From: Metallosphaera tengchongensis | GTDB taxonomy: Archaea > Thermoproteota > Thermoprotei_A > Sulfolobales > Sulfolobaceae | Direction: 5' to 3' | NCBI RefSeq assembly: GCF_013343295.1 | Contig: NZ_CP049074.1 | Coordinates: 663,501-727,500, forward strand | Length of the DNA stretch: 64,000 nucleotides | Shown: positions 1 to 64,000 of the stretch, piece by piece | Position numbering within the stretch: position 1 is the first letter of the stretch | Layout: the number at the start of each line of letters is the position of its first letter | Translations under genes and position numbers: made by a program | The notes under the pieces: generated by a model | Told to the model about the DNA's origin: nothing | Seen by the model: the letters and a program-made list of their open reading frames with translations, nothing else | Databases searched by the model: none

Positions 1-676
1 TTACGTCCTCCTTCTTAGCTTCTTCGGAGAATTGCTTCCCGACTATTACGGTATCTGCGTACTTCTTCAGTAGAGTAGCCTTGCTCTCGGATGTAGTGAC
101 AGCGATAACTCTCGCCCCTAAAGCTTTGGCCACTTGAAGGGCGTGAATGCCTACACCGCCACTCGCTCCCGTGACCAGCACAGTCTCCCCTCTCTCAAGC
201 TTAGCCTTTCTTAGCCCCCTATAGATCATTCCTGTCACACAAGGGACTATAACTGCTCCTTCATCTGAGACACCTTTTGGAACCTTCACTAAACTCGTAA
301 CCTTCACCTTAGCTAGCTCGGCAAAGAATCCGTCAAGCTCTTCAGAATAGCCCTGTCTTGAATGACAGTAAGCCTCCTCTCCCTTCCTACAATAGTTACA
401 AGTTCCGTCCGGAGCGTAGAGCAGAGAAGTAACCCTATCTCCTGGGGAGAACCCGACCACGCCCTCCCCAACTTCAACGATTTCGCCAACTACCTCATGG
501 CCTAGTATCACTGGGTACTTCATTCTAGGGTAGAAGCCTTGAAGTTGTAAAAGATCCCTGTAGCAGAGCGCTGCTCTATTTACCTTGATTGTGACCTCCC
601 CAGGTGCAGGTTTGGGGTCATCTACATCTCTTACCTCGTATCCCTCCCTCTTTCCCTTGACTACTACAGCCTTCAT
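1..676 (-). CDS. Acryloyl-CoA reductase (NADPH), N-terminal part, cut by the window edge
   Basis: Zinc-type medium-chain dehydrogenase expected to reduce acryloyl-CoA to propionyl-CoA in the 3HP half of the 3HP/4HB cycle. The 225 visible residues show a GroES-like domain with GHE at 59-61, a cysteine group at 93, 96 and 104, and the start of the Rossmann domain with GASGGVG at 170-176. Stretches such as LCYRDLLQLQG and ELDGFFAE match what I recall of the characterised Sulfolobales enzyme. No stop is present: the reading frame runs past position 1. Start is ATG at 676, with an AT-rich TATA region about 25-31 nt upstream. The following genes (CBS protein, succinic semialdehyde reductase) support the role. 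Confidence 0.85.
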   Translation of the reverse strand, partial: MKAVVVKGKREGYEVRDVDDPKPAPGEVTIKVNRAALCYRDLLQLQGFYPRMKYPVILGHEVVGEIVEVGEGVVGFSPGDRVTSLLYAPDGTCNYCRKGEEAYCHSRQGYSEELDGFFAELAKVKVTSLVKVPKGVSDEGAVIVPCVTGMIYRGLRKAKLERGETVLVTGASGGVGIHALQVAKALGARVIAVTTSESKATLLKKYADTVIVGKQFSEEAKKEDV

Positions 677-742
677 AGGTTTTAACAGACTTAAATAAAT
701 TAAAAATTAGACGGTTCAGTTTAACAGACTAGTTTCAATTTG

Positions 743-751
743 AGCTTTATT
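743..751 (+). promoter_or_regulatory. TATA box for the CBS-domain gene
   Basis: CTTTATTAA lies about 30 nt before the ATG at 777, the spacing expected for a leaderless or nearly leaderless crenarchaeal transcript. Confidence 0.5.
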
Positions 752-776
752 AACCTAAACGCCCAAAGTAAATACA

Positions 777-1166
777 ATGACTGTGAAAGATTTAATCTCA
801 AGAGAACCTGTTAGTGTAAGCCCCAACGCCACCATAGTTGAGGCCGCTAAGATCATGAAAAGAGAGAGGGTTGGATCTCTGTTGGTTAGGATAGGGGAGG
901 AGGCTAAGGGCATACTCTCCGAGAGAGATATCATATACGCTATAGCATCCGATCTGCCTCTTAACACAAGAGTTGAGGAAGTGATGAGCACCAACCTAGT
1001 CACAGCAGACTCAGGTATGGATGTGGGTGAAGCAGCCCTATTGCTAGCTGATAAGGGCGTTAGGCACCTCGTTATAAAGGAGAACGGAAAAATAATAGGT
1101 GTAATTTCCATAAGAGATATAGCGAGGAGTTTAGGTTTACTTACCACTGATTTAAGTGTTTGGTGA
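777..1166 (+). CDS. Two-CBS-domain protein
   Basis: A stand-alone CBS pair of 129 aa: repeat one about residues 6-60 (MTVKDLISREPVSVSPNATI ... ILSERDIIYAIA) and repeat two about 68-124 (VMSTNLVTADSGMDVGEAA ... VISIRDIARSL). Such pairs bind adenine nucleotides or SAM and act as energy sensors; there is no fused catalytic domain, so the partner is unknown. It sits between two genes of the 3HP/4HB cycle, transcribed away from acryloyl-CoA reductase and converging on succinic semialdehyde reductase. A role in sensing for this pathway is only an inference from position. Confidence 0.85.
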   Translation: MTVKDLISREPVSVSPNATIVEAAKIMKRERVGSLLVRIGEEAKGILSERDIIYAIASDLPLNTRVEEVMSTNLVTADSGMDVGEAALLLADKGVRHLVIKENGKIIGVISIRDIARSLGLLTTDLSVW

Positions 1167-1187
1167 ACAATCTAGTTATTTAAAACC

Positions 1188-2270
1188 TTAAGGCACTATT
1201 AAACTCCTGATCGCTTCCCCCTTTTCTAGGAGTTCCACAGCTTCATTTATTTCCTCTAGTTTGTACCTTCCTGTTACCAAAGCGCTTGGGTCATACTTGC
1301 CCAATCTTACGAGTTCCAGGAGTTTGGGCATGTCTACCCTAGGTCTACCACCGTAATTCCCCACAAGTTCTATGCCACCCCTTACAACCGATGCAACCTT
1401 AATTGGTATCATGGCGTTTGCTGGGGGCAATCCCACTAGAACCACCTTACCTCCTATTCTCACAGAGTCCAAGGCCATGTGTATAGTCTCCTCGTTACCT
1501 CCAGCCTCTATAATTACCTCAGGACCTCCCCCAGTAACTTCCTTTAAAGCTTTAACAGGGTCAACCTCCTTCGAGTTCACCACGTCCGTAGCACCTAACT
1601 CCAGAGCCCTATTGAGCTTCCACTTCTTTGTACCTACAGCTATAATCCGTCCTGCCCCTGAAGCTTTCAACAGTTGTATTGTGGACAGGCCAACCCCACC
1701 TACTCCTATTACCGCCACTGTATCACCGGGCTCTATCCTAGAGAGGGAAACGGCTCCGTAACCTGTTAACCCTGCACATCCTAGCACAGCTACCTTCTCT
1801 AGGTCCATATCATCTGGGACTTTGGTTAGCCCGTTCTCGCCCACTATGGCGTACTCAGCAAATCCTCCTCCCAAGAACGTCCTTATCTCCTTCCCGTCCT
1901 TACTCAGTCTGCTGGTTCCGTCCTGCATTACACCCTTAAGTCTGACCTGGGAAAAAGTTTCACAAAGGTTCTCTTTTCCCGATACACAGTTCCTGCACTT
2001 ACCGCATGGGTGAATGAAGGCAGAAATGACTTTGTCGCCTTTCTTGACCCTAGTTACGCCAGATCCGACTTCCTCAACGACCCCTGATATCTCGTGACCT
2101 GCGACCACAGGTGTGGGAACAGGGGTCTTTCCCTCGAAAACGTTTACGTCCGAGTGGCACAACCCAGTAGCTTTCACCCTAACCTTTACTTCCCCTTCTT
2201 TGGGTTGAGAGATGTTTACCTCCTCCACCACTAAGGGCTCCTTGTACGCATTAAGTACTGCAGCTTTCAT
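1188..2270 (-). CDS. Zinc alcohol dehydrogenase, probable succinic semialdehyde reductase
   Basis: 360-aa zinc-dependent medium-chain dehydrogenase. Catalytic zinc ligands are C38 and the GHE motif at 58-60; structural zinc cysteines are 89, 92, 95 and 103 (CGKCRNC ... LC). The nucleotide-binding loop is GVGGVG near residue 190. From family sequence alone the substrate is open, but the order of neighbours is the one I remember around the biochemically characterised M. sedula succinic semialdehyde reductase, which makes 4-hydroxybutyrate in the 3HP/4HB cycle with NADPH. ATG at 2270 is preceded by a TTTTAAG box about 26-30 nt upstream. Alternative: another Zn-ADH acting on simple aldehydes or alcohols. 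Confidence 0.75.
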
Positions 2271-2341
2271 AACTATCTACTCCAATTCCAACTTAAAATG
2301 TTTAAAGTGTTTAAACAACGTTACTTAAGCTCCTGTTTACT

Positions 2342-2350
2342 CTTTTTAAC
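2342..2350 (+). promoter_or_regulatory. TATA box for the 3-hydroxyacyl-CoA dehydrogenase gene
   Basis: CTTTTTAAC is centred 25 nt before the ATG at 2371; this favours that ATG as a leaderless start. Confidence 0.5.
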
Positions 2351-2370
2351 TGGTTCTTCTGTAAACTCTT

Positions 2371-3543
2371 ATGCGAATTGCGGTTGTTGGATCAGGAACC
2401 ATGGGACATGGTATTGCAGAAGTAGCCTCTATTTCAGGTATGGAGGTCAAGCTAATAGACATCTCCTGGGACATTCTCAACAGGGCAAAGCAGAGAATGG
2501 AGGAGTCCCTAAAAAGGCTTTACGACAGGGGTACAATCAAGGAATCACCTGAGCAGGTGATGAGAAGGATCGAAATGTCCACAAGCTACGAGGTTGCTAA
2601 AGAAGTGGATTTCGCCATTGAAGCTGTACCTGAAATCTTAGATTTAAAGAGAAAAGTATTCGAGCAATTAGATAAAATCACACCACGGGATGCAGTCCTA
2701 GCCACCAACACTAGCTCGATCCCCATTAGTGACATAGGAGAAATTACTTCGAGGAAGGAAAGGGTCATAGGGATGCACTTCTTCAACCCCCCTCCCCTCA
2801 TGAAGTTGGTCGAGGTTATCCCGAGCAAGTATACTACGGAGGAGGTTACTAACTTCACTGTGGATCTTGCCAAGAAAATGGGAAAGGTTCCAGTTAGGCT
2901 TAAGGTTGAAGTACCCGGTTTTGTAAGCAACAGAATTTTCTTAAGGTTGTTACAAGAGGCGTGTAGGGAAGTGGAGTCTGGAGAAGCTACCGTGGAAGAG
3001 GTGGACTCTGCAGCCAGGAACAAGTTGAAATTACCGATGGGGATATTTGAACTTGCGGACTACGTCGGGTTGGACGTGGTAGTGGATCTTTGGAAAGTCA
3101 TAGTTGGCAGGGGGGCCAAAGACGTCTCTTGCTCCTCCTATAATAAGAAGGTAGAGAGCAAGGAACTTGGGGTTAAGGCAGGTAAGGGGTTTTACTCTTA
3201 TCAGGCCCCAGGTAAGTACTCCAAAGTACCCCTCCCCCAGGATAGTAGGGTCCCTCCGGAGAGGGTAATATCCCTTGCTGTCAACGAAGGTGCTTGGCTA
3301 ATGGAGAACGGAATAGTGAACGCCGAGGAAATAGACACTGTTATGAAGCTAGGCTTTAATTTCCCAAAGGGACTTATGGAAATAGCAGATGAGCTCGGAA
3401 TAGACTCAATTGTAAGTCAACTGAAGGATATTTACTCAAAGGGTTACGACGCATATATGCCCAACCCATTACTCCTGAAAATGGTATCGTCAAACCAACT
3501 AGGGAAGTCCACAGGCCGAGGCTTCTACGTGCATAATACTTAA
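2371..3543 (+). CDS. 3-hydroxyacyl-CoA (3-hydroxybutyryl-CoA) dehydrogenase
   Basis: 390-aa soluble NAD(P)-dependent dehydrogenase without a fused crotonase domain. Rossmann fingerprint [11 protein letters not shown] begins at residue 8. Catalytic elements are NTSS, the His of HFFNPP with the Glu twelve residues later (LVEVIP), and the Asn of PGFVSNR. Two C-terminal HCDH domains follow, each ending in a KxGRGFY-like turn (KAGKGFYSY and KSTGRGFYV). It probably oxidises (S)-3-hydroxybutyryl-CoA to acetoacetyl-CoA in the 4HB half of the carbon-fixation cycle, in line with its neighbours. Transcribed divergently from the reductase at 1188-2270 from a short AT-rich gap. Confidence 0.85.
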
Positions 3544-3545
3544 AG

Positions 3546-3553
3546 TTTTTAAA
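3546..3553 (+). promoter_or_regulatory. TATA box for the CoA ligase-like gene
   Basis: TTTTTAAA, centred 25-26 nt before the ATG at 3575 and starting right after the stop of the preceding gene, so the ligase-like gene has its own promoter. Confidence 0.5.
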
Positions 3554-3574
3554 TAGTTTAAACTCATTCTACTC

Positions 3575-4993
3575 ATGACAGTTCTTGAAGAATATGAGGC
3601 GATTCACAGGGAGCTGAGAAGTGAGGGGTACATCTCCACAGAGTACCCACCAAATCCATCTGAGAAGTTGTGGAACAAGAAGACGTTAACCATGAAGAGG
3701 GAGGAACTGGAGAAGTTAAAATCCCTTAGGCTAAGGCGAATAGTAAAGTGGGCCTGGGAAAACGTTCCGTTTTACAGGAACTTCTGGAAGTCCAAGGGAT
3801 TCGATCCGGAAGTAGTTAAGGACTGGAAGGACGTGGTGAAAATCCCTATCCTAAGAAAGGACGAGCTAAGGAAGGACCTTTCAGCGAACCCACCGTTTGG
3901 TTCAATTATGGTTCCAGAGCTGGCCAAAAGGATCAGGTTCGTGGGAGCAACCTCAGGCTCCACAGGTCTCCCCACTTTCCAAGGCTGGGGGAAATTGGAA
4001 CTGGACTACTTCGAGGAGGCCCAGGCCAGGTATCTCTGGACCTTTGCTGGAGTGAAACCCACCACAGTATATGCAAACTACCTAAACATGAGCGGATTTT
4101 ACAGCTGGGGACCGCCTGTAGTGGAGACAGCCATGTGGAGGTGTGGAGCCACTGCAATAGCAGGAGGGGGAGAGACATATTTTTCCTGGAAGTCTAGGCA
4201 TAACCTCATTTTCAGGCTCTGGAAGGTCGACGTATTAGCTACAACGCCCTGGCTCCATAGGCTAATAGGAGAGGAGGCTAAGGCTGAGGGATGGGAATCG
4301 CCCTTCAAGGTTCTGCTACTCCATGGAGGCGCAGCGGCCCAGAATACAAAGAGGAAGCTTTTCCAAGTTCATCCGAACGCTAAGTTAGCGATTAGCGTGT
4401 GGGGTACAACTGACGGACACATGGCTGTGGAGGTTCCAAATCTTGATGGACAGCTAGTTGTTTGGGATGACATGGAGATCTTCGATATAGTTGATCCTAA
4501 GACCGATGAGCCTGCTTCAATAGGAGAGAGAGGAGAACTTATAGCAACTCTCCTTAACCACTTTACGATGCCCCTGATAAGGTACAGTCTAGGTGATTAC
4601 GTTAAGAACGAGTTCACCACCGACCCTGACCCCACATATGGAATAACCCACTCAAGGTTCGTAGAGCCAATACCTGGTAGAGTTGAATGGATGTTTAAGG
4701 TAAGGGGTAAATTACTCCTTCCCATATATGTGGAAGATGCCGTAAACGAGATCCCTGAGACCACTGGGATGTTTAACGTCATAATATATAACAACGAGAT
4801 GGACAAGCTAAAGATAAGAGTTGAGACCAGAAGAAACATGGTGGACTCCGCCTACGACTCGAGGGCGAGGGAGATATTGGCAGGGAGAATAGGACTGGAT
4901 AAGGACGATGTGGAGATTGAGTGGGTAGAACCAGGAAAAACAACGTGGACTGGTTATAAGTTGCAGGTGTTCCTGGACCAGAGGAAGAAATAA
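3575..4993 (+). CDS. Phenylacetate-CoA ligase-type (PaaK family) adenylate-forming enzyme
   Basis: 472-aa member of the AMP-forming ligase superfamily of the PaaK branch rather than the acetyl-CoA synthetase branch. Seen: the typical N-terminal helix [19 protein letters not shown], the phosphate loop [11 protein letters not shown] at about residue 127-137, the motif WGTTDGH in place of the usual YGxTE, and SLGDYV with a C-terminal subdomain. It would activate a carboxylic acid with ATP and CoA. The position beside succinic semialdehyde reductase and hydroxyacyl-CoA dehydrogenase makes a substrate such as 4-hydroxybutyrate attractive, but nothing in the sequence fixes it. Confidence 0.75.
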
Positions 4994-5102
4994 ATCGCAA
5001 ACTTCAAGCCCAGTGATTTTTTACCAAGACTAAATCTAGATTCTTCCCGCTTGCACGTCCTATCGATAGGAACATCTTTCCCTCACGACTGAGACTCTCC
5101 AA

Positions 5103-6935
5103 TCAGGATTTGTTAAGTATACTTCTCAGAGCTCTATTGACCTCAGCGACGCTCCACGCTTGGGCAATGCATCCCCCCATTCTATATGGGGGGATGTCCT
5201 CAAAGAGCTCTGGGAGAAACCCGTTTTCTCTCAGGGCAACTCTTAGCAACGGATCAAACTTGTTTATTAGCCCTTTCAGTTCTAACGGATTGTCATCAAA
5301 ATTAAGCTTAGCATCAACGTAAGCACCGATCAGCCAAGGCCACACAGGTCCGTTGTGATAAGCGCGGTCTCTGGAGGTTCTATCGCCTCTGTAGAAAGGG
5401 ATGTATCCTGGATCCCTCTTGGACAGTGTACTTAGACCGTAGGGTCTAAGGAGCTCACTCTCAACTATACTAATGACCTTCTTAGCTGTCTCGCCCTCTA
5501 CAACGGGGAACGGAAGAGAGAGAGCGAAAATCTGGTTAGGTCGAACTTCCTCACTTGGGGTTCCATTCCACTTAATGTAGTCGTACAGTCCGAACTCAGA
5601 GGGGAACTTCTCATTGAAGGCTGATCTGACTTTATCTGCCTTCTCAGCAAACTCCTCCTCTTTCATTCCCAACTTCTTAGCCAGAGCATCTACGATCATT
5701 AGAGCATTGTAAAATAGCGCGTTGACCTCTACAGTAGCCCCCTCCCTTGGGGTTACTACCACACCGTCAAATTGCGCGTCCATCCACGTCCGTGGAGCTC
5801 CAATATGGTAAAGTAGATTCCCCCTATTGTAAATAATTCCGTTGCCTTTCCAGTACCAATCCACTATCTCCAAAGCCTTAGGGAAGAGTCTGCTCACGAA
5901 GTCTAGATCTCCAGTGTAATTGAAATATTTATAAAGAGCGTTGATTCCCCAGAGAGCTATGTCAACCCCCTTATAGACTACTTCGTTGTTCCCAAGGAAA
6001 TTATTTGGCATTAGACCCTCATTGACCGCGTTGAAATACCTTTGAAGGATACCCTTTGCCTGTTCGTAAAGCCCGTTAACCAGTAGGATCCCCTCCATGG
6101 CTATCATGGTATCTCTTCCCCACTCGTCAAACCAGTGATATCCTGCTATTATGGCGTAGCCAGTCTTTCCCTTAACTAGAAAGCTTTGAGCGGTATCGGA
6201 GAGGACGTCCAAGATTTCCCGAGATCTAGGGATTTCTACGGTCCTAACGAAGTTCCCCCAATACGCATCGATCTCTATCCGGTTTCCCTTACTTACCACG
6301 CAAAATGGGTTAAAGAGATCCTCCAAGTGATTGCTCCCCCTCTCGTAATCTAGACGATAGAAGAAATTATAGTACCAATAACTGGTAGTCTCCACCTTAT
6401 GATCGCCCCTAACGTTTACCCTTATGAAAGGGATTCCGTTAGCCTTTAGAGTAATCTCACTGTTGGTATCCACGGTGATCAGTGGATGTCTATCCTTTGT
6501 TACGACGTGATGACTCCTGAAGGTTACGAGGGGGCAAATTCTAAAAAACCCCCTCTCAGTCTCATACGAGAGGGTAATGGCATCATATCCGCGGTGTACC
6601 GTCAAGGACTTCCTCGCAACTGAGTTGCCAAAGGTATAGTTCCAGGTCACGAAGTTCTTACCCAAGTCCACCCTGTGTAGGAACCTGAATCCCTCTGGGT
6701 AGAAGACGTCATCTACGTAATGGTTAGTGGACAGTGGATACTCGTGCTCGTCAGTTACCAGAAAGTCCTCGACCTTAGAGAGTGTTAAGTACCTCCTATG
6801 AGGACGATCCTGAGGTATGATGAGGAGGCCGTGGTAAGTTCTAGAGTTTACACCACAGATAGAAGATGAAGAATACCCCCCAGTGCCTGTAGGAATGATC
6901 CACTCCCTCTCCTCACACTCAATAGGGTCAAACAT
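5103..6935 (-). CDS. Glycogen debranching enzyme (amylo-alpha-1,6-glucosidase type)
   Basis: 610-aa archaeal debranching enzyme: an N-terminal GDE_N-like beta domain (residues about 1-220, with NSRTYHGLL) and an (alpha/alpha)6 catalytic domain (about 250-605) containing WFDEWGRDTMIAMEG and the late PPYRMGGCIAQAWS stretch. It hydrolyses alpha-1,6 branches of glycogen or limit dextrin in the cytoplasm. It ends the glycogen island and follows the glucoamylase gene by 4 nt, so the two are surely co-transcribed. The DNA for DIPPYRMGGC forms a perfect 11-bp hairpin (5170-5196). Confidence 0.88.
   Translation of the reverse strand: MFDPIECEEREWIIPTGTGGYSSSSICGVNSRTYHGLLIIPQDRPHRRYLTLSKVEDFLVTDEHEYPLSTNHYVDDVFYPEGFRFLHRVDLGKNFVTWNYTFGNSVARKSLTVHRGYDAITLSYETERGFFRICPLVTFRSHHVVTKDRHPLITVDTNSEITLKANGIPFIRVNVRGDHKVETTSYWYYNFFYRLDYERGSNHLEDLFNPFCVVSKGNRIEIDAYWGNFVRTVEIPRSREILDVLSDTAQSFLVKGKTGYAIIAGYHWFDEWGRDTMIAMEGILLVNGLYEQAKGILQRYFNAVNEGLMPNNFLGNNEVVYKGVDIALWGINALYKYFNYTGDLDFVSRLFPKALEIVDWYWKGNGIIYNRGNLLYHIGAPRTWMDAQFDGVVVTPREGATVEVNALFYNALMIVDALAKKLGMKEEEFAEKADKVRSAFNEKFPSEFGLYDYIKWNGTPSEEVRPNQIFALSLPFPVVEGETAKKVISIVESELLRPYGLSTLSKRDPGYIPFYRGDRTSRDRAYHNGPVWPWLIGAYVDAKLNFDDNPLELKGLINKFDPLLRVALRENGFLPELFEDIPPYRMGGCIAQAWSVAEVNRALRSILNKS
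5170..5196. repeat. Perfect 11-bp inverted repeat inside the debranching-enzyme gene
   Basis: CATCCCCCCAT and ATGGGGGGATG flank the 5-nt loop TCTAT. It lies in coding sequence about 90 nt before the stop codon and is forced in part by the codons for Pro-Pro and Gly-Gly. Confidence 0.8.
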
Positions 6936-6939
6936 GTAG

Positions 6940-8787
6940 CTAATACTTTCCTCTCAATTTATTTAAGGTGATTATAAATTCGGCGTGAGACCAGACCAGA
7001 GGCATAACTGACGTGGACTGAAAGCCTTCAGGATCTACTTGTTCAGGCAGAAGACCAGAGGGAGACGCCCTTTCAACTACCCAGTTGATAAGTTCCTTCC
7101 CCTTGTCAGACTTCTTCAGGTCTATCATGTATTGAGCTATCCACAGGGTTGTTATTATCCAAGGGTTAGGTTTAGAACTTCTCCTTTGATACATGTCGTT
7201 CTCGTATCTAGCAATTCCTCCATTAATCAACAACTTTTGAATTATGGCCTCCACTGTTGAAACCATGAGAGGATGGTCTGGTTCCAACATACCGAAAAAG
7301 TACGGTGCGTACATACTTGCGTCAACTGTGTCGTCCGGTTGATAGCTCTCGTCCAATCTCCTTATGAACCTCCTTCCATTGGTGAGTTTAGCTAACGTCT
7401 GTTCCTTCATGGTCTTTGCTACGTCTAGGGCGTCCTCAGCCAGACTCTCGTCCCCCATGCCCTTTGCAAGTTCCGCCCCTTGAGTTAGCCCCCCGTAAAC
7501 AGTGGATATTGTGTACAAATGAATGCCATACCTCTCCTCCCACAGATCAAAGCTAGGTTTGGGTAAACCGTCCTCCATGTAACGCATCATAAAGTGGAGT
7601 GCAGGTTTTACGAATCGTCGGTATATCTCCGTTAACTCATCTAAATCCTTATATCTTCTAAAGTGGTTACCCATTGCCCAGACTTCTAGTGCAGTTTCAT
7701 CCTCCTGAATAGGTAGGATTTTTTTATTGTTATACAACCAGGGATGCCAGGAACTCGCTAAAGTTCTGTTGGGGTTATACTTGTGATAAAGGTAACCTTC
7801 TGAGCTAACTATATCCTTGACGAAATTAAAATGCCTCATGGCAAGCTCACCGTAACCTGCAATGTCCAAGGCATGTGCAGCTATTGCCCCGTCCCTTGGC
7901 CAGAAGTACTGATAAGAATCCCCGTAAAGGTTTACAAAGGAGAAGTCAGAGGAGGCAATAATTGATCCATTTATGTCCATGTGATTTTTTATAGTAATGA
8001 GGCTTACGTTGTAGAGCCAATTTTCATGATCCGAGAGCCAAGCGCTCTTTGAAAGCCAACTCTTCCAGAACTGGTACACAGACACGAAGGTGCTCTCGAC
8101 CTGAGCTGGGTTTACATTTCCTATGAGCTTCCTCACCTCCTCAAGGCCCCTCGATGCTCCAATTACGTAATATGCCTTGGCGAAGCTGTTTTTCCTTAAA
8201 TTCAGCTCTATTCCGGCAGCAGACCTCACGTCACCGTGAGATATTGGGTTTCCGTCCAATCTTCCGTCCTGAATGTCATCCATGGGATTTCCTTTGGTAG
8301 TGGAAAACTCCATGGAATTAATAGCAGTAGACATTAGTCTTATTGACAGATATCTTTTGGACTTGTAGTGAATTAGCGACCAAGTATTTGGGTCAAATAG
8401 GGCAGTATCTCCGAAGGGGTTGGAGTATATGTTGAAGTCATGAAGAAAGAAGAGCTTAATTTTCCCTTCTATACCCTTGGAGAGAATCTTAAGAATTGAG
8501 TAAAATATGGGCTCATTGGTATCGACAAAATTGTAGGAAGTTATTTCCAATCCCGGGTTGGGCACGTCCCATTTTATTTCAACAAGGTTTACTCCCTCCT
8601 CGTACGTCATGGTAGTTTTCCACGATGTATCTAAAGAGATCGACTTACCGTCCCATATCGCCACCCTAATAGGGTATCCAGAGGTCTGGTTTTCCATCCC
8701 TATATAGGGGTAATAAAAGTCCGTTATCCTTCCATTCTCATCGAAGTTAACTAGAATCCTGCCGTTTCCTATCCCTGCCATCCTCAT
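6940..8787 (-). CDS. GH15 glucoamylase (glucan 1,4-alpha-glucosidase)
   Basis: 615-aa GH15 enzyme without signal peptide, so intracellular. N-terminal beta-sandwich (about 1-250, [21 protein letters not shown]), then the (alpha/alpha)6 barrel with [15 protein letters not shown], the general acid region LWEERYG and the general base region SGLLPEQ near the C-terminus. It releases glucose from the non-reducing ends of glycogen or dextrins. The start could be the first or the third codon (MRMAG...). It is 4 nt upstream of the debranching gene, and together they can degrade branched glucan completely. Confidence 0.88.
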
Positions 8788-9137
8788 AATCCATCAGCCC
8801 TTCAAAAGTTCTAGAATTACGTTCTATTGAATCCTTCATCATTAGTTCACTCAAAGCAGTTAATAAGCTAGAACTCATACCACTACACTTTAGCGAAGGA
8901 AACTAATTTCAAGTTTATGGAATAATTGACCATTCAATTCCCTGTGGGGTAACTCCGGTTGCCAAGGACTCGTTTCATATCTTCGAGAACTTACGTTACT
9001 GACTTCCTCCCTAAAGGGCAAGGCCTTCATCAACTGTAACATATTCTTTCGCGGAACGTCCGGAGTAGCGTCGTGAGTTCTCACGCTAGGTCTGGCAGGT
9101 ATATATAATGTAATCTAAAGAACCGTGTAATTCAGAT
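8788..9137. other. 350-nt gap holding an IS200/IS605-type end relic
   Basis: No convincing gene. A 64-codon frame on the minus strand (9084 to 8890) uses codons unlike the neighbours (CCG, CGA, CGC, CAA) and is better read as part of a decayed mobile-element end. A clear TATA-like stretch at 9101-9109 faces the minus strand; it could drive a small RNA through the relic or serve the distant glucoamylase gene. Confidence 0.4.
8998..9045 (-). repeat. IS605-type right-end relic, copy A
   Basis: Read on the minus strand: TTACAGTTGATGAAGGCC, then TTGCCCTTTAGGGAGG, then AAGTCAGT. It aligns with copies at 21913-21962 and 32298-32350 and with the general pattern of IS200/IS605 right ends, a hairpin of CGCCCTTTAGGGCG type followed by GGGAGGA and GTCAG. 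Homology to copy B extends about 15 nt further (CGAAAGAATATG versus CGACAAAATAT). Confidence 0.5.
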
Positions 9138-10382
9138 CTAGGTTAATACCGTGTCATGAATCTTGCTATTTGCGTTTATGATCTTATGTGGGTAAATCTT
9201 GGAGTTCACGATCTCAGTGTTAGCATCTATAAGTACGTTGTCCCCTATAACGCTTCCTACTATTTTAGCTCCTCCTCTAATCTCAACATGCCTGGAGATG
9301 ACAGAATTTTCAATTATTACTCCCTCCCCAATGTACGATCTATCCATTACCGCGCTTCCTACAATTTTTACGTCGTTCCTTACAATGGAGAAGTTGTCAA
9401 TGGTGGAATTCTCAATGTAAACGTTATTACCTATTTGGCAATGCCTCCCTATCAATACGCTACCCTCTATCTTTAGCTTCCCCCTCCTGTATTTCGTAGC
9501 GATGACGTTCCTTCTCCTTATGGAATCAGGGCTAGTTCCTTGCACAAAGATTCTCTTTATCTGATCCATCCTTTTGCCACCCATCTCTTTCTCCTCCAGG
9601 TTTTCAAGAAGAACCCTCATGGCGTCAAGGTACCTATCCGGAGTACCCACATCAAACCACAGAGACTCAGTAACGTAACCGTAAACTGGGTAGCCCTTGG
9701 ATATCAAGTAGGGGATTATATCCTTTCCGAAGTCCATCCTCCCCTCCTCTCTCATTGAGTTTACTTCCTCACTGTTGAATATATCCCTGATCTTGGGAGA
9801 GAGAACGTAAACTCCAGTGTTTATCAAATTGGACGGAGCCTCTCCCTCCTTCGGTTTCTCCACAAACCTCCTAATCCTCATGTCTTCTCCCAGGTCAGCC
9901 ACCCCAAACTCCCTGACATCCTTCCACTTTTTCAACACAATCGTCATTAGGGAACCCCTAGACAGATGGTAATCGATAAGGTCTTGAAGGTTCAGCTTTA
10001 TCAGGTTGTCCCCTTGGATGACGAGAGTAATACCGTCAATTCTGTAATAGTCCATGTTAATCCTTACGGAATCTGCATTTCCTATGCTGTCAACCCTCGG
10101 TTGATACTTGAAATGAACCCTTGGTTTTATCCGGTACCTAGCTGAGAATCCTATTCCCTCCTTAAAGGTGTCAAAGATTGACTTGTAATTCACATAACCT
10201 TTCACTCCAAATATAAACTCCTTCACTCCCTGTTTAGCTAATTCTAAGATAGGAAACTCTAACAGAGGTCTATTTAGAAGCCTTACAGTCGCCTTCGATG
10301 TCTCAACCGTCAGAGGTCGCATTCTAGTGGCTTCTCCCCCTATGGGGATAATCACCTTAATTTCTTCTGGGGACCACTTCAT
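9138..10382 (-). CDS. NDP-sugar pyrophosphorylase with left-handed beta-helix tail
   Basis: 414 aa. Nucleotidyltransferase domain (about 1-245) with the signature IPIGGEATRMRPLT, a GDN metal site (IQGDN) and FVEKP; then hexapeptide-repeat beta-helix (about 290-410: IGNNVYIENSTIDNF, GEGVIIENSVISRHVEI). The first loop reads GGEATRMRPLT rather than the common GGxGTRLxPLT. It makes a nucleotide sugar from a sugar-1-phosphate. Being divergent from GH57 amylase and GlgA genes, a glucose-1-phosphate substrate giving the GlgA donor (ADP- or UDP-glucose) is likely, but mannose-1-phosphate cannot be excluded. Confidence 0.8.
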   Translation of the reverse strand: MKWSPEEIKVIIPIGGEATRMRPLTVETSKATVRLLNRPLLEFPILELAKQGVKEFIFGVKGYVNYKSIFDTFKEGIGFSARYRIKPRVHFKYQPRVDSIGNADSVRINMDYYRIDGITLVIQGDNLIKLNLQDLIDYHLSRGSLMTIVLKKWKDVREFGVADLGEDMRIRRFVEKPKEGEAPSNLINTGVYVLSPKIRDIFNSEEVNSMREEGRMDFGKDIIPYLISKGYPVYGYVTESLWFDVGTPDRYLDAMRVLLENLEEKEMGGKRMDQIKRIFVQGTSPDSIRRRNVIATKYRRGKLKIEGSVLIGRHCQIGNNVYIENSTIDNFSIVRNDVKIVGSAVMDRSYIGEGVIIENSVISRHVEIRGGAKIVGSVIGDNVLIDANTEIVNSKIYPHKIINANSKIHDTVLT

Positions 10383-10416
10383 GATTTATATTTAGCCTTT
10401 CTCTCTTAAGTATATT

Positions 10417-11763
10417 ATGACGACCAAGATCATTATGGGATTTGAAGTTCACCAGCCCTTTAGGATAAGAAAGGACGCCTTTTGGAACCCGAGGTTTACT
10501 GGTACGCCAGAGGAAAAGTACTTTGATAACAGGCTGAACAGAGAGATATTCGAGAGGGTAAAACAAAAGTGCTACATTCCTGCCACGAACATTATCCTTG
10601 AAGAAATAGAGGCAGGGGAGGAAGAGGGGAGGGAGGTTAAGTTCTTCTTCTCGACGTCTGGAACACTTTTGGAGCAGGCCGAGAGGTGGGGAAAGGACTT
10701 TCTAGACCTTCTACAGCTTCTGTCTTCCACCAAGAGGGTCGAGTTTCTAGCCCAAACCTATTATCATTCCATTTCTTCGCTATGGGAGGACAAAACAGAG
10801 TGGAGAGAGCAAGTTAGGACGCAAATGGAAACTGTAAGGTCTCTACTTCACTACTCTCCCGTTACCTTTGAGAACACAGAACTTCTCATCAATCAGGTCA
10901 TTGCGGAGGAAGCCGAGAAAATGGGATTCAAAGGCATTATGATGGAGGGCAAGGAGCAAGTGCTTAAGGGAAGGAGTCCCAACTACGTATATAGGAGGAA
11001 AGGGGGAAGAATCTCTGTCCTCCCTAGAAATTACGTCCTTAGTGATGACATTGCATTTAGGTTCTCAAACGTAAAGTGGGATCAATACCCCCTGACTGCT
11101 GAGAAGTTCTCATCCTGGGTCAAGTCGTCTCCAGGTCAGCTAGTTACCCTTTTCGTGGACTATGAAACCTTCGGAGAGCATCAGTGGAGGGAGTCCGGGA
11201 TCTTGGACTTCTTGAGGTGGTTACCCAGGGAGCTATACAGAGCTGGAGTAGATATGAACCTACCCAGGGAGGTTGAGGACAGCCCATATTACGATTTAGA
11301 TATTGAGGGGATCTCTTCTTGGGCTGACATAAGGAAAGACCACTCCAGTTGGCTTGGAAATATCATGCAGTGGGCATATGATGAGGCTGTAAGGAGGTGC
11401 GAAATGCCATCTAAGGAACTCGGTAGAGACTATCTAAAGACCTGGAGGTACTTCACGACCAGCGACAATTATTACTACCTTTTTACTGAGGGTGGAGGAC
11501 CAGGAGAGGTTCACTCGTACTTCAACGCATATAATTCTCCCATTGACGCCTTCCTCAACGAGTTTTATGCTGTAAACTCGTTCCTTCATGAGGAATTAAC
11601 TACCCTTGGAGTTAAGAACGACCCATTCTTCTTCTACAAGGAGGGGAGGAGAGTTAACGTAGCCTGGAACGAGAACGAGTTTAAGGAAATTATAAAGAGG
11701 GATGAAACCCTTAAGGATCACATCAAGTATCTGAAGGAGTGGTTAGGCAGTGAGAAGAATTGA
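10417..11763 (+). CDS. GH57 family alpha-amylase/glucanotransferase
   Basis: 448 aa, GH57 with conserved regions in order: GFEVHQP (8-14), FFSTSGT, the nucleophile-type Glu177 in GIMMEGKEQ, and VDYETFGEH (247-255) carrying the acid Asp248. It acts on alpha-1,4-glucan in the cytosol; no signal peptide is visible. It overlaps the following glycogen synthase by 14 nt, and the GH57-GlgA pair suggests a part in building or trimming glycogen. The precise activity (amylase, 4-alpha-glucanotransferase or branching) is not decided by the motifs I can see. Confidence 0.85.
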   Translation: MTTKIIMGFEVHQPFRIRKDAFWNPRFTGTPEEKYFDNRLNREIFERVKQKCYIPATNIILEEIEAGEEEGREVKFFFSTSGTLLEQAERWGKDFLDLLQLLSSTKRVEFLAQTYYHSISSLWEDKTEWREQVRTQMETVRSLLHYSPVTFENTELLINQVIAEEAEKMGFKGIMMEGKEQVLKGRSPNYVYRRKGGRISVLPRNYVLSDDIAFRFSNVKWDQYPLTAEKFSSWVKSSPGQLVTLFVDYETFGEHQWRESGILDFLRWLPRELYRAGVDMNLPREVEDSPYYDLDIEGISSWADIRKDHSSWLGNIMQWAYDEAVRRCEMPSKELGRDYLKTWRYFTTSDNYYYLFTEGGGPGEVHSYFNAYNSPIDAFLNEFYAVNSFLHEELTTLGVKNDPFFFYKEGRRVNVAWNENEFKEIIKRDETLKDHIKYLKEWLGSEKN

Positions 11764-13444
11764 ATCGTTATGGATACCGGACTCCCTGGAAAGCGTGTGG
11801 ATGATCGCCTTCGAAATGAAAGGAATAACGACGTCCGGCGGTCTCGGTGCGGCAGTTTACGCCCTTAGTACTTCGTTGGTGAAGAAAGGGGTGAAGGTCT
11901 CGGTCATAATGCCCTCTCACGGTAGGCATATGGACATAATGTACAGATCTAGGCTAAAGCTGAGAGAACTGCCCACTTCAGTCAGTGGGACGAGGAGAGG
12001 TATGGACGGTAATGTGTACCCTTTCAACTTAGGGTTCGAACTGGGAGAAATGGACGGTGTAGAAATCATAATGGTTAAGGGTATGGATTACCAGACAGGA
12101 CGGATAATGGATTCCTGGAACGTGTATGAGAACTCAATGGAGAAGTCGGCGTTGCTGGCTAGGGCTATGGATCATTTGGTCTCTACCCTGAAACTGGAAA
12201 ACGTGCCCTCGCTGATCCATGCCCACGACTGGCATGCCGTTGTCCCTGGAGTTAAGGCAAAGATGAGCCTGGAAGAGAGGAGGGTAATAGTTCCCTTAGT
12301 TTATACCGTTCATCTCTTGAACAAGGTGGGTGCCCCTTGGCATTACGCTTCAGAGGAGTGGTCCGGACTAGTTAACTGTAACCACTACGTGTGGATGATT
12401 TCAAAGCACGTGTTGAGGCAGACGTCAAGCCTTTGGGACATGTGTGAAGGAAAGATAGAGAGGTTCGGCTTCTACGAAGCTGATCTCATTACCACAGTTA
12501 GTAGGAGTTACCTCATTTACGACTTAATACCTTTTGCAGGTAACTTCACTGAAAATAAGTCCTGCGTTATCTATAACGGAACAGATTGGGACATTAACCA
12601 GGTCAGAGAGTACGCTAACAAATTCATGGGTACAGATAATAGAGCTCAACTAAGGGCTACGTTATTCTCTTCAATAAGAAATAATAGATTCGTCCCTAAC
12701 GACTATAACACTGGGAACATGTTGTGGAACAACAGACAGAGACTTGGGATAAGGGATGATTGGAGCTACGAACCTTTGGAGAGAGGGCAACTTGTCCTTT
12801 TTGCAGGTAGGCTCGTATACCAAAAGGGGGTGGACCTTTTAACAAGAGCGTTCCGGGGAGTGGTTGAGAAGATCCCTGATGCAAGGTTAGTCATCTTGGG
12901 GATCCCGTCTGACGATTACGGGCTTCTCCAGGATCTAATTGATCGAGCTTCAGAGTTGAAGGACAACGTGAGGATATTTGCCCTAAGCTCCATTGAGCCA
13001 AACCTGTTCAAACTATGGCATTACGCAGCTTCAGTCGCGGTCATGCCCTCTCGATGGGAACCATTTGGAATAACAGCAATTGAAGCCATGGCTGTTGGAA
13101 CCCCAGTGGTCGCTTCTGCCGTGGGAGGACTTACAGAAATAGTGGACGACGTCAGGTCAAACGAGATGGGTAACGGGCTTCTTGCAGAGAAAGAGAACAT
13201 AGAATCCATAAAGAACGCCCTCGTGGATGCTGTAGCGCTCTCCAAGATGGGTGAAACAGGAGAGAACGGGTTACTAAACTTGATCTCGCCAAATGTTAAG
13301 GAAAAGTCCTGGGATAAAGTAAGGGAAAATGCCGTAAAGAAGGTCGACTCTAGATTCAGGTGGTCAGCCATATCAGATCAAGCTATGGAGTGCTACTCTA
13401 GGGCAATGACTATGGCCAAGTATAGGGCATCTGCCTACATGTGA
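11750..13444 (+). CDS. glgA: Glycogen synthase, GT5 type
   Basis: 564-aa glycosyltransferase with two Rossmann domains: donor-side glycine loop TTSGGLGAAVYAL near residue 30, HAHDWHAVVPG, the domain-two start LFAGRLVYQKGVDLL, and the catalytic signature PSRWEPFGITAIEAMAVGTPVV. It transfers glucose from ADP- or UDP-glucose to the non-reducing end of glycogen. Start GTG at 11750 (VRRIESLWIP), inside the end of the GH57 gene, indicating translational coupling. Longer than bacterial GlgA by some 80 residues, mostly a mid-protein insert. Confidence 0.88.
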   Translation: MRRIESLWIPDSLESVWMIAFEMKGITTSGGLGAAVYALSTSLVKKGVKVSVIMPSHGRHMDIMYRSRLKLRELPTSVSGTRRGMDGNVYPFNLGFELGEMDGVEIIMVKGMDYQTGRIMDSWNVYENSMEKSALLARAMDHLVSTLKLENVPSLIHAHDWHAVVPGVKAKMSLEERRVIVPLVYTVHLLNKVGAPWHYASEEWSGLVNCNHYVWMISKHVLRQTSSLWDMCEGKIERFGFYEADLITTVSRSYLIYDLIPFAGNFTENKSCVIYNGTDWDINQVREYANKFMGTDNRAQLRATLFSSIRNNRFVPNDYNTGNMLWNNRQRLGIRDDWSYEPLERGQLVLFAGRLVYQKGVDLLTRAFRGVVEKIPDARLVILGIPSDDYGLLQDLIDRASELKDNVRIFALSSIEPNLFKLWHYAASVAVMPSRWEPFGITAIEAMAVGTPVVASAVGGLTEIVDDVRSNEMGNGLLAEKENIESIKNALVDAVALSKMGETGENGLLNLISPNVKEKSWDKVRENAVKKVDSRFRWSAISDQAMECYSRAMTMAKYRASAYM

Positions 13445-13453
13445 GGTGATAGA

Positions 13454-13660
13454 GTGAAGGTACTGGTTTATCTTCCTAGGGACAAAAAGGAGAGGACTAT
13501 TGAGCTGGACAAGGAGCTCACAGTGAGAGCGTTGGTAAAGAAACTGGGGCTAACAGTTCAGGGCAGCGTGGTACTTAGGGACGGAGTTCCATTGCTTGAA
13601 GACGAAGTAGTAAAGGACGGAGATAGGCTGACGGTATTTCAAACTGCATCAGGTGGATAG
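13454..13660 (+). CDS. ThiS/MoaD/SAMP-like beta-grasp protein ending in Gly-Gly
   Basis: 68 aa, ubiquitin-like beta-grasp fold predicted from MKVLVYLPRDKKERTIELD ... TVRALVKKLGL ... VVLRDGVPLLEDEVVKDGDRLTVFQTASGG. The exposed C-terminal GG is what an E1-like enzyme adenylates for sulfur transfer or protein conjugation. GTG start at 13454 has a strong ribosome site, GAGGTGAT, at 13444-13451. It follows glgA by 9 nt and overlaps the next gene by 8 nt. Whether it donates sulfur (thiolation, molybdopterin) or tags proteins cannot be told here. Confidence 0.85.
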   Translation: MKVLVYLPRDKKERTIELDKELTVRALVKKLGLTVQGSVVLRDGVPLLEDEVVKDGDRLTVFQTASGG

Positions 13661-14288
13661 CTTGAACCTTGGCGACCTCAAGAGCCCAGACACTGAAAGG
13701 AGGGCGAAGGCTTGGCATGAACTCCAGAAATTGATAGAAAGCGGAAAAGATTTGCGTAAGTACAGGCTATATTTCAGATCTTTGCTGTGGTATCCGTTAC
13801 AGGGGGTGAGGGAATCCGCCTGGGAACACCTTCAGGTCTACAAAACCGTTGGGGTAACCGGTATCGAGAAGGCATTTTCGTCCAGCTCGGATAGGATTAA
13901 ACTCACTGCGTGGCAACACGCCAAGGAGGCTCTATCCCTTGGTCTCGTGGATAGTGGTCAATTATCTAAATTAACTCCACACTTTTGGAGGTTATTGAGA
14001 AGCTACTTTCCAACAGTTAGAAAGAAGGCATGGAACCTCCTCCCAACTTTGATTGAGATGGGCATTGTGGAGAGGAATGATGGATCCAGGCTGATAGAAT
14101 TCTTGAGGAGCAAGAAAGTTGGAGTCAGAATATTGGCGTGGAGTAAGGTAAGGATCCTGATGGAAAGAGGTATACTGGACGAGGAACAGGTTAAGCAGAA
14201 TTTTCAATATTTGGTAGAGATGACCGAGAAAGATTCGTTGGCCTCTAGGAGAGCAAAAAAGATTCTGGGTGAGTTTGGTTGGACGTAA
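13653..14288 (+). CDS. HEAT-like protein with five Ala-Trp helical repeats
   Basis: 211 aa, unrecognised family. The pattern (R/V)xxxAWxxxxxLxxxG recurs with the Ala-Trp pair at residues 20-21, 56-57, 86-87, 126-127 and 162-163, that is every 30-40 residues, and a weaker sixth unit at 199-210. This is what an alpha-solenoid (HEAT/ARM-like) scaffold looks like. Start GTG at 13653 lies inside the ThiS-like gene and the stop overlaps the following oxidase by 10 nt, so all three are made together. A scaffold or adaptor role is inference only. Confidence 0.75.
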   Translation: MDSLNLGDLKSPDTERRAKAWHELQKLIESGKDLRKYRLYFRSLLWYPLQGVRESAWEHLQVYKTVGVTGIEKAFSSSSDRIKLTAWQHAKEALSLGLVDSGQLSKLTPHFWRLLRSYFPTVRKKAWNLLPTLIEMGIVERNDGSRLIEFLRSKKVGVRILAWSKVRILMERGILDEEQVKQNFQYLVEMTEKDSLASRRAKKILGEFGWT

Positions 14289-15388
14289 GCGTTGTAGGTG
14301 GCGGAATAGTTGGTCTAATGTCAGCTTACTTCTTGTCTGAAGAGGCTGACGTAACCCTATATGATCCTGACCCTGGATCTTACTCCGTCCATGCCGCTGG
14401 GCTCATAGAGCCTTACAGGTTTGACAAAATCAACACAACTTCTATGCTCGCGAAAATGGTAAAGTACATGAGGAGAGGGGTCACAGAGGTTAGACAGGTG
14501 AACAAACTATGGCTAAGGGAGCTACTCTTGTCTCTGAACAAAGAACCTCCTCCAGACGCTTGGAATATCATGAGGGAGATGGCTGAGTTTTCTCTAAAGT
14601 TTTACAAGGAAATGGCCAGTGAAAGAAACGACTTTGGTTACAGGGAAGATGGGTTGCTGGAGCTCTATACAAGTAAAGAACAGCTGGAGCAGGGAGCCAA
14701 GGAGGAGAGATCTAGCCCTTTTCGCCCCAAGCACGAGATAGTGGACGTCCCTGGGTTTGCAGGGGGGATATTCTTCCCTGAACTAAGTAGGATTGAGACA
14801 GAGAAATTCGTGAGGAGGATTCTCCATGAGTTGGAATTCAGGAAAGTGAGGATAATTAAAAAGCGGGCTTCCCTGGATCTGCAAAAAGGCAAAGTAGATG
14901 GGAAAGAAAGCGACGTGATCGTGGTATCCAACGGGATCTGGATGAACCAAATTTTCCCTATGCCCCTAACTGCGTTTAAGGGATATGGCTATTGGATTCA
15001 AGGGGAGTCCAAGATCGATAAGGCCTTCGTCACGGTAGATGAAGGAGTTGCGGTCTCCCCATTGTCAGATCACGTGAAGGTCACTGGGGGATTCTCAGCC
15101 GACTTCAGCGACAACTGGAGAGGAGACTTTGTTCTCGAAAAAGTTTCAAATTTCGTTAAAATAAATAAAATAATAGAGAAGAGTATGGGGTTTAGACCGT
15201 GTTCTCCCGATGGGTTTCCTATCCTTGGAAGAAAGGGGAAGATAGTTATTGCTACCGGAGCATGCAGACTGGGTTGGAGTTACGGACCTGCAATGGGACT
15301 TCATTCAACTGAACTGGCCTTAGGAAAAGCGAAGAATCACCCCTATCTTTCTAGGTTAGTAGAAAGATACATAACAATTCCGAGTTGA
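14279..15388 (+). CDS. FAD-dependent oxidoreductase of the DAO family
   Basis: 369 aa. Begins with the dinucleotide-binding motif VVGGGIVGLMSAYFL and ends with the DAO-type closing region RPCSPDGFPILGRKGKIVIATG followed by GWSYGPAMG. Family members oxidise amines or amino acids (glycine oxidase ThiO, D-amino-acid oxidase). TTG start at 14279 within the preceding gene. Its coupling to a ThiS-like protein recalls bacterial thiS-thiO pairs, but archaea usually make the thiazole with Thi4, so a thiamine role is only one option. Confidence 0.82.
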   Translation: MDVSVVGGGIVGLMSAYFLSEEADVTLYDPDPGSYSVHAAGLIEPYRFDKINTTSMLAKMVKYMRRGVTEVRQVNKLWLRELLLSLNKEPPPDAWNIMREMAEFSLKFYKEMASERNDFGYREDGLLELYTSKEQLEQGAKEERSSPFRPKHEIVDVPGFAGGIFFPELSRIETEKFVRRILHELEFRKVRIIKKRASLDLQKGKVDGKESDVIVVSNGIWMNQIFPMPLTAFKGYGYWIQGESKIDKAFVTVDEGVAVSPLSDHVKVTGGFSADFSDNWRGDFVLEKVSNFVKINKIIEKSMGFRPCSPDGFPILGRKGKIVIATGACRLGWSYGPAMGLHSTELALGKAKNHPYLSRLVERYITIPS

Positions 15389-15503
15389 AGCCCTACACTT
15401 TTCAGATCCTTAACATGTGGATTAAGAAATGGATATAAGAGAATCTTGATTGAGTCCGAGAGAGATCAGCATATAGCGTCCCTCGTTTTATGGGCCTGGT
15501 ATA

Positions 15504-15558
15504 GATAGCGGTTATGGAACCGGCAGGGGAATCTGCTTCCCTGGCATGAACCGCTATC
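15504..15558 (+). ncRNA. Candidate structured RNA: long hairpin before the GINS gene
   Basis: A perfect 10-bp outer stem (GATAGCGGTT with AACCGCTATC) continues through ATG/CAT with a one-base bulge, then an internal loop, and an inner stem CAGGGGAA/TTCCCTGG closing on TCTGC. The shape, two stems around a one-sided internal loop, is that of an H/ACA-like guide hairpin, but no ACA follows. Alternatives: 5' leader structure for the GINS-MCM transcript or an element end. Strand assumed from the downstream gene. Confidence 0.35.
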
Positions 15559-15603
15559 CTTTAATTTAGTAGAATAGTAGAATATCAGTTAAGGCTGGAG
15601 AAA

Positions 15604-16146
15604 TTGCTCACTGTTAAGTATAAGGCTTTGAAGAGGCTAGTGAGAGCTAAGAAAAAAAAGGTGGACGTTATCGATGACGGAATTACCATTGATCTGGGGC
15701 ATGAAGAGGTCAAATTGATCAAGGGTAGTCAAGCTGAAATTCCGATCTGGCTCACTGAAATCTTAGAACAAGAGGGTTACGTCTCTCCCTCCCCGATTTC
15801 CATTGAAGAGATATCCAAGTACCTGTATCAAGAGAAGCAAAACTCAACAGTACCGGGTTCACTCGTGCAATTACCGTGGGACTTCTACATGAGAGCTAAG
15901 GCTACTTTGAGCGAGCTTACAAAGGGTAAAAGTATTCAGGAGGTGGAACGTCTCAACAAAATCTCCTATATGATAAACGAGGTGGTGAGGATTAGACTGA
16001 GAAAAATTATACAGCTAGCCAGTCTAAACGTAGGGGACCAAACCATTTTAAGCAAGCTGACCCCAGAGGAGAATTTGATATTTTTAGAGCTTAAGAAGAA
16101 CTTAGAAATTATCAACGGTGATATTGGTGGAAACACAATCGGTTGA
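15604..16146 (+). CDS. gins23: GINS complex subunit Gins23 (Psf2/Psf3-like)
   Basis: 180 aa. A small beta-rich B domain comes first (VDVIDDGITIDLGHEEVKLI ... IPIWLTEILEQEGYV), then an alpha-helical A domain (about 85-180); this B-then-A order is that of Psf2/Psf3, not Sld5/Psf1. GINS bridges the MCM helicase to the replisome and to Cdc45/GAN-like factors. Start taken as TTG at 15604; the first in-frame stop upstream is at 15562, so little longer is possible. It overlaps mcm by 29 nt, and the gins23-mcm pairing is known in Sulfolobus. Confidence 0.85.
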   Translation: MLTVKYKALKRLVRAKKKKVDVIDDGITIDLGHEEVKLIKGSQAEIPIWLTEILEQEGYVSPSPISIEEISKYLYQEKQNSTVPGSLVQLPWDFYMRAKATLSELTKGKSIQEVERLNKISYMINEVVRIRLRKIIQLASLNVGDQTILSKLTPEENLIFLELKKNLEIINGDIGGNTIG

Positions 16147-18187
16147 AATAGTTGAGAGATTCGAGGAGTTCCTTAGGACAAGGAGGGACGAGAGTGGAAA
16201 CCTGAAGTATGTCCAACAGATTAACGAAATGATAGCCTTTAGGAAGAAGAGCCTTGTAGTGGATTTTAACGACCTGTACCAATTTGACGAGAAGTTGGCT
16301 ACAGAGCTCATTAATAATCCCCTTACCGTGCTTCCAACCCTTGAGGAGAGGATAATTCGAGTAATAGAGGGCTCAGACCCTAGTTTCGTATCTGAAGTCC
16401 AGAAGGTGCACCTACGCCTCGTGAACGTTCCCAAGTTAGTGGAACTAAGGAAAATTAGAAGCAGTGAAATTAACAAGATAGTTGCAGTTGAGGGAATTCT
16501 CACCAAACAGACCCCAATAAAGGAGAGGGCTTTCAGAATAGTGTTAAAACATGTGCACCCTGAGTGCAATGAGGAATTCAAGTGGCCAGAAAATGAAGAA
16601 ATGGAAGATACAATAAAGATGCCTGCCCTTTGTCCGGTGTGTGGAAAACCTGGGCAATTCGACGTAGTACCGCAGAAGGCTGAATTGGTTGACTGGCAAA
16701 GGGTCATAATACAGGAGAGACCGGAGGAGGTTCCCCCAGGGCAAATTCCCAGACAACTCGAGGCAGTATTTGAGGACGATCTTGTGGACTCAGCTAGACC
16801 AGGGGATAGGGTAAGATTTACCGGAATTTTGACGATTAAGCAGGACTCCTTCTTAAGAAAGGGTAGCAGATCGATCTTCGACATCTACTTGAAAGTAATG
16901 AGCGTAGAAATATCCCAGAAAGTCCTTGATGAAGTGGAAATAACTGATGAAGATAAAAAGAAAATCCAGGATATGGCTAAACACCCTTGGGTGAGGGAGC
17001 AGATCATATCTTCCATAGCCCCTTCAATCTACAACCATTGGGAGATCAAGGAGGCGATAGCGCTGGCCCTCTTTGGAGGGGTATCTAGGATTATGGAAGA
17101 TGGCACAAGAACAAGGGGAGACATTCACGTACTTATTATTGGCGATCCAGGTACCGCAAAGTCTCAAATTTTGCAGTTCGCAGCGAGGACCTCCCCACGA
17201 TCAGTATACACTACTGGAAAGGGTGCAACAGCAGCAGGACTTACTGCCGCGGTAGTTAGGGAAAAGAATAGCGGAGACTATTACCTAGAAGCTGGAGCCC
17301 TAGTCCTAGCCGACGGCGGAGTGGCAGTAATAGACGAAATTGACAAGATGCGTGATGAAGACAGGGTAGCCATACACGAGGCAATGGAACAACAAACCGT
17401 ATCCATAGCCAAGGCCGGGATACTTGCCAAACTCAACGCCAGAGCGACCATAATAGCTGCTGGAAATCCCAAGTTTGGAAGGTATATTCAAGAGAGGGGC
17501 GTGGCTGAGAATATAGACCTACCACCCACTATACTGTCCAGATTTGATTTAATTTTCATCCTAGTGGACAAACCTGGAACAGAGGATCAGAACCTCGCAA
17601 GTCACATACTGGACATGCACGGAGGTAAACAGCTTAGAAACTTCATATCTACGGAAGATTTGAAAAAATATATAGCGTTTGCTAGAAAATACATAAGCCC
17701 TAAGTTAAATAATGAGGCGAAGAAGCTTCTAGGGGACTTCTATGTCGAAATGAGGAAGAAAAGTAGCGAAAATCCCAACACGCCCATACTAATTACTCCA
17801 AGACAATTGGAGGCCCTTATTAGGATCACTGAAGCCTACGCTAGAATGGCCCTAAAGGAGGAAGCAGGGAAGGACGATGCCGAGAGAGCGATAAACATAA
17901 TGAGGATATTCCTGGAGAGGGTCGGTATAGACGTTGAGTCTGGAACCCTAGACATTGATACCATAATGACGGGGAAACCCAAGAGCGCTAGAGAGAGAAT
18001 GGTGAAGATAATCGAGATAATAGACCAGATTTCATCGGAGAAGGGATGCGCTAAGTTGAAGGATGTAATAAGAGAGTCGGAGAGAGAAGGGGTCGAAAGG
18101 GGGAGCGCTGAGAAGATCATAGGGGATATGAAGAAAAGTGGTCTAATTTACGAAGTTAGTTCTGAGTGTTATAAGAAAGTCACTTAG
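16118..18187 (+). CDS. mcm: Replicative minichromosome maintenance helicase MCM
   Basis: 689 aa, full length for the family. N-terminal domain with a zinc site at H145, C150, C172 and C175; AAA+ core with Walker A GDPGTAKSQ (342-350), Walker B VIDEID (404-409) and the arginine-finger motif LSRFD; C-terminal winged helix ending in a Cys-containing tail. Unwinds DNA 3' to 5' as a hexamer at the fork. Start GTG 16118 is used here; in-frame TTG 16124 or GTG 16127 are possible and would alter only three residues. Confidence 0.95.
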   Translation: MILVETQSVEIVERFEEFLRTRRDESGNLKYVQQINEMIAFRKKSLVVDFNDLYQFDEKLATELINNPLTVLPTLEERIIRVIEGSDPSFVSEVQKVHLRLVNVPKLVELRKIRSSEINKIVAVEGILTKQTPIKERAFRIVLKHVHPECNEEFKWPENEEMEDTIKMPALCPVCGKPGQFDVVPQKAELVDWQRVIIQERPEEVPPGQIPRQLEAVFEDDLVDSARPGDRVRFTGILTIKQDSFLRKGSRSIFDIYLKVMSVEISQKVLDEVEITDEDKKKIQDMAKHPWVREQIISSIAPSIYNHWEIKEAIALALFGGVSRIMEDGTRTRGDIHVLIIGDPGTAKSQILQFAARTSPRSVYTTGKGATAAGLTAAVVREKNSGDYYLEAGALVLADGGVAVIDEIDKMRDEDRVAIHEAMEQQTVSIAKAGILAKLNARATIIAAGNPKFGRYIQERGVAENIDLPPTILSRFDLIFILVDKPGTEDQNLASHILDMHGGKQLRNFISTEDLKKYIAFARKYISPKLNNEAKKLLGDFYVEMRKKSSENPNTPILITPRQLEALIRITEAYARMALKEEAGKDDAERAINIMRIFLERVGIDVESGTLDIDTIMTGKPKSARERMVKIIEIIDQISSEKGCAKLKDVIRESEREGVERGSAEKIIGDMKKSGLIYEVSSECYKKVT

Positions 18188-18399
18188 CTCCTTTTGTAAA
18201 TCTCCAAGGGGGTCCACAATATCCATGATGGAACAGAATTTATTAACTCGTAAGCTTCCTCCCAGCTCGCCAAGTTAAGTTCTCTTGCTAACTCCTCTAG
18301 AGTTAGCATCGTCCTAGCGTATTTGTTTAGGATGGCTACAGCGTTTTCATCTATACTAATTTCTTTTCCACTGGAAAGCTTTACCTTTATTGTTTCCAT
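18184..18399 (-). CDS. Small conserved protein downstream of mcm (71 aa)
   Basis: METIKVKLSSGKEISIDENA, then a helical part (MLTLEELARELNLASWEEAYELI) resembling a small helix-turn-helix, ending VPSWILWTPLEIYKRS. Function unknown. The open frame extends to 18480, but the added 27 residues look non-coding and a TAAATATA/TATATTTA box at 18423-18430 sits 27 nt before the ATG at 18399, so the short form is chosen. Converges on mcm, with the stop codons overlapping by 4 nt. Confidence 0.65.
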   Translation of the reverse strand: METIKVKLSSGKEISIDENAVAILNKYARTMLTLEELARELNLASWEEAYELINSVPSWILWTPLEIYKRS

Positions 18400-18422
18400 G
18401 GGATTACGAAATCTCTCTGGAC

Positions 18423-18430
18423 TAAATATA
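18423..18430 (-). promoter_or_regulatory. TATA box deciding the start of the small gene after mcm
   Basis: Read on the minus strand TATATTTA, centred about 27 nt upstream of the ATG at 18399. Confidence 0.5.
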
Positions 18431-18567
18431 GTTAACGCATGAGAAGAACTGCCTCCCTCCCTTTCACAAATTTCAAACATCTCCAGAATCTGGAATTAAA
18501 TTAGTTAAGAGACTCTTTTTCCCCAAGGACTCAAATAACGTTTCCGCAGGCTTTCCCTAGCTCATCT

Positions 18568-18621
18568 AGAAGGACGCTATACCATCTCTTCTGATGCTCT
18601 TGCGAGATGGTTTTTCCTTCT
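18568..18621. repeat. Nested inverted repeat in an intergenic region
   Basis: Inner arms ACCATCTC (18581-18588) and GAGATGGT (18604-18611) with a 15-nt loop; outer arms AGAAGG (18568-18573) and CCTTCT (18616-18621). On the plus strand a run of five T follows the inner stem. Could be an RNA hairpin, a decayed miniature element or a terminator. Confidence 0.6.
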
Positions 18622-18739
18622 CGTTATGGGCTTTTCTGAACTCCAGACCAAAAACACTTTTTAATCCAGCGAGTTCATGGCTCATGAAGCTTTCCAGTCA
18701 TGGCGAGAAAGTTTTTAGTTGGTTATAGGAACTTAACTC

Positions 18740-18976
18740 ATGATCAGAGACGCCATAAATAGGGTCATCTGGTCTGGTGAGGACTTAAAAAGTTTCACCA
18801 TAGTGGTGAGAGATAGGGTTAAAGTTGTAGCCGAGATCCCCTTTACAGACCTAGAGGCTGTCGATAGACATTATCTTTACCTAAAGGATGGGAACGTAAT
18901 TCCGCTCCACAGGGTTCTGGAGATAAGAAGGAACGACGAAACCTTATGGCATAGATATTCGAAGAAAACCACCTAA
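18740..18976 (+). CDS. UPF0248 (DUF504) family protein
   Basis: 78 aa. MIRDAINRVIWSGEDLKSFT ... VPFTDLEAVD-like middle and the family hallmark NVIPLHRVLEIRRNDETLWHR near the C-terminus. Family of small archaeal and eukaryotic proteins found with RNA-processing enzymes; the exact role is unsettled. Monocistronic by position; the ATG at 18740 follows an AT-rich box by about 27 nt. Confidence 0.8.
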   Translation: MIRDAINRVIWSGEDLKSFTIVVRDRVKVVAEIPFTDLEAVDRHYLYLKDGNVIPLHRVLEIRRNDETLWHRYSKKTT

Positions 18977-19000
18977 GCTCATGGAAAGGTTGAGATATTC

Positions 19001-19333
19001 TCATATGTTATGGATTATATTGTTTACGTTGGACACTCCATATAGCTCCCAAATTAGTATGGATAAAATCATGACTGCAAAAATGATGGTAAACGCCCCT
19101 ATTTCAACCTGTTTTCTCTCAAGAAAGTACACTCCTGCCAGCATCATACCAAGCAGAATGAGCCCAAGTACGAGGTAACCCCCATTGCTCGGTCCACCCT
19201 GCGAATAGGTAATCGGCGATATGTAGTAAGGAATAGCCAACACCCCTGCTATCCCCACCAGCAATATTACCATTAGAATAATAGTAATATATGTAGAAAG
19301 AATTTGAGACAACGTTCTCTGCGAATTTACCAT
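19001..19333 (-). CDS. Three-helix integral membrane protein, unknown
   Basis: 110 aa with three clear hydrophobic segments: about 14-37 (ITIILMVILLVGIAGVLAI), 50-70 (YLVLGLILLGMMLAGVYFL) and 77-97 (IGAFTIIFAVMILSILIW). The loop after the first helix, PYYISPITYSQGGPSNGG, is polar and probably outside. I do not recognise a family. Its start lies 8 nt after the CarS stop on the same strand, so it may be co-transcribed with CarS. Confidence 0.65.
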   Translation of the reverse strand: MVNSQRTLSQILSTYITIILMVILLVGIAGVLAIPYYISPITYSQGGPSNGGYLVLGLILLGMMLAGVYFLERKQVEIGAFTIIFAVMILSILIWELYGVSNVNNIIHNI

Positions 19334-19340
19334 GAACTAT

Positions 19341-19844
19341 CTACCACGGTACGCTTTTTATTTTTAATCGAAACGCAATTGCGTTACTTACAACGTGGGC
19401 CAGAAAGGCTATTAGAGCTACAAATAGAAACTGAATCAGGCTAACCCTCAGACCTGTGAGAATCCCAAATAGTGTAGAACCTAAAACAAAGTCTAATTGA
19501 TCCAAACCGAGAGCCCTTCCACCTCTTGGTATGTTTAATCTTCTCTTTATGAAAGCCCCTATCATGTCCCCAACCATTGCACCCAATGCTTCCCCAAAGG
19601 ATATTAAAATCCAGGGGTATCCGAAGAAGAAGGATAATGCAACTCCCACGGTAGTGCCATACGTAATTGCCATTAAGAGGCCCTCGAAGGTCTTGCCATC
19701 CCCTAAAATTCTTCTTCCATCCACGAAATTTCTCCTGAAGTCGATGGGTGTCCCGTTCTTCACCAGTGGGCCTGAACCATTGGCAACGAAAGCTGGTATG
19801 TAATAGATCAGTCCTAGCAGTAACTCACTCACGATGTAATACAT
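19341..19844 (-). CDS. carS: CDP-archaeol synthase
   Basis: Membrane enzyme that joins CTP to digeranylgeranylglyceryl phosphate to give CDP-archaeol, the activated precursor of archaeal polar lipids. Family marks: [25 protein letters not shown], the DGKTFEG motif, [11 protein letters not shown] and [16 protein letters not shown], with about five membrane helices. The frame is open to 19880, but family members begin a few residues before the first helix, and ATG 19844 ([11 protein letters not shown]) is preceded by a GGAAGG ribosome site, so the 167-aa form is preferred; it overlaps the RadA paralog by 16 nt. Confidence 0.85.
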
Positions 19845-20359
19845 CCTTCCACACCGTCTGATTTTATCTTGAATTTGCATTTTACGTTGTTTCCGATTAA
19901 ATATCTCCCTGTAGTCCTGAAGACGTCTTCAGAGTAGTAGAGCATAATCTTGTGTCCACTGACCCTATTGTTAATGGACATGTCCCAGGTCAACAGGACT
20001 TTTCCTGGGGTTGACTTCAAAAGGTTGAGGGTCATGAGAAGGGGTCTATGCTTTCTGTCCATCCTGAAGAACCTGTTTACGGAATCTACAACTACAATTC
20101 TTGGTAGTTTGCCCGGAGACTCGACCACTGCGCTGAAAAGTTCAAACGGACTGTTTACGTTCACAAAGAGCGAGTCCCATTTCCCTCTAACTCTACCTTC
20201 ATAACTAACCCCAGATGTGGACAGATATATCCCTCTCCCAACCTCTCTCAGTACCTGGAGAGATAAAGCAGTTTTCCCTGAACCTGCCATCCCAAAGAGC
20301 GAAACGAAACGGCCCCTCTGAAAGAGGAAACTGCTTATTGATAAATGTTTATATCCCAC
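19829..20359 (-). CDS. RadA/RecA-superfamily paralog (aRadC-like ATPase)
   Basis: 176 aa, a bare RecA core. Walker A GMAGSGKT at 23-30; Walker B-like [12 protein letters not shown]-terminal strands [19 protein letters not shown]. Lacks the N-terminal HhH domain of RadA. Sulfolobus has several such paralogs that modulate RadA filaments and repair, one of them close to mcm, matching this location. Start GTG 20359. Followed by carS with a short overlap; divergent from the RNase-H-like gene on the right, sharing a compact promoter region. Confidence 0.75.
20348..20354 (+). promoter_or_regulatory. TATA box fixing a GTG start at 20378
   Basis: TTTATAT is centred 27 nt before GTG 20378. It would fall inside the coding region if the ATG at 20345 were used, so the downstream GTG is preferred. 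Confidence 0.5.
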
Positions 20360-20377
20360 TGTCTAATATTAAAAATT

Positions 20378-20926
20378 GTGAAAAATAAAAAGGTACTCCT
20401 TGAGGTGGAGAACCCCAAACTTTTCTCACAACTTTACCTTAAGCTTAAGGAACTTGGCTTCGAGATCTCTCAGGGAGAAGAATCCGTGAAGGTGACTGAT
20501 CACGGTATGGGAGATGTAGTCCTTGACCGGGTGTCTAACCTATCCAACGCGGTCAGTAGGATCTACTTAAAAAGTCTGGGGAAGGAGAGGTTTGATGAAC
20601 TCCTGATCGGGATAGATACAAACAAGGAAAGACTGACAGTTGCGGTAATAGCTGATGGCAAGCTCATGGAGAGTAGGGAGGTCGGGTTGGAGGCCGTGGC
20701 TGAGTACATAGAAGATGTGCTCTTGAATTATCCTCACAAGAGGGTCTATCTAGGCGTTGGAGCAGGAAATGAGACAGGAAAAAAGGCTTTCCAGTATCTA
20801 AGGAAGATTTTTCCATACGCAAAGATGGTGGATGAGAGCAAGACAAGTGGCAGAAGCCCGTACGTGGACATCAGAGATAGGGATTTGAGGGCTGCCTATA
20901 AGATAGCTCTTAGGTCTACTTTATGA
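20378..20926 (+). CDS. Conserved protein with RNase H-like segment, unknown
   Basis: 182 aa from GTG 20378 (VKNKKVLLEVENP). The central part LLIGIDTNKERLTVAVIADGKLMESREV followed by a helix and YPHKRVYLGVGAG looks like the first strands of an RNase H/resolvase fold (YqgF, RuvC group), with Asp in the first strand. No enzyme signature is complete. The last codons overlap the polynucleotide kinase gene by 4 nt (ATGATG over the stop), so a shared role in RNA or DNA processing is reasonable inference. Confidence 0.65.
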   Translation: MKNKKVLLEVENPKLFSQLYLKLKELGFEISQGEESVKVTDHGMGDVVLDRVSNLSNAVSRIYLKSLGKERFDELLIGIDTNKERLTVAVIADGKLMESREVGLEAVAEYIEDVLLNYPHKRVYLGVGAGNETGKKAFQYLRKIFPYAKMVDESKTSGRSPYVDIRDRDLRAAYKIALRSTL

Positions 20927-21906
20927 TGGTGAGCAGGGATCAAGATCTAATACTCAGAGGACCTTGTAAGTTAAGGGTATTAAAGGGAGACGTCCAGATC
21001 CTGGGATTGAAGAGCTTAGAGTACGAAATTAAAGGTCCCTCTACCTTCACAGTCCATTCGGAGGATCGGGGAGAGGTCGAGGGAGACTGTAAGGTGGTGG
21101 CAAAGGTGAAGTCGCTAGGTTGGGATGGTCTTGCTGAAGTTGTTGCCGAGACTGGAGGAAGAGTTTTAGTGATTGGAGGCTCAGATTCAGGCAAAACTTA
21201 TCTCTCCAAACTAATATACAACATCGCTGAAGGTTTCTCATTTGTAGATTTGGATGTGGGACAATCTAGCCTGTTTCTCCCAGCATTTATCTCAAAATTT
21301 GGAGGAGGTAAATTATGGCTTGATAACGAATTGAACTTCACTCAGGCTGAGTTTTTTGGAGACATCTCTCCGTCTAGGTATCCACAGAGACATCTAGACC
21401 TGTCGGTTAAGTTAGCGTGGGATAATAACTTGATAGTGGACACTGATGGCTGGATAAGCAAGTCCGGGTTCAAGCACAAGGTCAAGCTGATTGAGATCCT
21501 GGAACCAGAATATATTCTGGTAATGGACAATGAGTTGTTGAACCGTATGCCTGAGGAATACCAGGACAGGATAGTTCTGGTAAGGAAGGTACCACTGGAT
21601 CTGCAGAAGACACGGGAAGCTAGGATTAAAAATAGACAAGCCCTTTACAAAAGGTATTTCTCCAAGAGTTCGCTTGTTTCAGTCTCTCTCGACGGCAGGA
21701 GGACAGGTATGAGATCCCCCTTCTGTTACCCCGCACATTTGCTCAACGGACTTCTAGTTGGACTCTTAAAGGAAGATAAGATAGTTGGAGCAGGGCTGAT
21801 GAGAATAGCTGAAGACACGAAGATAATGACACCCCTAGAGAGCTTTGATGACTACATTTTAGGTTTTGTCTCTATCACAGAAGAGGGCAATGAGATTAGA
21901 TTGTGA
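20923..21906 (+). CDS. Clp1/Grc3-type polynucleotide 5'-hydroxyl kinase
   Basis: 327 aa. N-terminal beta domain (about 1-75), then the kinase P-loop GGSDSGKTYL at 85-94 and the family motif FVDLDVGQSSLF at 107-118, then a C-terminal domain with SPFCYPAHLLNGL. The family phosphorylates 5'-OH ends of RNA (or DNA) with ATP, important for tRNA splicing and RNA repair. Two adjacent ATG codons (20923, 20926) are possible starts. Coupled to the RNase H-like gene before it. Confidence 0.85.
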   Translation: MMVSRDQDLILRGPCKLRVLKGDVQILGLKSLEYEIKGPSTFTVHSEDRGEVEGDCKVVAKVKSLGWDGLAEVVAETGGRVLVIGGSDSGKTYLSKLIYNIAEGFSFVDLDVGQSSLFLPAFISKFGGGKLWLDNELNFTQAEFFGDISPSRYPQRHLDLSVKLAWDNNLIVDTDGWISKSGFKHKVKLIEILEPEYILVMDNELLNRMPEEYQDRIVLVRKVPLDLQKTREARIKNRQALYKRYFSKSSLVSVSLDGRRTGMRSPFCYPAHLLNGLLVGLLKEDKIVGAGLMRIAEDTKIMTPLESFDDYILGFVSITEEGNEIRL

Positions 21907-21912
21907 CTTTCT

Positions 21913-21962
21913 TCTGACTCCTCCCAGCCCTAAAAGGCGAGGCTTTCATCAATTGTAATATT
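21913..21962 (-). repeat. IS605-type right-end relic, copy B
   Basis: Minus strand: TATTACAATTGATGAAAGCC, TCGCCTTTTAGGGCTGGG, AGGAGTCAG. This is the best preserved of the copies. The hairpin (GCC-TTTTAG-GGC) and the GGGAGGAGTCAG end are the elements shared with many IS200/IS605 right ends, where the 3' end of the guide (omega) RNA lies. Any transposase would have been to the right, on the minus strand, and is gone. Confidence 0.5.
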
Positions 21963-22221
21963 TTGTCGTTGAAAGAATAGGGTTTTTATCAAACTCATAC
22001 CTTAACCCAGACTAGGAAGCTTCTGGCTGTACAAGTGACTTATCCTCAACAAAGATGGGCTGGACATCTGAAGTCTGTGGGACCGGGACACGATAGTGCC
22101 CATCCCCCATGTGCTACACTAACCCTAGAATGGGAGGTATGTCATGAACTCGCCTTGTTTCGCTCTTCATTATAAAAATTTTACTTATTTTCGTGTTTTG
22201 CAGGAGCGGATTCGGAATAAG

Positions 22222-22228
22222 TATATAA
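22222..22228 (+). promoter_or_regulatory. TATA box deciding a GTG start at 22252
   Basis: TATATAA is centred 27 nt before GTG 22252. Confidence 0.55.
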
Positions 22229-22251
22229 CTTCTGGCGGGCGGAAGTATCTT

Positions 22252-22776
22252 GTGAGAACGGGCTTACTGATTGTTGCTGGTGTAGTTATGGCATTGAGTC
22301 TCGCCTATGTCTCCATCCTCATAGGGAGTATGTCATTTTATCCTTTCCACGATAGGTTTCAGAGAGAGGACCTCGAAACGGGCATATCATTGGACAATCA
22401 ACACAAAATAGTGTTCTACCCAGCCATGGGATTTGAGGGCACGTATAACTTTTCCCTGAATGATACGATGAGGGAAGGCATGGGGTTTTATAGTACGATA
22501 TTCTGCCATGAAAGTACCCTAAATGTGTCTCCCAGGGAAATCTACGCCTCACCTAATTCCACTTTAACATTCACCATAGGCTTAGGGCCAGGCGGGTTTG
22601 TTCATATAGTGGGCGATAACGGCTTCTATTCTGTAGATCAGATCCAAGAGAATGTAGTTCAGGGAAACGTCTACCTCAACGTGACGCTGACCTTGAGGAA
22701 CGTCCCTCCTGGCACACTTTGGATACCAGTATGGGATTCTTGCAGAACTGTATACGTTGAGGTTGTTGTGTCCTAG
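22252..22776 (+). CDS. Membrane-anchored exported protein, unknown
   Basis: 174 aa from GTG 22252: VRTG followed by one hydrophobic helix (LLIVAGVVMALSLAYVSILIG), then an extracellular beta-rich domain with several NxS/T sites (NFS, NVS, NST, NVT) and two cysteines (FCHES, WDSCRT) that could form a disulfide. The frame extends 36 codons upstream, but that part has no signal character and includes the TATA box, so the shorter form is chosen. No family recognised; the beta domain could be cupredoxin-like, though the metal ligands are not convincing. Confidence 0.65.
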   Translation: MRTGLLIVAGVVMALSLAYVSILIGSMSFYPFHDRFQREDLETGISLDNQHKIVFYPAMGFEGTYNFSLNDTMREGMGFYSTIFCHESTLNVSPREIYASPNSTLTFTIGLGPGGFVHIVGDNGFYSVDQIQENVVQGNVYLNVTLTLRNVPPGTLWIPVWDSCRTVYVEVVVS

Positions 22777-22869
22777 CTTTGCCCACGTTAATTGATCTGG
22801 GGTCAAAAAGGATCTCGACGTCAGACGGGAATAATTTCTTCACTGCTCATCCTACATCGATTTCATCAC

Positions 22870-23733
22870 TTAAAGACCAAACTCCTTTAGGGTCGCATAT
22901 ATGTCCCCTTCGATATTAATGTTTTCCTGCAGGGGTTCCCTGACCCTTCCAGTATAAACGCCCCTATACCTCAAGGCAATTTTTACGCCTGCTGGGTAGT
23001 CTCCGGCCGAGATGACGAAGGCTAATTTAGAGACTTTCCTTTGAGACTCCATAGCCTGTGACCAGTTCCCACTTTCAAATGAATCTACGATGTCCTTTAC
23101 TAACTCAGGTGCAAAGTTAGCGACTGCAGTGACAACCCCGTCTCCACCGTACATTAAGGACGGTAATATCAGATGCTCAGTTCCCATAAATAGTTTGAAA
23201 TGCTTAACATCCTCCTTTACTTTGAGGTACTCCAAGAAGGATACCATATTGTTGGTGGTATACTTCATTCCCTGGATGATGCCCTCAGCGGCTAATTTTT
23301 TGGTAACGTTTATACCAACAGTATAACCAACGTAGTCAGGTATGTTGTAAACGTAGACTGGAACGCCCAATTTAGAAATCGCCTCGTAGAACTTCAGTAC
23401 TCCCAATTCTGACGGTCTGTGATATAGTGGAGGTAAAGAGAAAAGAGAAGACGCTCCCATGTCAACGAATTCCTTAGCAAGTTTCACTGTTCTCTCTATG
23501 GAGTTCTCATTCACTCCCAGAATGGCACCTGATCCTAACGCTTCAATGGACGTCCTGGCTATGGAGATTTTTTCGTCATACGACAACAGTTTACATTCCC
23601 CAGTGCTTCCCATCACCCAAAATTCTCTCATGCCTTTGGTCCTATCAAAATTGTATAAGGTCTTGAGAGCTTCTAGATCTACCTCTCCCTTCTCTCCGAA
23701 AGGAGTCACATTAGCTACAATAATTTGTTTCAT
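22870..23733 (-). CDS. DHDPS/N-acetylneuraminate lyase family aldolase (KDG aldolase-like)
   Basis: 287 aa TIM-barrel class I aldolase. Seen: the GSTGE motif (MGSTGECKLLS), the catalytic Tyr in VYVYNIPDYVGY and the Schiff-base Lys in IQGMKYTTNN. The family cleaves or forms 2-keto acids using pyruvate. It is not the standard Sulfolobus KDG aldolase, whose sequence I recall as different, and no diaminopimelate pathway is expected here, so the substrate is open; sugar-acid catabolism is most likely. Stands alone between unrelated genes. Confidence 0.75.
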   Translation of the reverse strand: MKQIIVANVTPFGEKGEVDLEALKTLYNFDRTKGMREFWVMGSTGECKLLSYDEKISIARTSIEALGSGAILGVNENSIERTVKLAKEFVDMGASSLFSLPPLYHRPSELGVLKFYEAISKLGVPVYVYNIPDYVGYTVGINVTKKLAAEGIIQGMKYTTNNMVSFLEYLKVKEDVKHFKLFMGTEHLILPSLMYGGDGVVTAVANFAPELVKDIVDSFESGNWSQAMESQRKVSKLAFVISAGDYPAGVKIALRYRGVYTGRVREPLQENINIEGDIYATLKEFGL

Positions 23734-23851
23734 AGTGGTTGAAGATCAATGTGAACTTTAAAGCCTAACCGCGAAGGTTTGCATCACTGAACCTGGACGC
23801 TAAACTTGATATGGCAATATAGTTAAAGCCCTTGTCAACAATGATTACATA

Positions 23852-24436
23852 GTGAAACTGATAGCCATAGAGGGAATAGATGGGTCTGGGAAGACTACTT
23901 TAGCTAGGGCTCTCCATGAGAAGCTTTCAAGGAAATACAAGGTGGTTCTCACTAGCGAACCCTTCACGCAGGATATTCTGAACCTTTTGGAAAAGTACGG
24001 CTGGAAAGATCAAGTACTCCTAGCTCTTCTCTTCTCAGCAGATAGGGAAATCCACGTAAGGTGGATGATGGAACAGGACGCTGAGATAATAATCACTGAT
24101 AGATATTATTATTCTACGATTGCCTATCAAGGTGTACGCGTTCAGGAGGAATGGTTGATCTCCTTAAACTCCGTCTTTCCTAGACCTAACCTCACTATCC
24201 TTTTGGACGTACCTCTGGATGTAGCATGGGAGAGGTTAAGCAGGAAAAGAGATTCGATGAACTTTGAGGAAAAATTGAGGTCTCTCGGGGAAGTGAGAGA
24301 GAGGTATCTGAGGCTAGCTAAGAAGGAGGGCTTTCATGTCTTGGACGGGACTAGACCATTGGAGGAGTTAGTTACTGCTTCTCTGGACTTGATTCTCGGA
24401 TCCTTTTCAACCTCTCTAAGGAATCTAAGTATCTGA
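23852..24436 (+). CDS. tmk: Thymidylate kinase
   Basis: 194 aa. P-loop EGIDGSGKTT at 7-16, the DR(Y/H) motif in TDRYYYSTIAYQG and a lid region RLSRKRD. Phosphorylates dTMP to dTDP. Start GTG 23852. Its 3' end overlaps the convergent UPF0148 gene by 65 nt, so the C-terminal tail (SFSTSLRNLSI) is encoded opposite that gene's end. Confidence 0.9.
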   Translation: MKLIAIEGIDGSGKTTLARALHEKLSRKYKVVLTSEPFTQDILNLLEKYGWKDQVLLALLFSADREIHVRWMMEQDAEIIITDRYYYSTIAYQGVRVQEEWLISLNSVFPRPNLTILLDVPLDVAWERLSRKRDSMNFEEKLRSLGEVRERYLRLAKKEGFHVLDGTRPLEELVTASLDLILGSFSTSLRNLSI

Positions 24437-24728
24437 TTACCTGCATGATAACCTCCGAATCCATTGGATCATTTTTAAGCTTCTCTACGACGCCATTCAA
24501 GGACTCGACCAATATCTTCTCTGCGGAGTCAAGTAGCAACTCCCGTTGGAATTTCCTCTCCTCCTCTTCGTCCTTGGCTAATATCACTCTACCGTGAACT
24601 GGACACACGATCTCTCCGTTTCTCAATTTGTAGAGTGGGCTATTACATAGGGGGCATGCCTCGCTCAGCATTGTCGCACCTTGTTTAAGGAGCTCGGCAG
24701 CCTTTTTCACGCTCTGTTCTGACGACAT
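24372..24728 (-). CDS. UPF0148 / autoantigen p27-like zinc protein
   Basis: 118 aa. N-terminal helix VKKAAELLKQGATMLSEA, a zinc-binding knuckle CPLCNSPL ... GEIVCPVHGR (CxxC and CPxH), then long helices (EEERKFQRELLLDSAEKIL). It belongs to the archaeal UPF0148 group related to Sjogren/scleroderma autoantigen 1; function unknown. Converges on tmk with 65 nt of overlap. Confidence 0.8.
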   Translation of the reverse strand: MSSEQSVKKAAELLKQGATMLSEACPLCNSPLYKLRNGEIVCPVHGRVILAKDEEEERKFQRELLLDSAEKILVESLNGVVEKLKNDPMDSEVIMQVIRYLDSLERLKRIRESSPEKQ

Positions 24729-24775
24729 ACAAGTCTACATAAACCTAAAATTGGTAACTTAAAAAAATATAGTGG

Positions 24776-25054
24776 GTGAAAATGTTGGCGACTCTTTATG
24801 ACAACGAAGCCAAGATTAAGCAAGCAATAGTTCTCCTGCAGAAGGTAGTAAATGATACGAGTGTCCCCAGGAACATTCGTAGGGCTGCAAGCGATGCGAT
24901 AAGAAATCTCCAAGATCCATCATTGAGTCCGGCCGTGAGAGCGGCCAACGCTACCTCGATTCTTGACGAGATCAGTCAGGACCCCAACATGCCTTCCCAA
25001 ACCAGAATATCGATATGGAACGTCGTATCTATCCTCGAGACCATAAGAGACTAG
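24776..25054 (+). CDS. UPF0147 family protein
   Basis: 92 aa all-helical protein: [37 protein letters not shown] ... [15 protein letters not shown]. Highly conserved in archaea, function unknown. Start GTG 24776 or, two codons later, ATG 24782 (MLATLYDNE); GGTGA lies just before the ATG but too close for a normal ribosome site. Confidence 0.82.
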
Positions 25055-25064
25055 TTTTTTAAAA
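25055..25064 (+). promoter_or_regulatory. TATA box for tRNA-Leu
   Basis: TTTTTTAAAA, centred about 28 nt before the 5' end of the mature tRNA, immediately after the UPF0147 stop codon. Confidence 0.55.
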
Positions 25065-25084
25065 GAAATCTGCTAAGTGAGTAG

Positions 25085-25153
<69 letters not shown>

Positions 25154-25172
<19 letters not shown>

Positions 25173-25861
25173 GGTTTAACCTCCTCTGGCTCCTCGTACC
25201 ACTTCACCTTTTCTCCAACCTTAGCTCTAAGCTTCCATTTCATTGACTTAGGGTGAGATTCGATCCTCTGTATTAATTCTGAAAGCTTATCTGAGGCAAC
25301 CTTCCCCAAATCATTGGACAGAAACTCTTTCATTCTCCCGTAGTTTATAGAGAAAGTTTTGTAGAAACCCCAGTCATCCGAGAGAAGCTCCGCAATATAG
25401 TCTCCATTGAGCTCCTTATCGTAATCTCTATTCGTCACCCTGAACTCGTAGAGCAGTGCAGCAATGTCTTTTTTATCGTTCTCAGTTAAATTAATTATCT
25501 GCATCTTTGTTAGGAGTAGATCTGATGGCGGAATTGAAGGAGAATATATACTCAATCTCCCCCTCAAATCAAGCTTGTGACACATTACAAACTCGTCTAG
25601 AAATATATCAACGTTAGTACCCAAAACCGGATCGTAAAACAAGAGCCTGTTGTAGCCGTGCAACGCGTTAAACCTCTTATCTGGTTGCATGCCGAGCTTC
25701 TCTAATAGTTCGATAATCATCTTCCTTTGAGACGACAAACCAAAGTAATCGGCATCCTTATAGGTTCTAGGGTAGAGCTTGGAACCTTCAGGAGCTATGG
25801 CTGCTACAGCAGCACCGCCAATTAACCTCAAGGTGACATTGCTTTGGTTACCTGAGTCCAC
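25154..25861 (-). CDS. Nucleotidyltransferase-like protein (AbiEii/minimal NT type)
   Basis: 235 aa. GGAAVAAIAP, the Asp pair in YKDADYF and a third acidic position in TNVDIFLDE fit a nucleotidyltransferase fold; helical C-terminal half (PPSDLLLTKMQIINLTENDKKDIAALLYE) is like AbiEii-type enzymes. No partner antitoxin-like gene is adjacent. Start GTG 25861; an in-frame stop 45 nt upstream limits extension, though ILLKRALEVV just before GTG looks coding and a TATTATA box at 25917-25924 would allow an unusual earlier start. The last codons (PAGGGI, stop) lie inside tRNA-Leu. Confidence 0.65.
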
Positions 25862-26266
25862 TACCTCGAGGGCTCTCTTTAAAAGAATGGACCTGTCAAC
25901 TGGAATGCGTTACACCCTATAATAGCGAGCGTTCTTAGATATTTGAGTTTTTATCTTTTATCTTTGTAACTTTTTGCTAACATGAACGTCAACTGAAATC
26001 TGAATTTGTACGTATAGGTCACGATGTAGTATATGGACCAACAGAGCATATGACGAAAGCAGGAACCGAAGAAAGACTTCCGTTGAGTGCTCGTAGCGTG
26101 ATGCAATCGGTACAGCAATTATAACCCTCGAAGGTTAAAACCTAAAACCTTACTTCTGGAAAGGCTCCTCAATCGATTTTGAACTACCTTTTATGCGTTC
26201 ATTTACGTCCCGTTAATCAAGAGCAATTTTATCCTATAGCCTTAATCTCAATTGAGGGGGTTTAAC
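25862..26266. other. 405-nt gap with an orphan open frame
   Basis: Holds promoters for both flanking genes and a 47-codon open frame (25981-26124) with foreign-looking codons that may be the tail of a lost gene. A GAGGGGG ribosome site at 26253-26259 precedes the ATG at 26267. Confidence 0.45.
25981..26124 (+). pseudogene. Possible transposase (TnpB-like) C-terminal remnant
   Basis: Open frame without start reads HERQLKSEFVRIGHD, VVYGPTEHMTKAGTEERL, PLSARSVMQSVQQL, stop. The style resembles divergent C-terminal tails of IS605/IS1341 OrfB proteins of Sulfolobales as I remember them; codon use (CGT, CAA) differs from neighbours. A stop codon directly precedes it. Confidence 0.3.
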
Positions 26267-27076
26267 ATGAAAGTGCTAATCAATGGAGGACTTCCCTACG
26301 ACTCCGGGAAGACCAGGTTCGGGTTGACCCTGCTCTCTAGGTTAATTGAGGTTGGGGTTAACGTTGTCCCAATGAAACCCGTAGCGGGGCACAACGCCTG
26401 GTATAGCTTCTCAACCTTATTGAGGAGCCTTGATCTCAATGTCTTGGTAGGGAACGATGCACTTTCCTATTATGATGTGACCAAAAGGGAGATTAGTTTG
26501 ATAAACCCCTTTTCAGCCCTACTCTTTCCAATAAATCTAGATTTATTGGAATGGAACTTCCCGCTTTACAGTTCCATGATGGAGAGAGGGTACCCCGTTC
26601 TCTTTAGACTAAGAACTCAAGACTCCACGGCCTATTTTCTAGGACCCGTGAACTTAGTCCCTGAGTCTCTAAAGGAAATTTTGGGCAGGCTCATCTCCAC
26701 TTTTAAACCAGTGGCAATATCCGAAAATGAAGCTTGGAACCTAATACTTGATTCGGGCTACCTAGTTGACCCTCTCGTCCAAAGGGTTCTAAACGAGAAC
26801 GAACATGTCATGATTGAGTCCTACAATAACGCGGCGTCACCGTCACCTTCATCATCGCAGGTAGACGTAGTTGTTACTGTAGTACCTTCAAAGGCCTATG
26901 TATTCAGTGGATCGGAATATAAGAGATTCCTGGAGCTGAACTCCATCCCACCTTGGATAATTAAGGCAGAGGCTGCTTTCAAGTATATAAAGCCTAAGGG
27001 GTTTCCTCTGGAGCCAATTACTTCCAAAAATGATGAAGTCTTGGATTATATCCTCAAGGAGATGGAAAGACGGTGA
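26267..27076 (+). CDS. P-loop ATPase of dethiobiotin synthetase/CobQ-like type, unknown
   Basis: 269 aa. Begins MKVLINGGLPYDSGKTRFGLTLL, a P-loop (GLPYDSGKT) followed by GVNVVPMKPVAGHNAWYS, which is the layout of dethiobiotin synthetase and cobyric-acid-synthase-type amidoligases (P-loop, then KPV). No biotin genes adjoin. ATG 26267 is favoured over TTG 26252 because GAGGGGG sits 8 nt upstream. Conserved-hypothetical in my judgement. Confidence 0.65.
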   Translation: MKVLINGGLPYDSGKTRFGLTLLSRLIEVGVNVVPMKPVAGHNAWYSFSTLLRSLDLNVLVGNDALSYYDVTKREISLINPFSALLFPINLDLLEWNFPLYSSMMERGYPVLFRLRTQDSTAYFLGPVNLVPESLKEILGRLISTFKPVAISENEAWNLILDSGYLVDPLVQRVLNENEHVMIESYNNAASPSPSSSQVDVVVTVVPSKAYVFSGSEYKRFLELNSIPPWIIKAEAAFKYIKPKGFPLEPITSKNDEVLDYILKEMERR

Positions 27077-27240
27077 GGGAAAAAGCCTCACATGTCCTCT
27101 TGAACTGTGCAGACTTAATCCCTGTCTTGTCTAGAAAGGAATTGGAAGAAAAACTAGTTTAATTACTAGAATCCCTTCTCGATGAGGGGAAAATCTCATG
27201 AGTAACTTGTCTCTTCAGTTCTAATCCCTGTTACCACAAA
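27073..27240 (+). pseudogene. Eroded small gene coupled to the ATPase gene
   Basis: GTG 27073 overlaps the preceding stop codon (GTGA), the usual coupling. The frame gives VREKASHVLLNCADLIPVL, SRKELEEKLV, stop (27160), LLESLLDEGKIS, stop (27199), then VTCLFSSNPCYHKWIRC, stop. The helical pattern runs through both stops, suggesting a decayed ORF of about 55 residues. Confidence 0.35.
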
Positions 27241-27307
27241 TGGATACGTTGCTAAAGGTTTTTGGGTTACGCTGCAAATGATATGTTCAGGAACAGCATA
27301 AAGGTAG

Positions 27308-29244
<1,937 letters not shown>

Positions 29245-29331
29245 CTAATTGTCGCATTAATAAAATGAATATAACTTTAATTTGTAAAAAAGTTCAAAAA
29301 CTTTAAAGCTTCCAAAATATCACATTTGGAC

Positions 29332-29913
29332 ATGGCAATCGAGTCCTTCGTGAATGTCCGTGGGCATAAAATAAGGACTTTGACCAACGGATTGGGCTCA
29401 GAAGTTATGTTACTTCATGGAGCGAGGTTTACAGCTGATACCTGGGAACAGGTGGGGACGCTTAGGAGACTGGAGGAAGAGGGAATAGGAGCCACGGCTG
29501 TGGACTTCCCTGGATACGGAAAATCAGAAAAGGGAACTTGGAACGACCTTGGCGATTTCCTTGAGGACCTAATAAGTGTCCTTGGCGTGAGGGATCCAGT
29601 GCTGTTAGGACCCTCCATGGCTGGCAGGGTCGCTCTGAGATATTCCCTGAAAAGGGAAGTAAAGGCCTTAATACTCATTGGAGCTGTAGGAATTCCAGAG
29701 GTAGAGAAGGAGCTGTCAAAGCTAAACGGAAAGAAGATACTATTAATATGGGGGAAGGAAGACTCGGTTTCTCCTGTGGAAAACGCCGTTAAGTTTACTA
29801 AGCTAGTCAAGTCTGCTGAACTAAAGATAATTGGTAACCAACATGCCTGTTACTTGGACGACCCTGAGGGCTTCAACAGGGAAGTTATATCGTTCTTAAA
29901 GACTTTAAGGTGA
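29332..29913 (+). CDS. Small alpha/beta hydrolase
   Basis: 193 aa from ATG 29332. Oxyanion region LLHGARF, nucleophile elbow GPSMAG, acid in WGKEDSVSP and His in GNQHACYLDDPEGF, giving the full Ser-Asp-His triad; the lid is minimal. An esterase or thioesterase-like role; substrate unknown. ATG 29332 has a CTTTAAAG box about 28 nt upstream; the TTG at 29326 is less likely. Divergent from sqr across a very AT-rich region. Confidence 0.8.
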   Translation: MAIESFVNVRGHKIRTLTNGLGSEVMLLHGARFTADTWEQVGTLRRLEEEGIGATAVDFPGYGKSEKGTWNDLGDFLEDLISVLGVRDPVLLGPSMAGRVALRYSLKREVKALILIGAVGIPEVEKELSKLNGKKILLIWGKEDSVSPVENAVKFTKLVKSAELKIIGNQHACYLDDPEGFNREVISFLKTLR

Positions 29914-29966
29914 TTGGACAATAACTGCACGTCCTGAAAACTGGAGTACACAAAAGGCGAACCAGA

Positions 29967-30173
29967 TTGAGAGAAACTGGGTTAAACTACTCTGAGGTAA
30001 GGTTGCGCTATCTAAATTCAGTTGTGCCTGGACAGGAACCTAGAGCTACTCTGCTTGACCGAAAACTTGAACGTCGCATCCTTGCACATATAACTAGTGG
30101 AGTTGAACACTTGTGGGAATCTAGGGTCGAAAACCTTGAAATTTTCAGAAAAGATCTACCGGTTTTTACCTAA
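29967..30173 (+). pseudogene. Doubtful 68-codon frame, possible TnpB-tail remnant
   Basis: TTG-initiated frame LRETGLNYSEVRLRYLNSVV ... TSGVEHLWESRVENLEIF. CGC, CGA and CGT arginine codons contrast with the AGA/AGG of real genes nearby. EVRLRYLN...V and an ITSG step are reminiscent of C-terminal tails of Sulfolobales OrfB transposases, but this is memory, not a search. Confidence 0.25.
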
Positions 30174-30187
30174 GAGGAAATTTATGG

Positions 30188-30832
30188 GTGATAGCTGTGG
30201 AACCTGAGTTGGAGAGATACCTTAAGGTTCTAGTGGAGGATAAACGTTATCTAATGGTACTTCAGCATCTAAAAAAAGCCAACGTTGACTATGGGAAATC
30301 CATAATGTTGAACACGAAGATCCCGATCCAAGAGGTTGTGGAAGTGCTCGATAAGCTAGAGAAACTGGGGCTGATAGAGAGGGTTAAGGGAGCAACCTTG
30401 AAAAACACTGAGGCGAAGTTTAAGTTAAGCTCCGAAGTTCACAAACACCATACATACTATACTTTATCTAGAGATGGCGATCATCTCCTAAGATACGTCA
30501 CGGAGAAGGATATAATTGAGGCTTACATAGATTACCTCAGGACGGATGATTTGGCGAGGGATCTAGTCAGACTTGCTGACGAACTCAACGCAGACCATGC
30601 CCTAACCTACGCTAAACTGACCAAACGTACCTTGGAAGAGGTAGGTGAAAAGCTCGAAGTTCTAGTAAGGATGGGGCTTTTGGAAGAAAAGAATGCAAAG
30701 ATAATAAAATTTGGAGAGAGAAAATCCAAGCCCAAAAAGGAGACCAGAACGCACCACAAGTACTACGGACCAACGAGGATTGGAGAGCTTGTAGTGAGGG
30801 AGATGAAGAGAAAGGGGATAGTTCCCAAATAA
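30188..30832 (+). CDS. DUF2250 winged-helix regulator
   Basis: 214 aa with two winged-helix-like units, about 10-90 (LMVLQHLKKANVDYGKSIMLN ... VVEVLDKLEKLGLIERVKG) and 105-170 (DELNADHALTYAKLTKRTLEEVGEKLEVLVRMGLLEE), each trailed by a histidine-rich basic strand (HKHHTYYTLSRDGDHLLR; THHKYYGPTRIGE). Probably DNA-binding. Start GTG 30188 or GTG 30197. Sits alone before the convergent meaB gene, whose stop is adjacent. Confidence 0.78.
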   Translation: MIAVEPELERYLKVLVEDKRYLMVLQHLKKANVDYGKSIMLNTKIPIQEVVEVLDKLEKLGLIERVKGATLKNTEAKFKLSSEVHKHHTYYTLSRDGDHLLRYVTEKDIIEAYIDYLRTDDLARDLVRLADELNADHALTYAKLTKRTLEEVGEKLEVLVRMGLLEEKNAKIIKFGERKSKPKKETRTHHKYYGPTRIGELVVREMKRKGIVPK

Positions 30833-31777
30833 CTAGATCTTTCCCTTTAGTGACTGACTGAGTTGGTATATAAGTTCCTTCACCTTACCTTCAGATAGCT
30901 TTTGGGTAATGTTATTGGATTCAGCCTCTATCACCTTAGAAATTGTCTCGTTCACTTTCCTCCTCAGAAGGAGCTCAACCATCTTCATCCTCCTCCTCTC
31001 AACTCTTTTCATAAATAGACCGTTCTCCTTCAGGAATTCAGCGTGACTCTCGAATGAGGAGACTAGCTCTTGAATACCAGTTTTCTTCAGTGCGCTAACC
31101 TTTAGGATCTGAGGCCTCCACGAGTCTCTAAACATAATTTCAGAACTATCTATTACGAACTTAACCGCGTCGTACACGGCATCAGCTTCAGGTTTGTCGG
31201 CTTTGTTAATAACGTAAATGTCGCCTATTTCCATTATTCCCGCTTTGAGAGCCTGGATTTCGTCTCCCGTACCCGGAATCACGAGCACGGCAACAGTATG
31301 AGTGCTCTCCATTACGTCAGTGTCAGTTTGACCTGCACCCACGGTCTCCACTATTATCCTGTCAAAGCCCAACCCGTCCATAGCCTCGATCAGCATCACA
31401 GCCTCTGAGGAAAAACCTCCCAGATGCCCTCTAGAGGCTATGCTCCTTATGAACACGTTACTCAAGAGGCTCTTGTCCTGCATCCTTATTCTGTTTCCCA
31501 TAAACGAGCCCATGGATATGGGGCTGGAAGGGTCTATCATTATAACCCCTACCCTGTGCCCCGAGGACGCATAGGATTCTATAAGGGCCGAAATCAGAGT
31601 GCTCTTACCTGCTCCTGGTATGCCCGTTATTCCTATTGTATGGGCTTTCCCCGAGAGCTGGGTTAGCACCCCTAAGTATTCCATCCCCTCATTAGTAGTG
31701 TACTCAATGTTAGTTAAGACCTTGGAGATGGAAATCTCATCCCCTTTTAGAGCTCTCTCTAGAAGCTCACTGCTCAA
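30833..31777 (-). CDS. meaB: MeaB/ArgK-type GTPase, methylmalonyl-CoA mutase chaperone
   Basis: 314 aa G3E-family GTPase. Walker A GIPGAGKST at 52-60, metal/switch motif ETVGAGQTD, DPSSP and the guanine motif NKAD. It gates loading and repair of the adenosylcobalamin cofactor in methylmalonyl-CoA mutase. Its start overlaps the end of the B12-subunit gene by 11 nt, which makes the partnership certain in practice. Methylmalonyl-CoA mutase is a step of the 3HP/4HB cycle. Confidence 0.92.
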   Translation of the reverse strand: MSSELLERALKGDEISISKVLTNIEYTTNEGMEYLGVLTQLSGKAHTIGITGIPGAGKSTLISALIESYASSGHRVGVIMIDPSSPISMGSFMGNRIRMQDKSLLSNVFIRSIASRGHLGGFSSEAVMLIEAMDGLGFDRIIVETVGAGQTDTDVMESTHTVAVLVIPGTGDEIQALKAGIMEIGDIYVINKADKPEADAVYDAVKFVIDSSEIMFRDSWRPQILKVSALKKTGIQELVSSFESHAEFLKENGLFMKRVERRRMKMVELLLRRKVNETISKVIEAESNNITQKLSEGKVKELIYQLSQSLKGKI

Positions 31778-32186
31778 CCTTTAAACCTCTCTTAGTCGTG
31801 GCAACTGAAGTAACCTTATTCACCACGTCTTTCAGGCTAGAACCGGGAAGGAAAACTTCGTCTACGCCCATCTGTTTCAGCTTTGGCACGTCCTCCGGTG
31901 GTATCACACCGCCTACTACTAACCCTACGTCTTTCAGCCCTGCCCTATTCATGGCTTCAACTATCCTAGGGACAAGCTCAAGGTGAGCCCCACTGAGGAT
32001 ACTTATCCCTATAACATCAGCATCCTCCTGTATTGCCGTCCTTACTATTTGGTCGGGGGTCTGACGCAAGCCCGTGTATACTACCTCCATCCCGGCATCC
32101 TTTAACGCTCTTGCGATTACCTTAGCTCCCCTATCGTGACCGTCTAATCCAAGCTTAGCTACTATTACCTTAATCCTCTTGTCCAT
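31767..32186 (-). CDS. Methylmalonyl-CoA mutase, cobalamin-binding small subunit
   Basis: 139 aa B12-binding domain with D15-x-H17-x-x-G20 (LDGHDRG), the SILSGAH loop and GGVIPPED. The histidine replaces the lower axial base of adenosylcobalamin. The catalytic large subunit is not in this window, so the enzyme is a split two-gene type as in other Sulfolobales. Converts methylmalonyl-CoA to succinyl-CoA. Confidence 0.92.
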   Translation of the reverse strand: MDKRIKVIVAKLGLDGHDRGAKVIARALKDAGMEVVYTGLRQTPDQIVRTAIQEDADVIGISILSGAHLELVPRIVEAMNRAGLKDVGLVVGGVIPPEDVPKLKQMGVDEVFLPGSSLKDVVNKVTSVATTKRGLKVEQ

Positions 32187-32297
32187 GTCAGTCCATAGTG
32201 TATTCAGGTTTAAATAGTTTAAACTTTCCCCAGAGATTGAAACGTAGAGGGAAGAGGAGATTTGTTGATAAAACTTTCATTGCGAACTCTTATTTGA

Positions 32298-32350
32298 ACT
32301 GACCTCCTCTCCGCCCTAAGGACGAGATTCGCCGTACTTTCATCAAACTT
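32298..32350 (-). repeat. IS605-type right-end relic, copy C
   Basis: Minus strand: AAGTTTGATGAAAGTACGGC, GAATCTCGTCCTTAGGGCGG, AGAGGAGGTCAGTT. Carries a short insertion compared with copies A and B but keeps TTGATGAAAG, the CCTTAGGGCGG hairpin side and GAGGAGGTCAG. Same orientation as A and B. It lies in the 199-nt gap between the mutase subunit gene and the next. Confidence 0.45.
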
Positions 32351-32385
32351 TCGGAATTTGGGTAAACACTTATTATTCTACTCTT

Positions 32386-32697
32386 ATGATCAAGATATCG
32401 ATAGAATCAATGTTTGAAATTTGGTATATCTCCATAGGACTTTCAATTTTTGCAGGACTATTATCGGCCATAATACTGGCCGAGTTCGCTAGACTAAGGT
32501 CAACGTTCGGTGGAAGAATCTTACTGATTTTCACTGCACTGGCAATTCTCATGGTTGCACAGAACGTTACCTATTCATTCTCTTTCATGATGTGGAGCAA
32601 TGATAGAAACCCAATTTATGTTTACCCTTCATTGACCATGGCTATCATTGATGCTATTATAATCTCAATTTTGTTCTATTATACGATAAAGTACTAG
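32386..32697 (+). CDS. Three-helix membrane protein, unknown
   Basis: 103 aa with hydrophobic segments about 11-31 (IWYISIGLSIFAGLLSAIIL), 42-65 (GGRILLIFTALAILMVAQNV) and 80-100 (LTMAIIDAIIISILFYY). No family recognised. The TATTATT box at 32371-32377 lies too close to ATG 32386; if it is the true TATA, the in-frame ATG 32410 would be the start. Its neighbour is a membrane-anchored winged-helix regulator, convergent with it. Confidence 0.6.
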   Translation: MIKISIESMFEIWYISIGLSIFAGLLSAIILAEFARLRSTFGGRILLIFTALAILMVAQNVTYSFSFMMWSNDRNPIYVYPSLTMAIIDAIIISILFYYTIKY

Positions 32698-32772
32698 ATC
32701 AATTATTCGAAACGAGGAGATTGCCCAGTTTCATTTCCTTGCATCAAGGGAAAGGAGATCGCTCTGTTGAAC

Positions 32773-33174
32773 TTAAACTCTAATTTCGTTGTATTTCTTT
32801 ACAACATCAACTATGAAAATCCCCGTGGGTATAGCAATGACCACCGACGCGAACAATGAAACTACATAAGGATTGATTAGGTTGATTATCCAGAGGAGGG
32901 CAAGAGACGCTATCAAGAAGGACACCAAGAAGGCTGATCTTGGTACTAACACGTTGAACACTTTGATATAGTCAGCTAGAATGACTTTGGTCACTACATA
33001 ACCTTCAGTCGTCTCCTTGACTAGGCCGTTTTCCTCCAATTTCTTGAGATGGTATAGAACAAGTGATGGAGAGCTCAGGTCCAACTCCCTCTGTATTCTT
33101 CTAAGAGGAACTGGACCATTTTGCTTCATCAGGTAATAGTAAATCTTACGCCTAGTTCCAGTTAAGCTCTCCAT
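32773..33174 (-). CDS. Membrane-anchored winged-helix regulator
   Basis: 133 aa. ArsR-like winged helix at 1-65 (RRKIYYYLMKQNGPVPLRRIQRELDLSSPSLVLYHLKKLEENGLV), then two hydrophobic helices at about 80-99 (AFLVSFLIASLALLWIINL) and 103-123 (YVVSLFASVVIAIPTGIFIV). DNA-binding domain would be cytoplasmic and tethered to the membrane. Target unknown; the convergent small membrane protein is a candidate partner. Confidence 0.8.
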   Translation of the reverse strand: MESLTGTRRKIYYYLMKQNGPVPLRRIQRELDLSSPSLVLYHLKKLEENGLVKETTEGYVVTKVILADYIKVFNVLVPRSAFLVSFLIASLALLWIINLINPYVVSLFASVVIAIPTGIFIVDVVKKYNEIRV

Positions 33175-33310
33175 TGAGTTCTTTTTGTAGCTATCTACTT
33201 AAACTTTTCTTTGTTATCCTAACATACAAGCTCCTCTGTGTTCTCTTTATGGTTAGAACTACCAGAACAAAGTTTCAAATATTCCTTCCTCCATTAATAG
33301 ATGGATTACA

Positions 33311-33958
33311 ATGGAAGGTTTTCCAAAATTCGAGAGTAGACCCTCAAAAGACAACATCAAGATACTTAAAGGAACCACAACTGTTGGTCTTGTAACAGAG
33401 GACGCTGTGGTTCTGGCAGCTGATAGGAGGGCTAGCGCTGGGTTCTTCGTAGCCAACAAAATGGTTAGAAAGATCCTATACATAGATGACAGGATAGGAA
33501 TCACAACGGCGGGGAGTGTAGCTGACCTCCAGTTCATCTATAATTACATGAAAAACGTTTATCACTACAACTTAATCTCCGGTACCAGACCAGTAACGGT
33601 GAAATCTTTGGCTACGTATCTCACAAATATTTTGTCCCAATCAAAGTATTTCCCATACTTGGTTCAGATCTTAATGGGAGGATACGACACCAAGCCAAAC
33701 CTGTTTAACTTGGACTATCTTGGAGACATGACTGAAGAAAAGTATGTAGCGACTGGGTCTGGATCTCCAGTAGCTATGGGCGTACTGGAAGACGGTTACA
33801 AACCAACTTTGAGCGGAGATGAGGCAATGGATCTAGCTGCTAGGGCGGTACTCTCCGCAATCAAGAGGGACTCGTTCACAGGTACCGGAGTAATAGTTAC
33901 TAAAATAACCAAAGATGGGCACGTGGAGAAGGAGATCTACCCCAATAAGCTAGAGTGA
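33311..33958 (+). CDS. psmB: Proteasome beta subunit (catalytic type)
   Basis: 215 aa. Propeptide of 21 residues ends ILKG before Thr22, the autocatalytic nucleophile (GTTTVG). The catalytic partners Asp17 and Lys33 of the mature enzyme fall at D38 (AADRRAS) and K54, so this copy should be active after processing. Forms the inner rings of the 20S proteasome with the alpha subunit (not in the window). Sulfolobales carry two beta genes; which one this is cannot be stated from here. Confidence 0.93.
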
Positions 33959-34134
33959 ACCAGTTTTCTTTACAAGGTATTTCAAATGTAGTTCAGTTCC
34001 TTGTATTCAACATACGGCGCTGATCACGATAAGATCTGCCATCATATATACGAGGACGTTGCGCACGAAAGAGAGGGCCCTTCTATATTATTTCTCCTGG
34101 AAAGATTTTATAGGAAAGGATCCTAAAGTTTTCT

Positions 34135-34587
34135 ATGCTGGTAACATCTGCATTCAAGGATCAGGAAGTTATTCCCGCTCAATACACGTGCGAGGGAAAG
34201 GACGTTTCCCCTCCATTGAAGTGGGAGAGAGTACCTAGCGCCATAACCTACGCCATAATAGTTGAGGATCCAGATGCCCCCGGTGGAACTTTCATCCATT
34301 GGGTAATGTATAACATAAAAATGAACGAGATACCTGAAGGAGTAGAAAAGAAGGATAAGACTTCCTATGGATACCAGGGAGTAAATGACTTCAACAGGGT
34401 TGGTTATAATGGACCTTGCCCTCCAAAGGGACACGGTTTTCATAGGTACTACTTCAATGTATATGCCCTAAACACTGAATTATCAATAAAATCTGGGAAG
34501 AAGGTGACTGCTGATGACTTGAGAGATATGATGGAAGGTCACGTAATAGCTGTTGGAAGACTGATGGGGAAGTACAAGAGAGACTAG
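34135..34587 (+). CDS. YbhB/YbcL-type PEBP family protein
   Basis: 150 aa. Both PEBP signatures are present: VEDPDAPGGTFIHWVMYNI and GYNGPCPPKGHGFHRYYF. Such proteins bind phospholipid or phosphate-type ligands in a small pocket; function in archaea is unknown (a protease-inhibitor role is known in S. solfataricus for a homolog, from memory). No signal peptide, so cytoplasmic. Monocistronic with an AAGATTTTATAGG box about 25-30 nt before ATG 34135. Confidence 0.85.
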   Translation: MLVTSAFKDQEVIPAQYTCEGKDVSPPLKWERVPSAITYAIIVEDPDAPGGTFIHWVMYNIKMNEIPEGVEKKDKTSYGYQGVNDFNRVGYNGPCPPKGHGFHRYYFNVYALNTELSIKSGKKVTADDLRDMMEGHVIAVGRLMGKYKRD

Positions 34588-34648
34588 GATGGTTTTTTCA
34601 ATTTTATATCTTAATTGAAAGACTTTTTCAAGTAATCAGTGTTTGTTC

Positions 34649-35659
34649 CTATTTGTCCTCAACCTTAGTTTTAGCTAGGAGGTTTATGGTAGTCTCAGCT
34701 AAGTCAAGGGAATATCTGCTTATCCTTCTAAAGGAGTCAGTGACTAGAAGAAGGGACGGCTTCAGGTCGCTGTTTAACTTAAATATGATACTCATGGTCT
34801 GTCTGTGCCTCTCAGCTAGCTCATAGTCATTATCGATTATCTTGTTTGCTACCTCCCTCTTGCCGTTGATGAAAGCCTTAACTGATTCCCTATACACCTC
34901 CAAAACAGTGTCACCGAAGTTAAGGAGTTCTTGGGGAGTCCCGTTCCCTATCTCAGGTATCAAACTTGAAATCCTACTTGCGTGGTCAGCTATTCTCTCT
35001 ATGGACTTTATGGCAGAATAAATGTCCACAATTTGAGTCGCGTTGTACCCTTCCTCCTCCAATACTTCGAACGAGGTTATACTCAAAGTTAGTTGTCTTG
35101 CAACGTAGAAGTAGAATCTGTCCACTTCGTCGTCTCTCTCCTGGACTTCTCTGGCTATTTCCACGTCCCCATCCCTTAATGCGTCTATCGTATCCTTCAG
35201 CATGTTTTGTGTTATGATGGCAGCCCTATTGATAGCCCTACTGATAGGGAGATCCTTCTCGTTCACCAAGAACTGAACGGTGAGGTTAGCGGCGTCTTCT
35301 TCTATAACTTCTGCTCCCAGCAACCTCTTTCTGACGGTGTCCTTAACTAATCCCCTTTCCTCAGCCTTCATCTTGGGGCAAACCAAGGAAACAGTATTGT
35401 ATCCTGCCATATAGTACGCAATGAACTCCCTTACTGCGAAGGTAGGTCTAAGGTTCTCGCAGGAGACTATAGCCCTATTCTGCTTAGGTTCCTGTTGGAT
35501 CCCCCTCGGGACAATTAGAAGTCTGAAGTTGTTGTCTTGTATCAACTCTACTTCGTCTCCGGGCTTTAAGGATAGTTCCTTCACCCAAACTTTAGGCAAT
35601 GAAATGATGTAGGTGGAACCCCCTGTCAACTGTATTTTTCTAGTAATCCTAGTCTGCAT
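34649..35659 (-). CDS. AbrB/SpoVT-PhoU fusion, phosphate-uptake type regulator
   Basis: 336 aa. N-terminal swapped-hairpin AbrB domain, residues 1-50 ([35 protein letters not shown]), then two PhoU three-helix bundles (about 120-330) with the characteristic DxEVDRFYF-type ([17 protein letters not shown]) and [11 protein letters not shown] motifs that bind metal. A DNA-binding phosphate-signalling protein. A palindrome sits between its TATA box and the ATG, suggesting autoregulation. Its gene starts 31 nt after the stop of the ESCRT-III gene. Confidence 0.85.
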
Positions 35660-35662
35660 GAT

Positions 35663-35680
35663 ATATATAGAGCTATATAT
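35663..35680. promoter_or_regulatory. 18-bp palindrome between TATA and start of AbrB-PhoU
   Basis: ATATATAG-AG-CTATATAT. The 8-bp arms end 3 nt before the ATG (35659). A TATA-like CTTAAATA (minus strand, 35681-35688) lies upstream, 26 nt from the ATG, so the palindrome covers the transcription start and is a good operator candidate. Confidence 0.5.
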
Positions 35681-35689
35681 TATTTAAGC

Positions 35690-36181
35690 TTAAGTACTGA
35701 GTTCCTCAGTAGTCTTACCCTTAGCTATTTTCTCCGCCTGAGCGATTACGCCTTTAGCCTCTTCTTTTGCCTTGATCCTCACATCTTTGGGAACCTCCAC
35801 GGAGTTGTAGAAACCAGTGTAAAGCTCATCTATGATAATGGAGAACTCAGTACCTAACGTTGGAGTTAACCTAGAGAACTCCTTTAGTCCCTCGACTACA
35901 CTCAATAGGTCTCTGGGTATATAGTCTATATAGGAAACTGTCTCCAACTTAATTTCTAGCATCTCCAAAAGAACGTCCAACGTATTGAGAAAGGAAACTA
36001 TTTTATCAAGTTGATCCGACTCCTTTACGTACTGTTCAGCTAAGGTAGAGAACCTTGTGGCGTTAGCTAACGAGAGTCTTCTATACTGTTCCGATCTCTG
36101 GTTTAGCCTGTTCTGCCAAACTCTAAGTTTAGCCCTAGCGGTCTTAGTCTGCATCAGCACTCTCCTAATGTCCTTCTTCAT
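35690..36181 (-). CDS. ESCRT-III (Snf7/CdvB) paralog
   Basis: 163 aa, basic N-terminal helices (RAKLRVWQNRLNQRSEQYRRLSLANATRFSTLAEQYVKESDQLDKIVSFLNTLDVLLEMLEIKLET) typical of the CdvB1/B2/B3 group, and no C-terminal MIM2 or winged helix as in CdvB itself. Polymerises at membranes in division, vesicle release or viral budding. The gene stands apart from the cdvABC operon. Which paralog it corresponds to (B3-like by its short length) is inference. Confidence 0.8.
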   Translation of the reverse strand: MKKDIRRVLMQTKTARAKLRVWQNRLNQRSEQYRRLSLANATRFSTLAEQYVKESDQLDKIVSFLNTLDVLLEMLEIKLETVSYIDYIPRDLLSVVEGLKEFSRLTPTLGTEFSIIIDELYTGFYNSVEVPKDVRIKAKEEAKGVIAQAEKIAKGKTTEELST

Positions 36182-36215
36182 GGGATTAGTATTGGGGCAT
36201 AGAACTTAAGAGTGT

Positions 36216-36545
36216 TTAGGGTTCTTTCTTCATCGATTTGGTAAACTTGACATCAGAGGTTACCTCTCGGAAAAGATCCTTATGAGTGAGGAAAAACTTG
36301 CTGGGTCTGAAAAGAGCACCGTAACCGTCCCCATCCCTCACGACTATCTGGTTGTCCATCAGAACTTCAAGATGATGAATAACTGTTTTATAGTCAAGGG
36401 AGAGTATATTGCTTAGCTGGTTGGCATTCATTGGTGAATCCATCAGGGCGCTCATAAGCCTCAGCCTTGTGTAGCCTCCTCGGCTAGATAGGAAAAGGAC
36501 TGTAAACAGTTTCTTTACTTGTTTTCTCTCCCTTTGATTTTCCAT
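36216..36545 (-). CDS. Winged-helix transcription regulator
   Basis: 109 aa: MENQRERKQVKKLFTVLFLSSRGGYTRLRLMSALMDSPMNANQLSNILSLDYKTVIHHLEVLMDN is an ArsR/MarR-like helix-turn-helix with recognition helix around LDYKTVIHHLEVL and a wing QIVVRDGDGYGALFRP. The frame can begin at GTG 36587, overlapping the upstream oxidoreductase; ATG 36545 is chosen because a TATTTTT box lies about 26 nt before it. May regulate the neighbouring oxidoreductase gene. Confidence 0.72.
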   Translation of the reverse strand: MENQRERKQVKKLFTVLFLSSRGGYTRLRLMSALMDSPMNANQLSNILSLDYKTVIHHLEVLMDNQIVVRDGDGYGALFRPSKFFLTHKDLFREVTSDVKFTKSMKKEP

Positions 36546-36573
36546 TGTCTTGCTGATAACATTGGAAAAATAG

Positions 36574-37923
36574 TTAATATAGTTCACCGTAAGTTAAACG
36601 TTGAATAGCCTCGCTAACTATCTCCGACACTGTAGGGTGGGAGAAGGTCACAGGGTAGAGTTGCCTTAGGGAGGCACCTAACTCCATCGCTAAGGCTACA
36701 GTATTTATCACCTCTGTCGCGCCCTCACCTATCATATGGGCACCTTCTATCTTGTCCCCAGATATGACAAGTTTTAGGAACCCTTCTGTTTCATTGAGAG
36801 TCCAGGCCCTGGGTATATCCTTCATTTCCACCGTTATCTCCTTACCCTCCACACCCATCTTCTTTAAATCGTCTAAGGTCCTCCCAACTATCCCTATCTC
36901 CACATCAGCAAAGATTGAGGTGGGGATATACCTCGGCATTTTAGTATCCTTGCCTCCCAAGTTGTCTCCAACTACCGTCCCCTGTCTCCACGCCTTTGTG
37001 GCTGACAATGGAACTCCTGCAACGTCACCTGCAGCGAAGACCTTCCCGTTGCTGGTTCTCCCCCTCTCGTCAACTTTGATGTAACCTCTTTGGTCCACCT
37101 CCACCTTCATCTCGTTTAGGTTGAGGTTTTCAGTACTTGCCTTCCTACCTATGGTCACAACAGCTAGATCCCCATGAATTTCCTCTGATGAGTTGGGAAG
37201 ATTTACGGAGAACTTGACCTCACCCTCGGCGCTCACTATCTTGGACTTGGCGTTAAGGTAGACCCTTATTCCTTTCTCCTCTAACCTTCTCTTCGTAGCT
37301 GAGGCTATATCCTTATCAAATCCTGGAAGAAGCTGAGGCATTAGCTCCAGTACTGTGACCTCTCTACCTAAGGATCTGAAAAGGGTAGCCAACTCTACGC
37401 CTGCAACCCCTCCTCCTACAATGATTATCCTTTTCCCAATTTCCTTCATGTTCATGGCTGTCCACGGGTCAAGGACGTTCTTACCGTTCAGCGGAAAGTC
37501 GGGAAGAGAAAGCGGTACTGATCCAGTGGAAATCACAAGGCTGTCTGCAGTAATAATATCCTCCCCAACCCTAACCTCACCTTGTCCTACGATCTTTGCT
37601 CCTCCCTTAACTACCTTGACGCCCCTTCTATGTAGGTTCCTCTCCATCTTTTCCTTGATGGCTGAAATTATCCTCATTTTATTCTCGTTTAACTTCGTGT
37701 AATCGAGGGAAGCAGAGGAGGCAATCCAAGAGGATGAATAGACCTTCCTGACCATCTTTACGGCGTCTATTAAGGTCTTAGATGGGATGCACGCCCTATT
37801 TATGCACTCCCCTCCTATTTGGTCCTTTTCGACTAGGGCAACTGACTTTCCTAGCTCAGATGCCCTCAAGGCTGCAGAAACTCCTGCAACTCCTCCGCCT
37901 ACTACTATTACATCAAAGTCCAT
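36574..37923 (-). CDS. Dihydrolipoamide dehydrogenase-like flavoprotein disulfide reductase
   Basis: 449 aa class I pyridine-nucleotide disulfide oxidoreductase. FAD motif VVGGGVAGVSAALRASELG, redox-active pair C40 and C45 in GGECINRACIPSK, NAD(P) motif IVGGGVAGVELA, second FAD motif VFAAGDVAG, and the C-terminal catalytic dyad in TFSHPTVSEIV (His-Pro-Thr, Glu). Full length. Lipoamide or a thiol such as bacillithiol-like compound or mercury ion could be the substrate; no 2-oxoacid dehydrogenase genes adjoin. Confidence 0.85.
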   Translation of the reverse strand: MDFDVIVVGGGVAGVSAALRASELGKSVALVEKDQIGGECINRACIPSKTLIDAVKMVRKVYSSSWIASSASLDYTKLNENKMRIISAIKEKMERNLHRRGVKVVKGGAKIVGQGEVRVGEDIITADSLVISTGSVPLSLPDFPLNGKNVLDPWTAMNMKEIGKRIIIVGGGVAGVELATLFRSLGREVTVLELMPQLLPGFDKDIASATKRRLEEKGIRVYLNAKSKIVSAEGEVKFSVNLPNSSEEIHGDLAVVTIGRKASTENLNLNEMKVEVDQRGYIKVDERGRTSNGKVFAAGDVAGVPLSATKAWRQGTVVGDNLGGKDTKMPRYIPTSIFADVEIGIVGRTLDDLKKMGVEGKEITVEMKDIPRAWTLNETEGFLKLVISGDKIEGAHMIGEGATEVINTVALAMELGASLRQLYPVTFSHPTVSEIVSEAIQRLTYGELY

Positions 37924-38302
37924 GGGGTTTACTCTTGCGAGAGAGTATAAAGTTTTTCAGCCTCTTGAGGGCACGTTGAGCGTCCTCGTCTTTTACCATT
38001 TGAAGGCAATTTAAGGCTACATATTCCAGCTCGGTGTAAACTCCGTGTTTCTCAAAAATGTCCCTCAAGCTTAAGTCTAGATTTAGATAGTCCCTCACGA
38101 ACTCCTGGTTACATTCACCTGCAATTTTAAGGAAGGCTAAGTTTACTAACCTTCTCCTCCCGTTCTTGTTGAGGACTATTCTTACCTCCAGGGGAACCTC
38201 ACGGAGATCCGCAACGCTCTCCGGATCTATCTGATCAATTTCAATTTGAAACTCCTCGCTTAGCAGGTAAAGATCCAGGGCTTCAGAGGCCTTCATCTTC
38301 AT
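37913..38302 (-). CDS. Conserved protein coupled to the Lpd-like gene, unknown
   Basis: 129 aa, mixed alpha/beta: EALDLYLLSEEFQIEIDQID, then VPLEVRIVLNKNGRRRLVNLAFLKIAGECNQEFV and helices YVALNCLQMVKDEDAQRALKRLKNFIL. No family recognised. Overlaps the oxidoreductase start by 11 nt, so the two are translated together; ATG 38302 or ATG 38296 may be used. Confidence 0.65.
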   Translation of the reverse strand: MKMKASEALDLYLLSEEFQIEIDQIDPESVADLREVPLEVRIVLNKNGRRRLVNLAFLKIAGECNQEFVRDYLNLDLSLRDIFEKHGVYTELEYVALNCLQMVKDEDAQRALKRLKNFILSRKSKPHGL

Positions 38303-38400
38303 ATGGTGTTGTGACTTACCTTAAAAATTTCTAGATTGGCCTTGCCAAGTTATGGGTTGTTTTTTATAGCTCAACCCTAATCTTATGGAAGGAGACGTTC

Positions 38401-39030
38401 TTGGGAGGCGTTTGGAGAGATTATAAGGAAGAAGCGTACAGAAGGCTCCTCAGAGATAGAGACATTGGATATCTGGACCCTGATATATCCGACCTCTTAA
38501 TGGCTTTTTTCAGGAGGGATAAATCCTACACCTACAGTAGCTGTAGTGGGAGAATAACAGTCATAGATTCCTTTTATCCCTGGAGCAGGAGAGATTCATC
38601 TGTTGTCTACAAGAACCACCTGGGGATTTCAAAGGGTGAGCTAGAAAGGATAATTGAGAAAGGGAAGGTAAGGAGGCTCTGGCTAGTAGTCCAGGGACCC
38701 ATTCTCCACGTCTACACTCAAGATTATGAGGAAGCGTGGACAGTGTTGGAGATAGCCAGGAGTGTAGGGTTCAAGCACAGTGGCATCTTGACCGAAAACA
38801 ACAAAGGCATACTAGTAGAACTGAGAACAGGGATCAAAGTAGCCCACGCGATTGACTACACGAGTCACGAGGGGTTGGAGTACTTAGAAAACCTCGCTAA
38901 TGAAGTCCTGTCCAAGGCTAAGGAGAAGAAAAACCAGTTGAGGGACGCTATACTCCTATCTGTAGGAGATGATTCTGTGAAGTTGGGGGAGAACCCTGAA
39001 GGGGAGACCCATGTCCATGACAGCGTCTGA
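38401..39030 (+). CDS. taw3: tRNA wybutosine-synthesising methyltransferase Taw3 (Tyw3-like)
   Basis: 209 aa. Family marks: DPDISDLL, the SSCSGR motif at 46-51, and GPILHVYTQDYEEAWTVLEIARSVGFKHSGI. N4-methylates the wyosine precursor at G37 of tRNA-Phe using SAM. Start TTG 38401 with GGAG at 38390-38393. The last 75 nt overlap the convergent queE gene, giving an unusually charged tail (KLGENPEGETHVHDSV). Confidence 0.87.
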   Translation: MGGVWRDYKEEAYRRLLRDRDIGYLDPDISDLLMAFFRRDKSYTYSSCSGRITVIDSFYPWSRRDSSVVYKNHLGISKGELERIIEKGKVRRLWLVVQGPILHVYTQDYEEAWTVLEIARSVGFKHSGILTENNKGILVELRTGIKVAHAIDYTSHEGLEYLENLANEVLSKAKEKKNQLRDAILLSVGDDSVKLGENPEGETHVHDSV

Positions 39031-39588
39031 TAATTCCTTTAAAGCCTGAATGTAGTCAGGTCTGTTACCGTCAGGTTGGAGTATGACCTTCTCTGGGTTT
39101 ATCATCTGACTCTCAACGAAGTCCTTGACCTCCCTCAACTCACGGGCGGGGTTGACTACAACGAACTTGTAATACGTAGCCCAGTCGTCTGAGAAGTCGT
39201 ACCTGAGCTTATGTCCTGAGTTGGATAACTTTGGAGACACGGAGAAAACGTCCACTACCTTCCTTAACTCCCCCTTTGGCTTAACAGTCCCATTCGTCTC
39301 AACCACTATCTTGTATCCCATCTCCTTTAGAGCCAAGGATAGGGGAAGTATGTCCTGCAGTAGAGGTTCCCCTCCCGTCACCGTTGTCCATCTTACAGCT
39401 GGATTAAGGGACTTCAGGATCTCCTCCATCCTCATTGGCTTTCCCTCCTCCCTTATCCAAGAGTTCTTGGTATCGCACCAGACGCAGCGTAAGTTGCACC
39501 CAGCTAACCTCACGAAATTGGATGGACTACCTATTACTAAACCCTCACCTTGAATTGAAGTAAATATTTCAACAATCCAGTACTGCAC
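38956..39588 (-). CDS. queE: 7-carboxy-7-deazaguanine synthase QueE
   Basis: 210 aa radical SAM enzyme. [4Fe-4S] cysteines C31, C35 and C38 in GCNLRCVWCDT (Cx3Cx2C), GGEPLLQ, and the substrate-binding EIFTSIQGEG start. Makes the 7-deazaguanine core used for archaeosine in tRNA. Overlaps taw3 by 75 nt in the convergent direction and the GTPase gene upstream by 20 nt in the same direction. Confidence 0.9.
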   Translation of the reverse strand: MQYWIVEIFTSIQGEGLVIGSPSNFVRLAGCNLRCVWCDTKNSWIREEGKPMRMEEILKSLNPAVRWTTVTGGEPLLQDILPLSLALKEMGYKIVVETNGTVKPKGELRKVVDVFSVSPKLSNSGHKLRYDFSDDWATYYKFVVVNPARELREVKDFVESQMINPEKVILQPDGNRPDYIQALKELSDAVMDMGLPFRVLPQLHRIISYR

Positions 39589-40558
39589 TAGGATCTTGAA
39601 TAACTGTTCGGAGCAGTTTAAAAATCTCCCTCTTCAGCTCGGTAATTCCTTGCCCGATGGTACAACTAATCTCCAACGCGTTCACGCTATTTAGGATCTT
39701 CTCTTTCAATGCTTTATCTGGATTATCTACCTTATTGAGAGCGACGATTATAGGCTTATCGAGGGAGCTCACCGACCTGTATATGTTTAGTTGCTCCTCA
39801 GCCGTATAGTTAGCAGATTCGGACACGTCAAACAGGAAAACAACCACTCCCCTCAAATTCCTCAAGGCGTTTATAGCCTTCCTCTCTATGACGTTCCTCT
39901 CAACGTCCGGTCTATCTAAAATCCCAGGCGTATCTATAACCTGAACCTTCGCTCCGCAATTCATGTGACCCACGTGGATCTCCTTAGTGGTGAAGGGGTA
40001 GTTCGCGACCTCGGGCTTGGCGCTTGAGATTAGGGAGACCAGAGTCGATTTTCCAACATTTGGAGGTCCTGCGACAATGACTGTGGGGAGATCTGGGTCT
40101 ATGGCTTTCCCCTTAGAAACCTCAACAACCACGGAGGATATCCAATCCACGCATTGCTTAGCTTCCCTTAATATTGAGGCCGCCCTTCCAAACCCCGCTC
40201 TCATCAAAGAGTTTGCCCTATGCTCAGGACTGACCCTTATCAGCCTCTGGTACTTCTCCAACATCGACCTGGCTACGCTGGAGCTTCTACTTATTTTGCT
40301 CAGGCAAATCCTGACCTTGTCAAGAGAACCGGAGGCTATCTCAAGGGAGGTCTGGTAAAACGGGTGAAGTTGGTCTATCCTGGGGAAACGCTTCACAAAT
40401 TCGTTGTAGAGCGAGACCCTATCCTGGAAGTATTTGAGTCTCCTTATCTCCCTCTCCTTCACAGTCTTCCCATTTATTGACCCCAACTTGTTCGCAACAC
40501 TATCAATCAAAACCTCCACCGGTGGAAGTGGAGATAGCCTCTCAAAGGGATTCAACAT
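39569..40558 (-). CDS. Nog1/Obg-type GTP-binding protein
   Basis: 329 aa: helical N-terminal NOG1 domain (about 1-155), then a G domain with GPPNVGKST (164-172), switch/G3 DTPGILDRP and G4 NKVD. The eukaryotic relative acts in 60S ribosome assembly; the archaeal version probably does likewise. Its start overlaps the tRNA-binding protein gene by 7 nt, making a run of three translation-linked genes with queE. Confidence 0.88.
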   Translation of the reverse strand: MLNPFERLSPLPPVEVLIDSVANKLGSINGKTVKEREIRRLKYFQDRVSLYNEFVKRFPRIDQLHPFYQTSLEIASGSLDKVRICLSKISRSSSVARSMLEKYQRLIRVSPEHRANSLMRAGFGRAASILREAKQCVDWISSVVVEVSKGKAIDPDLPTVIVAGPPNVGKSTLVSLISSAKPEVANYPFTTKEIHVGHMNCGAKVQVIDTPGILDRPDVERNVIERKAINALRNLRGVVVFLFDVSESANYTAEEQLNIYRSVSSLDKPIIVALNKVDNPDKALKEKILNSVNALEISCTIGQGITELKREIFKLLRTVIQDPSAVLDC

Positions 40559-40890
40559 ACTTTGGTCCCCTGGGGGGCGTCCCCATCAGGGACAAGCAGA
40601 ACAGGCTTAACTCCCCTTTGCTCGTCCTCCTTGCAACCCGCAGCTAAAATCATCCCTTGACTTTCAAAACCCCTTATTATCCTAGGCTTAAGGTTGGTGA
40701 GTACAATAACGTTCTTGTTTAGAATTTGGTCCGGGGTGTAGTACTCCGCTATCCCAGACACGATCTGTCTGGTCTCTGAGCCTAAGTCCACCTTCAACTT
40801 GAGAAGTCTAGTTCCCTCTATCCTTTCAGCTTCAATGACCTTACCTACCTTAATCTCTAGCTTTTGAAAGTCCTCTATGGTTATTTCCAT
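40552..40890 (-). CDS. tRNA-binding OB-fold protein (MetRS beta-like)
   Basis: 112 aa single EMAP-II/Trbp111-type OB fold: DFQKLEIKVGKVIEAERIEGTRLLKLKVDLG, RQIVSGIAEYYTPDQILNKNVIVLTNLKPR and GFESQGMILAA. In archaea it serves as the detached C-terminal tRNA-binding module of methionyl-tRNA synthetase. First gene of a minus-strand run with the GTPase and queE. Confidence 0.88.
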   Translation of the reverse strand: MEITIEDFQKLEIKVGKVIEAERIEGTRLLKLKVDLGSETRQIVSGIAEYYTPDQILNKNVIVLTNLKPRIIRGFESQGMILAAGCKEDEQRGVKPVLLVPDGDAPQGTKVC

Positions 40891-40968
40891 GACTTACCTT
40901 CATTATCCTTCACGTTTAATAGCTGTGTTTACTTGTCCAAGTAAAAGAGGAATCCGTGAATGAGTGAA

Positions 40969-40976
40969 TTTTTAAG
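40969..40976 (+). promoter_or_regulatory. TATA box of the purine operon
   Basis: TTTTTAAG centred 25 nt before the purC ATG at 40997, giving a leaderless operon mRNA. Confidence 0.55.
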
Positions 40977-40996
40977 CTAATCACGTAAATGACATT

Positions 40997-41701
40997 ATGG
41001 AAAAGATTGGCGAAGGAAAGACCAAGGAGGTCTTCCTTCTAGACGAGGACCACGTTTTACTTAAGTTCAAGGACACTGTGACGGCCGGGGACGGTGCCAA
41101 GGCTGATGTAATTTTAGGTAAGGGGGTTCTGAACGCGCAGACCTCAGCAATAATCTTCAGGCTCTTAGAAAGGGAGGGGATTTCTACACATTACGTGGGC
41201 ATGAAGGACGACAGAACTATGATAGCCAAGAAGTTAAAGATGATCCCTGTAGAGGTGGTTTTGAGGAATATTGCAACAGGGAGCATCGTAAAGAGGTTGC
41301 CTATCAATGAGGGGGAAATTTTTGACCCTCCCATCGTAGAGTTCTTCTTAAAGGACGACGCCAGGCATGACCCACTGTTGAATTATCATCACATGAGGTA
41401 CCTCAAGCTAATGGAAGAAGGGGAGGCGAAGGAGATAGAGCAGATAATGTTCAAGGTGAACGAAGTTTTGAGAAGGGTTGTAACCAACATGAAGCTTTCC
41501 CTGTACGATTTCAAACTGGAGTTCGGAAGGTTTAACGGAAGGCTCATGATAGGGGACGAGATCTCTTTGGACTCCATGAGAGTAAGGGACCCTGAAAGCG
41601 GGAGGATATTGGACAAGGATCTATACAGGAGGGGTCAGCCATTGGAGGTTGTAAAGGCGTCCTACTCTGAGTTCTTCAACAGGCTTACTCAGGTGGTGTA
41701 G
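40997..41701 (+). CDS. purC: SAICAR synthetase
   Basis: 234 aa. [48 protein letters not shown] and the [11 protein letters not shown] motif are all present, full length. ATP-dependent ligation of aspartate to CAIR, step 8 of purine synthesis. First gene of an eight-gene purine operon; the purS GTG follows immediately after the stop. Confidence 0.95.
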
Positions 41702-41971
41702 GTGTACAGGGTGGAGCTCATAGTGATAAACAAGGACGGCGTGAGGGATCCAGAAGGGGAGACTCTAAAGAGATACGTACTTGATCCTGAAGTTCCCAAT
41801 AGGATATCCTCAGCCAGAGTGGGGAAGTTCATAGAGCTTTTAGTAGATGCTAGCTCTAAGGAGGAAGCTGAAAGGCTTGTGGCAAAGTTGGCTGAGGAGA
41901 AGAGGCTCTACAACCCCATAGTTCATAAGATCAGAGTGAGGGCTGAAAGGCTTGAGGACGGCAGTTCTTAA
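41702..41971 (+). CDS. purS: FGAM synthase subunit PurS
   Basis: 89 aa, YRVELIVINKDGVRDPEGETLKRYVLD ... ISSARVGKFIELLVDASSKEEAERLVAKLAEEKRLYNPIVHKIRVRAE. Small bridging subunit of the three-part FGAM synthase (PurSQL). Start GTG directly after purC; overlaps purQ by 20 nt. Confidence 0.93.
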   Translation: MYRVELIVINKDGVRDPEGETLKRYVLDPEVPNRISSARVGKFIELLVDASSKEEAERLVAKLAEEKRLYNPIVHKIRVRAERLEDGSS

Positions 41972-42620
41972 GTTTCCAGGAACCACGTGCGAGATAGATG
42001 TCGCCAAAGCCCTGAAGAAAGTGGGGGCAGAAGTAGAGGTAGTCCAGTTTAACAAATTTGATCCCGACAGATACGGTGGGGTAGTCATCCCTGGAGGCTT
42101 CAGTTTCGGGGATTACATTAGAGCTGGAACTATAGCTGCCAACAGCGAAGCCATGAAGAGGGTTAAGGATATGGCTGATGAGGGAAAGTTGGTTCTGGGC
42201 ATCTGCAATGGCTTCCAAATCTTGGTGGAGTCCAACATACTAAAGGGCGCCCTTCTCCCAAACCTAAACTTGAGGTTCATAACTAGATGGGTCAGGGTCA
42301 AGGTTAGAAGGAGAGACACACAGTTTACAAAAGACTCCAAGGAGACTTTGTTTATGCCAATAGCCCACATGGAAGGCAGGTATTTCCTGGACGACGAAGA
42401 ACTTGCGTCTAGACTGTCCCTTTTCCAATATGTTGATGAAAGCGGACTACCGACACCAGAGGCAAACCCAAATGGATCCATACTTAACATTGCTGGAATA
42501 TCCAACGACGCTGGTAACGTAGTTGGGCTTATGCCACACCCAGAGAGAGCATCGTTCTCTACAATTTCCCCAGATGGGTCCACAGACGGTCTGGAGATCC
42601 TAAAGGTGTTCGGGAAATGA
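41952..42620 (+). CDS. purQ: FGAM synthase glutaminase subunit PurQ
   Basis: 222 aa class I glutamine amidotransferase: FPGTTCEIDVAKAL, nucleophile Cys in GICNGFQIL, and the His-Glu pair in LMPHPERAS. Supplies ammonia to PurL. Start TTG 41952 inside purS; overlaps purL by 4 nt. Confidence 0.94.
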   Translation: MRTAVLKFPGTTCEIDVAKALKKVGAEVEVVQFNKFDPDRYGGVVIPGGFSFGDYIRAGTIAANSEAMKRVKDMADEGKLVLGICNGFQILVESNILKGALLPNLNLRFITRWVRVKVRRRDTQFTKDSKETLFMPIAHMEGRYFLDDEELASRLSLFQYVDESGLPTPEANPNGSILNIAGISNDAGNVVGLMPHPERASFSTISPDGSTDGLEILKVFGK

Positions 42621-44722
42621 TGCTCACCCTTTCTCAAAGGGAAATGGAAGTGGTTAGGAGGGTTCTGAATAGGGAACCCAATGAGGCTGAGTGGAAACTA
42701 GTAGATGCGCTCTGGTCTGAGCACTGCTCCTATAAGAGCTCAAAGGTGTTTCTGAGAAGCCTTCCAAGCACCGGACCTAACGTAGTGATGAGCGTGGAAG
42801 ATTGGCAAGATGCAGGTGCTGTGGACGTTGGGGACGGTTGGGCTCTAGTACTTAAGGTGGAGAGCCATAATCACCCGTCAGCCATTGACCCTTTCAACGG
42901 CGCAGCAACTGGAGTGGGGGGAATACTCAGGGACATTATCAGTAAAGGTGCCCGTCCCATTGCACTCCTTGATATGATCAGGGTCGGGAGGTTAGACCAG
43001 AAGGGGAAGTGGCTGGTCAAAAACATCATCTCCGGTATCGGATTCTACGGTAATAGCGTGGGGGTACCAGTTGTTGGTGGGGAGCTTTCCTTCGACGAAA
43101 CTTACAATGACAATCCTCTGGTGGATGTGGCGTGTGTAGGGGTAGTAAAGAAGGACTCCATAGTTCCTAGCGTAGTCAAGGAGTCCGGTCTAAAGCTCGT
43201 GCTGGTGGGTTTCACGGGGTTGGACGGTCTGGGTGGAGCGTCCTTTGCGTCCCGTAAACTAAGCGGATTAGATGAAATAGGCGCAGTCCAGATCGCTGAC
43301 CCCTTTGCAGGGAAGGTAATAATTGACCTTACGCTTGAGGTCGCGAAGGACGTCAGCGCTATTAAAGATCTAGGGGGCGGTGGACTGGCCGTGGCAGTGA
43401 CAGAAATGGCTAACGGCTTAGGAGCCGTAGTTAACCTTGAAAAAGTCCCTTTGAGATATAGGGATTTGTTACCTGAGGAGATTATTATCTCAGAGACTCA
43501 GGAAAGGATGCTGTTCGCAGTTAAGCCAGAGAAAGTTGAGGCAGTGTGTTCGAAGTTTCAAGAGCTCAACTACCCATGCGCCGAGATAGGAGAAATCTCA
43601 ACAGAGCCTACCATAAGGTTTCTCTATAAGGGTGAGACGGTCGCTCAGTTGCCCTCTGATCTACTGTTGAACCCTCCTCTAGTGGTCTGGCCCGCAGAGA
43701 GGAAGGAAAGATCAAATTCTGACTCTAGACCAGTGGAACTAAAGGAAGCCATCGTAAGGGTAATGACGCACCCGGACCTAGTAAGCAAGGAGTGGGCATA
43801 CTCCCAGTTTGACTATGAGGTTGGGACGTCTACAGTTGTGAAACCTGGAGATGGGGACAGCGCAGTTGTGGAGTTACCCAATGGGAGGTTACTGGCGTTA
43901 AAGGGAGATGCGAACCAAGACCTATGTAGCGAGGACAGCTACGAATGCGGTAAGGCCATAGTCGCCGAAACTTATAGGAACTTAGCTACCGTTGGCGCCA
44001 GGGGGATAGCCCTGGTGGACCACTTGCAGTTTGGAGATCCAAGAAAGCCAGAGGTTTACCACGACTTCATCGAGGCTGTGAGGGGCATTTCGGAGGCTTC
44101 AAAGTTCTTCTCTATTCCAGTGGTGGGCGGAAAGGTATCGTTCCACAATGAGGACAAGGAAGGGAATCCTATAAAGCCAACACCTCTAGTGGTCATGGCG
44201 GGGCTGGTGGAAGGGAAGCTAGGAAAAGGAAAGCCTCAAGAGGGCTCACTAGTTTTGTTGGGTTTAACAAGGAATGAACTTCGAGGAACTCTTTATAGCA
44301 GATTATTCGGCGGAAGAGGAAGTATACCGAAGGTTAGGTTGATGGAGGACGAGCTGGCTTCCAAACTCGTCATAAAGGGGATCAATGAGGACAAGGTTAA
44401 GTGGAGCAAGGACCTGTCTAAAGGTGGTCTTGCCGGCGCTGTTTTGCCATTAATAGTCAACGGCTTGACAGTAGCCATAACCAGCGGAGCTATCCAAGGG
44501 ACTTCAGATATTTTAGCCAAAATGTTCTCCGAGGGTAGTGGAAGGTTCCTTGTGGTAACTGACGATCCGCAGTGGTTCCTATATCAGGCGGGAAGGCTGG
44601 GAATTCAAGCCTCAGTTATAGGAAAGGCATACCAGGGTTCTGACCTAATTATAGATGAAAAATCATTCAATACAGAGAAAATTACTAGCAACTATTTCAG
44701 GTTCTTGGAGGAGGTTCTATGA
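42617..44722 (+). CDS. purL: FGAM synthase large subunit PurL
   Basis: 701 aa small-type PurL: LWSEHCSYKSSK near the N-terminus, KVESHNHPSAIDPFNGAATGVGGILRDI, the second ATP site GGGGLAVAVTEMA, and C-terminal half GDANQDLCSEDSYECGKAIVAETYRNL. Converts FGAR to FGAM with ATP and PurQ-derived ammonia. Overlaps purQ and purF by 4 nt each. Confidence 0.95.
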   Translation: MMLTLSQREMEVVRRVLNREPNEAEWKLVDALWSEHCSYKSSKVFLRSLPSTGPNVVMSVEDWQDAGAVDVGDGWALVLKVESHNHPSAIDPFNGAATGVGGILRDIISKGARPIALLDMIRVGRLDQKGKWLVKNIISGIGFYGNSVGVPVVGGELSFDETYNDNPLVDVACVGVVKKDSIVPSVVKESGLKLVLVGFTGLDGLGGASFASRKLSGLDEIGAVQIADPFAGKVIIDLTLEVAKDVSAIKDLGGGGLAVAVTEMANGLGAVVNLEKVPLRYRDLLPEEIIISETQERMLFAVKPEKVEAVCSKFQELNYPCAEIGEISTEPTIRFLYKGETVAQLPSDLLLNPPLVVWPAERKERSNSDSRPVELKEAIVRVMTHPDLVSKEWAYSQFDYEVGTSTVVKPGDGDSAVVELPNGRLLALKGDANQDLCSEDSYECGKAIVAETYRNLATVGARGIALVDHLQFGDPRKPEVYHDFIEAVRGISEASKFFSIPVVGGKVSFHNEDKEGNPIKPTPLVVMAGLVEGKLGKGKPQEGSLVLLGLTRNELRGTLYSRLFGGRGSIPKVRLMEDELASKLVIKGINEDKVKWSKDLSKGGLAGAVLPLIVNGLTVAITSGAIQGTSDILAKMFSEGSGRFLVVTDDPQWFLYQAGRLGIQASVIGKAYQGSDLIIDEKSFNTEKITSNYFRFLEEVL

Positions 44723-46050
44723 AAGAACATTGCGGAGTCTTTGGAGTGGTTGGGGAGGACGCAACGAGGCTTACCTACGAGGGATTGAAGCTTCTTCAGC
44801 ATAGGGGACAGGAGTCCGCTGGGATATCTTGGATAGAGCGAGGTAGTGTTGTTACGAAGAAGGGACTTGGTCTCGTGGGTGAGGCACTTGATCCCAAAGA
44901 GCTTAGGAACGCCCAGATGGCGATAGGTCACGTAAGGTACTCTACAACTGGGTCTACAACTATCACGGAGGCTCAGCCCTTAAGTAACGAAAGGATTTCA
45001 GTATCCTTCAACGGAACCATTACCAACCACTTCCATTTTGGTGAATTCGCGACAGACACTGAGTTTATCCTTAACTTCCTCTCCAAGGAGTTAGAGAGAG
45101 AAGGTGACTTGGTCAGGGCTGCCAAGTCCTTCATGGACGTAGCTGACGGGGCTTATTCCCTCCTGATTCTATCTGATGAAGAGCTCATAGCCATGAGGGA
45201 TCCAAGGGGATTTCGCCCCCTAGTCGTAGGCGAAATTGACGGGAGCAAGGTAGTGTCATCGGAGGACTCTGCTATCAAACAGTTGGGAGGTAAGGTTATT
45301 GGGTCTGTACATCCTGGAGAGTTGGTCGTAATTAAGGAAAAAGGGATATCAAGGGAGAGCGTATACAACCTTCCTTCGGCTACTTGCGCCTTTGAGTACA
45401 TTTACTTCTCCAGGAGCGACTCGGTAATAGACGGGATCTCCGTCTATACCTCCAGGGTTAGACTAGGGGAGTTGTTGGCAGAGAGGCATCCTGCAAAAGG
45501 TGACATTGTAGTTCCAGTTCCAGACTCGTCAAGACCCATAGCCTTAGGCTTCTCAAGGAAGAGCGGTATACCGCTGGAGGAGGCTTTGGTGAGGACAGTC
45601 TCCTCAAAGAGGTCTTTCATTATGCCCTCTAATGAGAAAAGGAATGAGGTACTCAAGGAGAAGTTCGGTGTTGTGGAACGAGCAGTCAGCGGTAAAAGGG
45701 TGGTACTTATTGACGACTCCATAGTGAGGGGAAATACCATGAAGAGACTCATAGCGTCCCTGAGAAACGGAGGCGCTACAGAAATTCACGTTAGGATTGG
45801 TTCCCCCATGATAAGGTATCCATGTTATATGGGTATTGACTTCCCCAGGAGATCCGAGCTTTTGGCCAACTTGGGGGACATCAAGAGGATCGCTAGTGAG
45901 GTAGGAGCTGACAGCGTTGAGTATCTTGAAACTGACGAAATGGAGAGAGCCATCGGGAGGAAGAACCTCTGCGAAGCTTGCTTCTCTGGTGTCTACCCAC
46001 TAAAGGGTAAGTATGACCTCTCAAAATTGGAGAGGGTTTTCTCGAGGTGA
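44719..46050 (+). CDS. purF: Glutamine PRPP amidotransferase
   Basis: 443 aa. Four-residue propeptide MKEH before the Ntn nucleophile Cys5; glutaminase residues intact (HRGQESAG, GHVRYSTTG, SFNGTITN). Phosphoribosyltransferase PRPP loop VVLIDDSIVRGNT. Four cysteines (TCAFEY, YPCYMG, NLCEACF) fit the [4Fe-4S]-bearing Bacillus-type enzyme. Catalyses the committed step of purine synthesis. Followed after 4 nt by a degenerate paralog. Confidence 0.94.
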   Translation: MKEHCGVFGVVGEDATRLTYEGLKLLQHRGQESAGISWIERGSVVTKKGLGLVGEALDPKELRNAQMAIGHVRYSTTGSTTITEAQPLSNERISVSFNGTITNHFHFGEFATDTEFILNFLSKELEREGDLVRAAKSFMDVADGAYSLLILSDEELIAMRDPRGFRPLVVGEIDGSKVVSSEDSAIKQLGGKVIGSVHPGELVVIKEKGISRESVYNLPSATCAFEYIYFSRSDSVIDGISVYTSRVRLGELLAERHPAKGDIVVPVPDSSRPIALGFSRKSGIPLEEALVRTVSSKRSFIMPSNEKRNEVLKEKFGVVERAVSGKRVVLIDDSIVRGNTMKRLIASLRNGGATEIHVRIGSPMIRYPCYMGIDFPRRSELLANLGDIKRIASEVGADSVEYLETDEMERAIGRKNLCEACFSGVYPLKGKYDLSKLERVFSR

Positions 46051-46054
46051 CAAA

Positions 46055-47257
46055 ATGGCAGGAATAGTAGGAATATTAGCCTTCGATAGGGTTTGGAACG
46101 TAGGTAAGTTTTTGAAGTACTCCATGGTAGGGCTCCAGCACAGGGGTTACGCGTCCAGTGGGGTAGCAATGCTAAATAACGAGATAGTGTTTGCTACAAA
46201 GGACGTGGCACCTGAGGACTTGGAGCTTGATATGGAAGGATGGGCAGGGATAGGGTACACCGGCTCAAGGAATGGATATCCCATAGTTAACGAAGATGTG
46301 GCCATATCAGTTGACGGAGTGTTGAGGAATCCCGAGGAGTTCTTGAAGAAGTTCACCAAGGATCCAAGAAAGGCTTTGGAGGAGGAGAAGGGAGTTTATT
46401 CCCTGATTGCCTTAACTAGGGACGGAGATATGATAGGGTACAGGGACGAAACCGGGATAAGACCGCTCAGCCTCGGTGGTTTCGGATTTGATATGGCAAT
46501 AATAGCGTCGGAACCCGTCGCCATGTCTGTCATAGGAGGTGACTTCAGAAGGGAGATAGAACCAGGAGAAATGGTAACGGTGAACAGCCTTAACATAAAG
46601 GCTGAAAGGATAAAAGAGCCCAAGAAAGCCTACTGCTCCATAGAGTACGTCTATCAAGCCAGGATCGACAGCTTCGCCAACGAGAGGAGCATTTACGAGA
46701 CCAGGGTAAAGATAGGGGAACAGTTAGCTGAGGAAAGACCTATAGATGCAGACACGGTCATTGGGGTGCCGGATACAGCTTTACCTTTTGCTCTAGGATA
46801 TTCTAGAAAGCTCGGGATACCAATGGACCTAGGTTTCACCAGGACTGGAAGCCCCATAAGGACAATGCTAGCGTCAGATAGTTTCCTAAAGATAGTGGGA
46901 GTTCAGCTCAAGCTTAATCCAATTAAGGACGCGGTGTTCGGGAAAAGGGTAGTCTTAATAGACGACTCCATGGTCACTGGAACTACTCTCAAAAACACAA
47001 TAATGAGCCTAAGGAAACTGGGCGCAAAAGAGGTTCACGTTCTGATTGGTAGCCCTAAGCTAGTGTCCAAGTGCCCGTATGGCGTTGAGGTCCCAGAGGA
47101 AAGAGAGCTCATCGCTGCAAACCTTGGGGAGGAACAAATTGCCAGGGTTTTGGGTGCAGACTCCATCCATTGGCTCACGCTAGACGGTTTGAAGAAAGTG
47201 ACCAACTATAACCTATGCACAGGTTGTATGACCAAGAGTTATCCAAAGGTGATCTAG
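46055..47257 (+). CDS. PurF paralog lacking the glutaminase nucleophile
   Basis: 400 aa from ATG 46055, which has the ribosome site GAGGTGA at 46044-46050; the frame is open further upstream into purF, but that part is not PurF-like. It starts MAGIVGILAFD: Ala2 stands where the Ntn Cys should be. The glutaminase pocket is also altered (GYTGSRNG for GHVRYSTTG; VDG at 86-88 for the usual HNG/FNG). By contrast, the PRPP loop VVLIDDSMVTGTT (299-311) and the four cluster cysteines C184, C340, C388 and C391 are kept. Probably an ammonia-dependent or regulatory partner of PurF. Confidence 0.85.
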   Translation: MAGIVGILAFDRVWNVGKFLKYSMVGLQHRGYASSGVAMLNNEIVFATKDVAPEDLELDMEGWAGIGYTGSRNGYPIVNEDVAISVDGVLRNPEEFLKKFTKDPRKALEEEKGVYSLIALTRDGDMIGYRDETGIRPLSLGGFGFDMAIIASEPVAMSVIGGDFRREIEPGEMVTVNSLNIKAERIKEPKKAYCSIEYVYQARIDSFANERSIYETRVKIGEQLAEERPIDADTVIGVPDTALPFALGYSRKLGIPMDLGFTRTGSPIRTMLASDSFLKIVGVQLKLNPIKDAVFGKRVVLIDDSMVTGTTLKNTIMSLRKLGAKEVHVLIGSPKLVSKCPYGVEVPEERELIAANLGEEQIARVLGADSIHWLTLDGLKKVTNYNLCTGCMTKSYPKVI

Positions 47258-47258
47258 G

Positions 47259-48692
47259 ATGAAAGTGTTGCTAGTTGGAGACGGAGCAAGAGAGCACGCC
47301 ATGGCTGAGGCGTTGGCCAATTCGGCTGAAGGGTATAGGGTATTCGCTCTCTCATCATATGTGAACCCTGGAATAAGGGAAGCAGTCCTAAGGACTGGTG
47401 GGGACTACGTCACTGGAAACATTAATTCCAGGGACGAGGTAAAGAGAGCAATATCTAGGTTCAATCCGGATTTCGGGGTAATAGGTCCTGAGGACCCTCT
47501 ATTTTATGGGGTTGCAGACGAGTTCAGAGCCAACGGTATTCCTGTGGTGGGGCCCAATAAAGCCGCTGCGGAAATAGAAAGGTCAAAGGTCTGGATGAGA
47601 TCTCTCATGTGGAAGTACAATATTGAAGGAAGGTTAAGGTACAAAGCTTTCTCAAGCATAGAGGAAGCGTCAAAGTTCATTTTGGAGTATCAAGGCTCAG
47701 TAGCGGTTAAACCCTCCGAGCAGGTTGGGGGTAAAGGGGTTAAGGTAGTCGCTGACATACAGGCCTACCTCTCAAAGGAGAAAAGAAGGGCCCTGAGCAA
47801 AAGCGTGAACGAGATTGGCTCCCTTGTAAAGAACGAGATCAAGATCATTATTGAGGAGAGGGTTGACGGACCGGAGTACACTCTTCACGTCCTAACTGAT
47901 GGACAGACTTTCTTGCCTCTACCCTTGGCGCAAGACTACAAACACGCTTATCAGGATGGGATAGGTCCGGAAACTGGAGGCATGGGATCCATCTCAGGTC
48001 CGGGACACCTGCTCCCCTTCATTAACCAGGAAGAATACCAAGGAACTTTGGATATTATAAAAAAGACTGCAGATGCCATAAGGACGGAAGCTGGAGAGAG
48101 CTACAAGGGCTTTATCTCAGGTCAGATGATGCTCACCGAGTTGTGGGGGCCTACGGTGATCGAGTTCTATTCGAGGATGGGGGATCCGGAAACTACAGCA
48201 ATCATTCCTAGAATTGATTCTGACTTCGGTTACTTACTCCAGTTAACAGCTGAGGAGAAGCTCTCAAAGGCAACCCTCTCAGTCAAGGAAGAAGGAGCAG
48301 TAGTTAAGGCTGTAGCTCCTCTAGGTTATCCCTTAAGGAGAGATCTAGCCACAGGTAAGGAGATCCAGCTGGATCTCAAAGCAATGAGGGAGAGAGGCTG
48401 TAACGTATACTTCGGCTCAATCGCTTATGAGGGAGGGAAACTGATCACCAGAGGATCCAGGGCCCTGGAGCTGGTATCTCTAGGGGAGTTTCAAGAAGCC
48501 TCAAATAGGTTGGACGGATGCGTAAAAATGATCAGTGCAAACACGGAGCTGGTATTTAGAAGGGACATAGGGAAGTCCTTGCGTGACCAGATAGAGAAGG
48601 CTGAGATAGTGAGGTACTCATACAGGAACAGAATCAAAAGGGACGCACTGGGGGTCTCCGCAGACTGGGCACCCAACGGTGGTCTCTGGTGA
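47259..48692 (+). CDS. purD: Phosphoribosylamine-glycine ligase
   Basis: 477 aa ATP-grasp enzyme: VLLVGDGAREHAMAEAL, VIGPEDPLFYGVADEF, VVGPNKAAAEIERSK, ETGGMGSISGPG and SRMGDPETTAIIPRI. Longer than the usual 420-430 residues because of an insert after SEQVGGKGVKVVADIQAY and a C-terminal extension. Joins glycine to phosphoribosylamine. Starts 1 nt after the previous stop; overlaps purM by 4 nt (GTGA). Confidence 0.94.
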   Translation: MKVLLVGDGAREHAMAEALANSAEGYRVFALSSYVNPGIREAVLRTGGDYVTGNINSRDEVKRAISRFNPDFGVIGPEDPLFYGVADEFRANGIPVVGPNKAAAEIERSKVWMRSLMWKYNIEGRLRYKAFSSIEEASKFILEYQGSVAVKPSEQVGGKGVKVVADIQAYLSKEKRRALSKSVNEIGSLVKNEIKIIIEERVDGPEYTLHVLTDGQTFLPLPLAQDYKHAYQDGIGPETGGMGSISGPGHLLPFINQEEYQGTLDIIKKTADAIRTEAGESYKGFISGQMMLTELWGPTVIEFYSRMGDPETTAIIPRIDSDFGYLLQLTAEEKLSKATLSVKEEGAVVKAVAPLGYPLRRDLATGKEIQLDLKAMRERGCNVYFGSIAYEGGKLITRGSRALELVSLGEFQEASNRLDGCVKMISANTELVFRRDIGKSLRDQIEKAEIVRYSYRNRIKRDALGVSADWAPNGGLW

Positions 48693-49657
48693 GCGAATAT
48701 AGCAAGTCTGGAGTAGACCTTAACAAGGTAAAGGAAGTTCACTCTGACATTGCCTCCCTCATTTCGTCAACCTATAGGAGGACTGTCCTAGGGGCCGGTC
48801 ACTACTCGGGAGTCATAGACGTCTTAGGCAAGAAGATAGCGCTCCACGTGGATGGGGTAGGCACCAAAACTCTCCTAGCTAGAAAGGCCAGAAAGTATCG
48901 CGGAATAGGGAAGGACTGCGTAGCCATGAACGTCAACGACTTGCTGTGTGTGGGGGCCAGACCTTTAGCTATTCTAGATTATATTGCCATGGATTCGCCT
49001 GACGAGCAGCTGGTAAGAGAGATCTTGGAGGGTATCGTAGAAGGAGCAAAGGAGTCTGACTCAGAAGTAATTGGGGGAGAGACAGCTATCATGAAGGACG
49101 TGGTTAACGGGTTTGACGTGGCTTGCACGGCAATGGGAATCGTGGAAGAACTTAAGGTTGGTAACGACATATCCGGAGGGGACGTAATAATTGGACTGGG
49201 AAGTAGCGGAGTTCACTCCAACGGTTATTCCTTGGTTAGAAGGCTGATTGATCAAGGTAAACTTTCCTTTGAAGAGTGGCAGGATCAACTACTCACTCCA
49301 ACCAAGATTTACGTAAGGCCTGTCCTATCTGTAATGGATAAGATAAAAGGTGCAGGGCACATCACTGGAGGTTCGTTTTCAAAGTTAAGGAGGCTCACCA
49401 ACCTCTCCATGGAAATGACCTTACCGGATCCGCCGGAGATTTTTAAGGTAATCGAAAGTGCTGGCGTCACTCACGAGGAAATGCACCAAGTGTTCAATAT
49501 GGGTGTTGGTATGGTCCTGTTCACCAGAGACTCTAACGTTGATGAAGTTATGAACGTTTTAAAGCCGTTTGGTCCTTCCTGGATCCTCGGAAAAGTCGGA
49601 GAGAAGCCTGGACCCATCAAAATAACGACGTATAAGTCCAGGGTTCTTTATATATAG
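48689..49657 (+). CDS. purM: AIR synthase
   Basis: 322 aa: VDGVGTKTLLA, CVAMNVNDLLCVGARPLAILDYIA, VIGGETAIM, GLGSSGVHSNGYSLVR and HITGGSFSKLRRL. Closes the imidazole ring from FGAM with ATP. GTG start overlapping purD. Last gene of the operon; purE, purK, purB and purH activities are not encoded here. Confidence 0.94.
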   Translation: MSEYSKSGVDLNKVKEVHSDIASLISSTYRRTVLGAGHYSGVIDVLGKKIALHVDGVGTKTLLARKARKYRGIGKDCVAMNVNDLLCVGARPLAILDYIAMDSPDEQLVREILEGIVEGAKESDSEVIGGETAIMKDVVNGFDVACTAMGIVEELKVGNDISGGDVIIGLGSSGVHSNGYSLVRRLIDQGKLSFEEWQDQLLTPTKIYVRPVLSVMDKIKGAGHITGGSFSKLRRLTNLSMEMTLPDPPEIFKVIESAGVTHEEMHQVFNMGVGMVLFTRDSNVDEVMNVLKPFGPSWILGKVGEKPGPIKITTYKSRVLYI

Positions 49658-49672
49658 AATTTTGTCAATTCC

Positions 49673-49680
49673 TTTTAAAC
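49673..49680 (+). promoter_or_regulatory. TATA box for the zinc-finger protein gene
   Basis: TTTTAAAC centred 26-27 nt before GTG 49703, supporting that GTG over the ATG at 49712. Confidence 0.5.
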
Positions 49681-49702
49681 TCTGAATGTTAAAGCTGATT
49701 CT

Positions 49703-50158
49703 GTGGCAAGTATGAAGCCAGTTGATATAAAGTCTCTTGTAAATTATGTATCTTTGAAGATATTGGGAGGAGGCGACTATCTGCTAGATGCCTTAGAGGA
49801 ATACCTAGTGAACGGAGAAGGACCGGCCATTGTGGCCCATAAATACAACATTTCAAAACACCAGCTCCGAGGTTACGCCCAACGGATCATAGAGAAGAGC
49901 GGGAACGAGATGAGAGCTAAGAAGATTATCCCAATTCTTCAGTATCTCGCAAAGGACATTAAACCTATCGTCGTTAGGAACGATAACGGAGTTTATACGT
50001 GCAAAGTTTGCAATACTATGGTAGCTAGGGAGGATACGGAGGAACACGTGAGGAAGTACCACAAGGATCAGCTCTCCCTTGCAATAAAGAAGATGATGGA
50101 GAGATTGGAAGAATATAGGGCTAACAAGGAAAAGGCTGTTCTGGTCACAGCCTCTTAA
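49703..50158 (+). CDS. C2H2 zinc-finger domain protein with HTH-like N-terminus
   Basis: 151 aa. N-terminal helices (KSLVNYVSLKILGGGDYLLDALEEYLVNGEGPAIVAHKYNISKHQLRGYAQRIIEKSG) look like a helix-turn-helix; a single C2H2 finger follows at about 108-130 (YTCKVCNTMVAREDTEEHVRKYHKD), then a helical tail. Probably DNA- or RNA-binding; of a type common in Sulfolobales. Just downstream of the purine operon but with its own promoter. Confidence 0.78.
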   Translation: MASMKPVDIKSLVNYVSLKILGGGDYLLDALEEYLVNGEGPAIVAHKYNISKHQLRGYAQRIIEKSGNEMRAKKIIPILQYLAKDIKPIVVRNDNGVYTCKVCNTMVAREDTEEHVRKYHKDQLSLAIKKMMERLEEYRANKEKAVLVTAS

Positions 50159-50171
50159 GAAACTTCAGTTT

Positions 50172-50207
50172 TCACACCTCCACCCGTCCAAAAGGGTGAG
50201 TCCTTGG
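50172..50207 (-). repeat. Possible fourth, diverged IS605-type relic (copy D)
   Basis: Minus strand reads GGACTCACCCTTTTGGACGG then GTGGAGGTGTGA, similar to the CTCGCCCTTTAGGGCGGGGA hairpin core but lacking TTGATGAA. Could equally be a chance hairpin or a terminator after the zinc-finger gene. Confidence 0.2.
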
Positions 50208-50340
50208 TATTGAGAACACCTTTAGACTTATTTTAATCGTCTAAATCAACGCCAATAAGTACACTCCGTTCTTTCTCATTTATTTCGGAGTCGTTATCCA
50301 CATCAGCAGTCTTTCGAATTAATCCTACAGATTAGTAATG

Positions 50341-50347
50341 TTTATAT
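50341..50347 (+). promoter_or_regulatory. TATA box deciding the start of the RHH protein
   Basis: TTTATAT, centred 27 nt before ATG 50371; it would be inside the gene if ATG 50338 were used. Confidence 0.5.
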
Positions 50348-50370
50348 CTAAGTTTTCGGTATTACCTTCC

Positions 50371-50556
50371 ATGACTATTAAAACTGTAAGCATAAGGCTC
50401 AAGGACGAAATGGTAGCTGAGATTGATAAACTACTTCCCTTGATCGGTGCTGAGAGTAGATCCCAATTTATTATCAACGCTATTAAATTCTGCCTTAACA
50501 ACGACCAGTGCTGGAAGGAAACTGAGGATTTTATTGGAGAAAAAAGATTACCTTAA
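50371..50556 (+). CDS. Ribbon-helix-helix (CopG-type) DNA-binding protein
   Basis: 61 aa from ATG 50371: beta strand TIKTVSIRLKDEMVAEIDK, helix and turn IGAESRSQFIINAIKFCLNN form a complete RHH. Dimeric repressor-type regulator. The frame can begin at 50338, but the TATA box there argues for the shorter form. It immediately precedes the argG-carB-argX operon, 94 nt away, so it may control it; inference only. Toxin partner not seen. Confidence 0.8.
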   Translation: MTIKTVSIRLKDEMVAEIDKLLPLIGAESRSQFIINAIKFCLNNDQCWKETEDFIGEKRLP

Positions 50557-50649
50557 AAATTGTTGAAGGAGTCCTTTAACTTTATCTCTATCAAGAACTA
50601 CGTAATTTTCATTATCCCCATAACTTATAACCGAGAGAGATTCGTAAGT

Positions 50650-51831
50650 GTGAAGATGAAAATAGTTCTCGCATATTCTGGAGGTTTAGACACAACCGTT
50701 GCTATTAGATGGCTGAAGGAAACGTATCACGCAGAAGTTGTGAGCGTGAGCGTTGATGTAGGTCAGGAAGACGACTTCAAGAAAATTCAAGAGAGAGCAT
50801 ATCTTGCTGGAAGCGAGAAACACTACACTATTGACGCAAAGATGGACTTTGCTAAAAACTTCGCCTTTAAGGACATCAAAATGAATGGGTTGTACGAAGA
50901 CGTTTATCCGTTGGCCACGGCACTAGCTAGACCACTAATAGCTGAAAAAGTAGCTGAGATTGCCAAAAAGGAAGGAACAGAGTACGTAGCCCACGGATCG
51001 ACATCTAAAGGCAATGACCAGGTGAGGTTCGACCTAGCTTTGAAGACTGTGCTATCTGACGTGAAAATTATAGCACCTGCAAGGATATGGAAAATGACAA
51101 GGGAGGACGAAATAGCTTACGCTAAGGAAAGGGGTATACCAATAAAGACTGAAAGTAGCAAGTATAGTATAGATGAAAACCTCTGGGGTAGGAGCATTGA
51201 GGGGGACATCATTTCTGACCCTTACTCAGAGGTACCTGAAGACGCTTTTGAACTAACAAAGGTGAGGAAGAACGACAAGCTCGTGATAAACATAGAGTTT
51301 GAAGGGGGTGAGCCAGTGAGAGTGAACGGTGAGAAGATGAACCCATTAGAACTAATTAGATGGTTGAATCAAGAGGTCGGCTCTAGGGGCTTTGGAAGAG
51401 TTGAACACTTGGAAAATAGGGTTGTCGGGTTTAAGTCCAGGGAGGTTTACGAGGCTCCAGCTGCACTCACCCTAATTGGCGCCCATAGGGACTTAGAAAA
51501 GAGCGTCCTGACACCTAGGGAACTTAGGTTCAAAAGGTACATAGATTCGCTCTGGGCTGATCTCGTATATCAGGGTCTTTGGTACGAGCCCTTGAGGGAT
51601 ACTTTGGAGGTAGCAGGGAATGAGCTCAATAAGTGGATATCAGGGGAGGTAAAACTGGAGATCGATAGAAAGTCAATGTCGATTCTGGGGAGAAAAGCTA
51701 AGTACTCTCCATACTCAGAGAAGGTCTCCTCGTACAATAAGGGATGGTATCCCTCTGATGAGGAGGCGAGAGGGTTCATTGAAATATGGGGTCTACACTC
51801 GATCCTAACAAAGAAAGCGAGGTTAGATTAA
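50650..51831 (+). CDS. argG: Argininosuccinate synthase
   Basis: 393 aa: PP-loop LAYSGGLDTTVAIRWL, GQEDDFKKIQERA, AHGSTSKGNDQVRF and SIDENLWGRSIEGD. Joins citrulline and aspartate. The frame is open from 50560, but family members begin right before KIVLAYSGG; GTG 50650 (VKMKIVL) or ATG 50656 fit a CTTATAA box at 50623-50629. First gene of an arg/car operon; its stop overlaps the argH ATG (TAATG). Confidence 0.94.
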   Translation: MKMKIVLAYSGGLDTTVAIRWLKETYHAEVVSVSVDVGQEDDFKKIQERAYLAGSEKHYTIDAKMDFAKNFAFKDIKMNGLYEDVYPLATALARPLIAEKVAEIAKKEGTEYVAHGSTSKGNDQVRFDLALKTVLSDVKIIAPARIWKMTREDEIAYAKERGIPIKTESSKYSIDENLWGRSIEGDIISDPYSEVPEDAFELTKVRKNDKLVINIEFEGGEPVRVNGEKMNPLELIRWLNQEVGSRGFGRVEHLENRVVGFKSREVYEAPAALTLIGAHRDLEKSVLTPRELRFKRYIDSLWADLVYQGLWYEPLRDTLEVAGNELNKWISGEVKLEIDRKSMSILGRKAKYSPYSEKVSSYNKGWYPSDEEARGFIEIWGLHSILTKKARLD

Positions 51832-53177
51832 TGCTCTATAGGAAGTGGGGATCAAAGGAAGATCCTGTAGTTTACTATACATCCTCCTCCCTTCAGGACC
51901 AGAAGATCCTTAACGAAGTGAAAGAAGTAATGAAAGCCCACATAATTGAGCTTTTCCTCTCCAACTACATCTCTAAGGAGGATGCAAAAAAACTACTTCA
52001 GGGAGTGAACTCGTTCAGTTCCATTGACCCTTCATATGAGGATGTCCATGAGGCTTTGGAAGATCACATTATAAAGGTCGCAGGTGATGCCGGTGGGGCA
52101 ATAGGGATGGGCAGAAGCAGGAACGATCACGTAGCTACCGCTTTAAGATTGAAAATGAGGGCTGAACTTCTCAACCTGCTTGAAGACTTGCTCCAGTTCA
52201 GGGAACAGCTAGTTAAGAACGCAGAGGTTTTCTCCAAAATTGCTTTTCCAGCGTTCACCCACTTTCAACCTGCGCAACCTACTACCTTCGGGCATTACCT
52301 CTTATATGTAGAGGAGGAGATATCCTCAAGATGGGAGGCCATATTTAAAGTTCTTGACCTAATAAATAAATCACCTTTAGGAAGTGGTGCCATAGTCGGC
52401 ACTTCGGTAAACCTAAATAGGAGGAGAGAGGCCACGCTCTTGGGATTTAACGGAATTGTACTCAATACAATCTCAGCCACTTCCTCAAGGTCAGACTTGA
52501 TTTCAGCGCTGATGGAGGTGACAAACCTAGGATTGGCCATGAGCAGAGTGATCGAGGATATGATATTACTTTCTTCGAAATTCGTGAATGTGCTTGAACT
52601 TCCAGACACTCACGTCAGCACTAGCTCGTTAATGCCACAGAAGAGGAATGCCGTTACGATGGAGGTTTCGAGGGCTAGGATCTCTAAGGTGATTGGTGAG
52701 CTGATGTCAATAATTAGTTCGTATAAGTCGCTCCCATCAGGCTACAATTTGGACTTGCAGGAGATTAACCCCCTCATGTGGGACATCTTAGAGGAGATTG
52801 AGGGGGTAGTAAAAGTCCTCCAGGATCTTCTCTCCAAAGTGAAATTTAAGGCAATAAATCTAGACAAAGAGATGTTGGCAACAGATGAGGCTGAGAAACT
52901 AACTGAGCATGGGGTTAGATACAGAGAAGCGTATTTCACAGTTTCCAAGACAGTTAGGGAGGGAAGCTTTAAACCATCAATTACTATTGATGAGTCCATT
53001 TCTAGGAAAGCTGTTGAGGGGAGCCCTAGTCCTTCTAGGATAGCTGAAGGTATTTCCTTCGCAAAAGAAAGGATAAACAGGGACGTTCACACTCTAAGAG
53101 AATATAAAAACCAGATTCTCAAAGGAGAAGGGGAATTGAGGCTGATAGAAAATGACATTCTGCAAGAGGGGAACTGA
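51831..53177 (+). CDS. argH: Argininosuccinate lyase
   Basis: 448 aa from ATG 51831, which overlaps the argG stop (TAATG); an earlier in-frame ATG at 51786 is less likely. Motifs MGRSRNDHVATAL, THFQPAQPTTFGHYLL and the superfamily signature SSLMPQKRNAV. Splits argininosuccinate into arginine and fumarate. Overlaps carA by 26 nt. Confidence 0.93.
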   Translation: MLYRKWGSKEDPVVYYTSSSLQDQKILNEVKEVMKAHIIELFLSNYISKEDAKKLLQGVNSFSSIDPSYEDVHEALEDHIIKVAGDAGGAIGMGRSRNDHVATALRLKMRAELLNLLEDLLQFREQLVKNAEVFSKIAFPAFTHFQPAQPTTFGHYLLYVEEEISSRWEAIFKVLDLINKSPLGSGAIVGTSVNLNRRREATLLGFNGIVLNTISATSSRSDLISALMEVTNLGLAMSRVIEDMILLSSKFVNVLELPDTHVSTSSLMPQKRNAVTMEVSRARISKVIGELMSIISSYKSLPSGYNLDLQEINPLMWDILEEIEGVVKVLQDLLSKVKFKAINLDKEMLATDEAEKLTEHGVRYREAYFTVSKTVREGSFKPSITIDESISRKAVEGSPSPSRIAEGISFAKERINRDVHTLREYKNQILKGEGELRLIENDILQEGN

Positions 53178-54264
53178 AGGACTAATTTACATGGAGGACG
53201 GGACACTCCTGAAGGGATGTGGTTTTGGCTCCAAGGGAGTGAGGGCAGGTGAAGTAGTGTTCACCACAGCCATGAATGGGTACCCAGAGTCCATGACCGA
53301 TCCTTCCTATAGGGGACAGATCCTCGTCATAACTCACCCACTTGTGGGGAACTACGGTATCCCTACCCCAGACTTTAGGGGAGGGATCTTACAGAACTTT
53401 GAGTCAGAGCAGATTCAGATCGAGGGGCTAGTAGTTACAGAGGAGACTGATCCGTCGAAGTGGAACTCAGGCAAGAGCCTTCATAAATGGATGGAGGAGC
53501 AGGGCGTCCCTGGAGTTTCCTCCGTGGACACTAGGATGATCGTTAAGAAGGTTAGATCACAGGGCTCCATGATGGGGGTAATTGCCTCTGGAGTGCAAGT
53601 GGAGAATCCTAAGGAGTACCTTAAGCAAAGATATGATGAAGTAGATTTCACGGTTTTCACCTCGCCCAAGTCCCCTATCATCCACACTAATACCACTAGT
53701 AGCGGACTCGTCGTTGTCGTAGATTGCGGAATAAAACACGGTATACTAGACGAACTTTATAAACGCGGTTTCACTATCGTAAGGTTACCTTGTAAGTCGA
53801 CCGCAGAAGAGATCGTGAATTACTCTCCCAAAGGGGTAGTGTTCGGCAACGGTCCAGGTAACCCAAATATTCTCAAGGGGCTCATAGAGAACTTCTCCAA
53901 CGTCTTGGAGTACAAGATTCCAACCCTTGGCATTTGCCTAGGACACCAGGTAGCTACGCTCTCCTTAGGGGGAAAGGTGAGGAAGATGAAGTTTGGACAC
54001 AGGGCAATTAATAAGCCAGTGGTAGACGTAACTAGTGGAAGGTGTTACATCTCTACCCATAACCACGGTTACGGCGTATTCAAGGAGGACATTCCTCCGG
54101 ATACCCAGGTCTGGTTCATTAACCCAGACGACGGTACAGTTGAGGGCCTGGTTCACAAGAGGTTGCCTGTGATAACTACTCAGTTCCACCCTGAAGCTAG
54201 ACCAGGCCCTAACGACATTACGTGGGTTTTCGATAAGTTCAAGAAGATGGTGGTTAAGGAATGA
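53152..54264 (+). CDS. carA: Carbamoyl-phosphate synthase small subunit
   Basis: 370 aa. N-terminal domain [39 protein letters not shown]-terminal class I glutaminase with nucleophile in LGICLGHQ and His-Glu in FHPEA. ATG 53152 ([13 protein letters not shown]) is kept because I recall the same N-terminus in Sulfolobus CarA; ATG 53191 would be too short. Overlaps carB by 4 nt. Confidence 0.93.
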
Positions 54265-57200
54265 GTCCCAAGGGAATAAAGAAAGTATTGATAGTTGGGT
54301 CAGGACCTATAAAGATAGCTGAGGCGGCAGAGTTTGATTACAGTGGCTCCCAATCCCTGAAGGCTTACAGGGAGGAAGGAATAGAGACCGTTTTGGTAAA
54401 CTCCAACGTCGCTACAGTTCAGACTAGCAAAAGGATGACGGACAAGCTCTACATGATCCCAGTAACTTGGTGGGCAGTGGAAAAGGTCATTGAGCAGGAA
54501 AGGCCTGACGCAATAGCAATAGGTTTCGGTGGCCAAACAGCTCTGAACGTGGGTGTGGATCTCTACAAAAAGGGGATCCTTGACAAGTATGGGGTGAAAG
54601 TGTTAGGCACCCCCATAGAGGGGATAGAGAAGGCTCTGAGCAGGGAGAAGTTCAGGGAGACAATGATAGACGTAAAAATCCCTGTCCCCCCCAGCTTTTC
54701 CGCTAAAAGTTCCCAAGAAGCTTTGGAGAAGGCTGAGGAAATTGGGTACCCTGTAATGGTTAGGGTAAGCTTTAACTTGGGAGGTAGAGGATCCACAGTG
54801 GCCTGGGATAAGGAGTCCTTGAAGAAAAGTATCGATAGGGCATTATCACAAAGCTATATTGGAGAGGTACTAGTAGAGAAATATCTTCATCACTGGAAGG
54901 AGTTAGAGTACGAAGTGGTGAGAGACTCCAAGGGTAACTCAGCAGTGATAGCATGCGTGGAGAACCTTGACCCCATGGGAGTCCATACTGGGGAATCCAT
55001 CGTGATAACCCCATGTCAAACCCTGGACAATAGGGAGTTTCAGGAGATGAGGACTCTTTCGATGAGGGTTGCCGAGTCCATAAGCCTAGTTGGGGAGTGC
55101 AACGTCCAGTTCGCCCTAGACCCCAACGGCTATACCAATTTCGTGATAGAGACGAATCCTAGAATGTCAAGGTCCAGCGCACTTGCCAGTAAGGCTACTG
55201 GCTATCCTTTGGCCTACGTATCTGCCAAGCTCTCCTTGGGGTATACCCTTGAGGAGATTTTAAATAAGGTGTCAGGGGCGACCTGCGCCTGCTTTGAGCC
55301 GAGCCTAGATTATGTCGTTATTAAGGTACCGAGGTGGGATCTTCCGAAATTTGAAGAGGTCGACACAAGCCTTGGTACTGAGATGAAGAGCGTCGGAGAA
55401 GTGATGAGTATAGGTAGGTCATTTGAAGAGGCCCTCCAGAAAGCCATTAGGATGCTGGATATAGGCGAGCCAGGTGTTGTGGGAGGGAAGTACTATAGGT
55501 CATCCATGTCTAAGGATGACGCGATTAAGGAAATGACGAGGAGGAGGCCCTATTGGCCTATCTGGGCAGCTAAGGCGTTTAAGGAAGGGGCAACAACCGA
55601 GGAGGTCTACAAGGCAACTGGAGTGGACAAGTTCTTCCTGAGGAAACTGCAGAACCTAGTGGAGACTTACGAGAAACTTAACGCAACTTCGCTTGATCCT
55701 TCAACCTTAGAACACCTGAAGAGATTGGGATTTAGTGACGAGCAGATATCCGAAAAGATTGGTGTTGGAGAGGACGAGGTAATTAAGATCAGGCACGCTT
55801 CTGGAATTCTTCCAAAGATTAAGTTAATAGATACCCTCGCAGGAGAGTGGCCTGCAGTAACCAATTACCTTTACTTAACCTACGTAGGTTCCGAGGACGA
55901 TATAGAGCTCAACACCACAGGGAACAGCTTGCTAATTGTAGGTGCTGGAGGTTTCAGAATAGGTGTGTCAGTTGAGTTTGACTGGGGAGTAGTGGAGCTC
56001 ATGAAGGCGGCAACAAAGTACTTTAATCAAGTTGCTGTGCTAAACTTCAATCCTGAGACCGTATCAACTGATTGGGACGTTACAAGGAAGCTCTACTTCG
56101 ATGAAATCTCAGCTGAGAGAGTCCTTGACGTCGTAAAGAAGGAGAACTACTCCTACGTGGCTACCTTCGCCGGTGGACAGATAGGTAACAATATAGCCAA
56201 AACAATCGAGGAGATGGGGGTTAAACTATTCGGGACTTCAGGTAAGTCAGTCGATCACGCTGAGGACAGGGAAAAGTTCTCATCCCTATTGGACAGACTT
56301 GGTATAAGACAGCCAGATTGGATTTCCGCCAAGAATCAGGAGGAAATAAGGAAATTTCTGGATAGGGTAGGCTTTCCAATCCTAGTAAGACCAAGCTATG
56401 TCCTCAGCGGCTCCTCCATGAACATAGTAAACAGCGAACAGGAGCTCAGGGAAATTTTAACTAGGGTAAAGGTCTCCACCAAGTATCCAGTCGTCATAAG
56501 TAAGTTCCTTGAAAACGCGTTCGAGGCCGAAATAGACGGGGTAAGTGATGGCAAGGGCGTGGTAGGGATAACAATGGAGCATGTGGAGGAGGCTGGGGTG
56601 CACAGCGGAGATAGTACCATGAGTATACCCACTAGGCATGTTACCAACGTCGCGAAGGACCTCAAGGAGATTGCCATTACCTTGGCTAGGGAAATCGGGG
56701 TGAAGGGGCCATTCAATTTACAGTTCGTAATAAAGGACAACTTGCCCTACGTCATAGAGATGAACCTAAGGGCTAGCAGATCCATGCCCTTCTCCAGCAA
56801 GGCAAAAGGGGTAAACTTGATGGAACTGGCTGTTAAGGCTATTATGGAAGGACTTGAAAAGGAGGAGTTCGTGGAACCCTCCAGTAAATCATGGGCAGTT
56901 AAGTCGGCTCAGTTCTCATGGGCTCAACTCAAGGACTCCTATCCTTTCCTAGGCCCAGAAATGAGAAGCACTGGTGAGGCAGCGTCTCTGGGGGTATCTT
57001 TCAACGATGCCCTTCTCAAGAGCTGGCTTTCCAGTTCTCCAAACAGGTTACCTAATCCAGGTAGGACAGCCTTGGTTTACGGTAGGGGCAATGAAGACTA
57101 CTTAGCTGAAACTGCTAGAAACCTTCAAAAGTTGGGACTAAACGTAATAACCCTGGACGTTTTGCCCCTACCTGGCTTTGAGATGTCAACGAGGGATGAA

Positions 57201-57407
57201 GCGGTGGAAATGATGGCCAAAAAGGAAATTGAGTTATTAGTCACTAACGGTTACTTGAAGTCAATAGACTATAAGGTAAGAAGGGCAGCTGCTGATTTTA
57301 ACGTGCCTCTTATCCTTAACGGAAGGTTAGGCAGGGAAGTGTCCGGAGCAATGGTATCAAATGAACTAACTTTTTATGAAATTGAAAGGTATGGAGGAGG
57401 AATATGA
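54261..57407 (+). CDS. carB: Carbamoyl-phosphate synthase large subunit
   Basis: 1048 aa with two homologous ATP-grasp halves: first ([24 protein letters not shown] ... [23 protein letters not shown]) and second ([14 protein letters not shown] ... [22 protein letters not shown]), a helical linker between and a C-terminal allosteric domain. Slightly shorter than bacterial CarB. Supplies carbamoyl phosphate to arginine and pyrimidine synthesis. Overlaps argX by 4 nt. Confidence 0.95.
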
Positions 57408-58252
57408 TGAGGGTAGCTCTGGTTGTGGACATAGTGAGACAGGAGGAGAAACTCCTTGTCAAAGCATTAAACGAAAGGAATGTGCCCTATGACGTTCTAA
57501 ACGTAGCGCAAGAGCCTCTTCCCTTCAATAGAGCTCTAGGAAGGTATGACGTTGCCATCATAAGGGCGGTAAGTATGTATAGGTCTCTATACGCAGCAGC
57601 GGTTCTTGAGGGAGCTGGTGTACACACAATCAATTCCACCGATGTAATAAGTACTGCAGGGGACAAGATTTTGACCTACTCGAAGTTATTCAAGGCTGGG
57701 ATTCAGATACCTGAGTCAATAATTGCCATGTCTCCAGACGCCGTAATGAAAGCGTATGAACAGATGAGCTTTCCACTCATCGACAAACCACCTATAGGGA
57801 GTTGGGGAAGGATGGTCTCCCTTATAAGGGACATCCTTGAAGGAAAGACTATAATAGAGCATAGGGAGATGATGGGAAACTCGGCGTTAAAGGTTCACAT
57901 AGTCCAGGAATACGTAACTGGAAAGAACAGGGACATAAGATGTATAGTGATGGGCAACGAGCTCTTGGGATGTTACGCCAGAAACATTCCATCCAATGAG
58001 TGGAGGGCAAATGTGGCTTTAGGGGGTACCCCTTCCCCTCTGGAGATTGATCAGGGGTTAAAGGAGATCACATTGAAGGCTGCTGGTATAGTTAATGGAG
58101 AGTTCATTTCCATAGACGTACTAGAGCATCAATCCAGAGGATATCTTATCAACGAGTTAAATGACGTTCCTGAGTTTAAGGGATTCATGCTAGCTACAGG
58201 AATAGACGTCCCCAGCAGACTGGTGGATTATATCGTCACACGTTATTCTTAA
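57404..58252 (+). CDS. argX: LysX/ArgX-family ATP-grasp ligase, probable glutamate-LysW ligase ArgX
   Basis: 282 aa ATP-grasp (RimK-like): [16 protein letters not shown] lysine/ATP region, [17 protein letters not shown], and the substrate motif NVALGG at 203-208, where LysX enzymes specific for alpha-aminoadipate usually carry a differing NTARGG-like version. Attaches glutamate to the carrier protein LysW in crenarchaeal arginine synthesis. Being last in an argGH-carAB operon strongly favours ArgX over LysX. Confidence 0.82.
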
Positions 58253-58263
58253 TTTTTATACTT

Positions 58264-58869
58264 TCATGTGTTATTTAATTTCCCCACTATTTCGGACAGG
58301 AATACGTCATGTCTGGTTTCCTCCAACACTCTCCTCATGGCGTCTATCTTTTGCCTGAGCCCAGGGACTAGGGACTTCGGGTATTCCAATTTCCATATTA
58401 TGTCGTACAAGTTCTCCATCTCATCCAGTATTTCCTTCGCCTTAGAGCTATCCCCTTTTCTGAGCGTCTCTAAGGTCGCTCTCCTCATCTCCCCTATGGC
58501 GTCAGCAATCCCAGTAACGTAGTAGATATCTGGTATCCCTAGGTCAAGTGGTAAATCTAGCGGAACTCCAAAGTAAAAGGAGAGAACTACTGCTGCCTCG
58601 CTTATCTCTTGGTATGCTGTACCCACGTCACCGAATAGGAGTTCTGGGAAGCTCTGTATGATAGAGTTTATTTCTTGTATCTTTTCCTTAGCCTTGGAGT
58701 ACTTTTCCAACGCTTCCTGTTTTCTTCCCCTGTGGGAAAGGGATATGGTCTCTCCGGAGTACCTTATCGCCTCTCTTGAGACTTGAATCAATTTTTCCCT
58801 GCTTTCAAATCTAGCCTTCAGTCTATCCTCGATCGAGTTTACGTAATCATTCAGTTGGTCCGAGAACAT
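58264..58869 (-). CDS. Translin/TRAX family protein
   Basis: 201 aa, entirely helical, with RESREKLIQVSREAIRYSGETI-like first helix and the translin motifs GDVGTAYQEISEAAVVLSF, GIADAIGEMRRATLETL and LVPGLRQKIDAMRRVLEETR. Oligomeric RNA/DNA-binding protein; some archaeal members have RNase activity that depends on acidic residues in the TRAX-like type. Stop lies 11 nt past the convergent argX stop. Confidence 0.85.
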   Translation of the reverse strand: MFSDQLNDYVNSIEDRLKARFESREKLIQVSREAIRYSGETISLSHRGRKQEALEKYSKAKEKIQEINSIIQSFPELLFGDVGTAYQEISEAAVVLSFYFGVPLDLPLDLGIPDIYYVTGIADAIGEMRRATLETLRKGDSSKAKEILDEMENLYDIIWKLEYPKSLVPGLRQKIDAMRRVLEETRHDVFLSEIVGKLNNT

Positions 58870-59045
58870 GGTGCAACATGAGGTAGATAACTACCAAGTC
58901 CTATAATCCTTACTGTTCTACCGGATTGACTGCTTTATTTCGTTTTTTGAGCAAGATTTGCTAAGAGATCTTTAAGGGCTTCACCGTGATGCAGCTATGG
59001 TTCTATAACTACCTATTACCCTTATACTGGATCTCTCACTATAAA

Positions 59046-59053
59046 TTTATATT
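59046..59053 (+). promoter_or_regulatory. TATA box for the second 3-hydroxyacyl-CoA dehydrogenase
   Basis: TTTATATT centred 25-26 nt before ATG 59075. Confidence 0.55.
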
Positions 59054-59074
59054 GCTTATACTGTATGAACTTCC

Positions 59075-60019
59075 ATGCCGGAAAAGATATCAATCATAGG
59101 TGCAGGAGTGATAGGTGTAGGTTGGGCTACACTCTTTGCGTCAAAGGGGTATAAGGTTTCTTTATTTACGGAAAAGCAGGAGACGTTAAACAAAGGAATC
59201 GAGAAGTTGAGAAATTATTTACAAGTGATGAAAAACAATTCCCAGATTAATGATGACGTATCTCAGGTTCTCAATAGGGTTGAACCAACAACGGATCTTC
59301 AACAGGCTGTGAGTAATTCCTCATTTGTCATTGAGGCAATTATTGAGGACTATGACGCTAAGAAGAAGCTCTTTTCGACTCTGGACCAGCTTTTAGAAAA
59401 GGACGTCGTTCTAGCCAGCAGTACCTCAGGTCTTCTCATGACGGAGATACAGAAAGCCATGTCGAAACATCCTGAGAGAGGGGTGATAGCTCATCCTTGG
59501 AATCCACCACATCTACTCCCTCTGGTTGAGGTAGTCCCAGGAGAGAAGACCTCCCAAGAGGTTGTAGAAAGAACTAAGTCCCTTATGGAGAAATTGGACA
59601 GAGTAGTGGTTACCCTCAAGAAGGAGATACCGGGATTCATAGGTAACAGGTTGGCCTTCGCCCTCTTCAGGGAGGCACTATATCTTGTGGATGAGGGTGT
59701 TGCTACGGTGGAAGATATAGACAAAGTGATGACTGCCGCCATAGGCTTACGCTGGGCGTTCATGGGTCCCTTCCTAACATATCACCTTGGTGGTGGAGAA
59801 GGCGGGTTGGAATACTTCTTTAGTCGAGGTTTCGGTTTCGGCGCCAATGAATGGATGCACACTCTAGCTAAGTACGATAAGTTCCCCTACACAGGAGTTA
59901 TAAAAGCGGTGAACCAAATGAAGGAGTACTCATTTATCAAGGGTAAGACCTTCGCAGAGATATCGAAATGGAGAGATGAAAAACTGTTGAAAGTGTACAA
60001 ACTAGTCTGGGAAAAGTAG
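59075..60019 (+). CDS. 3-hydroxyacyl-CoA dehydrogenase family, lambda-crystallin/gulonate-dehydrogenase type
   Basis: 314 aa. Rossmann motif [16 protein letters not shown], catalytic His in [15 protein letters not shown] with Glu twelve residues on, Asn in PGFIGNRL and a Ser in STSGLL (instead of NTSS). Single C-terminal domain with [10 protein letters not shown], the mark of the lambda-crystallin group. It may oxidise 3-hydroxybutyryl-CoA or a 3-hydroxy acid; M. sedula has more than one such enzyme in the 4HB part of the cycle. Confidence 0.8.
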
Positions 60020-60027
60020 ATAAAAAT

Positions 60028-60573
60028 TTATTCACTTTCTCTAAATTCTAAAATCCCCATATTTTCCAGTAACCCGGAATCTGTGACGTCAAATAGTATT
60101 ACCTCCTCAGTACCTGTATTCGTGTGGCTATGCTCGGAATTTGCAGGGACGACGAACACGTCTCCTTGTTCCCATCGAAACTCTCTACCGTCTATGACGG
60201 AGTACCCCTCCCCTTTCACCACTATATAAATGGATGCCATATTGTGGGAGTGAGGCTTAGTGCTCATTCCGGGTTTAATGTATTGAAAGCCTGCCATCAT
60301 ATTGGGCGTTAATCCCCTAGATCTCCCAGTGCTGGGGGAGTAAAACATTACTTTAGCAACTCCTTCCTCAACTTGTCCCTCGTCAGCCAACTTAGCCAAA
60401 AGGGGCAGTACTTGCTTGAACTTTATGACCTTTGGCAATACCCTTGGGGACTGCTCAGTGTGCTCCATATAAACAACTACCTTTAAATCTGTACTCTCTA
60501 TCTGCTTGATCATGTCTCCTACGTTACTCCTCAACTGGTCCTGTAGATCCTTTCTTACTAGAAGTTTGGACAT
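60028..60573 (-). CDS. Cupin-domain protein
   Basis: 181 aa. Helical N-terminal third, then a cupin barrel with metal ligands in [17 protein letters not shown] (first motif) and [16 protein letters not shown] (second). Resembles gentisate-dioxygenase-like cupins in its second half. Substrate unknown; a small-molecule dioxygenase or sensor. Faces the hydroxyacyl-CoA dehydrogenase gene with 8 nt between stops. Confidence 0.78.
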
Positions 60574-60614
60574 TGAGTTTAAAGAGTTTAAAAAGTATAA
60601 AAAGATGATGCTTT

Positions 60615-60806
60615 ATGGATAAGAAATGTATTATAAAATCTGGATATGAGACTTGCGTGGAAATATGTGGTAGGCTAGTGTGCGATGAGGAGACAGTAAA
60701 GGAATACGCTGAGCTTTGCGAGAAGTGTAACAAGGGGGATCAGAAGGCATGCTTAGACCTGTATTCGAGGTATGGTTGTTGGAGTTCCACCGGCTGGTGG
60801 CTGTAA
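60615..60806 (+). CDS. Tiny cysteine-rich protein
   Basis: 63 aa with eight cysteines spaced C-x8-C-x3-C-x4-C-x11-C-x2-C-x7-C-x8-C (from KKCIIKSGYETC to RYGCWS) and a tryptophan-rich end (STGWWL). No signal peptide. Could bind zinc or an iron-sulfur cluster. Divergent from the cupin gene, sharing an AT-rich promoter (GTTTAAAAAGTATAAAA). Not recognised; accepted as a gene because codon use and Cys order look selected. Confidence 0.5.
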   Translation: MDKKCIIKSGYETCVEICGRLVCDEETVKEYAELCEKCNKGDQKACLDLYSRYGCWSSTGWWL

Positions 60807-60847
60807 ACCTTCAAACGATAAGAATTATAAAACTGTAGACTCTACTG

Positions 60848-60915
60848 GCCCCTCTTGGTCTAATCGGCGAGCCTTGCCCTTTTTTGTCAAGCAGAACTGG
60901 GCAAAATGGAGGGGC
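60848..60915 (+). ncRNA. Candidate structured RNA with closed 7-bp terminal stem
   Basis: GCCCCTC (60848-60854) pairs with GAGGGGC (60909-60915); an inner stem TTGCCC/GGGCAA (60874-60879, 60899-60904) is offset by a 19-nt one-sided loop. Terminal stem of 7 bp and total length about 68 recall a tRNA, but no T-arm (GGTTC) or anticodon arm can be built. A guide RNA of H/ACA-like shape or a divergent small RNA is possible. Confidence 0.35.
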
Positions 60916-60933
60916 ACCTTAACCTTCTAGGGT

Positions 60934-61482
60934 TTACTTTCCTAAAAGGAGAGATAGTACTACTGTGAACACTCCCCCTAAAGCTATGAATAGCCCCGAC
61001 CTTATTTTATCCCACTTAGAGCCCTCGTATGCTAGCCCTAGTAGGAAAAGCTCAGCGAAGGACACCGCCATGGCATAGACTAGCCTATTGGTGACAAGCA
61101 ATAGAAACAAGGCAAGTAACCCTAGGAAAGGTGAGAGACCGTGGGACAACACTGATAGAATAATTGTGGCTTTCATCCCATAGTCGTATACCGATCCTTT
61201 TAATCTCTTCATCATCTGCCTCTCCAGTCTTTCATACTCAATTCTCCTCTCTTTTACTTCTACGATAAGCGAGTTCCATGCAGAGGATATTCCTATTGCC
61301 ACTAGTCCGGTTAGTACTGAGATTTCCGTAATTTTAACGGGCGCCCCGGCTAGTGTAGACGAGACTAACACTCCTAGGGATAGGAGGACTCCATCAAAAG
61401 CGCCAAGGATAACGTACCTCCTGAGCATTGGCCTTTCGTTCCTGAGAGAATACTTGAAACCATCAAGAAACTTCTCCAACAC
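60934..61482 (-). CDS. VIT1/CCC1-like membrane protein
   Basis: 182 aa with about five membrane helices: YVILGAFDGVLLSLGVLVSS, ISVLTGLVAIGISSAW, a basic cytoplasmic loop RIEYERLERQMMKRLKG, then three more. The first helix matches the GAxDG start of iron/manganese transporters of the VIT family. Cation export or storage is likely; the metal is unknown. Confidence 0.75.
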   Translation of the reverse strand: MLEKFLDGFKYSLRNERPMLRRYVILGAFDGVLLSLGVLVSSTLAGAPVKITEISVLTGLVAIGISSAWNSLIVEVKERRIEYERLERQMMKRLKGSVYDYGMKATIILSVLSHGLSPFLGLLALFLLLVTNRLVYAMAVSFAELFLLGLAYEGSKWDKIRSGLFIALGGVFTVVLSLLLGK

Positions 61483-61501
61483 GACCCATATATTGATTCA
61501 A

Positions 61502-61510
61502 CTTAAATAT
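61502..61510 (+). promoter_or_regulatory. TATA box for the secreted-protein gene
   Basis: CTTAAATAT, centred 27 nt before ATG 61533. Confidence 0.5.
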
Positions 61511-61532
61511 TAGTCTTCTTTATTGCCACTTC

Positions 61533-61916
61533 ATGAGAAAGCAACTGCTCTTAGTCCTAGCCTTGATAGTGCTAGTGTTAACAATGGCTGGGGTGGTCTT
61601 GGCGTCATCCTATAGAACCACTCTAGTTATAAGTAAAAGTGGAACTTCCAGTGATTCAGAATACACCCTGCAGGTGAAAGTTCTAATGAACTACGGACCT
61701 TTCGGTGGAGAGCAACCCCTAAATGACGGAATAGTTCAGGTCTACGGACCCAATGGACAGTTTTACCGAAACTTCACCAATGCCAATGGAATTGTCACCT
61801 TCGTTTTACCTGCAGGAGAGTACAAGGTTGACGTAGCTAGCCTACACTACACGTTCAACGTGGATTTAAACCAGAACGTTGAAGCTACCTTAAGTTACGC
61901 CTACCTAGTTAGCTGA
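61533..61916 (+). CDS. Secreted or membrane-tethered beta-sandwich protein
   Basis: 127 aa with an N-terminal signal (MRKQLLLVLALIVLVLTMAG, VVLA) and a compact beta domain: YTLQVKVLMNYGPFGGEQPL, DGIVQVYGPNGQFYRNFTNA, NGIVTFVLPAGEYKVDVASL. The G-x-V-x-V-Y-G ... T-x-x-N-G-x-V-T-F-x-L-P-x-G-x-Y pattern is that of transthyretin/CarboxypepD_reg-like domains. Leaderless transcript predicted. Function unknown. Confidence 0.75.
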   Translation: MRKQLLLVLALIVLVLTMAGVVLASSYRTTLVISKSGTSSDSEYTLQVKVLMNYGPFGGEQPLNDGIVQVYGPNGQFYRNFTNANGIVTFVLPAGEYKVDVASLHYTFNVDLNQNVEATLSYAYLVS

Positions 61917-62021
61917 GTTTATGATACCACAAAGGTAAAAGAGAGAGACCGCATTAGATGTGGGATTTAATGACAAGATGCTTTGTTTCATGTAAAGGGA
62001 AAGGGATTTGATCGAGTTTAG

Positions 62022-62029
62022 TTTTTAAG
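62022..62029 (+). promoter_or_regulatory. TATA box for the adenosine-specific kinase gene
   Basis: TTTTTAAG, centred 25-26 nt before ATG 62051, favouring this over ATG 62072. Confidence 0.55.
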
Positions 62030-62050
62030 TAGACCGGTTAACAATTAATT

Positions 62051-62917
<867 letters not shown>

Positions 62918-62920
62918 CCT

Positions 62921-62927
62921 TTTATTT
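62921..62927 (+). promoter_or_regulatory. TATA box for the AmrS-like radical SAM gene
   Basis: TTTATTT centred 27 nt before ATG 62951; it would be too close to ATG 62933. Confidence 0.45.
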
Positions 62928-62950
62928 CTTAGATGAGAGTATATATTTTG

Positions 62951-64000
62951 ATGCAGAAGGAAGCTACTTTATATAGAGTCGAAGGTAACAGGGTCAGATG
63001 TGTTGCGTGTGCTAGGAGGTGCTTACTAGGAGACAACAACGTGGGGTTCTGCGGAATTAGATCGGCAAATAACGGTAAGCTTTACCTTAACGTTTATGGA
63101 AAGGTCGCTGCAGCGCACGTTGATCCTATAGAGAAGAAACCTTTAGTACATTTTTACCCAGGTTCCAGCGTCTTCTCCTTCTCGACCTTTGGATGTAATT
63201 GGATGTGCGCCTACTGTCAAAATTTCGACATTAGCCAAAGGAGAAGGGCAGAAGGGGTAGACCTATCACCAGAGGAGATTGTAGAAATGGCTAGGGCTTA
63301 CGAAGTTGAGGGAATAACATATACCTATAACGAACCGGCTATCTTCGCCGAGTTCGCCCACGACACCGGTGTGATAGCCAAAAAGTACGGTCTGTTGAAC
63401 ACCATGGTTACTAACGGTTATTGGACACCCGAGCTAGTGGATTACGTAAAAGATTTCCTTGATGCCGTAACCGTGGACTTTAAGGGTAACGGAGAGGAGA
63501 AGTTCATGAAGAGGTACACAGGAGCTTCAGGCCCTGAACCTATCTTTGAGACCATCAGGGAACTGATGAAGAGAGGTATACACGTGGAGATAACTGACCT
63601 AATCGTTCCGGAAATAGGAGATAATTTAGAGTGGGCTAAAAAGTTTCTAGGCAGACTTTTTGACATAGTGGGGCCAGACGTACCAATTCATTTCCTGAGG
63701 TTTCACCCGGACTATAAGCTAGATCGTCTTCCTTTGACTCCAGTGGAAACCTTGGAGAAGCATCAGAAACTGGCTAAGGAGACTGGGTTTAGGTACTCAT
63801 ACGTTGGTAACGTACCAGGACACCCCCTTGAGAGTACTTATTGCCCTGAGTGCAGAAGTGTAGCAATAGGGAGGGAAGGGTTCAGAATAACGACCTGGAA
63901 CCTAACTGAGGACATGAGATGTAAGAGTTGCGGTTACCGACTACCAATAAAGGGGAAGCTTTCAAAGAACTACCTCGACATGAGGTTTCGTGAAGTTTAC
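62951..64000 (+). CDS. amrS: AmmeMemoRadiSam-system radical SAM protein (AmrS-like), cut by the window edge
   Basis: 350 residues visible, no stop before position 64000. N-terminal cysteine group [21 protein letters not shown] (15-35), radical SAM CxxxCxxC in [17 protein letters not shown], then [10 protein letters not shown], a VTVDFKG strand, and a C-terminal zinc ribbon STYCPECRS ... CKSCGYRL. Family partners are AMMECR1 and MEMO1 homologs, which may lie beyond the edge. In-frame ATG 62933 is also possible. Confidence 0.87.

Follow-up and report, generated by a model that had tools for sequence, protein, structure and literature searches.

A PurF paralog with a lost glutaminase site in the purine operon of Metallosphaera tengchongensis, a possible ammonia-dependent phosphoribosylamine synthase

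The purine operon of Metallosphaera tengchongensis encodes two PurF-like proteins, a complete PRPP amidotransferase (PurF1) and a paralog (PurF2) that we tentatively read as an ammonia-dependent phosphoribosylamine synthase. The history that would best account for PurF2 is an ancient duplication of the amidotransferase, after which one copy lost both the glutaminase half-reaction and the ammonia channel, with the PRPP half remaining; this copy would most likely turn PRPP and free ammonia into 5-phosphoribosylamine, alongside the glutamine-using PurF1. We give a separate reaction of this kind, as opposed to a regulatory role, a little short of an even chance. Both parts of this reading, that PurF2 catalyzes with ammonia and that it runs its own reaction instead of regulating PurF1, we infer from comparison of sequences.

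The window analyzed here (64,000 nucleotides of contig NZ_CP049074.1) contains, on its plus strand, a compact run of genes in the order purC-S-Q-L-F1-F2-D-M, in which neighbors overlap or stand a few bases apart. The run comprises purC (40997-41701), named from its sequence and pathway knowledge; purS (41702-41971), a small ORF in the purC-purQ interval whose putative identity draws on position and sequence; purQ (41952-42620); purL (42617-44722); purF1 (44719-46050); purF2 (46055-47257); purD (47259-48692), directly behind purF2; and purM (48689-49657). The purC, purQ, purL, purD, and purM genes served as references for genome comparison. PurF1 is a complete GPATase with both active sites intact, and its score of 405.7 bits lies over the curated 350-bit cut-off of the PurF equivalog model TIGR01134. 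As originally predicted, the second PurF-like gene stands directly behind a normal purF within the purine operon; the gap is 4 nt, and the two genes are probably co-translated. A scan of the operon for sigma-70 promoters and terminators returned only a chance number of matches. The PurF1 N-terminus reads MKEHCGVFG (MKEHC at 44719-44733), its Cys being preceded by a four-residue leader that would need to be removed to expose the Cys and that differs in length among Sulfolobaceae.

The purF2 ORF is intact and encodes 400 residues, opening with MAGIVG and so placing Ala at the position of the Ntn Cys1. In the degenerate Ntn glutaminase domain (46055-46633, plus strand; residues 1-193), the former glutamine loop (46253-46276; residues 67-74) reads GYTGSRNG in place of GHVRYSTTG, and residues 86-88 are VDG, against the oxyanion FNG of PurF1, with D87 replacing the oxyanion Asn. 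The pocket residues R73, T76, N101, G102, and D127 (E. coli numbering) correspond to Gly, a gap, Asp, Gly, and Asn. The PRTase domain (46634-47254, plus strand; residues 194-400) has the PPi-contact Tyr, a PRPP loop, VVLIDDSMVTGTT (46949-46987; residues 299-311), in which Arg371 is Thr, and a flexible loop, RTGSPIRTMLASDSFLKIVGVQLKLNPIK (46841-46927), whose R269 and K286 (E. coli R332 and K349) are invariant in PurF2. Of the ammonia-channel residues Y74, Y329, F334, I335, and L415, which are Ser, Ser, Met, Leu, and Leu here, only L415 is kept, the channel Tyr and Phe of the flexible loop (E. coli Y329 and F334) being replaced. The motifs named in the original prediction (MAGIVG, GYTGSRNG, VDG, and the PRPP loop) are therefore all present, and the four cysteines of the putative Fe-S cluster are kept as it had said, except that the first is residue 194 and not 184; C194, C340, C388, and C391 align with B. 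subtilis C236, C382, C437, and C440. Its further claim of a loss restricted to one active site does not stand, because the ammonia-channel and coupling residues lost include some inside the PRTase domain.

PurF2 scores 232.8 bits against TIGR01134, under the equivalog threshold, and the Pfam GATase (glutaminase) models gave no match to it. An AF2 model of PurF2 (mean pLDDT 90.5) has B. subtilis PurF (1ao0), the closest solved structure, as its best Foldseek match (TM 0.86, E 1.7e-39), and the dead glutaminase domain is on this basis predicted still to fold in a GPATase-like manner. Relative to PurF as represented by TIGR01134 and by the B. subtilis and E. coli structures (1ao0 and 1ecc), PurF2 shares the fold, the PRPP loop, the flexible-loop Arg and Lys, and the four Fe-S cysteines, but has no Ntn Cys, glutamine loop, or channel Tyr and Phe, and falls under the family cut-off.

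The paralog itself has already been published. Brown et al. (2011; PMC3261824) reported that each crenarchaeon has two PurF-like genes that fall into two tree clusters, and that the second copy, PurF', has no Cys and clusters with purine genes; they suggested that it might be an ammonia-dependent PRPP aminotransferase. An ammonia-only enzyme is also one of three functions that the original prediction named side by side, the others being a PurF-PurF2 heteromer and an allosteric sensor. The PurF2 of the window is this PurF': its Cys is replaced, it belongs to a clade apart from PurF, and it adjoins purF in the purine operon, in likeness to the missing N-terminal Cys, the clustering with purF and purine genes, and the separate tree cluster of the crenarchaeal copies. 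We found no work on PurF' later than 2011 in the open literature searched. A comparable pair is known from Methanocorpusculum labreanum, in which Mlab_0150 is likewise a PurF copy without the catalytic Cys beside a normal PurF; that copy has a Cys-to-Ser change and is attributed to a relatively recent duplication (PMC3261824), whereas PurF2 forms an old clade with Ala, Ser, Thr, Pro, or Gly at this position. What is added here beyond the PurF' paper is the occurrence of PurF2 in more Thermoproteota families, Theionarchaea, and Ca. Jordarchaeum, the loss of the channel, estimates of selection, and a glutaminase-free lineage.

Active-site residues were compared in 101 PurF2 and 97 PurF1 sequences and 81 single-copy archaeal and bacterial PurFs, with E. 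coli residue numbers mapped via B. subtilis and PRPP contacts taken from PMC7953260 and PMC7056826. Both active sites are kept by the PurF1 proteins (for instance, F334 and R371 in 97/97 and Y74 in 95/97). In PurF2, the glutamine site is essentially gone (Cys1 kept in 1%, His70 in B. subtilis numbering in 1%, Arg73 in 0%, Thr76 in 1%, Asn101 in 2%), and so are the channel and coupling residues Tyr74 (1%), Tyr329 (0%), and Phe334 (0%), as well as the Phe that follows the PPi-contact Tyr (1%). PRPP contacts, by comparison, are retained almost throughout: Arg332, Lys349, Asp366, and Asp367 in 100% of PurF2 sequences, and Tyr258, Ser368, and Thr374 in 99%. The cluster cysteines are kept in 93-100%, and the catalytic flexible loop and pyrophosphate contacts are near-invariant; Arg371 is Thr in about half of the clade, including the window copy. 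The dead glutaminase site and intact PRPP site that had been described for one protein thus hold over the clade. With Cys1, the glutamine loop, the oxyanion Asn, and the PRTase-domain channel residues lost and the PRPP contacts persisting, PurF2 has shed the entire route from glutamine to ammonia and retained the PRPP half; the loss of channel residues (E. coli Y74, Y329, and F334) beside 99-100% conservation of nearly all PRPP contacts is new relative to the published account of PurF'.

This is the pattern expected for a PRTase that uses unchannelled ammonia, and Cys1-replaced E. coli PurF is still able to use ammonia (PMC3261824). Two features of the same residues count against such an enzyme, namely the Arg371-to-Thr change and the loss of Tyr329 and Phe334, which could impair closure of the flexible loop. 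Residue conservation also bears on two less probable readings. The former glutamine pocket has been re-fixed with residues specific to PurF2 (a nearly invariant D87, invariant R30 and G31, and a GFGFD motif), which hints at a new ligand, and PurF2 might accordingly pair PRPP with another amine or use it in another step; we consider this quite improbable given that PurF2 is always tied to a purine-synthesizing PurF1, mostly in a purine operon, and that there is no candidate amine. Alternatively, ammonia made by the PurF1 glutaminase might be passed between subunits to the PRTase site of PurF2. Such a two-part enzyme would fit the retention of the PRTase site by PurF2 and of the glutaminase by PurF1, and the adjoining, often overlapping genes; it is nonetheless unlikely, because PurF1 has a PRTase site and channel of its own and so needs no partner for catalysis, and the known channel residues are missing from PurF2. 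A strict form of complementary loss, with PurF1 as glutaminase only and PurF2 as PRTase only, came to mind from the altered flexible loop of Metallosphaera PurF1 and was rejected, because the same KFGV form occurs in a solved PurF (9q0n) and PurF1 keeps its PRPP and channel residues, the one exception being Tyr329 in Sulfolobaceae.

PurF2 was found in 74 of the 78 genomes of the GTDB order Sulfolobales that have PurF1; the four with PurF1 only are 56-77% complete, and the remaining genomes of the order have neither protein. Among the Sulfolobaceae genomes searched, G180 alone encodes neither PurF1 nor PurF2 and is probably that of a purine auxotroph. PurF2 also occurs in many further Thermoproteota families, where genomes were hand-picked and presence is not a frequency, and in Theionarchaea and Ca. 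Jordarchaeum. In a FastTree phylogeny of 283 sequences, all 101 PurF2 proteins form one clade with support of 1.0 and no PurF1 within it, by which we rejected a recent tandem duplication within Sulfolobales; deep supports are near 0, so that the tree fixes neither the root of the clade nor its exact sister. Values of dN/dS, computed for close pairs with unsaturated dS, reach at most about 0.27, and most lie under 0.15, for each domain of PurF1 and of PurF2, and in most close pairs the PRTase domain of PurF2 is at least as constrained as that of PurF1. The age of the clade, its near-perfect co-occurrence with PurF1, and the low dN/dS in both domains support the view that PurF2 is ancient and under purifying selection, as the original prediction had argued, and neither recent nor an error. 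The missing catalytic Cys might by itself suggest a decaying pseudogene or an annotation or sequencing artefact, but with open frames throughout a 101-sequence clade and low dN/dS in its close pairs this explanation retains a negligible probability and was rejected. No PurF2 of the order has Cys at residue 2, the observation in a relative that would have pointed to an error here. A mis-called start hiding a Cys is also excluded, because the sole in-frame extension (from ATG 46013, MTSQNWRGFSRGDK) contains no Cys and, for 13 of 30 Sulfolobaceae PurF2 orthologs, the reading frame opens no more than three codons from the MxG start.

The association with PurF1 speaks for the strongest alternative, in which PurF1 and PurF2 assemble into a heteromeric GPATase and PurF2, as the regulatory subunit, tunes PurF1 by sensing PRPP or purine nucleotides at its PRPP-type site. 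PurF1 and PurF2 co-occur nearly one to one, and no genome among those searched has PurF2 alone, which would be odd for an independent enzyme. Further, in 92 of 118 PurF2 loci purF1 immediately precedes purF2 in the same orientation, overlapping it or at a short distance (-31 to 24 nt, with a median of 4). GPATases are tetrameric, with nucleotide sites that overlap the PRPP site (PMC7056826), and among PRPP synthetases it is common for a pseudoenzyme to partner an active paralog (PMC13252144). Such pseudoenzymes, the PRPP synthetase-associated proteins among them, offer a possible parallel in which a paralog with a PRPP site pairs with an active enzyme, but by analogy only, as they derive from an unrelated enzyme and have lost catalytic residues, whereas PurF2 keeps its PRPP site. 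Against regulation, the flexible loop and pyrophosphate contacts that a sensor could dispense with are those found to be near-invariant. Co-occurrence also holds where the genes are unlinked, as in family f6, four genomes of which carry the two copies (G103, G104, G105, and G107), so that tandem linkage is inessential, which alone is no argument against a complex. A regulatory heteromer is a substantial possibility, and the sequence evidence mildly favors ammonia-dependent synthesis over it.

Evidence on this choice comes from two relatives in genus g58 (G135 and G136), whose PurF1 has lost Cys1, Arg73, Tyr74, and Asn101. Their purine operons (L061 of G135, 427-8505; L053 of G136, 424-8544) are without purS and purQ, the genes by which purE and purL are separated in four congeners (L058, L059, L069, and L076), and neither gene was found elsewhere in the two assemblies, which are incomplete MAGs (79% and 83% complete) of one lineage. 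The PurF and FGAM-synthetase steps of this lineage thus seem to proceed without a glutaminase; a lineage without the PurF1 glutaminase, PurQ, and PurS is new. In none of the six g58 genomes searched (G131-G136) did a GMP synthetase glutaminase subunit score over the cut-off of TIGR00888.

In a rate comparison with the four congeners, branch lengths of the glutaminase-free pair, divided by those of a glutaminase-bearing pair, were 1.10 for purD, 1.54 for purL, 1.8-1.95 for the PurF1 domains, and 0.73-0.80 for the PurF2 domains, and the ratio of PurF1 to PurF2 PRTase distance was raised 2.2-fold (bootstrap 95% 1.25-4.12). PurF1 therefore evolves faster in this lineage while PurF2 stays constrained. 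If PurF2 were merely a regulator, the PRTase of PurF1, the would-be only catalyst, should be the most constrained; the reverse is seen, a pattern that fits ammonia-dependent synthesis by PurF2 but is suggestive only. The two genomes mildly favor ammonia-only catalysis, tempered by the facts that they represent a single lineage, that the PRTase residues of their PurF1 are still largely intact, and that purL is faster too. We had taken the retention of both copies in these genomes as an argument against an ammonia enzyme, and dropped it because the rates show PurF1, and not PurF2, to be relaxing. The broader proposition, that PurF2 is a dedicated channel-less ammonia-dependent synthase across much of Thermoproteota and performs the first step of a glutaminase-free pathway in G135 and G136, is possible, although we would sooner expect it to fail than to hold.

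The glutaminase-free relatives make the choice between ammonia enzyme and sensor directly testable. As an ammonia enzyme, PurF2 would be a natural uncoupled GPATase, and over a large part of an archaeal phylum two differently wired enzymes, one fed by glutamine and one not, would serve the committed step of purine synthesis; a sensor role would make it a long-lived pseudo-subunit in control of purine flux.

The only Cys-bearing member seen in the PurF2 clade is the distant copy of Ca. Jordarchaeum (L204, 2875-4332; 44% identity), which keeps Cys1, His70, Asn101, and Asp127 and is without Arg73, Tyr74, and the channel Phe. This combination suggests that the glutamine loop and channel were lost earlier than the Cys, and the nesting of the protein among Cys-less members (support 0.99) implies several parallel losses of the Cys, or a regain. 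Further Cys-less PurF-like proteins, possibly additional paralogs, begin with MSGLFG (L277, 2998-4410), MSGIFG (L237, 4327-5748), and MLGGLFG (L198, 1096-2670) and come from a Clostridia MAG, an Omnitrophota MAG, and a Thermoproteota genome (G233), respectively; two of them adjoin the PurF2 clade in the tree, perhaps through long-branch attraction.
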